Source of the DNA: a virus
Virus record (IMG/VR): IMGVR_UViG_3300032213_001039
Location: 1-27,486 of that record
DNA: 27,486 bases
Direction: 5' to 3' (one strand)
Made by a program: the position numbers and the translations under genes. Numbering within the stretch: the stretch's first letter is position 1; each line of letters starts with the position of its first letter. Shown here in pieces: positions 1 through 27,486 of this stretch. A model generated the notes under the pieces. That model ran no database searches. It worked only from the letters and a program-made list of their open reading frames with translations, and was not told the DNA's origin.

Positions 1-12
1 CTCTTCCGATCT
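1..12 (+). other. Illumina adapter remnant at contig end
   Basis: The first 12 bases, CTCTTCCGATCT, are identical to the 3' end of the standard TruSeq adapter. They are library sequence and not phage DNA, so biological sequence starts at about position 13 and position 1 is an assembly end. Confidence 0.9.
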
Positions 13-160
13 GGTGTTTCGCGACCGCAGACGAGGGCTAGCGTCAGGTCTCACCAGTATCAAACGGGACTCATCGGTAAAAACGGCAGCAGATTTCCCC
101 TTCCCCGTTCCGCAGTTCAATAGTTCACTAGATTTGTTCAACGTAAGGGGCTGCAAGAGC
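13..160 (+). promoter_or_regulatory. Leader upstream of terminase; possible cos/cosB region
   Basis: This 148-bp stretch is less GC-rich than the genes that follow. Its open frame translates into a sequence with no protein-like character, so I read it as non-coding. It carries three GTTCA repeats at 115-119, 123-127 and 136-140. In lambda, the cohesive-end site and the repeats bound by the small terminase lie just upstream of Nu1, so this is where a cos/cosB site would be expected. That assignment is inference from position and repeats only. An AAGGGG Shine-Dalgarno-like motif at 145-150 serves the next gene. Confidence 0.35.
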
Positions 161-700
161 TTGCTTGTCACCTTTAGCGAGTTTGCGGCGATCAAGGGCT
201 GCGCCAAGGGCTCAGTGACGGCGGCCACGAAGAGCCGCATTGCTGCGGCTGTGGTGGAGAAGGATGGGAAGCGGTGGCTGGATCGCGACCTGGCGCTGGA
301 GCTGTGGGATCGGAACACTAAGGCAACGCACAACGCGAAGATCCGGCAGGGCGAGTCGATCGAGGAGTTGCCGGCCAACCCGCGGGAGCTGAAGCGCGCG
401 ATCGATGCGCTGCCAGATGATGCGATCCCGGAGCTGAACGAGAGCCGGGCCAGGCGCGAGCATTATCAGGCCGAGCTGGCGAAGCTGCAGGTGGCGCAAC
501 AGCGGAAGGAGCTGGTGCCAGCGGATGAGGTGAAGAAGGAGGCCTTTCAGATTGGCCGGAGCATCCGGGAGGCACTGAGCAACCTGGCCGACCGGCTGTC
601 GCACCAGTTGGCGGGCGAGACCGATCCGGCGGTGATCCACCAGCTGCTGAGCGATGAGCACCGCGACGCGCTGCTGGCGCTGGCCGAGGCAAGCTCATGA
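161..700 (+). CDS. Terminase small subunit (Nu1-like)
   Basis: This is the DNA-recognition subunit of the packaging motor, which binds the cos region and recruits the large subunit. Residues about 5-50 form a winged-helix/HTH-like segment (FAAIKGCAKGSV, then LDRDLALELW), as in Nu1-family small terminases. The rest is a charged, helix-rich oligomerisation region. The chosen start is TTG at 161, preceded by AAGGGG with a 10-nt spacer, giving 179 residues (lambda Nu1 has 181). The frame stays open to the contig edge and a GTG at 14 would add 49 residues, but those do not look like protein. It overlaps the large subunit gene by ATGA. The family is inferred from the HTH pattern, length and position. 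Confidence 0.8.
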   Translation: MLVTFSEFAAIKGCAKGSVTAATKSRIAAAVVEKDGKRWLDRDLALELWDRNTKATHNAKIRQGESIEELPANPRELKRAIDALPDDAIPELNESRARREHYQAELAKLQVAQQRKELVPADEVKKEAFQIGRSIREALSNLADRLSHQLAGETDPAVIHQLLSDEHRDALLALAEASS

Positions 701-2571
701 GCACCTGGCGCGCGGCATTCCTCGAGGGATTGCGGCCGGAGCAGGCGCTGACGGTGAGCGAGTGGGCGGACAAGCATCGCCGGCTGAGCAGCAAGGCAAG
801 CGCAGAACCTGGGCCATGGCGCACCAACCGGACGCCGTATCTGCGCGAGCCGATGGACTGCCTGAGCAGCAACAGCCCGGTGCAGCGGGTGGTGATGATG
901 TTCGCGGCGCAGACGGGCAAAACGGAGAGCGGCAGCAACTGGCTGGGCTATGTGATCGCGCACGCGCCGGGGCCGATGTTGCTGGTGCAGCCGACGGTCG
1001 AGATGGCCAAGAGGCTCAGCAAGCAGCGGCTCGAGAGCCTGATCACCGAGACGCCGGTGCTGGCGCAGAAGATCGCGCCGAGCAGGAGCCGGGACTCAGG
1101 CAACACGATGTTTGCGAAGGAGTTCCCGGGCGGAATGATGCTGCTCACCGGGGCCAATAGTGCGACGGGTCTGCGCTCGACACCGTGCCGCTACATCTTC
1201 TGCGATGAGATCGACGCTTTCCCGACGGATGTGGACGGTGAAGGCGACCCGGTGAGCTTGGCCGAGAAACGGGCGACCACGTTTGCCCGGCGCAAGATCC
1301 TGCTCACCAGCACGCCGACGGTGAAGGATTTCAGCCGGATCGAAGCCGAGTATCAGCGCAGCGATCAGCGGCGGTTCTATGTGCCGTGCCCGAGCTGCGG
1401 AACGATGCAGTGGCTGAAGTGGGCGCAGCTGAAGTGGGAGAAGAACGATCCGGCCACGGCTGCCTATGAGTGCGAACACTGTCGCGAGCGGTTCGCCGAG
1501 ATCCACAAGCCAGCGCTGCTGCGGCAGGGCGAATGGCGCGCGACGGCACCAAGCGACGGCAAGACGGCGGGCTACCAGCTGTCGGGGCTTTACAGCCCGC
1601 TGGGATGGCTGAGCTGGGCCGACATGGTGGACGACTTCCTGCGGGCAAAGACCGACGCGCCGATGCTGAAGAGCTTCGTGAACACGCGGCTGGCGGAGAC
1701 GTGGGAGGAAGACTTTGCCAGCAAGGTGAGCGCCGACGCGCTGCTGCAGCGATGCGAGCCGTATGCGTCGGGCCAGCTGCCGGAGGGCGCGCTGGCGGTG
1801 ACGATCGGCGTGGACGTGCAGGGCGGCGGCGGATCAGCTGGCGACCGCCTGGCGGTAAGTGTGTGGGCCTGGGGCCGGGAGGAAGAGGGCTGGCTGATCG
1901 ACCACCAGGAGATCTTCGGCGACCCGTGCCGGCCGGAGGTGTGGAAGCAGCTGGACGTGCTGGTGCTGCACCAATGGGAGCACGCTGGGGGCGGCAAGCT
2001 GCGCGCCGATGTGGTGTGCGTGGACTCAGGCGGCCACGCGACCGCGGAGGTCTACCAGTACGCCAGGGAGCGCGCTGGTTCGGGCGTGATTGCGGTCAAG
2101 GGCCAGAGCGTGCGCGGCAAGCCACCGATCGGCAAGGCCAGCAAGGTGGACATCAACGCGCAAGGCCGAACGCTGAAGCGCGGTGCGCAGGTGTTCCCGG
2201 TGGGCGGCGACACGATCAAGACGACGCTGTTCGGGCGGCTGAAGCACAACGAGCCGGGGCCTGGGTTCCTGCACTTCCACGCGCAGACGGGCAGCGAGTA
2301 TTTCGAGCAGCTGACGGCCGAGAAGCAGGCGCTGCGGTACGTGAAGGGCTTCCCGGTGCGGGAATGGGTGAAGAAAGCAAGCGCGCGGAACGAGGCGCTG
2401 GATTGCCTGGTCTACGCGTATGCGGCGGTACATCGCCTCTATCAGCGGTTTGATCGCAGAACGATCTGGGATCAGCTGGAGAAGCGGCTGGAGAAACCGG
2501 ATGTCGAGCCACGCAAGCCGCGCCTAAGATCGGAGAAAGCCGCGGCGTCGGCGTTCGTCCGCAACTGGTGA
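697..2571 (+). CDS. Terminase large subunit (lambda gpA family)
   Basis: This is the ATPase and endonuclease that cuts concatemeric DNA and pumps it into the prohead. The 624 residues compare with 641 for lambda gpA. The Walker A-like loop AQTGKT spans residues 71-76 and the Walker B YIFCDE ends with D170 and E171. Two CxxC pairs (C231/C234 and C259/C262) look like a zinc ribbon. The C-terminal nuclease half shows acidic residues in VDVQ (D373) and CVDSGG (D443), as expected for the RNase H-like fold of terminases. It starts at the ATG that overlaps the small subunit stop. Nothing is missing, and the family assignment is firm. Confidence 0.96.
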   Translation: MSTWRAAFLEGLRPEQALTVSEWADKHRRLSSKASAEPGPWRTNRTPYLREPMDCLSSNSPVQRVVMMFAAQTGKTESGSNWLGYVIAHAPGPMLLVQPTVEMAKRLSKQRLESLITETPVLAQKIAPSRSRDSGNTMFAKEFPGGMMLLTGANSATGLRSTPCRYIFCDEIDAFPTDVDGEGDPVSLAEKRATTFARRKILLTSTPTVKDFSRIEAEYQRSDQRRFYVPCPSCGTMQWLKWAQLKWEKNDPATAAYECEHCRERFAEIHKPALLRQGEWRATAPSDGKTAGYQLSGLYSPLGWLSWADMVDDFLRAKTDAPMLKSFVNTRLAETWEEDFASKVSADALLQRCEPYASGQLPEGALAVTIGVDVQGGGGSAGDRLAVSVWAWGREEEGWLIDHQEIFGDPCRPEVWKQLDVLVLHQWEHAGGGKLRADVVCVDSGGHATAEVYQYARERAGSGVIAVKGQSVRGKPPIGKASKVDINAQGRTLKRGAQVFPVGGDTIKTTLFGRLKHNEPGPGFLHFHAQTGSEYFEQLTAEKQALRYVKGFPVREWVKKASARNEALDCLVYAYAAVHRLYQRFDRRTIWDQLEKRLEKPDVEPRKPRLRSEKAAASAFVRNW

Positions 2572-2575
2572 AGCC

Positions 2576-3148
2576 GTGAACATCCCCGCGCAAATCCGAG
2601 CCGGTGACACGGTGAAATGGCGTGAGGTTGCAAGCAGCGACAATCTTGGCAACCCGATCAGCAGCAGCGACGGCTGGGCGCTTTACTACTACCTGCGGAC
2701 CAACACCGCGAGCGAAGGCGCCACGGTGACCGGCACGGCCTTTGGCACCGGGTGGGAGTTCACGATCGCACAGGCCACCAGCGCCGCGTTCGATGCCGGC
2801 AGCTGGTATTGGCAGGCTGAAGCGCGCAACAGCGGCGTGCATGTGACGCTGGGCGCCGGCCAGCTCGAGGTGCTGCCTGGGCTGAGCTACACGGGCACCC
2901 CTGGTGCGTTCGATGGCAGGAGCCAGGCGCAGAAAGATCTGGACGCGGTGCAGGCGGCGATCCGGGCGATGATCTCCGGCGGTGCGGTGGCCGAGTACAC
3001 GATCGGCAATCGGCGGCTGAAGAAGCTGGAGATGGCTGATCTTCTGGCGCTGGAATCTAATCTGAAGGCCAGCGTGAAGCGCGAACAGGCCGCGCAGCTG
3101 CAGGCCAACGGCCTGGGCAATCCCCACAACCTTTTCGTGCGCTTCTGA
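2576..3148 (+). CDS. gpW-like head-tail connector with an extra N-terminal domain
   Basis: The gene sits exactly where lambda W sits, between large terminase and portal. The 190-residue product is much longer than lambda gpW (68). Residues about 113-170 look like the gpW core: an amphipathic helix, a short beta hairpin around GGAVAEYTIGNRRLKK, and a second helix. Residues 1-110 are a beta-rich, Trp/Tyr-containing segment of unknown function, possibly Ig- or BppU-like. The start is GTG at 2576, five bases after the terminase stop, and the stop overlaps the portal ATG. The gpW assignment comes from position and the C-terminal pattern; the N-terminal domain is not recognised. Confidence 0.65.
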   Translation: MNIPAQIRAGDTVKWREVASSDNLGNPISSSDGWALYYYLRTNTASEGATVTGTAFGTGWEFTIAQATSAAFDAGSWYWQAEARNSGVHVTLGAGQLEVLPGLSYTGTPGAFDGRSQAQKDLDAVQAAIRAMISGGAVAEYTIGNRRLKKLEMADLLALESNLKASVKREQAAQLQANGLGNPHNLFVRF

Positions 3149-4737
3149 TGGGCATCCGATCCTCGATCCTCGGCTGGCTGCAGCGCGGTACGGCACCAGC
3201 ACCGGCACCCCGGCGGCGGATGTACCAGGGCGCGATGGTCAGCCGACTGACCAGCGACTGGGTGACGGGCGGCACCAGCGCCGACGCTGAGATCAAGGGC
3301 AGCCTTCCGCGGCTGCGGAACCGCTCGCGGCAGCTGGTGCGCGATAACGACTACGCGCGGCAGGCGATCCGCGCAGTCAAAAACAACGTGGTGGGCACCG
3401 GCATCAAGATTCAGGCGCAGGTGCGGATGGTGCGCGGCGGCGGGCGTTTGGACCAGTCGGTGAACGACGCGATCGAGAGCGCGTGGAAGGTCTGGAGCAA
3501 GAAGCAGCACTGCCACACCGGCGGCCGGCTGAGCTGGCATGACATGGAGCGCCTGGTGATCGGCGCGATGGCCGAGTCGGGCGAGGTGTTCCTGCGCAAG
3601 GTGCGGCAGCCGTTTGGCGGCGGGAAGGTGCCGTTTGCGCTGGAGGTGATCGAGTCGGATCTGCTCGACGACACCTACACGGGCAGCAGCACAATCAACG
3701 GCAACGAGTGGCGGATGGGGGTCGAGTGCGACCGCTGGGGCCGGCCGGTGCAGTATGCGTTTTTGAGGAAGCACCCCGGCGACGGCCAGTTTCAGGGGCA
3801 GCCTGGGGCACGCCACCAGCTGATCCCGGCGGCCGAGATCATCCACCTCTACCTGATGGACCGGCCCGGCCAGACCCGGGGCGTGCCGTGGCTGGCGACT
3901 GCGATCCAGCGGCTGCACCACCTGGCGGGCTACGAGGAGGCGGAAGTGATCCGCAGCCGGGCCTCGAGCGCGCTGATGGGCTTCATCGAATCACCAGAGG
4001 GCGAGCTGCAGGGCGATGAGGTGGTGGACGGCGAGCGGGTGTCGAACTTCGAGCCCGGCGTCTTCAAGTACCTGGCCCCCGGCGAAAAGGTGACGGTGCC
4101 GCAGCTCGACGCACCGGATGGGCAGTTTGAGCCATTTCTGCGGGCCATGCTGCGGGGCATGGCGGCCGGCGTTGGGTGCAGCTACGAGAGCATCAGCCGC
4201 GACTTCAGCCAGACCAACTATTCCAGCAGCCGGCTGTCGCTGCTCGAGGATCGCGATCACTGGCGCGCGCTGCAGCAGTTCCTGATCGAGAACCTGCACC
4301 AGCCGGTGTTCGAGGCCTGGCTGGAGATGGCGGTGCTCGGCGGTGCGCTGAACCTGCCGTTCTACGAGACCGATCCAGAGCGCTACCGGGCAATCCGGTG
4401 GATGCCCCGCGGCTGGGCATGGGTGGATCCGGCCCGGGAGGTGCAGGCCTACAAGGACGCAGTGCGCTGCGGCTTCAAGACGTTGGGCGAGGTGGTGGCC
4501 GAGCAGGGCGGCGACCTCGAGGAGCTGCTGATGGCCCGGGCAGCTGAGCTCGCGATGACGAATGACCTCGACCTGACCTTCGACACCGACCCGCATGAGG
4601 TGAACGCCTCAGGCACGCAGCAGGCGGGCGATGTGACCGAGGACCAGGCCGAGGAGATGGATCCGGCGAGTGACCCGGACTTGGCCGACGATAATGGGGA
4701 AGACAACACCGAGGGCACCGATGGACCTATCGCGTGA
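3148..4737 (+). CDS. Portal protein (lambda gpB family)
   Basis: This protein forms the dodecameric ring at the capsid vertex through which DNA is packaged and to which the tail connectors bind. Its 529 residues match lambda gpB (533). Typical features are an N-terminal region with RDNDYARQAIRAVKNNVVG, a central wing and stem, and the GVGCSYESISRDFSQTNYSSSR segment near residue 345. The last 45 residues are strongly acidic. Its TGATG start couples it to the W-like gene, and its 3' end overlaps the start of the capsid fusion gene by 17 bp. Confidence 0.95.
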   Translation: MGIRSSILGWLQRGTAPAPAPRRRMYQGAMVSRLTSDWVTGGTSADAEIKGSLPRLRNRSRQLVRDNDYARQAIRAVKNNVVGTGIKIQAQVRMVRGGGRLDQSVNDAIESAWKVWSKKQHCHTGGRLSWHDMERLVIGAMAESGEVFLRKVRQPFGGGKVPFALEVIESDLLDDTYTGSSTINGNEWRMGVECDRWGRPVQYAFLRKHPGDGQFQGQPGARHQLIPAAEIIHLYLMDRPGQTRGVPWLATAIQRLHHLAGYEEAEVIRSRASSALMGFIESPEGELQGDEVVDGERVSNFEPGVFKYLAPGEKVTVPQLDAPDGQFEPFLRAMLRGMAAGVGCSYESISRDFSQTNYSSSRLSLLEDRDHWRALQQFLIENLHQPVFEAWLEMAVLGGALNLPFYETDPERYRAIRWMPRGWAWVDPAREVQAYKDAVRCGFKTLGEVVAEQGGDLEELLMARAAELAMTNDLDLTFDTDPHEVNASGTQQAGDVTEDQAEEMDPASDPDLADDNGEDNTEGTDGPIA

Positions 4738-6610
4738 TCTTGAAGGGCAGCTGCTGAAGCGCGCCGCAGTCGCTGACTTCACGGTCAGCGAAGACGAGCG
4801 CACCATCGAGTTCCCCTTCTCTTCTGAATATCCCGTCGCCCGTTACTTCGGGAACGAGATCCTGGCCCACACCGGTGAGGCGGTGGATCTGGCCCGCCTC
4901 TCTGATGGCGCGCCGTTGCTGTTCAACCATGACCCGGCCCGGGTGATCGGTGTGGTCGAGCGGGCCTGGATCGACGGCAAGAAAAAGCGCGGCTATGTGG
5001 CCGTCAAGTTCAGCCGCAACGCTTTCGCTCAGGAAGTATTGGCCGACGTGAAAGACGGCGTGCTGCGCAATGTGTCGGTCGGCTACCAGATCGCCGACAT
5101 GGAACAACGCGGCGAAGACTTCGTGGCGACTCGCTGGAGTCCCTACGAAGTGAGCGTGGTTAGCATACCCGCAGACCCAACGGTCGGCGTCGGGCGTGCT
5201 CTCGACGCTCAACCTGCGGCCCCCGCCGCAACTCCAACCCCCCAACCAGAACCTGAGGTTCCGATGGACAACACCCCTGACATCTCAGCGGTGCGGGCTG
5301 AAGCGGCTGCCGAGGCTGCTAAGGCTGAGCGCGCCCGCATTGCCGGCATCTCTGCCCTGACTGAAAAGCACGGGATGGCCGATCTTGGCCGCCAGCTGAT
5401 CGAAGGCGGCCGCAGCCTCGATGAAGCCCGCGCTGCTGTGCTCGACAAGCTGGGCATCAAGCCCGTCGAGACCGTGGCCCCTGTTGAAATGGCCGCTCAA
5501 GAGCGCGCCGGGTACAGCATCACCGCTGGCATCCGCGCCATGCTGACCGGCGACTGGTCCAGCCGCGAGGCCGGCCTGGTGCGTGACCTCTCCCGCGAAG
5601 TGGAGAAGTCCGGCGTCGCCAAGACCACCGAGCGGAGCTTCTTCGTTCCCTTCTCGGCTCTGGGCGGCCAGCGCGCCACCTACGTGACCTCCGGCGCCAC
5701 CACCGGCGGCAACCTGGTTGCCACCGACCTGATGGCCGATGAGTTCATCGAGTTTCTCCGCAACAACGCGGTGATGCTCCAGCTGGGCGTGCGCACCATG
5801 CCTGGCCTGGTTGGCAACGTGGCGATCCCCCGCCGTTCCGGTGTGGCTTCGACCTACTACCTCAGCAGCCAGACCACCGCGATCACCCAGTCGGAATCGA
5901 CTTTCGATCAGGTGACCCTGGCGCCCAAGAACCTGGCCGCCCTGTCCAAGTACAGCCGCCAGACCCTCCTGCAGGGCACCCCTGGCATCGAGGAGCTGGT
6001 CCGTCGTGACCTGACCGATGGCATCAACCTCGCCATCGACCTCGGCATCATGAACGGCTCCGGCTCCAGCGGCCAGCCCACCGGCATCATGCAGACCTCC
6101 GGCATCGGCTCGGTGGCCATGGGCACCAACGGCGGCGCTGTGACCCTCGAGAAGGTGGTCGATCTGGAAGCTGCCGTGATGAACGTCAACGGCGCCGTCA
6201 ACCCCGGCAACGTGGCTTACCTGACCAACTACAAGGTGCTGGCAGCCCTGAAGAAGCTGCGCGCTGGCGGTTCCACCACCGGCGACGGTCCCTTCCTGTT
6301 CAACGCTGATGCAGCCCGCATCGGCCGCGGCCCGACCCCCGGCACCCTGAACGGCTACCCTCTGGCCGCCACCAACCAGGTTCCTAGCAACCTGACCAAG
6401 GGCAGCAGCAGCGGCGTCTGCTCCGCTCTGCTGATGGGCGACTTCAGCCAAGCCATCGTCGGCTTCTGGGGCAACGGCCTCGAGATCACCGTGGGTGAGG
6501 ACCAGGACGACTTCAGCAAGGCTCTGACCAGCGTTCGCGGCATCGTCACCTATGACGTGGCCGTGCGCGATCCCAAGAGCTTCGCCGCCATCCTGGACAT
6601 CACCACCTGA
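4721..6610 (+). CDS. Prohead protease-major capsid protein fusion
   Basis: One reading frame carries two head functions. Residues 1-165 are an HK97-type prohead protease (peptidase U35 family), with probable catalytic H70 in LFNHD and S119 in NVSVGY. A Pro/Ala-rich linker (about 165-185) and a charged helical delta/scaffold-like region (about 185-265) follow. The remainder, about 365 residues, is an HK97-fold major capsid protein with GNVAIPRR and a typical C-terminal TVGEDQDDFSK region. Self-cleavage near residue 265 would release the capsid subunit and destroy the scaffold during maturation. The ATG at 4721 is preferred; GTG 4670 and ATG 4694 are upstream in-frame alternatives inside the portal gene. 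No separate scaffold, protease or decoration gene is present. Confidence 0.93.
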   Translation: MDLSRDLEGQLLKRAAVADFTVSEDERTIEFPFSSEYPVARYFGNEILAHTGEAVDLARLSDGAPLLFNHDPARVIGVVERAWIDGKKKRGYVAVKFSRNAFAQEVLADVKDGVLRNVSVGYQIADMEQRGEDFVATRWSPYEVSVVSIPADPTVGVGRALDAQPAAPAATPTPQPEPEVPMDNTPDISAVRAEAAAEAAKAERARIAGISALTEKHGMADLGRQLIEGGRSLDEARAAVLDKLGIKPVETVAPVEMAAQERAGYSITAGIRAMLTGDWSSREAGLVRDLSREVEKSGVAKTTERSFFVPFSALGGQRATYVTSGATTGGNLVATDLMADEFIEFLRNNAVMLQLGVRTMPGLVGNVAIPRRSGVASTYYLSSQTTAITQSESTFDQVTLAPKNLAALSKYSRQTLLQGTPGIEELVRRDLTDGINLAIDLGIMNGSGSSGQPTGIMQTSGIGSVAMGTNGGAVTLEKVVDLEAAVMNVNGAVNPGNVAYLTNYKVLAALKKLRAGGSTTGDGPFLFNADAARIGRGPTPGTLNGYPLAATNQVPSNLTKGSSSGVCSALLMGDFSQAIVGFWGNGLEITVGEDQDDFSKALTSVRGIVTYDVAVRDPKSFAAILDITT

Positions 6611-6617
6611 TAGGAGC

Positions 6618-6644
6618 GGGGGCGGGCAACCGCCCCCTTTTTTT
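6618..6644 (+). terminator. Rho-independent terminator after capsid gene
   Basis: A perfect 8-bp GC stem (GGGGGCGG at 6618-6625, CCGCCCCC at 6630-6637) is closed by a GCAA tetraloop and followed by seven T residues. It lies 8 bp after the capsid stop. It probably attenuates transcription into the tail genes, so that capsid protein is made in excess. Confidence 0.93.
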
Positions 6645-6645
6645 C

Positions 6646-6828
6646 ATGAAGGTTCTCATCACAACCGACTGCGCGGCTCAGGGCCAGTACCTCGAGGCTG
6701 GCAAGGCCTACGAGCTGGATTCCAACGTGGCGGCCGAGCTGATGCGTTTCGATCGGGCTGTCGAGGCTCCGGCCGAGGAGCTCAAGCCAAAGGCCCCCCG
6801 CAAGGTGAAGGCCGATGGCGATCAGTGA
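6646..6828 (+). CDS. Small phage protein between capsid and joining genes
   Basis: This 60-residue protein has an N-terminal beta-strand segment (MKVLITTDC) and a short helix (NVAAELMRFDRA), and ends in a Lys/Pro-rich tail. Small proteins of this shape often sit between capsid and head-completion genes in siphoviruses, but I do not recognise a named family. Its ATG follows the terminator T-tract by two bases, so its expression needs read-through or an unseen promoter. Its 3' end overlaps the next gene by 14 bp, which supports it being real. Confidence 0.65.
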   Translation: MKVLITTDCAAQGQYLEAGKAYELDSNVAAELMRFDRAVEAPAEELKPKAPRKVKADGDQ

Positions 6829-7093
6829 AGACCTGACGGTGTTCCTGAACGATTTCGGTGTCAGCTGCACGGCTGGCGCCATTTCGGCATTGGGCATCCT
6901 GGACATGCCGAGCCAGATCATCTCTGGCGACATGGTGCTGAGCACTGATTACACGCTGACGGCCCGCTTCGCCGACTTCGGCGGGCTCAAGTACGGCGAC
7001 GCGATCGCGGTGGGTGGCACCAACTACCAGGTGCGCGAGACCCGAAGGATCGACGACGGCGCCTTTGTTGAAATCGGGCTGATGAAGACATGA
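6815..7093 (+). CDS. Head-tail joining protein (lambda FII-like)
   Basis: A 92-residue, beta-rich protein, probably the head-completion protein on which the tail docks. The second half (GDAIAVGGTNYQVRETRRID, then an ending of the VEIGL type) follows the pattern of the lambda FII C-terminal beta-barrel, where a GDTL..G...F.V segment precedes the last strands. It is shorter than FII (117). It lies directly before the U-like gene, overlapping it by ATGA. The family is inferred from position and pattern. Confidence 0.72.
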   Translation: MAISEDLTVFLNDFGVSCTAGAISALGILDMPSQIISGDMVLSTDYTLTARFADFGGLKYGDAIAVGGTNYQVRETRRIDDGAFVEIGLMKT

Positions 7094-7515
7094 CCACCAA
7101 GCGCGAGACGATCCTGGCCGCTGTGCGCACGGCTCTCACCGGCACCACCGGCGTGAGCACGCGGATCTACCGCAGCCGCGTGGAACCGATCACGCGCGAG
7201 GAGAGCCCGGCGATCGTCGTCGAGCCGCTGAGCGACACCGCCAGCCAGAACACCAGCCTGCCAACGCTTGACTGGGCGATGACGGTGCGGGTGACCGTGA
7301 TCGTGCGCGGTGCCATCCCGGACCAGCAGGCCGATCCGATCGTGGAAAGCCTGCACGGCAAGCTGATGGCTGACCTGACGCTGGGCGGCTACGCGATCGA
7401 CATCCAGCCGATCGGCGTCACTTTTGTGCTGACCGAGGCCGATGGCGCAGCTGGCGAGATCCAGTGCGACTATCGTGTCTTGTACCGAACCTCCGTCACA
7501 AATCTCGCGAGCTGA
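7090..7515 (+). CDS. Tail terminator protein (lambda gpU-like)
   Basis: The 141-residue product compares with 131 for lambda gpU. Such proteins cap the growing tail tube as a hexamer and form the interface to the head. Visible features are an N-terminal helix (ETILAAVRTALTG), a conserved-looking central strand pair (PAIVVEPLSD and WAMTVRVTVIVRG) and a late strand YRVLYRT, which is the usual alpha/beta layout of the family. The ATGA start overlap couples it to the FII-like gene. A Z-like gene, present in lambda at this point, is absent. Confidence 0.75.
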   Translation: MTTKRETILAAVRTALTGTTGVSTRIYRSRVEPITREESPAIVVEPLSDTASQNTSLPTLDWAMTVRVTVIVRGAIPDQQADPIVESLHGKLMADLTLGGYAIDIQPIGVTFVLTEADGAAGEIQCDYRVLYRTSVTNLAS

Positions 7516-7517
7516 TC

Positions 7518-7694
7518 ATGGCTACGATGGTGGACGAATACTGGGGCCAGGGCGGGACTTACCTGCTCGACTCCAAAACCGGCAAGCGGAAGCTCATTGA
7601 GCGGACAGAGCCGGCCCAACCCCTCAACCCAGAACCTGAGGTTTTGAGCAATGGCACTCCTGAGCCGCAAACGCCTGATCCTGGCGAAGACTGA
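7518..7694 (+). CDS. Small protein between tail terminator and tail tube genes
   Basis: The predicted protein has 58 residues, starting at ATG 7518 two bases after the U-like stop (an ATG at 7527 is an alternative). It begins with an aromatic and Gly-rich stretch (EYWGQGGTYLLD), continues with a basic KTGKRKLIERT segment and ends in a Pro/Glu-rich tail. Its last 44 bp overlap the tail tube gene in another frame. Short proteins with a Y-x-x-D-x-x-x-G-K-R pattern are common in this place in phages, but no function can be given. Confidence 0.6.
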   Translation: MATMVDEYWGQGGTYLLDSKTGKRKLIERTEPAQPLNPEPEVLSNGTPEPQTPDPGED

Positions 7695-8583
7695 GTCCAC
7701 CTACGGCACTGATTCGACCCCTGCCGGCACTGATGCAGTGCTGGTGCGGTCCCTTGAGGTGACCCCGTTGGAGTCTGATGTGGTCAGCCGTGACCTCATC
7801 CGCCCCTATTACGGCAACAGTGACCAGCTGCTGGCGAACATCCGCGTGCGCTGCAGCTTTGAGGTGGAGCTGGCCGGCTCCGGCACTGCTGGCACAGCCC
7901 CTCGCTTCGATGCGCTGCTGAAGTCGTGCGCGCTGTCGGCCACGATCGTCGCGAGCACCTCGGTGACCTACGCGCCGGTGTCCGCCAGCTTCAGCTCCTG
8001 CACGATCGTCTACAACGTGGATGGCGTGCAGCACAAGCTGACCGGCGCCCGCGGCACGGTCACTATGAACTGCCAGCTGGGACAGATCCCCACCCTGCAG
8101 TTTGAGATGACGGGCATCTACAACGCACCGACCGATACGGCGCAGCCTTCGGTTACCTACTCCAACCAGGCCACGCCGCTGATCTTCAAAGAAGGGAACA
8201 CCTCCTCCTTCTCCTTCTTCAGCTACGCCGGCTGCCTGATGTCGGTGGACTTCAACCTGGCCAATGAGATCGTCTATCGCGAGCTGATCGGCTGCACAAA
8301 GGAAGTCCTGATCACCGACCGCAAGCCGGCCGGCACGGTGGTGATTGAAGCGCCGACCATCGCCACGAAGGACTATTTCAGCGCCGCCCTTGGCACCGCC
8401 ACCGGCAACCTGACCTTCCTGCACGGCACCACGGCAGGAAACCGGGTAACCTTCACCGCATCCCAGGTTGATGCCACCCAGCCGAGCTACTCGGATCAGG
8501 ACGGCATCCAGATGCTCAACGTTCCCTACGTGGCCCTTCCCACCACGGCAGGCAACAACGAGTTCTCCCTGGCCTTCACCTGA
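7651..8583 (+). CDS. Major tail tube protein (gpV-like)
   Basis: The 310-residue product is predicted to stack as hexameric rings around the tape measure to form the tail tube. It is almost entirely short beta strands rich in Thr, Ser, Ala and Val, with few charged helices. It begins RKRLILAKTESTYGTDSTPA, a typical opening of tail tube proteins, and the bulk resembles the gpV-type barrel. Lambda gpV has 246 residues; the surplus suggests an extra surface domain, probably C-terminal. The location directly before the G/T chaperone genes is diagnostic. Confidence 0.85.
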   Translation: MALLSRKRLILAKTESTYGTDSTPAGTDAVLVRSLEVTPLESDVVSRDLIRPYYGNSDQLLANIRVRCSFEVELAGSGTAGTAPRFDALLKSCALSATIVASTSVTYAPVSASFSSCTIVYNVDGVQHKLTGARGTVTMNCQLGQIPTLQFEMTGIYNAPTDTAQPSVTYSNQATPLIFKEGNTSSFSFFSYAGCLMSVDFNLANEIVYRELIGCTKEVLITDRKPAGTVVIEAPTIATKDYFSAALGTATGNLTFLHGTTAGNRVTFTASQVDATQPSYSDQDGIQMLNVPYVALPTTAGNNEFSLAFT

Positions 8584-8595
8584 TCGGAGCACCTG

Positions 8596-8937
8596 ATGTT
8601 CGTTCTCTCGCAGAGCGAGTCTTACAACTGGCCGGTCGCCGTCGAGTTTCCAATCGATGGCGGCCGGTTCGACAAACAGACCTTCGACGCAGAGTTTCGC
8701 CGCCTGCCTCAGTCCCGGATCCGCGAGATCTGGGATCAGATTCAGGCCGGCGATCTCAGCGACGACGAGCTCTGTGATCAGGTGCTGGTCGGCTGGTCCG
8801 GCATCCAGGACGGCAAGGGCAGCGAAGTGCCCTACAGCGAGAAGGCCAAGGCCGACCTGCTGAACGTGCCCTTGGTTGCCGCGGCCGTGGTCAGCAGCTG
8901 GCTCGACAGCCTCAGCAAGGGCAAGAGAAAAAACTGA
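8596..8937 (+). CDS. Tail assembly chaperone G
   Basis: The 113-residue zero-frame product corresponds to lambda gpG (140). It begins with a beta segment (WPVAVEFPIDGGRFDKQTFDAEF), followed by helices with the acidic, Trp-containing pattern usual in tail assembly chaperones. It ends in AGA AAA AAC TGA, with the stop directly after a slippery heptamer, so a fraction of ribosomes should continue into the T frame. The chaperones coat the tape measure during tail assembly and are absent from the finished virion. Confidence 0.85.
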   Translation: MFVLSQSESYNWPVAVEFPIDGGRFDKQTFDAEFRRLPQSRIREIWDQIQAGDLSDDELCDQVLVGWSGIQDGKGSEVPYSEKAKADLLNVPLVAAAVVSSWLDSLSKGKRKN

Positions 8938-8968
8938 CAGCCGCCGCTGAGCATTGGGCCGGCGGCGG
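8928..8968 (+). promoter_or_regulatory. Programmed -1 ribosomal frameshift signal (G-T)
   Basis: The heptamer A AAA AAC at 8928-8934 is positioned exactly as X XXY YYZ relative to the G frame. The G stop TGA follows at 8935-8937. Six bases after the heptamer a GC-rich hairpin begins: CCGCCGC at 8941-8947 pairs with GCGGCGG at 8962-8968, and a U-G and a G-C pair can extend it inward, leaving a loop of about 10 nt. The frame entered after the slip is open to 9257. Heptamer, phase, spacer and stimulatory hairpin are all present. Confidence 0.93.
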
Positions 8969-9257
8969 TAAAGACAGCGGCAAGCAACTGGACGATGACG
9001 CAGCCGCTTTCGGCGTGATCATCGAGGAGCCTGAGCTGGAGGTGTTCAAGGTCTGGCCCGAGAACTGGGATGCAGTGGTCATGTGGTGCCGGGTGCAAAC
9101 TCAATGGCGGACCAGTGCTGGCGGGGCGATTGGCCTCGATTACTCGGTGCTGGCTTGGCTCTTTAAGATGTACGCAGTAGACGACCCGCGCGCGCTCCTG
9201 GAGGACCTGCAGGTGATGGAAGGCGCAGCGCTGGCAGCAATGAACAGGGAGAGCTGA
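8934..9257 (+). CDS. Tail assembly chaperone T extension (made as G-T fusion)
   Basis: This -1 frame is joined to G by frameshifting at 8928-8934, giving a G-T fusion of about 220 residues. The T part begins LTAAAEHWAGGGKDSG and ends with a domain containing WPENWDAVVMWCRVQTQWR and GAIGLDYSVLAWLF. This is the pattern of the phage protein family usually found right after G (DUF1799-like). A GTG at 9015 could give an independent product but lacks a clear ribosome site. In lambda the ratio of gpG to gpGT is needed for correct tail length; the same role is inferred here. Confidence 0.85.
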   Translation: MTAAAEHWAGGGKDSGKQLDDDAAAFGVIIEEPELEVFKVWPENWDAVVMWCRVQTQWRTSAGGAIGLDYSVLAWLFKMYAVDDPRALLEDLQVMEGAALAAMNRES

Positions 9258-9258
9258 G

Positions 9259-12200
9259 ATGGCGCTGCAGCTCCCGACCGCGATCACTTTCTCGACCAAG
9301 CTCGAGGGCACGGGCCTCGATCAGCTGAAGCGCAACCTGCAGGGGTTGAGCCAGCAGAGCAATGTCAGCAAGCGGTCGCTTGATCAGCTCTACACCGCGA
9401 CCAAGGTGCTCGGCAGCGCGTCGAACAACACGGTGGCCGGCCTGCAGCGGACCGTTGGCGCGCTGAAGGCGCTGCGTGACAATGCCGAGTTTGGCAGCCG
9501 CAAGTTCAGGCTTCTGACCAACGACATCCAGGCTGCTGAGGCACGCCTGCGCAAGTTTCAGGGCGCAGCGTCGGCATCGGGTGGCTTATCCCGTGGCGGG
9601 GCGCTCCTGGCGGGCTTTGCGGGCGGTGTGGCGGGCTCTTTGACCACCATGGCGGCCAGTGGCGCCATGGATGCCGTGCGCGGCACTGTGCAGGCTGGCT
9701 TGGCGGCAGAGACCGCGCGCGTGCGGTTGAAGGCGCTCACCGACCAGTTCGGCGAATACAACCAAGCGCAGGCGGCATCGGCGCGCATCGCGCAGACGCT
9801 GCGCATCAGCCAGACCGAGGCCGAGGATGCGTTCTCGAAGCTCTACGCGGCGCTGCGCCCCACCGGCGTGACGCTGAAGGAGGTGGAAGACGCTTACATC
9901 GGCTTTACGGCTGCTGCTCGTGCCAGCGGCGCCACCGCGACCGAATCCGCGGCAGCGTTGGAACAGTTGAAGCAGGCGCTCGGCTCCGGCGTGCTGCAGG
10001 GCGATGAACTGCGCTCGATCCGCGAGCAGGCACCGGCGGTCGGGCAGGCGATCGCCAAGGAGCTCGGCGTCACCGTCGGCGAGCTAAAGAAACTGGGCTC
10101 GGAAGGCAAGATCACCACCGATGTGGTGCTCAAGGCCCTGGCGCGGCTCAAGGGCGAAAAGCTCGATGATCTGAACGCGCAATTCAACACCGGCGCGCAG
10201 GCGCTGAAGGATCTGCAGATTGCGGCCGAGAATGTCGGTAAGTCGCTGAGCCGGATCTTCGGACCGACAGCGCTGAAGGTGGTTAAGGATTTTGCCGCCG
10301 GCCTGCAAGACGTGGCCAGCGTGCTTGGCGCGCTCGGCGGCGACAAGGGTGCCGAGGCTGTTCTGCAAGATCGCATCCGCGCGCGTGACCGGGCTGCAGC
10401 AGAGGCTGGCAGCCGATTTGGCCTGTTCGACCTTGGCGGCAAGGAAGCATTTTTTCAGCAGCGCCAGGACCAGCTGTTCCAGCAGTTCCAGCGGGAGCGT
10501 GCCGCCGCCGCTCGAGGTGATCGCCCCAACGCAGCGCAGCAGCAGGCGCAGGATGCTGCCGCACGCGAGCGCCAGCAGGCGCGTGAACGCGCTGGCATGG
10601 AAGAGGCCAAGAAGCGCCTCGCCGAGCAGCTGAAGATCCGCGAGGAAACCGAAAAGCGGCTTCGGGACTTCCGCGAGCAGTCGATCCAGCGCGCGGCCCA
10701 GCTTGAGCGCGACCTGGGCGACCAGCGGCAGGAGCTGGAGCGCAGCACGGCAGAGGCCCGCCGGCGCGTGCAGCAGCAGCAGCAGGACTTTGCCCTGGAG
10801 GCCGAACGGCAGCGCCTGCGCGGCGCTGGCCTGGGCACCGAGGCGCTCGACACCCAGGCACGGCTCAACGAAGCCACCCGCCGCTTCACCGAGCAGAAGA
10901 TCCAGATCGAGCAGAGCGCCACCGATCGCAGGGTGCAGATCGAGCGCACGCTGGCCGACTACCAGCTCAGCGTCGCGCGGGGGATCAGCGACATCCTGCA
11001 GGATGCCGCCGACAAAATGGCCAAGAAGATGGCCGCCGGTGGTCAAGCAGCAGCTGCAGCCATGACGGGCTCACCGATGGCCCCGGGCGGCATCATCGCC
11101 CGCACCGGCAGCACCGGACAGAGCACCGGCCCGCACCTCGACGCGCGCTGGGCTGATGGGCGCCGGATCACGGCAGCTGATGCTGACCGCTATCTGAGCG
11201 TCAACGGGCGCTCCCCATCGAGCTACGGCGTCACCAGCGGCTATGGCCCCCGCAGCATGTTTGGGCGCAACTTCCACGCCGGAATGGATTTCGGCACCCC
11301 GAGCGGCAGCGGCATCACCCTCAAGAGCGGCGCGAGCGTGCTCCGGGACCTGGGCTTCACCGGCGCCGGCGGCTACGCAGTGGAGATCGACACACCGGAG
11401 GGCCGGATGCGGCTCCTGCACCTGCAGGCAGGCTCCGCCAACGCGCGCCCCGTTGGCAGCGCCAGGCAGCTCATTGGCCGCCCTGGATCGGTCGTAGGGG
11501 CCGCTGGCGTCAATGCAGCGGGGCAAAGGCTGGACGCTGCGGTGGGCGCCAATCGCTCGGCAGGCCTGGCCGCGGCCGCCGGCGACCTGGTGAACAGCCG
11601 CCAGGCAGAACTGGGCACCATCACCAGCCAGCTGGACCAGCAGCGCAAGTCAGTGCGCGAGCAGCGCGAAGACTATCAGCGCATGGTGGAGCTGCAGCGC
11701 AGCGGGCTGAGCCCTGAGCTGGCCCGTCAGGCCGTCGAGCGCGAACGGGTGGCTACGGCTGAGCAAGCAAGCCTGCAAGTGCTCCAGCAGCAGCTGGTGA
11801 CTGACTTGCAATCAAAAGACTTCACCGCCGAGCAGCGAGCCAACCTTGAGGCAATCCTCAAGTCCACGCAGGATCGGCTGGCAGCGCAGCCCGGCATCAT
11901 CCAAGGGCTCACGACTGAGGAGCAGGCGCTGGCGCGGATGCAGCAGGCCTACGAACAGAAGAAGCAGCTGGTCGAGGGCATCGCCAACTCAATCGGCAAC
12001 GGCATCGGCTCGGCCATCGACCTGCTGATCGATGGCACCGACAACTGGGGACAGAGCCTGCAGCAGATCGCGGCCGGCGTGCTGAAGGACATCGCCCGGC
12101 AGCTCGCCCAGACCTTGGTGGTGGCGCCGATCGTGAAGGGCATCACCAGCATGTTCGGCTTCGCCGACGGCGGCATCATGACCGGCGACGGTCCGCTGCC

Positions 12201-12486
12201 GCTGCGGAAATACGCAGGCGGCGGCATCGCCAGCAGTCCGCAGCTGGCCATGTTCGGCGAAGGCTCGATGCCCGAGGCCTACGTGCCGCTTCCTGATGGC
12301 CGACGGATCCCGGTGGCGATGAAGGGCGGCGGAGGCGGCACCAACGTGGTGGTGAACGTGGACGCGTCTGGCAGCCAGGTGCAGGGCGACGCCGGCAAGG
12401 GCGAACAACTCGGCCGCGTGATTTCGCAGGCGGTGCAGGCAGAATTGGTCAGGCAAAAGAGGCCTGGCGGCCTCTTGACGGCATAA
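9259..12486 (+). CDS. Tail tape measure protein with an embedded, permuted M23 domain
   Basis: The 1075-residue product corresponds to lambda gpH (853). It sets tail length and is ejected ahead of the DNA. Residues 1-115 are helical; 105-140 are a hydrophobic Gly/Ala-rich stretch. Residues about 140-330 match the conserved N-terminal tape-measure region, and 390-580 are a Gln/Arg-rich coiled coil. Residues about 605-740 hold zinc-peptidase motifs in unusual order: TGSTGQSTGPHLD (H626, D628), then HAGMD (H673, D677), then LLHL (H721). After a second coiled coil come the hydrophobic segment near 910-970 and a Gly-rich C-terminus typical of lambda-type tape measures. The peptidase would help penetrate the cell wall. 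A GGGAGAG ribosome site precedes the ATG. Confidence 0.95.
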   Translation: MALQLPTAITFSTKLEGTGLDQLKRNLQGLSQQSNVSKRSLDQLYTATKVLGSASNNTVAGLQRTVGALKALRDNAEFGSRKFRLLTNDIQAAEARLRKFQGAASASGGLSRGGALLAGFAGGVAGSLTTMAASGAMDAVRGTVQAGLAAETARVRLKALTDQFGEYNQAQAASARIAQTLRISQTEAEDAFSKLYAALRPTGVTLKEVEDAYIGFTAAARASGATATESAAALEQLKQALGSGVLQGDELRSIREQAPAVGQAIAKELGVTVGELKKLGSEGKITTDVVLKALARLKGEKLDDLNAQFNTGAQALKDLQIAAENVGKSLSRIFGPTALKVVKDFAAGLQDVASVLGALGGDKGAEAVLQDRIRARDRAAAEAGSRFGLFDLGGKEAFFQQRQDQLFQQFQRERAAAARGDRPNAAQQQAQDAAARERQQARERAGMEEAKKRLAEQLKIREETEKRLRDFREQSIQRAAQLERDLGDQRQELERSTAEARRRVQQQQQDFALEAERQRLRGAGLGTEALDTQARLNEATRRFTEQKIQIEQSATDRRVQIERTLADYQLSVARGISDILQDAADKMAKKMAAGGQAAAAAMTGSPMAPGGIIARTGSTGQSTGPHLDARWADGRRITAADADRYLSVNGRSPSSYGVTSGYGPRSMFGRNFHAGMDFGTPSGSGITLKSGASVLRDLGFTGAGGYAVEIDTPEGRMRLLHLQAGSANARPVGSARQLIGRPGSVVGAAGVNAAGQRLDAAVGANRSAGLAAAAGDLVNSRQAELGTITSQLDQQRKSVREQREDYQRMVELQRSGLSPELARQAVERERVATAEQASLQVLQQQLVTDLQSKDFTAEQRANLEAILKSTQDRLAAQPGIIQGLTTEEQALARMQQAYEQKKQLVEGIANSIGNGIGSAIDLLIDGTDNWGQSLQQIAAGVLKDIARQLAQTLVVAPIVKGITSMFGFADGGIMTGDGPLPLRKYAGGGIASSPQLAMFGEGSMPEAYVPLPDGRRIPVAMKGGGGGTNVVVNVDASGSQVQGDAGKGEQLGRVISQAVQAELVRQKRPGGLLTA
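12457..12476 (+). other. Hairpin at the tape measure-M junction
   Basis: A perfect 8-bp inverted repeat (AAGAGGCC and GGCCTCTT, 4-nt loop) lies in the last codons of the tape measure gene, just before the M-like gene. No T-tract follows, so it is not an intrinsic terminator. It could affect RNA processing or translation of the next gene, or be chance. Confidence 0.35.
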
Positions 12487-12489
12487 CCG

Positions 12490-12825
12490 ATGGCGACCTT
12501 CACCTACACACCCAGTTTCGAGGCCACCGAGGCCAGCAAGCCGCGGGCGCGCAAGTTTCAGGCCGGCGACGGCTATGAACAGCGCGTGCGCTTCGGCCTG
12601 AACACCAACCCGAAGGAGTGGAGCCTGGTGTTCTCCAACCGAGATGACACCGAGCGCGACACGATCCTGGCGTTCCTCGATGCCCGCGGCGGTGTGGAAA
12701 GTTTCGACTGGACACCTCCCCGCGGCACCGCCGGCAAGTACGTCTGCGAGGACTGGCAGACGACGCTGAGCAACTGCAACAACAACCAGATCCGCGCCAC
12801 CTTCCGGCAGGTATTTGAGCCGTGA
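12490..12825 (+). CDS. Minor tail protein M-like (distal tail)
   Basis: The 111-residue product has nearly the length of lambda gpM (109) and the same position after the tape measure. It shows the family pattern: an N-terminal FTYTPSFEAT segment, a KFQAGDGYEQRV motif, WSLVFSNRD, a helix with FLDARGGVESFDWTPP and a final TFRQVFEP strand. Proteins of this family start the distal tail/baseplate hub. Its stop overlaps the GTG start of the L-like gene. Confidence 0.88.
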   Translation: MATFTYTPSFEATEASKPRARKFQAGDGYEQRVRFGLNTNPKEWSLVFSNRDDTERDTILAFLDARGGVESFDWTPPRGTAGKYVCEDWQTTLSNCNNNQIRATFRQVFEP

Positions 12826-13544
12826 CCGTTCCCGTTTCCGATCTTCAGGCGATCGCCCCTAGCGCCGTCATCGAGCTGTTCGAGCTGGAGCTGAACGTGG
12901 CGCAGCACGGGATTGCTGACACCTATCGGTTCCATGCCGGCACCAATCTCAACAGCAACGGCGAGGTGATCTGGGCCGGCAATAACTACCTGCGGTTTTC
13001 GGTCGAGGCGGAGGGCTTCGAGTACGCCGGTCAGGGGCAGCTGCCGCGGCCCAAGGTGCGCGTGAGCAACATCCTCGGCACGATCACGGCGCTGCTGCTG
13101 AGCCTGCCCGACGGGCTCGATGGCGCCAAGTTCACGCGGATCCGCACGCTCGCCCGCTACATCGACGCGGCCAATTTCCCCGGCGGCACCAACCCCTACG
13201 GCGCGCCTGACCCGACCGCCGAGTTTCCGCGCGAGATCTTCTACGTGGACCGCAAGGTCACCGAGACGCGCGACGTGGTTGAGTTCGAGCTGGCCGCATC
13301 GTTCGACCTCGCCGGCGTGCGCGCGCCGAAGCGGCAGTGCATCGGCAACATCTGCCAGTGGGAGTACCGCTCGACCGAGTGCGGCTACACCGGCAGCAGC
13401 TACTTCAACGAGAACGACCAGGCGGTCGCCACCCTGGCGGCTGACGTGTGCGGCAAGAAGCTCAGCAGCTGCAAAGCCCGGTTCGGCAGCACCGCCGAGC
13501 TGCCGTTCGGCTCCTATCCAGGCATCGGAGCCTACTTCGCATGA
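12822..13544 (+). CDS. Minor tail protein L-like, iron-sulfur type
   Basis: The 240-residue product matches lambda gpL (232). The C-terminal region has five cysteines, C173, C178, C187, C210 and C217, in the [14 protein letters not shown] / [14 protein letters not shown] context characteristic of gpL, which is known to bind a [4Fe-4S] cluster through four cysteines. The N-terminal two thirds are beta-rich ([20 protein letters not shown]) as in tail hub proteins. It acts as an early component of the tail tip initiator. The start is GTG 12822 in a GTGA overlap, and its end overlaps K by ATGA. Confidence 0.9.
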
Positions 13545-14263
13545 GCTGGCGCGACGCTGCACTCGAGCACGCGAAGGCAGAGGATCCGCGCGAAGCCTGC
13601 GGCCTGCTGGTGGTCGTCAAGGGCCGCGAGCGCTACTGGCCGTGCCGCAACCTGGCCGCCGGCGCCGAGCAGTTCATCCTCGATCCGCTTGATTTCGCCG
13701 CGGCCGAGGATGCCGGCGAGATCACCGCGGTGGTGCACAGCCATCCCGTTACCCCGCCGCTGCCCAGCCAGGCCGATCTGCTGGCCATCGAGGCCACCGG
13801 GCTGCCGTGGTGGATCGTCAACCCCAAAACCGAGGCATGGAGCCCTGAGCTGTGCCCCAGCGGCTACCAGGCGCCGCTGATCGGCCGCGAGTGGACCTGG
13901 GGCATCACCGACTGCTGGACGCTGGCGCGCGACTGGTACGCCGAACACGGCCTGCAGCTTCCCGATTGGGACCGGCCACTGACGCCAGAGCAGTTTGAGG
14001 CTGACCCGCTGTTCGATCGCTACTGGAAGGATGCCGGGTTCCGCGAGCTGGACGACGACGAACCGCTCGAGCCGGGCGACGCGCTGCTGATGAGCATCAC
14101 CGGGCCGGGGCTGAACCATGTCGGGGTCTACATCGGCGACCAGCTGGTGCTGCATCACATCCGCGGCCGGCTGTCGAGCCGCGACCTGTACGGCGGCTGG
14201 CTGCTGAAATGCACTGGCCGCCGGCTCCGGCACTACGATGCAGGGAGGCTCGAGCTGGGCTGA
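13541..14263 (+). CDS. Tail protein K-like: JAB/MPN protease plus NlpC/P60 hydrolase
   Basis: The 240-residue product has two enzyme domains, as in lambda gpK. Residues about 5-100 carry a JAMM metal site: E18, the HSH pair H66 and H68, and D79 in SQAD. Residues about 115-235 are NlpC/P60 with C125 in [12 protein letters not shown]193 in LNHVGVYIG and H205. All key residues are present, so both domains look active. It is expected at the tail tip, where it may process tail proteins and cleave peptidoglycan peptides at infection. ATG 13541 overlaps the L stop; a longer open frame upstream lies inside L and is rejected. Confidence 0.93.
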
Positions 14264-14847
14264 TGCTGCGCACGATCCGCATCTATGGGCGCCTGGCCAA
14301 GTTCCTCAAGCGCCGGAGGTTTGAGGCCGAGGTGAGCAGCGCGGCCGAGGCCGTGCGTTTTCTGCTGGCCAACTTCCCGCAGCTCGAGAAGCACATGGCG
14401 CAGCAGCACTACCGGGTGACGGTGGGCAGCTACGACCTGGCCGAAGCCGAGCTGCACGACCCGGCAGGCAGCCAAGAGATCAAGATCATCCCCGTCGTCG
14501 CTGGTGCCGGCGCGGTGGGTCGCATCATCGCCGGCGTGGCGCTGATTGCGCTGGCCACTGTGGTGAGTTTTGGCACCCTAACGATTGGTGCAACTGCCAT
14601 CGCTCTGAATGGTGTCGTGTTCGGGATTGGCGCCGCTTTGGCGCTTGGCGGCGTGGCGCAGCTGCTCACGCCAGTGCCAACGATGAACGGCAGCATGACG
14701 GACACCAACAAGGATCCCCGCAAGAGCTACAGCTTCTCCGGCGTGCAGCAAACAAGCCGCGCAGGTGTGCCCGTGCCGATTGTCTACGGCGAGACGCTGG
14801 TCGGCTCGGTGGTGATCTCGGCCGGCATCGACACGGTGCAGACATGA
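14263..14847 (+). CDS. Tail assembly protein I-like
   Basis: The 194-residue product corresponds to lambda gpI (223). Its N-terminal 85 residues form a ubiquitin-like fold pattern (TIRIYGRLAKFLKRRRFEAE, then AVRFLLANFP and YRVTVGSYDL). A Gly/Ala/Val-rich hydrophobic stretch (about 80-140) follows, and the C-terminus has the family's PVPIVYGETLVGSVVISAGI. It acts in assembly of the tail tip and is placed, as in lambda, between K and J. The start is a TGATG overlap with K, with GGGAGG upstream; the stop overlaps the J ATG. Confidence 0.9.
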   Translation: MLRTIRIYGRLAKFLKRRRFEAEVSSAAEAVRFLLANFPQLEKHMAQQHYRVTVGSYDLAEAELHDPAGSQEIKIIPVVAGAGAVGRIIAGVALIALATVVSFGTLTIGATAIALNGVVFGIGAALALGGVAQLLTPVPTMNGSMTDTNKDPRKSYSFSGVQQTSRAGVPVPIVYGETLVGSVVISAGIDTVQT

Positions 14848-17800
14848 GCAGGATCGTCGGCGCTGGTGGTGGTGGTGGGTGCTTCCTAGGCCACACTCTT
14901 GTGCGCGTGCCCGATGGCATTCGCCGGATTGATGAGCTGCAGGCTGGCGATGCAGTCCTGAGCTTTGACGACCAGGGCCAGCTGCATCAAGCCACGGTTC
15001 TCAAGGTCCACATCCACGAAGGCGAGCGCGTGGTGCGCTACCGCCTGTGGGGCGGCGCGGTGCTCGATGCCACCCCGAACCACTGGGTCCTGAACCAGTT
15101 CAACGCCTTCGTCGAGATCGGCACGCTCGGCGCCGACGACTGCCTGGTGGATGAGAACGGTCACCTCCGGCCGATCGTTGAGCGCACCGAGCACGGCTGC
15201 GGCACGGTCTACAACCTCACGGTCGAGGGTCATCACACCTTCATTGCCGGCGGCATCAGGGTGCACAACGCAGGCCTTGGGCTCGGCATTGTCGGCGCAG
15301 GTGGCGGCGGCGGCGGCGGTGGCGGCGGCGGCAAGGGTGATGGCGGCGGCACCACCTACACCCCCACCGAAGCGGGCGACACGCTCAACAGCACGCAGTA
15401 CGCCAACCTGGTTGACCTGATCAGCGAGGGCGAGATTCAGGGGCTGAAGAACGGCCACCAGTCGATCTACGTGGACAACACGCCGCTGCAGAACGCAGAC
15501 GGCTCCTACAACTTCAAGAACGTCACCGTCACCACCCGCAACGGCACGCAGAACCAGACCTATATCCCGCTTACGGCTGACATCGAGAACGAGAAGCCGG
15601 TGGGCGTGCAGGTGTTGCAGGCCACGCCGGTAGTCCGCAGCATCACCAGCAACACGGTCAACGCGGCACGTATCACGATCACCTCGCCAGCGCTGCAGGA
15701 ATTCCCGTCCAACGGCGACATTATCGGCTCCAGCTTCAGCCTGGACATTCAGGTTCAGTACAACAGCGGCGGCTACACCACCGTTCTGTCCGACACGGTA
15801 TCGGGCCGCAGCGGTGACCAGTTCCAGCGGGACTATCTGGTGCCGTTTACGGGCGCGTTCCCGGTCGATGTGAAGGTGATCCGCACCTCGGCCGACAGCG
15901 GAACATCAAGGGTTCAAAACTCGTTCAGCTGGTCCAGCTACACCGAGATCACCTACGCCAAGCTGCGCTACCCGAACAGCGCGCTGGTGGCGTTGCGAGT
16001 GGACGCCGAGCAGTTCAATTCGATCCCTAACCGCAGCTATCTGGTGCGCGGCATCAAGGTGGCTATTCCCAGCAATGTCACGGTTGACTCGACCACCGGG
16101 CGGTTGATCTATGCCGGCGTCTGGAACGGGTCCTTCGGTGCTGCAGCGTGGACCACTGACCCGTGCTGGATCCTGTGGGATCTGCTCACCTCGACCCGCT
16201 ACGGCTTTGGCGATCACATCCAGGCCGCACAGCTGGACAAGTGGGCCTTCTACGCCGCCAGCCAATACGCCTCGACCCTGGTGCCGGATGGCTTCGGGGG
16301 CACCGAGCCGCGCTTCTCCGCCAACATCAACATCCAGACGCAGGAGGACGCCTACAAGCTGATCAACGACATGTGCTCGGTGTTTCGGGCCATGCCCTAC
16401 TGGTCCACCGGCGCGCTCACCGTCAGCCAGGACAGCCCGGCCGATCCGGCCTACCTGTTCACCTACGCGAACGTCTCTGAAGAGGGTTTCAGCTATCAGG
16501 GGGGCAGCCTCAAGACCCGGCCGACAGTGGCGGTGGTCAGCTACCTGAACCTCGACAAGCGCGACATCGACTACGAAGTGGTCGAGGACCAGGACGCGAT
16601 CGGGAAGTACGGCGTCGTCACCCGCGAGATCTCGGCGTTCGCCTGCACCAGCCGCGGCCAAGCGCACCGTTTGGGTGAGTGGCTGCTCTATTCAGAGTGG
16701 TACGAGAACGAAGTGGTGAGTTTCACCGCATCGATCGACGCCGGCGTGCTGGTGCGCCCTGGCCAGATCATCGAGATTAGCGACCCGATGCGTGCCGGTG
16801 TGCGCCGCGGCGGCCGGATCAGTGCAGCCACCACCACGGCCATCACCGTGGACGACGCCACCGGGCTCACATTGAGCCTCGGGGCAACGCTGTCGGTGAT
16901 CCTGCCCAACGGCACCGTGCAGAGCCGGGCGGTCAGCGGCATCGCCGGCAACGTGATCACGGTTTCCAGCGCCTTCAGCACAGCGCCAAACGCAAACAGC
17001 ATCTGGGTCTACGAGACCACCGACATCCAGACCTCGACCTGGCGGGTGCTGTCGGTGCAGGAGCAGGACGGCGCGCAGTACGCCATCAGCGCGCTGGCCT
17101 ACAACGCCAGCAAGTACGGCTACATCGAGCGCGACCTGCAGCTCGAGCAGCGCGACATTACCAACCTCAACGAAATCCCGCCGGCGCCGACCAACCTGCA
17201 GGCGATCGAGGCGCTCTACGAAAACAACGGCCGGGCACTGTCGAAGCTGGTGCTGAGCTGGCAACCGGCGCCGGCGGTCAACCAGTACCGCGTGCGCTGG
17301 CGTGCGGCGAATGGCAACTGGACCACAGCGACGCAGACCCGCCTCGACTACGAGATCCTCGACACCACTGCCGGCCGGTACGAGATCGAGGTTTACAGCT
17401 TGAACGCAGGCCTGCGGCAATCGGTGGCGCCGGCCAGCCTGACGGTGCAGGTTTTTGGCAAGACCGCACTGCCGGTGGCCGTCACCGGCCTATCTCTGAT
17501 CCCGATCGATGGAGCCAGCGCCATCCTCAGCTGGGATCGCAGCGACGAGCTCGACGTGCTGCTGGGCGGCAAGGTGTTGATCCGCCACAACGTCGCGCTG
17601 AGCGGTGCGCTGTGGGAAGAAAGCCAGGAGATCGTGGCCGCAGCTGCCGGCAGCCAGACGCAGAAGCAGGTGCCGCTGCTCGAGGGCACCTATTTGGTGA
17701 AGTTCGAGGACGACGGTGGCAACCGGTCGCTGGCGGCCACCACGGTGGTGGTGAACCTGCCCACACCGCAACCGCGGCAGCTGGTGCAGTCCTATGCCGA

Positions 17801-18578
17801 GGAAACCGAGACACCGCCGTTCAGCGGCAACTACACCGACATGTTCTACGTCGCCAATCTGGCGGAAGCTGGCGGCGCCAGCGGCATCATCCTGAGCAAC
17901 GGCGTGGCGGTGGATGCCATGGCCACAAACGGCAACTGGGATGGCTTGCCGTCGATCGACAGCGTGGGCGGCGTGCGGCCTGAGGGCGAGTACGAGTTCG
18001 GCTCGACCTATGCCTTCCCGGGCATCTTCGACTGCAACCTGCGCCGGCGGCTGGTCACCATGCCCTACCTGCCCGGCGACTTCTGGGATGACAACACCGA
18101 CCTGATCGACAGCTGGGACTTCATCGACGGCACTGGCGGCGATCGGGTCAACGCGCTCACCTATGTGCGCACCACGCAGGACGACCCGAGCGGCGCACCG
18201 ACCTGGAGCACCTGGCGCGAGTTTGCCAACGCGATCGTGCGAGGCCGTGGCTTCCAGTTCAAGACCATCGCCACCAGCACCGACCCGGCGCAGAACATCA
18301 TCATCGAGCAGCTGGGCACCGAAATGGAGCTGCAGCAGCGCACCGAGCAGTCAGCAACGCTGACAAGCGGCGCGGGCACCTATACAGTCACCTTCACGAA
18401 CGCGTTCTTCTCAGCACCCAGTGTTGGGGTCACAGGGTTCAACATGGCCACCGGCGACTACTTTGCGATCGCTTCCGTGACGCGGACCGGATTCCAGGTA
18501 ACCTTTAGGAACAGTGCCGGCACCGCCGTGAGCCGTCAGTTCACCTACACCGCCATCGGGTTCGGGAGGCAGATCTAG
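14844..18578 (+). CDS. Tail tip / host-specificity protein J with N-terminal Hint (BIL-like intein) domain
   Basis: The 1244-residue product is the central tail-tip protein that contacts the host. Residues 1-12 (MSRIVGAGGGGG) precede a self-processing Hint domain, residues 13-142. A second IVGAGGGGG with a longer Gly run follows, and the J body begins at TPTEAGDTLNSTQYANLVDL. The body shows the conserved LISEGEIQGL opening, the hub region to about 760, two FN3-like domains (about 778-870 and 875-970) and a beta-rich C-terminus. Without the Hint domain the length is 1114, close to lambda gpJ (1132). The start overlaps I by ATGA, and the fibre gene follows after 3 bp. The J identity is firm; processing by the Hint domain is inferred. 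Confidence 0.93.
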   Translation: MSRIVGAGGGGGCFLGHTLVRVPDGIRRIDELQAGDAVLSFDDQGQLHQATVLKVHIHEGERVVRYRLWGGAVLDATPNHWVLNQFNAFVEIGTLGADDCLVDENGHLRPIVERTEHGCGTVYNLTVEGHHTFIAGGIRVHNAGLGLGIVGAGGGGGGGGGGGKGDGGGTTYTPTEAGDTLNSTQYANLVDLISEGEIQGLKNGHQSIYVDNTPLQNADGSYNFKNVTVTTRNGTQNQTYIPLTADIENEKPVGVQVLQATPVVRSITSNTVNAARITITSPALQEFPSNGDIIGSSFSLDIQVQYNSGGYTTVLSDTVSGRSGDQFQRDYLVPFTGAFPVDVKVIRTSADSGTSRVQNSFSWSSYTEITYAKLRYPNSALVALRVDAEQFNSIPNRSYLVRGIKVAIPSNVTVDSTTGRLIYAGVWNGSFGAAAWTTDPCWILWDLLTSTRYGFGDHIQAAQLDKWAFYAASQYASTLVPDGFGGTEPRFSANINIQTQEDAYKLINDMCSVFRAMPYWSTGALTVSQDSPADPAYLFTYANVSEEGFSYQGGSLKTRPTVAVVSYLNLDKRDIDYEVVEDQDAIGKYGVVTREISAFACTSRGQAHRLGEWLLYSEWYENEVVSFTASIDAGVLVRPGQIIEISDPMRAGVRRGGRISAATTTAITVDDATGLTLSLGATLSVILPNGTVQSRAVSGIAGNVITVSSAFSTAPNANSIWVYETTDIQTSTWRVLSVQEQDGAQYAISALAYNASKYGYIERDLQLEQRDITNLNEIPPAPTNLQAIEALYENNGRALSKLVLSWQPAPAVNQYRVRWRAANGNWTTATQTRLDYEILDTTAGRYEIEVYSLNAGLRQSVAPASLTVQVFGKTALPVAVTGLSLIPIDGASAILSWDRSDELDVLLGGKVLIRHNVALSGALWEESQEIVAAAAGSQTQKQVPLLEGTYLVKFEDDGGNRSLAATTVVVNLPTPQPRQLVQSYAEETETPPFSGNYTDMFYVANLAEAGGASGIILSNGVAVDAMATNGNWDGLPSIDSVGGVRPEGEYEFGSTYAFPGIFDCNLRRRLVTMPYLPGDFWDDNTDLIDSWDFIDGTGGDRVNALTYVRTTQDDPSGAPTWSTWREFANAIVRGRGFQFKTIATSTDPAQNIIIEQLGTEMELQQRTEQSATLTSGAGTYTVTFTNAFFSAPSVGVTGFNMATGDYFAIASVTRTGFQVTFRNSAGTAVSRQFTYTAIGFGRQI
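14880..15269 (+). other. Hint domain (mini-intein/type A BIL-like) inside J
   Basis: This 130-residue in-frame insert covers residues 13-142 of the J-like protein. Block A is CFLGHTLVRVPDG followed by IDELQAGDAVLSFD, with nucleophile C13. Block B is LDATPNHWVL, with the TxxH pair T77 and H80. The last blocks are VYNLTVEGHHTF (H131) and IRVHN (H141, N142). The residue after N142 is Ala, not Cys/Ser/Thr, which is a feature of bacterial intein-like (BIL) domains rather than standard inteins. There is no homing endonuclease or room for one. All catalytic residues for N- and C-terminal cleavage are present. Confidence 0.92.
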
Positions 18579-18581
18579 AGC

Positions 18582-20270
18582 ATGGCCCAGCACGACTATG
18601 TGATCGACAACCAGTCGGGTCTGGCGTTCCGGCAAGACCTGAACAACGCGCTTGCGGCTGGTGTGAGCCTCAACAGCGGCGCCTCGGCTCCCAGCACCAC
18701 CTACGCCTACCAGCTTTGGGCGGACACCACTGCCGGGGTGTTGAAGCAGCGCAACGGCGCAAACAACGCCTGGGTGACGATTGGCACGCTGGGCAGCGCG
18801 AACCTGGGCTTACTGCCGGCTGCCACCGCCGCATCGACCTATGCGCCACTGACCGGCACCGGTGCGTCAGGCACGTGGCCGATCAGCATTTCCGGCAACG
18901 CAGCCACAGCGACGACCGCAACGACCGCGACCACGCTGACCGGTACGGGGTCACTGTCTGCTCTGGACTACTCCTACACCGCCGACTTCCCCAGCGTGCG
19001 TCCGTCGCTGCTGCTGGACTTTGCCAACAGCAAGGCGCTCGACCCTCGAATGTCGTTCTCTAGGGCATCGACGGCCACCTATGTCGGCGCTAATGGGCTG
19101 ATCAAGACTGCCGCGATCAACGAGCCCCGCTTCGATCACAACCCGAGCACGGGCGAGAGCTTGGGGCTGTTGATTGAGGAGGCGAGGACGAACCTTCAGA
19201 CGTACAGCGAACAGTTTGACAATGCGGCGTGGACAAAGAGCAACACAACTATTACGGCAAACGCAGCAACCGCCCCCGATGGAAGCTCAACTGCCGACAG
19301 ATTACTTGAAACAGCAGTAACAGGTACTTTCTACGCGCAAGGTGCAGGCCCCACCACTCCTGGAACATATACTGCTACAGTATATGCAAAGGGGGATGGC
19401 AGTGGAAGATTGCTAAACCTTACATTTGGGCAAAGTGGCGGATACCGACAAGCATATTTTAATTTATCCACAGGAGTGGCATCAAACGTTGATGGAAGCC
19501 TAACTGCTTCAATTCAAGCTCTTCCAAACAACTGGTACAGGTGCTCTATTACTGGCACTTCCAGCTCCTCTTCAACGCTTTTTATATTCTCAGCAGCCAC
19601 AGCAGGCGACAATTCTGTTTATGCCAATCGAGCTGGAAGCGCCTCTGCTGGCCTTTACATCTGGGGCGCCCAACTAGAAGCCGCCAGCTTCCCCACCAGC
19701 TACATCCCCACCGTTGCCGCAACCGTCACCCGCAGCGCGGACGTGGCGCAGATGACGGGGACTAACTTTTCGAGCTGGTATAACAGCACAAATGGCAGCC
19801 TTGTCTCGATTGCTCAAACGCCATCAGGTGTTGCGTGGACAAGTGCTCAGCTGATCGGTGGCTTTAGCAACGCAGTTTATGCACAAGGAGCAGGTGGTTA
19901 TGGTCTGCTTGTAGCGGGTTTTTACTCAAGCAACGTTTGGCAATCTAGTGGCTTTGCTTGGAACAATGGTTCATCAAACTCTTTAGGCGGCTACCTTAAC
20001 TTTGGCGCAAATAATTACACGCTGCAAAACAGATTTGGCTTCATGGCATGGAGCCCAACAGAAAGCACGTTTGGAATCAATGGAGCACTTGCTTCTGGAA
20101 GCGCGACAACAGCTGCTGGAACGGTGGCTGGTTTTGTTGATCGTTTTATCATTTCGGGAAACTCTATTGACTCTTACTATTTGCCTCCTGGCTCTGTTCT
20201 AATCAAGCGCATTGCCTTCTACTCAGCCCGCCTCACAAACGCCCAACTCCAAAACCTCACGGCCAGCTGA
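18582..20270 (+). CDS. Tail fibre/spike protein
   Basis: The 562-residue product is probably a trimeric receptor-binding fibre. Residues 1-130 include a tail-attachment region (VIDNQSGLAFRQDLNNAL), a tryptophan-containing repeat unit and a collagen-like Ala/Thr linker. Residues 150-205 have the pattern LDPRMSFSRASTATYVG...NEPRFDH...GLLIEEARTNL, which I know from phage head-spike/fibre carbohydrate-binding modules. Ser/Gly/Asn-rich beta repeats follow to the end. Base composition changes sharply inside the gene: from about 19200 the DNA is clearly poorer in GC than all neighbours, which suggests module exchange. Confidence 0.85.
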   Translation: MAQHDYVIDNQSGLAFRQDLNNALAAGVSLNSGASAPSTTYAYQLWADTTAGVLKQRNGANNAWVTIGTLGSANLGLLPAATAASTYAPLTGTGASGTWPISISGNAATATTATTATTLTGTGSLSALDYSYTADFPSVRPSLLLDFANSKALDPRMSFSRASTATYVGANGLIKTAAINEPRFDHNPSTGESLGLLIEEARTNLQTYSEQFDNAAWTKSNTTITANAATAPDGSSTADRLLETAVTGTFYAQGAGPTTPGTYTATVYAKGDGSGRLLNLTFGQSGGYRQAYFNLSTGVASNVDGSLTASIQALPNNWYRCSITGTSSSSSTLFIFSAATAGDNSVYANRAGSASAGLYIWGAQLEAASFPTSYIPTVAATVTRSADVAQMTGTNFSSWYNSTNGSLVSIAQTPSGVAWTSAQLIGGFSNAVYAQGAGGYGLLVAGFYSSNVWQSSGFAWNNGSSNSLGGYLNFGANNYTLQNRFGFMAWSPTESTFGINGALASGSATTAAGTVAGFVDRFIISGNSIDSYYLPPGSVLIKRIAFYSARLTNAQLQNLTAS

Positions 20271-20272
20271 TC

Positions 20273-20581
20273 ATGACCTACTACCTCCGATTCCTTGATC
20301 AAGCAGCCGGCATCGCTGCCCTGGAAGCTGCTGGCATGTATCGCCCGGCGACCGAGGAAGACCCCGGCGGGCCGATCTTGGCGACCATCGACTACGCGCT
20401 CGACGTGGTCGGCCTGATCGTGGACACACCCGCCGAGCTGGACAATGACGGCAACGTCATCACCCCCGAGACGTACCTGCCCGGCTGGCACGTCAACTAC
20501 ATCGGCGATCTGCCGCCATCATGGGATGAGTTCGTCGTCTACCCGGTCAATCCCGTCCGCGTTTTCGCAGGTAACGTCTGA
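20273..20581 (+). CDS. Small tail-associated protein downstream of fibre
   Basis: The 102-residue acidic protein starts MTYYLRFLDQAAGIAALEAAGM and has a central GWHVNYIGDLP motif and the ending VVYPVNPVRVF. Proteins of this pattern regularly follow fibre genes in phages and prophages of many bacteria; their role is unknown, possibly fibre assembly. GC content returns to the local norm here. It starts 2 bp after the fibre stop and its own stop overlaps the next ATG (TGATG). Confidence 0.75.
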   Translation: MTYYLRFLDQAAGIAALEAAGMYRPATEEDPGGPILATIDYALDVVGLIVDTPAELDNDGNVITPETYLPGWHVNYIGDLPPSWDEFVVYPVNPVRVFAGNV

Positions 20582-21144
20582 TGCCCAAGCTCGTAGGCAC
20601 TGGCCTGAACCAGGTCCCGATGAACGCCATGCTCGGCAGCATGGCGTTTCAAGACATCACGTCCTATTTCCGCGCTGTTCAAGGCACCGCTCAGAACAGC
20701 ACCAGCGGCACCAGCATCGACTTTACCGGGATCCCTGTCTGGGCGAAGCGGATCCAAGTAATCCTTAGCGGCGTGTCCACAAGCGGCACCTCGCTGATTC
20801 AGGTGCAAATTGGCTCTGGCAGCGTCACGACCACTGGGTACGTCAGCGGCGCTTCAACCAATGGCGGCACTAACGTGGCGGCGGGAGTCAACAGCACCAC
20901 TGGGTTCATTACTGAAGGCGGCGGTGCGGCAACCGTGGTTCGCCACGGCATGATCACGCTTCACAACGTCACCGGGAACACTTGGGTGATGTCGTCTTTT
21001 GGCGGCCGCTCTGATGCGGGATTTGCACAAGTCGGCGGCGGCAGTATTGCCCTGAGCGGCGTTCTTGACCGGGTGCGCATCACCACAGTGAACGGCACCG
21101 ACACCTTCGACGCTGGCTCGGTGAACATCATTTACGAAGGCTGA
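20581..21144 (+). CDS. Putative second tail/receptor-binding protein
   Basis: The 187-residue protein is almost all beta with Gly, Ser and Thr. A short N-terminal segment (VPMNAMLGSMAFQD) is common at the start of fibre tips and may anchor it. The body carries TSIDFTGIPVWAKRIQVILSGVS, a jelly-roll-like strand pattern seen in small tail-tip lectin-like proteins. It is probably a receptor-binding accessory fibre. It is coupled by TGATG on both sides. Confidence 0.7.
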   Translation: MPKLVGTGLNQVPMNAMLGSMAFQDITSYFRAVQGTAQNSTSGTSIDFTGIPVWAKRIQVILSGVSTSGTSLIQVQIGSGSVTTTGYVSGASTNGGTNVAAGVNSTTGFITEGGGAATVVRHGMITLHNVTGNTWVMSSFGGRSDAGFAQVGGGSIALSGVLDRVRITTVNGTDTFDAGSVNIIYEG

Positions 21145-21281
21145 TGGCGGTCAAGTCCAAGCAAGGCACCGCCAGGCTCGACCACCAAGCCGGACCGCCT
21201 AAAACCACCAGCCAGGGGCAGGGCAAGCATTCCCGCCCACGCCGTCGGGGCCGCAAATCACTCAGAGGGCAGGGCCGGTAA
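21144..21281 (+). CDS. Small basic protein (45 aa)
   Basis: ATG 21144 overlaps the preceding stop (TGATG). The product reads MAVKSKQGTARLDHQAGPPK and continues with SQGQGKHSRPRRRGRK to the end LRGQGR. It is very basic and without hydrophobic stretches. From memory it resembles small Lys/Arg/Gly-rich proteins (GTARL.H..G.PK.T.QG, ending in RGQG) of cyanophages; no function is known to me. Translational coupling and the orderly sequence support a real gene. Confidence 0.65.
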   Translation: MAVKSKQGTARLDHQAGPPKTTSQGQGKHSRPRRRGRKSLRGQGR

Positions 21282-21433
21282 AGGATCCGCAAACCGGCGA
21301 AAACTGGCGATGTATCCGCGATCACTTTGAAGCCGCGGGCAAGCGTGCCCTTGCCTTCGTCGCCGGGAGGCCTGATCCCTTCGGTCGCTACGATGTGGCC
21401 AAGCCCGGACCAGCCGATGGCGGACGAACCTAA
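21203..21433 (+). CDS. Open frame without a canonical start codon
   Basis: This frame is open from after a TAA at 21200 to a TAA at 21431-21433. It reads as a plausible protein from about 21278: KDPQTGENWRCIRDHFEAAG, then RALAFVAGRPDPFGRYDV. Its end overlaps the next gene's ATG by 17 bp, as true genes do here. No ATG, GTG or TTG lies early enough to begin it. An ATC at 21257, a frameshift from the 45-aa gene, or a mutated or mis-assembled start are possibilities. Confidence 0.35.
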   Translation, partial: NHQPGAGQAFPPTPSGPQITQRAGPVKDPQTGENWRCIRDHFEAAGKRALAFVAGRPDPFGRYDVAKPGPADGGRT

Positions 21434-21650
21434 GACGGTCGGCGGCGTGTTCGCTGCTTCCCTCCCGGCGGCACTGGGCGCCGGCATGTTCGCCATCGGC
21501 GCCCTGCTGGTCAACATTCAGATCCAGCAAGCCGCCACACAAGCAGCCGTCCAGCAGCTGGTTAAGGCGGTCGAAGAACTCAAGACAGACAGCAAGCAAC
21601 GTATCGACGACCTGGAACGCCGGGTGCGGATGCTTGAGATCCAGAAGTAA
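21417..21650 (+). CDS. Small membrane protein with coiled coil (lysis-cassette candidate)
   Basis: The 77-residue product (ATG 21417; 21393 and 21327 are in-frame alternatives) has a short N-terminus, one hydrophobic segment at about residues 9-34 (GGVFAASLPAALGAGMFAIG) and then a charged coiled coil to the end (VQQLVKAVEELKTDSKQRID). The layout of one membrane anchor plus coiled coil, next to an endolysin gene, fits an inner-membrane spanin-like or holin-accessory protein. It is shorter than a normal i-spanin, so the role is inferred from context only. Confidence 0.6.
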   Translation: MADEPKTVGGVFAASLPAALGAGMFAIGALLVNIQIQQAATQAAVQQLVKAVEELKTDSKQRIDDLERRVRMLEIQK

Positions 21651-21665
21651 CCTGAGGCCATCCAC

Positions 21666-21812
21666 ATGGACGCCATGAGCCCCGAAACCACCGCGGTCGT
21701 CGCCATTGTCATCGCTGCTGGCAGCGAGATCATCGCAATCAGCCCCCTCAAGTCGAACAGCTGGATCCAGCTCCTGCTGCAGGCTGCTCGGCTGATGTTC
21801 CCCAAGCGCTGA
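21666..21812 (+). CDS. Small hydrophobic protein before endolysin (holin-like candidate)
   Basis: ATG 21666 opens a 48-residue frame. Residues 8-25 (TTAVVAIVIAAGSEIIAI) are hydrophobic, followed by SPLKSNSWIQLLLQAARLMF and a basic PKR end. Short phage proteins with a SEII-x-x-SPLK-x-NS-x-x-QL pattern are familiar to me from cyanobacterial phages and prophages. The position 4 bp before the endolysin makes a holin or membrane accessory role possible, though this is not proven by sequence. Confidence 0.6.
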   Translation: MDAMSPETTAVVAIVIAAGSEIIAISPLKSNSWIQLLLQAARLMFPKR

Positions 21813-21816
21813 GACC

Positions 21817-22908
21817 ATGGCCAACGCCGCACCGATCACGCTTGAGCAGCTGTTCCGCTTCAATCGCGGACTGCCGCACCAGCTGGCAGCGATCGCGCTG
21901 CTTGAGCAGGATCTGGCCGTCAACGGCTACGCCGCCGCGATGCGCCGCGATCGGGCATGGTTCAACACCTGGAGCCAGGACGGCAAGCAGGTGGACCTGG
22001 CGGCCGCTCTCAAGCTGATCAAGCAGTTTGAAGGCTTTCACCTTGAGGCCTACCCCGACCCGGCCAGTGGCGGCGACCCGTGGACGATCGGCGTTGGCAC
22101 CACCCGCTACAGCGACGGCCGGCCGGTCAAACGTGGCGACAAGATCAACGCGGTCGAGGCCGACATGCTGCTGCGGCAAGAAGTCGATCGGATCGCCGAG
22201 AAGTTGCGCACCACCATCCCGGCCTGGTCAGAGATGGCCGACCACCAGAAGTGCGCGCTGATCAGCTTCGCCTACAACCTCGGCGATGGCTTCTATGGCG
22301 CCGAAGGGTTCGAGACGATCAGCAAACGGCTGCGCGAGAAAGACTGGGCCAAGGTGCCCGACGCGCTGCTGCTCTACCGCAACCCCGGCACCAACGTCGA
22401 GGCCGGCCTGAAGCGCCGCAGAAAGGCCGAGGGCAGCCTGTGGAACCATGGCAAGGCACCGACGCAACCTGAGCAGGCTTTGCCCTACAAGGTTGGCCCG
22501 GCGGATCCGTTCAGCACCAAGCTGTCAGCGCATTTCACTCTTGGCGAGTTTGCGCTGGGTGATCCGGCCCGGCGGTTCATCGCGCAACATCAGATCGACA
22601 CCGCAGCCGAGCTGGCAGCCTTCCTCGAGCGGGTGCGGGTGGCCTTCGGCGGCAAGCTCATCACGATCACCTCCGGCTACCGACCCGCAGCGATCAACAA
22701 GGCAGTCGGTGGCGCCAGCAGCTCCGAGCATCTTTACGATGCCCCGGGCGTTGGTGCGGTGGATTTCTACGTGGATGGCGCCGACATCTACAAGGTGCAG
22801 GACTGGTGCGATCGCGAGTGGCCCTACTCGCTTGGCTACGGCGCCCCGAAGGGCTTTGTCCATCTCGGCATCCGCCAGGGCCGGCCTAAGGTTCGCTGGG
22901 TCTACTGA
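21817..22908 (+). CDS. Bifunctional endolysin: GH24 muramidase plus M15 peptidase
   Basis: The 363-residue product degrades peptidoglycan for lysis. Residues 1-58 are a helical N-terminal segment. Residues 60-220 are a GH24 lysozyme with catalytic E72, D81 and T90 (FEGFHLEAYPD...WTIGVGT), spaced as in T4 lysozyme apart from a 3-residue insertion. A linker near 221-238 leads to an M15_3-type D-Ala-D-Ala peptidase: ITSGYRP, zinc-ligand candidates H305 and D316 (SEH...AVDF) and H349 in FVHLGIR. The H305-D316 spacing is four residues longer than the usual SxHxxGxAxD. No signal peptide or SAR segment is visible, so it should depend on a holin. Confidence 0.93.
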   Translation: MANAAPITLEQLFRFNRGLPHQLAAIALLEQDLAVNGYAAAMRRDRAWFNTWSQDGKQVDLAAALKLIKQFEGFHLEAYPDPASGGDPWTIGVGTTRYSDGRPVKRGDKINAVEADMLLRQEVDRIAEKLRTTIPAWSEMADHQKCALISFAYNLGDGFYGAEGFETISKRLREKDWAKVPDALLLYRNPGTNVEAGLKRRRKAEGSLWNHGKAPTQPEQALPYKVGPADPFSTKLSAHFTLGEFALGDPARRFIAQHQIDTAAELAAFLERVRVAFGGKLITITSGYRPAAINKAVGGASSSEHLYDAPGVGAVDFYVDGADIYKVQDWCDREWPYSLGYGAPKGFVHLGIRQGRPKVRWVY

Positions 22909-22915
22909 CCAGCGC

Positions 22916-23431
22916 ATGATCCTGCCCGACTATGAGATCCACCACCTGTGCAGCAAGCACGCGATGGTGGTGCCGTTCGATCCCGAGCTGCTCAACCCCG
23001 CCAGCATCGATGTCCTGCTGGGTGATCGGTTGATGGTGGAAGTTGAGTATCGCCACGACCTGGAGATCCTCGGCATCGCCCACTACACCCAGGCTGATCC
23101 TTACTGGCTGGCGCCGGGTGAGTTCTGCCTGGCGGAAACCCGCGAGATCTTCAACCTGCCGGATTTCATCGCGGCGCAGTTCGTGCTCAAGTCCAGCCGC
23201 GCGCGAGAGGGCCTCGAGCACCTGCTGGCTGGTTTCTGTGATCCTGGGTGGCATGGCAGCCGGCTGACGATGGAGCTCAGCAACGCGCGCCGCTATCACT
23301 CGATCCCGATCTGGCCCGGCATGAAGATCGGCCAGATGGTCTTCCAGAAGATGCAAGGCATCCCAGCCAGCACCTATGCGGTGACCGGCCGCTACAACCG
23401 GGATGAGGCGGTCACCGCCAGCAAGGGCTAA
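22916..23431 (+). CDS. dCTP deaminase/dUTPase-family protein
   Basis: The 171-residue product belongs to the trimeric Dcd/dUTPase fold. Motifs present are SIDVLLGD (near 30), LKSSRAREGL (91-100), GFCDPGWHG (106-114), LTMELSN with the probable deaminase Glu E120, and IWPGMKIGQMVF. The motifs fit dCTP deaminase better than plain dUTPase because the substrate-pocket Glu is present. It would supply dUMP/dUTP for dTTP synthesis or limit dUTP. It is the last gene of the late operon, an unusual place for a nucleotide-metabolism gene. ATG 22916 follows the endolysin stop by 7 bp. Confidence 0.87.
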   Translation: MILPDYEIHHLCSKHAMVVPFDPELLNPASIDVLLGDRLMVEVEYRHDLEILGIAHYTQADPYWLAPGEFCLAETREIFNLPDFIAAQFVLKSSRAREGLEHLLAGFCDPGWHGSRLTMELSNARRYHSIPIWPGMKIGQMVFQKMQGIPASTYAVTGRYNRDEAVTASKG

Positions 23432-23453
23432 CCTGAACCCGTGGAGAGACTTG

Positions 23454-23484
23454 AGCCCGGCGGTGCATGACGCCGGGCTTTTTT
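23454..23484 (+). terminator. Rho-independent terminator of the late operon
   Basis: The stem AGCCCGGCG (23454-23462) pairs with CGCCGGGCT (23471-23479) around an 8-base loop and runs into six T residues ending at 23484. It ends plus-strand transcription just before the convergent integrase gene, whose stop codon lies in the T-tract. The minus-strand side lacks a T-tract. Confidence 0.92.
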
Positions 23485-24589
23485 ATGCCACCAGTGCCGC
23501 CACCTTGGCCGCTGCGGCCGCTGCAGCCTCATCGATGAGGTGCGCATACCGCTGGGTGGTCTGCGGGCTGGCGTGGCCCAGCAGGCCGCCGATCTGCGGC
23601 AGGGAGAGGCCGGCGCTTACACCCAGGCTGGCGAAGTTGTGCCGCAGGTCATGCACCCGCAGGTTGCGGATTCCGGCCGCGGCCAGCAGGTCGTCCCACA
23701 TCCGCCAGTAGCCGACCAGGTGGCCGTCATCGTCGCCGGCGATCACCCACTCGCTGTTTGATCGGCGCCGCAGCTGCTCGAGCACGGCCACGGCCGCCGG
23801 CGGCAGATGCACCTTCCGCTCGTCGCCGTCCTGCCCGGTCTTGTGCGCCTCGGCCGGCACCTTCAGCACCGCCAGCTCGAGGTCGATCCACTGCCACCGC
23901 GCGCACATCAGCTCGCGGATGCGGCAGCCGGTGACCAGCAGCAGCCGCACCAGCTGCGCGAACCGCCACCGCACACCAGCCTCGGCGAACGTGTCCAGCG
24001 CCGCCAGCAGCCGCTTCAGCTCGTCGCGGGTCAGATACCGCCGGCGCTTGCGTTCGGTGTTGGCCTGAATCCCCTTGCATGGGTTGGTGCCCTTGGCGCG
24101 GATGCTCCAGAGCTCGGCAAGGTTCATCGCCTTGCGCAGCACCGCCAGCGCGCGGTTCTGCTGGCCGCGGGGAAGCTCCTCGATCATGTCCATCACTTGC
24201 ATGGCCTGCAGCGTGGCAACCTTCTCCGCGCCGATCTGCGGCAGGATGTGCCGCCGCCAGAGCACTTCGTAGCCGGTCGATGTGGAGGCCCGGACGTGCT
24301 TGGCATAGTGCTTCTCTTTCACCAGCTCGGCGAGCTCGGCGATCGTCTTGCCCTGGCGCAGCAGCTGCTTGTCGGTGCCCGGTGCTTCACCCTTGGCGAC
24401 GGCCGCGAGGATCTTGATCGCCTCCTCCCGGGCCATGGTCAGGCTGACCACTTCGGCTCGGCCGATCTTGTGCGTCTGCTGCTTGCCGCTGGGCTCCCGG
24501 TAGCGGACGTAATAGGTGCGGACTCCCGTGGGTAGCACCATCAAGCCGAGGCCGGAGATCTTCCGATCGGGCTGCCATTCGCGCTTCAT
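23483..24589 (-). CDS. int: Tyrosine recombinase integrase
   Basis: The 368-residue enzyme integrates and excises the phage genome. An N-terminal arm-binding domain of the DUF4102-like type (LMVLPTGVRTYYVRYREPSG) is followed by a core-binding domain (about 80-175) and the catalytic domain. From the chosen start the catalytic set is R223 (TGCRIREL), K250 (AHKTG), H313 and R316 (HDLRH), H339 (LLGHAS) and nucleophile Y348 (QRYAHL), all present. ATG 24589 is preferred because GGGAGAG lies 6 nt upstream; the alternative ATG at 24604 has no such site. The attP lies directly upstream, and arm-like repeats overlap the start region, suggesting autoregulation. Confidence 0.94.
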   Translation of the reverse strand: MKREWQPDRKISGLGLMVLPTGVRTYYVRYREPSGKQQTHKIGRAEVVSLTMAREEAIKILAAVAKGEAPGTDKQLLRQGKTIAELAELVKEKHYAKHVRASTSTGYEVLWRRHILPQIGAEKVATLQAMQVMDMIEELPRGQQNRALAVLRKAMNLAELWSIRAKGTNPCKGIQANTERKRRRYLTRDELKRLLAALDTFAEAGVRWRFAQLVRLLLVTGCRIRELMCARWQWIDLELAVLKVPAEAHKTGQDGDERKVHLPPAAVAVLEQLRRRSNSEWVIAGDDDGHLVGYWRMWDDLLAAAGIRNLRVHDLRHNFASLGVSAGLSLPQIGGLLGHASPQTTQRYAHLIDEAAAAAAAKVAALVA

Positions 24590-24603
24590 TTCACGCTCTC
24601 CCA

Positions 24604-24874
24604 TTCGCGCACTATTCGCGCAGATTTGCGCGAACGGCCGGGATCTTGCGCGAACGACCGTGAACGGGTCAATCAGAAAAGGCGTGATGAATCAGAGCGA
24701 TAGTGAAGATTCGTGAACCAACGTGAAGGCTGCGAACGAAGCTGAAAATCGCAGTGTCGGTGGTTCGATTCCGCCCCTGGGCACCAAAAACCGCAGCAAG
24801 ATCAGCCACTTAAACGAACAGCTCAGAGGGGCTGCAGAAGCTCGCCGAAGCCGTTTGCGCACTATTCGCGCAGA
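24604..24874 (+). other. attP region: tRNA-Phe(GAA) 3'-half core with flanking arm repeats
   Basis: The core at 24742-24786 reads as the 3' half of tRNA-Phe: anticodon loop CTGAAAA (anticodon GAA), stem strand TCGCA, variable loop GTGTC, T-arm GGTGG-TTCGATT-CCGCC (24759-24775), acceptor strand CCTGGGC, A, and CCA (24784-24786). The 5' half of a tRNA is absent. The octamer TTCGCGCA or its complement occurs at 24604, 24615, 24627, 24647 and 24865. An 18-bp perfect repeat lies on both sides of the core (24607-24624 and 24857-24874). This is the layout of an attP with P and P' arms; the crossover is probably near the anticodon loop. Apart from the 3' end of the next minus-strand gene (24810 onward), no gene lies in this stretch. 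Confidence 0.85.
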
Positions 24875-25439
24875 AGCCGGCAGCCCACCATGTCACCCTC
24901 GGTGAGACAAACGGTCGCAGCCGATCGTTGGCTAGGAAGTAGCTCGGAGCACGCTGGATTTGCTGCCGGATTCCGCGACTGATGATCTCCCGCCCCATCG
25001 CCCAGCCCTGCAGGTGGCACGTGGCGCCATCGACCAGGATCCAGGCGAATGGTGCGGCGAGCTTCTGCGGCGTGATCTCGCGCTCAAATAGGTAGAGGCG
25101 GTTCCCGGGGCGGACGGTGGCGCGCACCTCCCAGAGGCCGCCCACATCGGGCTCGCAGAAGCCGGCGTCGGTGGCCAGATAGCGCCAGTCGATCGGCAGA
25201 TCAAAGAACAGGTGCAGCGCCACCTCTGCGATGGCGCCTGGCACGTCAGTGGCCTGGCATGTCTGGCCGCCGGAATGATCGAAGGATCCAGCTCGACGGC
25301 GATTGCCTCGGCGCGCGTGCGCAACCTGGGTGGCATTGCTCACCAGGTCGGTGGTCAGTGTGATCTTCAGCGGTGGGAGAGCTGCTGCGATCAGCTTGCC
25401 GCATCCTGGCCAGCTTGCCGGGCGCTTCGGCGGGGTCAT
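24810..25439 (-). CDS. Uncharacterised phage protein, possibly nuclease-like fold
   Basis: The coherent part begins near KITLTTDLVSNATQ and continues with RRAGSFDHSGGQTCQATDVP, GAIAEVALHLFFDLP, CEPDVGGLWEVRATVRPGN and PFAWILVDGATCHLQGWAMG. The order E (AIAEVAL), D (PDVG) and ExR (WEVRA) suggests a restriction-endonuclease-like core, which is inference. The true start is uncertain: ATG 25439 (or 25463) lies inside the preceding gene, GTG 25343 is another option and a CTG precedes KITLTT. The last 30 residues cross the right attP repeat and look unlike protein, so the original stop may be lost. Confidence 0.6.
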   Translation of the reverse strand: MTPPKRPASWPGCGKLIAAALPPLKITLTTDLVSNATQVAHARRGNRRRAGSFDHSGGQTCQATDVPGAIAEVALHLFFDLPIDWRYLATDAGFCEPDVGGLWEVRATVRPGNRLYLFEREITPQKLAAPFAWILVDGATCHLQGWAMGREIISRGIRQQIQRAPSYFLANDRLRPFVSPRVTWWAAGFCANSAQTASASFCSPSELFV

Positions 25440-25554
25440 CCATCTCGCGCAGGCACCAGTCATCGACGCCGTGGCTCTCGGCCCAATACTGCGCGGCGAT
25501 GTGAGTGGGGAACGGTCCGACCAGCCAGGGGCCGATCTCGATGGCGTAGGTCAT
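25246..25554 (-). CDS. Small hypothetical protein overlapping the next gene
   Basis: The first 50 residues (MTYAIEIGPWLVGPFPTHIA, then AAQYWAESHGVDDWCLREMD) look like a genuine small phage protein with an aromatic beta start and one helix. The second half, rich in Arg, Pro, Ser and rare codons, overlaps the neighbour's 5' half in another frame and looks non-coding, so a stop may have been lost. No Shine-Dalgarno motif is evident. The function is unknown. Confidence 0.55.
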   Translation of the reverse strand: MTYAIEIGPWLVGPFPTHIAAQYWAESHGVDDWCLREMDDPAEAPGKLARMRQADRSSSPTAEDHTDHRPGEQCHPGCARAPRQSPSSWILRSFRRPDMPGH

Positions 25555-25594
25555 GGGTGAAAAGGTAAGGGCCGCCGAAGCGGCCCGGTGAGGG

Positions 25595-25798
25595 TTAGGC
25601 GTTGACCGGCACGATCTGCAGCATCGCCCGCACTTCGGGGCAGCTGATGGCTGCGATGCGCTTCTGAGCTAGGGCGAAGGACCCGCACCAGCTCAGCGCC
25701 TTGGTGTCGAAGCACACGGCATGGGTGTAGGTGCGTTCGGTGGTGCGCTTGGCGATCTCGCCATTGGGAAGGGTTGCGGTCAGGGTGGTCTTAGCCAT
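25595..25798 (-). CDS. Small hypothetical protein (67 aa)
   Basis: The product begins MAKTTLTATLPNGEIAKRTT and continues with ERTYTHAVCFDTKALSW. A two-strand beta start with a PNG-turn is followed by a helix (FALAQKRIAAI). Similar short proteins with a LPNG...R.T.RTYTHAV pattern occur, from memory, in cyanobacteria and their phages; the function is unknown. It is the first gene of a leftward group and is preceded by the divergent regulatory region. Confidence 0.7.
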   Translation of the reverse strand: MAKTTLTATLPNGEIAKRTTERTYTHAVCFDTKALSWCGSFALAQKRIAAISCPEVRAMLQIVPVNA

Positions 25799-25950
25799 GG
25801 CTTGGAGAGCGGTGGGAGCCGTGCCCCCGATGAACTAACTATACACCGCCGACGGTGCCCTTCCTCGATCAAGGCCAGCCCGTTCACAATCCGTCACACA
25901 CCGGACGATCCGGTTGCGTCCGTTACCGTTGGCCCAGCGGCGGTCATCCC
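25799..25950. promoter_or_regulatory. Divergent intergenic region with promoter and operator candidates
   Basis: The only sizeable gap between divergent genes. On the minus strand TATAGT (25838-25843) could be a -10 box for the leftward genes; no good -35 was found. A perfect inverted repeat ACCGG-acgat-CCGGT spans 25900-25914 and could be an operator. The rest shows nothing recognisable. Confidence 0.35.
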
Positions 25951-26136
25951 ATGCGGGCGTTCCTGATCGAGATCACCGCCAAGGTGGTGTTTCGCTCCGA
26001 CACCGACCCAGACGAGCTGCCGGCTGATCTCTACAGCCGCATCACAGAGCACATCGGCAACGACGACGACATCCTCGAGCTTTCAGTCGAGGCCTTGCCC
26101 CTGCCGCTCGATCTTGGTGGACAAAGCACACATTGA
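25951..26136 (+). CDS. Small acidic hypothetical protein (61 aa)
   Basis: From ATG 25951 the protein reads MRAFLIEITAKVVFRSDTDP and goes on to LYSRITEHIGNDDDILELSV. This is a beta-alpha-beta pattern with an acidic loop. I do not recognise a family. Its end overlaps the HNH gene by 20 bp, suggesting a two-gene unit with it. In-frame codons upstream to 25855 lie in the regulatory gap and do not look coding. Confidence 0.6.
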   Translation: MRAFLIEITAKVVFRSDTDPDELPADLYSRITEHIGNDDDILELSVEALPLPLDLGGQSTH

Positions 26137-26422
26137 CGGCACCCGCCTGGTTACCCGGCGATCGGCCCGCGACCAGATCCACCTGGCATGGAACTATCGC
26201 TGCGCCTATTGCGACGACCCGCTCGGCCGCAGCCCAACGCTCGATCACGTGGTGCCCAAGGTGCACGGCGGCCTGACCGTCCGCGAGAACCTGGTCAGCT
26301 GCTGCCTCATGTGCAACAGCCAGAAGGGTCACAAGCCATGGGTGGACTGGTATCGCCAGCAGCCGTTCTGGTCATCCATCGGCGAGTGGGCAATCGCTCG
26401 GTGGGTGGCAGGTGAGACCTAG
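26117..26422 (+). CDS. HNH endonuclease
   Basis: The 101-residue product is a minimal HNH nuclease. Zinc-ribbon cysteines are C29/C32 (CAYC) and C63/C66 (CLMC). The catalytic core is LDHVVPKVHGG (D43, H44), N58 in ENLVSC and N67 in CNSQKG. The intact motif predicts DNA nicking or cleavage. Small phage HNH proteins either act with the terminase in packaging or are free-standing homing enzymes; distance from the terminase favours the latter, without proof. The start is GTG 26117 (TTG 26114 possible). It overlaps the preceding gene, and its stop overlaps the convergent small gene. Confidence 0.88.
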   Translation: MDKAHIDGTRLVTRRSARDQIHLAWNYRCAYCDDPLGRSPTLDHVVPKVHGGLTVRENLVSCCLMCNSQKGHKPWVDWYRQQPFWSSIGEWAIARWVAGET

Positions 26423-26592
26423 CGCGTCAGCAGGTGGTTGAGATAGAGCTCCGCCTGCCATAGGTCGCTCGAGTAACGGCACACCCCATGGGCGCAGCTG
26501 CGGTAGTACAGCTCACCACCACCGGCGGGCTCAAGCGTTTCGATCCAGCCGCCGTCGCGATCCATGCGGCTTATCACCACCGGTTCACTCAT
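26419..26592 (-). CDS. Small hypothetical protein (57 aa)
   Basis: The product reads MSEPVVISRMDRDGGWIETL, has a GELYYRSCAHGVCRYSS centre and ends LYLNHLLTR. It contains a CAHGVC pair that might bind metal. The ATG overlaps the upstream stop as ATGA, which strongly supports translation. It is convergent with the HNH gene, and the two stops share bases. The function is unknown. Confidence 0.68.
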   Translation of the reverse strand: MSEPVVISRMDRDGGWIETLEPAGGGELYYRSCAHGVCRYSSDLWQAELYLNHLLTR

Positions 26593-26918
26593 GGCCGATC
26601 GAGCACGAATAGCTCACATCGTGCGGCAAAACGGCCGCCGCTCTGGCGCGCTTCTGGGAAATCAAGATTGCAGCGCTTGCGCGTCGTCTCCCATTGCACG
26701 CAGTCCCAGCACATCGTCGGCGCACCAACCGGCCGGATCTTGGCCCGCGCCATCTGGAAGATCGACTGCGCGCGCAGCATCGCATCCTGCAGCCGGATCG
26801 TGCCGGTGTCGGCCTCGAGCTGGTGCTCAGGCTTCGGCCCCAGCACGACGCGAGCGTGCCAGTTACGGTCGGCCCGATCGCAGAAGAGAAGCAACCGGCC
26901 GCCGTAGAGGCTGATCAT
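26589..26918 (-). CDS. Cysteine-cluster protein (putative metal-binding)
   Basis: The 109-residue product has a C-terminal cluster C-x2-C-x9-C-x17-C (TMCWDCVQWETTRKRC, then GRFAARCELF), a likely zinc or iron-sulfur site. The N-terminal half (LYGGRLLLFCDRADRNWHAR) is less distinctive. Small phage proteins ending in a CxxC...RC...P...A..C pattern are common in cyanophages from memory; the role is unknown. It is linked to both neighbours by ATGA overlaps. Confidence 0.72.
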   Translation of the reverse strand: MISLYGGRLLLFCDRADRNWHARVVLGPKPEHQLEADTGTIRLQDAMLRAQSIFQMARAKIRPVGAPTMCWDCVQWETTRKRCNLDFPEARQSGGRFAARCELFVLDRP

Positions 26919-27157
26919 TCGACCTCGCCGTAGCTTGGCGCGTGGTAGAGCCGCTCCAGGATCATGCTGGCGGGTTCGTCTTCGTTGAGACCCGAGACAA
27001 CATATGCCGCCAAAGGGTCAGTTTTATCGGCCGAAACGAACACGATCGAGGTGTCACGCTCCTTCACCACCAGCAGGCTGGTCCGTGGGCTGCGCACCAG
27101 CAGCGCAACCGCCAGCCGTTCCCAGAAGCTCAGGCTTGCCAAGTGTGATCCGTTCAT
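26915..27157 (-). CDS. Small hypothetical protein (80 aa)
   Basis: ATG 27157, which overlaps the DUF3310 stop as ATGA, is chosen over ATG 27193 inside that gene. The product begins MNGSHLASLSFWERLAVALL, followed by a strand-rich middle (TSLLVVKERDTSIVFVSA) and an acidic end. A short helix plus beta hairpin is likely. No family is recognised. Confidence 0.68.
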   Translation of the reverse strand: MNGSHLASLSFWERLAVALLVRSPRTSLLVVKERDTSIVFVSADKTDPLAAYVVSGLNEDEPASMILERLYHAPSYGEVE

Positions 27158-27372
27158 GGCTCCAGTTTGCCGAGCAGTCGGGCGAGATACCACTGCCCCT
27201 TAGCCAGTGAGTCCTGCCCCTTGTGCCGCTCGCGCCAGATGTACTTGATCGCGTTTCCCTTGCAGTAGCCGCGGAACTCCTCGGGCGTCAGCGCGGCCTC
27301 GATCGCGTCGATGCACTCGATTTCGCCCTGGCGGTAGTGCGGTGGCTGGTTGACCAAATCGATGTCAGGCAT
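27154..27372 (-). CDS. DUF3310 protein (SaV-like)
   Basis: The 72-residue product matches the DUF3310 pattern: VNQPPHYRQGEIECIDAIEA, then FRGYCKGNAIKYIWRERHKG and AKGQWYLARLL. The family is common in early regions of phages and has been linked to nucleotide kinases because it occurs fused to them; the function is not established. It is probably the second gene of a minus-strand early operon. Confidence 0.9.
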   Translation of the reverse strand: MPDIDLVNQPPHYRQGEIECIDAIEAALTPEEFRGYCKGNAIKYIWRERHKGQDSLAKGQWYLARLLGKLEP

Positions 27373-27383
27373 TGGCGTTTTGA

Positions 27384-27486
27384 TCAGATAACGGTTCTGG
27401 TCTGGTAGTTGGGATCGTCAGTGTCAGGGCCGAAGCCACTGGGGGCTGGGTCTTGGGTGGTGGGCACGGCGGTTGGCGCGTCGGCC
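27384..27486 (-). CDS. C-terminal fragment of a gene entering from the right
   Basis: A minus-strand frame is open from the window edge to a TGA at 27384-27386. The 33 visible residues are Pro/Asp/Thr-rich (ADAPTAVPTTQDPAPSGFGP, then DTDDPNYQTRTVI). This is typical of a flexible acidic C-terminal tail. It is too short to identify and is upstream of and in line with the DUF3310 gene. Confidence 0.45.
   Translation of the reverse strand, partial: ADAPTAVPTTQDPAPSGFGPDTDDPNYQTRTVI

Follow-up and report, generated by a model that had tools for sequence, protein, structure and literature searches.

A 27,486-nucleotide stretch of viral DNA (the window) encodes a J-like tail hub protein with a complete Hint domain, probably of the A-type bacterial intein-like (BIL) kind, inserted 12 residues from its N terminus (Table 1). 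The analysis revealed a Hint fold, a complete active site, near-absolute conservation, patchy presence among relatives and a duplicated N-terminal motif; from these we infer the occurrence of cleavage, the order of its steps and the dominant product. J is probably made as a self-removing precursor, from which a Hint-free J starting at Ala143 (AGLG...) would be released, together with a minor leader-ligated form.

Table 1 Features of the J locus, in window positions.
Feature	Position	Strand	Size or evidence
I-like tail assembly gene, upstream of J	14209–14847	+	PHROG_32 tail assembly protein, 1.3e-47
J-like tail-tip / central fibre (hub) protein gene, with the Hint domain inside	14844–18578	+	1,244 aa
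12-residue leader MSRIVGAGGGGG; first I-x-G-[AS]-G-G copy (native J N-terminal motif); last residue Gly(−1)	14844–14879	+	
Hint (A-type BIL-like) domain, 130 aa, J residues 13–142	14880–15269	+	Profiles, fold, census
Hint landmarks: Cys1; Thr65/His68 (block B); Asn112 (F:4); His119 (block F); His129-Asn130 (block G)			
Cys1 (J C13), predicted thioester-forming nucleophile	14880–14882	+	246/246 distinct copies
His129-Asn130 (J H141-N142), predicted Asn-cyclisation C-terminal cleavage site	15264–15269	+	246/246 distinct copies
C-flank A-G-L-G, +1 to +4; predicted mature J N terminus if C-terminal cleavage occurs	15270–15281	+	
Second J N-terminal motif copy, I-V-G-A-G-G... through poly-Gly/Lys linker; equivalent to the Hint-less J start	15288–15344	+	

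A complete Hint domain in a tail hub protein

The protein had been called J-like, and profile searches agree, with matches to PHROG_31 ('central tail fiber J', 1.3e-243) and to the Pfam families FNIII-A_GpJ (1.8e-33), Phage-tail_3 (1.5e-23) and fn3. An ordinary gpJ homologue, the J core, occupies residues ~165–880 according to these matches. The genes before J are, in order, tape measure, minor tail, L, JAB-NlpC/P60 (K) and I, and the J ATG lies on the stop codon of the I-like gene in an ATGA overlap; J-core homology and a gene order ending in L-K-I-J identify a gpJ-type tail hub. The J C terminus (18303–18560, + strand) weakly resembles Gp53-like C-terminal and H-type lectin domains and may form a receptor-binding tip.

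Residues 13–142 match Pfam PT-HINT (1.3e-10; 42.1 bits against a cut-off of 27.7), the only Pfam Hint family above its cut-off, and the NCBIfam model intein_Cterm TIGR01443 (26.2 bits against 15.6). The intein N-terminal model, Hint, Hint_2 and Intein_splicing match the same region below cut-off. By sequence, the best solved relative is the bacterial intein-like domain 2lwy (phmmer against the PDB, 5e-9), followed by the Mtu RecA mini-intein. An AlphaFold (AF2) model built from 17 family members has a mean pLDDT of 85, and a Foldseek search with it returned the BIL2 domain of a Tetrahymena BUBL locus first (6y75, 1.4e-10), with 2lwy and mini-inteins among the other matches (E ~1e-10, TM ~0.84 to BIL structures). 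The original prediction, made from the letters alone, had named structure prediction as a possible refutation; the outcome was a Hint fold. Its coordinates and residues (C13, T77/H80, H131 and H141-N142; T65, H68, H119, H129 and N130 in domain numbering) proved exact, and the length and blocks confirm a 130-residue domain that holds all splicing blocks and leaves no room for a homing endonuclease.

Conservation across relatives

Relatives, which make up a family of uncultured tailed phages, are numerous in IMG/VR. Four scans with different Hint queries returned 456, 450, 438 and 431 loci (~450), and a fifth query reached more divergent relatives. A DNA-pattern scan, which gives a sample not ranked by likeness to the window, found at least 117 loci; among the matches listed, 102 were canonical, 6 were cut by a contig end and 9 were divergent or damaged. 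Pooling all loci and removing duplicates gave a census of 246 distinct full-length copies; their domains comprise 228 distinct sequences, with identities to the window's domain as low as 59%. The Hint lies inside a J open reading frame (ORF) in 240 of 240 checkable copies, the other 6 being cut by a contig end.

Across this family, hereafter Hint-J, the domain is 130 residues long in 245 of the 246 copies. Cys1 and the terminal His-Asn never vary; Thr65, Asn67, His68 and His119 are present in 245 of 245 standard-length copies, and Asn112 at position F:4 is invariant. The residues first read from one sequence thus hold across ~246 distinct relatives, and everything needed for both cuts is kept. 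The flanks are almost as constant: Gly at −1 in 245 of 246 copies, Ala at +1 in 244 of 245, and AGLG (234 copies) or AGIG (10 copies) as the C-flank. In a subset of 90 distinct sequences, all four Gly codons are used at −1, all four Ala codons at +1 and all six Leu codons at +3; median pS is 0.61 and the median nonsynonymous difference is 0.13. The ratio of median dN to median dS is ~0.13, indicating purifying selection, with synonymous sites near saturation. Because synonymous sites are near saturation and codons are varied, the constancy of these residues reflects selection and not recent spread.

This conservation bears on whether the domain is cut at all. A Hint that stays in place, exposed at the tail tip in a structural or binding role, has no direct support, and the catalytic positions at both junctions are invariant (245–246 copies), some of them with no other evident role, which makes such a fate very improbable. 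Active-site conservation is equally expected, however, if the Hint is useless to the phage and must delete itself.

Departures from the canonical form are few. The sole exception at +1 is a Ser (HN-SGLG; L302:1840–2310, also in L393 and L394), the only such case found in Hint-J and a natural test of canonical splicing. Decay intermediates are nearly absent, with one each of three kinds: a 115-residue Hint that has lost 15 residues in frame before the HTF motif (L326; a decaying copy or an assembly error), a chimera at a contig start (L339), and a leader out of frame with its Hint in the Gly repeats just upstream of position 6004 (L055; slippage, sequencing error or a real frameshift).

Empty alleles and patchy distribution

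The original prediction had asked which J homologues carry the insert. We collected the 80 nearest J cores regardless of Hint: 28 carry it, 48 do not and 4 are cut before the test point, so that 48 of 76 classifiable alleles are empty. The J core closest to that of the window (87% identity) belongs to an empty allele, L085. In the DNA alignment of the two, the sequences are near-identical up to the first Gly codons, where the insertion begins. On the J-core tree, a quick one supported by SH-aLRT only and in which gain and loss are indistinguishable, presence and absence require at least 11 changes, at least 7 of them forced by well-supported branches. In some pairs the Hint and the J core also differ in age (for L237 against its clade, pS is ~0.55 for the Hint and ~0.35 for the core), a mismatch that points to recombination.

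The cultured cyanosiphophages S-LBS1, S-CBS1 and S-CBS3, the closest by portal or terminase, were considered as empty-allele controls and rejected, as they have neither a recognisable J core nor a Hint. In Prochlorococcus phage P-HS2 (L159), the J core is found as two separate pieces and its annotation is incomplete, which suggests that the J gene is frameshifted or split.

A duplicated motif and the predicted processing

Comparison of alleles, including the L085 DNA alignment, shows one N-terminal motif copy in empty alleles and two in Hint alleles. An empty J starts M-x-x-I-x-G-A-G-G...K-G-G-G. A Hint-bearing J starts in the same way without the Lys, runs into the Hint, and continues as A-G-L-G-x-G and a second I-x-G-A-G-G...K; we found no AGLG in empty J alleles. 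The motif is present in 242 of 246 leaders and follows the Hint in 242 of 242 evaluable copies. Two copies are what would be expected if the one after the Hint is the mature J start. Since this copy is complete, a J cut at Asn142 would have a normal start preceded by AGLGLG.

The two copies within one gene are more alike than shuffled pairs (5.98 versus 5.53 of 8; 0 of 5,000 shuffles), but we do not claim concerted evolution, because the signal comes partly from one clade with Q in both copies. Translation from a downstream start that bypasses the Hint was rejected, as the window has no in-frame ATG, GTG or TTG between Asn142 and the linker; the nearby candidate GTG at Val140 was rejected because most relatives have GTT, GTC or GTA there.

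In type A BILs a thioester forms at the N-terminal end and the chain is cut at the C-terminal Asn, and attack of the freed amine on the thioester can join the flanks (PMC4031507); splicing is possible, and cleavage products dominate (PMC4031507; PMC7664689). By the same chemistry, the precursor, made up of the 12-residue leader, the 130-residue Hint and a complete J with its own second motif, would fold its Hint and then remove it. The acyl group of Gly12 would move to Cys13 as a thioester, helped by Thr77 and His80. Asn142 would cyclise, helped by His131 and His141, and free J with Ala143 as its new N terminus; hydrolysis of the thioester would release the leader. In a minor fraction, the Ala143 amine would attack the thioester to give leader-J without the Hint. 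Both products would begin with the normal IxGAGG-polyGly-Lys start, so that J could function either way.

The residue at +1 had been likened to that of type A BILs, with cleavage or atypical ligation expected in place of standard splicing. Ala in the window and in nearly all copies bears out the likeness, and the missing +1 nucleophile supports the expectation. Ser and Thr are one base from Ala, yet such a change is seen in only 1 of 245 copies; a non-nucleophile is therefore held at +1 by selection, and its persistence argues against selection for canonical splicing. The invariant Asn at F:4 counts in favour of cleavage as well: the Asp that usually stands there has been reported in one intein to restrain Asn cyclisation until the branch forms (PMC4031507). 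Asn at F:4 is not specific to cleavage, since a Vibrio phage intein that has Cys at +1 carries it too.

Conservation of the leader motif is not needed for plain removal. It would fit ligation, constrained translation initiation or exchange with empty alleles by recombination, and it keeps ligation in play as a rival. As the main outcome, ligation would mean that the freed Ala143 amine attacks the Gly12 thioester to give a mature J beginning MSRIVGAGGGGG-AGLGLGIVGAGG..., a mechanism proposed for type A BILs (PMC4031507), for which invariant Gly at −1 and Ala at +1 would be small, unhindered partners. Published BILs mostly cleave, however; ligation alone does not explain the constant second motif copy; and +1 remains Ala although Ser, Thr or Cys would give efficient ligation. 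We regard this outcome as unlikely.

The thioester might also pass the leader to another molecule, such as a neighbouring tail protein, in the manner of hedgehog or BUBL. The closest fold is indeed a BIL of a Tetrahymena BUBL locus, the leader motif is conserved, and in lambda the J N-terminal region adjoins gpL and gpI, where T5 has one continuous chain (PMC10721106). Yet we identified no acceptor and saw no leader-specific partner gene, and Hint-less phages manage without, so the original suggestion that the leader becomes attached elsewhere found no support and such a transfer can scarcely be expected.

Maturation control or tolerated insert

Chemistry and role are best kept separate: self-removal is likely, and its role may be control of maturation or that of a tolerated insert. 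The proposed link between tail-tip maturation and autoproteolysis survives in part. The complete, conserved active site suggests a self-trimming precursor; as a requirement the idea is weakened, since the J of L085, so close in its core, lacks the domain and J is thus able to mature without it. The N-terminal region of lambda J packs alongside gpL and gpI, a combination matched in T5 pb3 by a single chain (PMC10721106). By analogy, a 130-residue domain at this end could hold up assembly until its removal.

A relic or quasi-selfish mini-intein-like insert, one that deletes itself without benefit to the phage and is maintained by recombination between related phages, would account for the repeated changes on the J-core tree, for close relatives that lack the Hint without any other visible change nearby, and for Hints and cores of different ages. 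Against this stand the absence of a homing endonuclease, the near absence of decay intermediates, and a fixed length, −1 Gly and +1 Ala that seem more than self-removal from a Gly linker needs. We hold this reading to be a real possibility, if a somewhat doubtful one. It concerns role and overlaps both product models, so the likelihoods we attach to the rivals and to the favoured explanation together exceed one. More tentatively still, the lambda-type hub may be an autoprocessing precursor throughout the Hint-J family, with removal of the N-terminal BIL timing the entry of J into the tail tip, beside gpL and gpI, and the invariant Gly(−1)/Ala(+1) reflecting selection for cleavage or nucleophile-free ligation and not for canonical splicing.

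If active, the Hint would represent a novel route to the maturation of a receptor-binding hub. Natural matched J alleles with and without it make its cost or benefit directly testable. The ~246 naturally occurring variants, compact at 130 residues and constant in their −1 Gly and +1 Ala, would help in studying how the balance of cleavage and ligation is set in BILs.

Comparison with known Hint systems

By pairwise scores and fold matches Hint-J resembles the A-type BILs, and membership fits every feature tested: fold, Cys1/TxxH, His-Asn and no +1 nucleophile. The Clostridium thermocellum BIL (2lwy), which among solved structures scores best by sequence and is one of the top two by fold, shares the ~130-residue Hint fold, Cys1, TxxH in block B, the C-terminal His-Asn and the lack of a +1 nucleophile. 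Hint-J differs in its near-invariant −1 Gly and +1 Ala and in having a single phage structural gene as host, whereas BILs are reported from variable parts of bacterial proteins that are themselves not conserved (PMC7765530). In the related bacterial and phage Hints compared, +1 is Asp, Tyr, Glu or Ala.

Class 1 mini-inteins (Mtu RecA, gp41-1, Npu DnaB) share the fold, blocks A, B, F and G, and patchy occurrence at one fixed site with empty alleles. Unlike them, Hint-J lacks a +1 Cys, Ser or Thr (one Ser in 245), has Asn in place of Asp at F:4, duplicates the insertion-site motif in its flanks, and sits in a Gly linker instead of a conserved catalytic motif. We rejected assignment to class 1 inteins on the +1 residue, and to homing inteins because 130 residues hold no endonuclease. 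The PT-HINT (PF07591) match is shared with pretoxin Hints; Hint-J precedes a tail hub, not a C-terminal toxin, and we rejected a pretoxin system because the J core domains come next. Inteins are known from phage genes, including those for phiCbK TerL and ribonucleotide reductase (PMC3556154). Like these and the Vibrio phage helicase inteins, Hint-J is a Hint element in a phage gene; they lie in enzymes, with a +1 nucleophile where read (Vibrio HN-C), and none was found in J. Compared with lambda-type gpJ, Hint-J proteins have the same core and add an N-terminal Hint and the duplicated I-x-G-A-G-G.

Among GenBank phages we found no J-borne Hint, the only matches being Vibrio helicase inteins and Ruminococcus phage hypothetical proteins; a plasmid search returned distant BIL/PT-HINT proteins only. 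In the searchable literature, which leaves most subscription journals outside, we found no description of a Hint, intein or BIL in phage J or tail-tip proteins. The domain type is known; what appears undescribed, though this is not proof of novelty, is its location in a phage tail hub, its constant length and −1/+1 residues, the motif duplication and the pairs of alleles with and without it.

Host and other features of the phage

The portal protein is 61–63% identical to those of cyanosiphophages S-LBS1, S-CBS1 and S-CBS3, and the terminase is 47–48% identical to those of S-CBS1 and S-CBS3. Similarities of this kind suggest that the hosts are probably freshwater picocyanobacteria. A scan of genome contigs with the Hint found one locus, on a contig of a cyanobacterial MAG; it has the same length and match position as IMG/VR L060 and is therefore weak evidence of host. 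A tyrosine-recombinase integrase (23483–24604, − strand; Phage_integrase, 3.2e-23) indicates that the phage is probably temperate, and S-LBS1 likewise has an integrase (PMC6157547). The major capsid protein and a prohead protease domain are fused in one ORF (4670–6610, + strand), which matches both Peptidase_S78 and Phage_capsid. A dCTP deaminase-like protein (22448–23431, + strand) carries a long extra N-terminal stretch overlapping the endolysin gene, and its true start probably lies further downstream.
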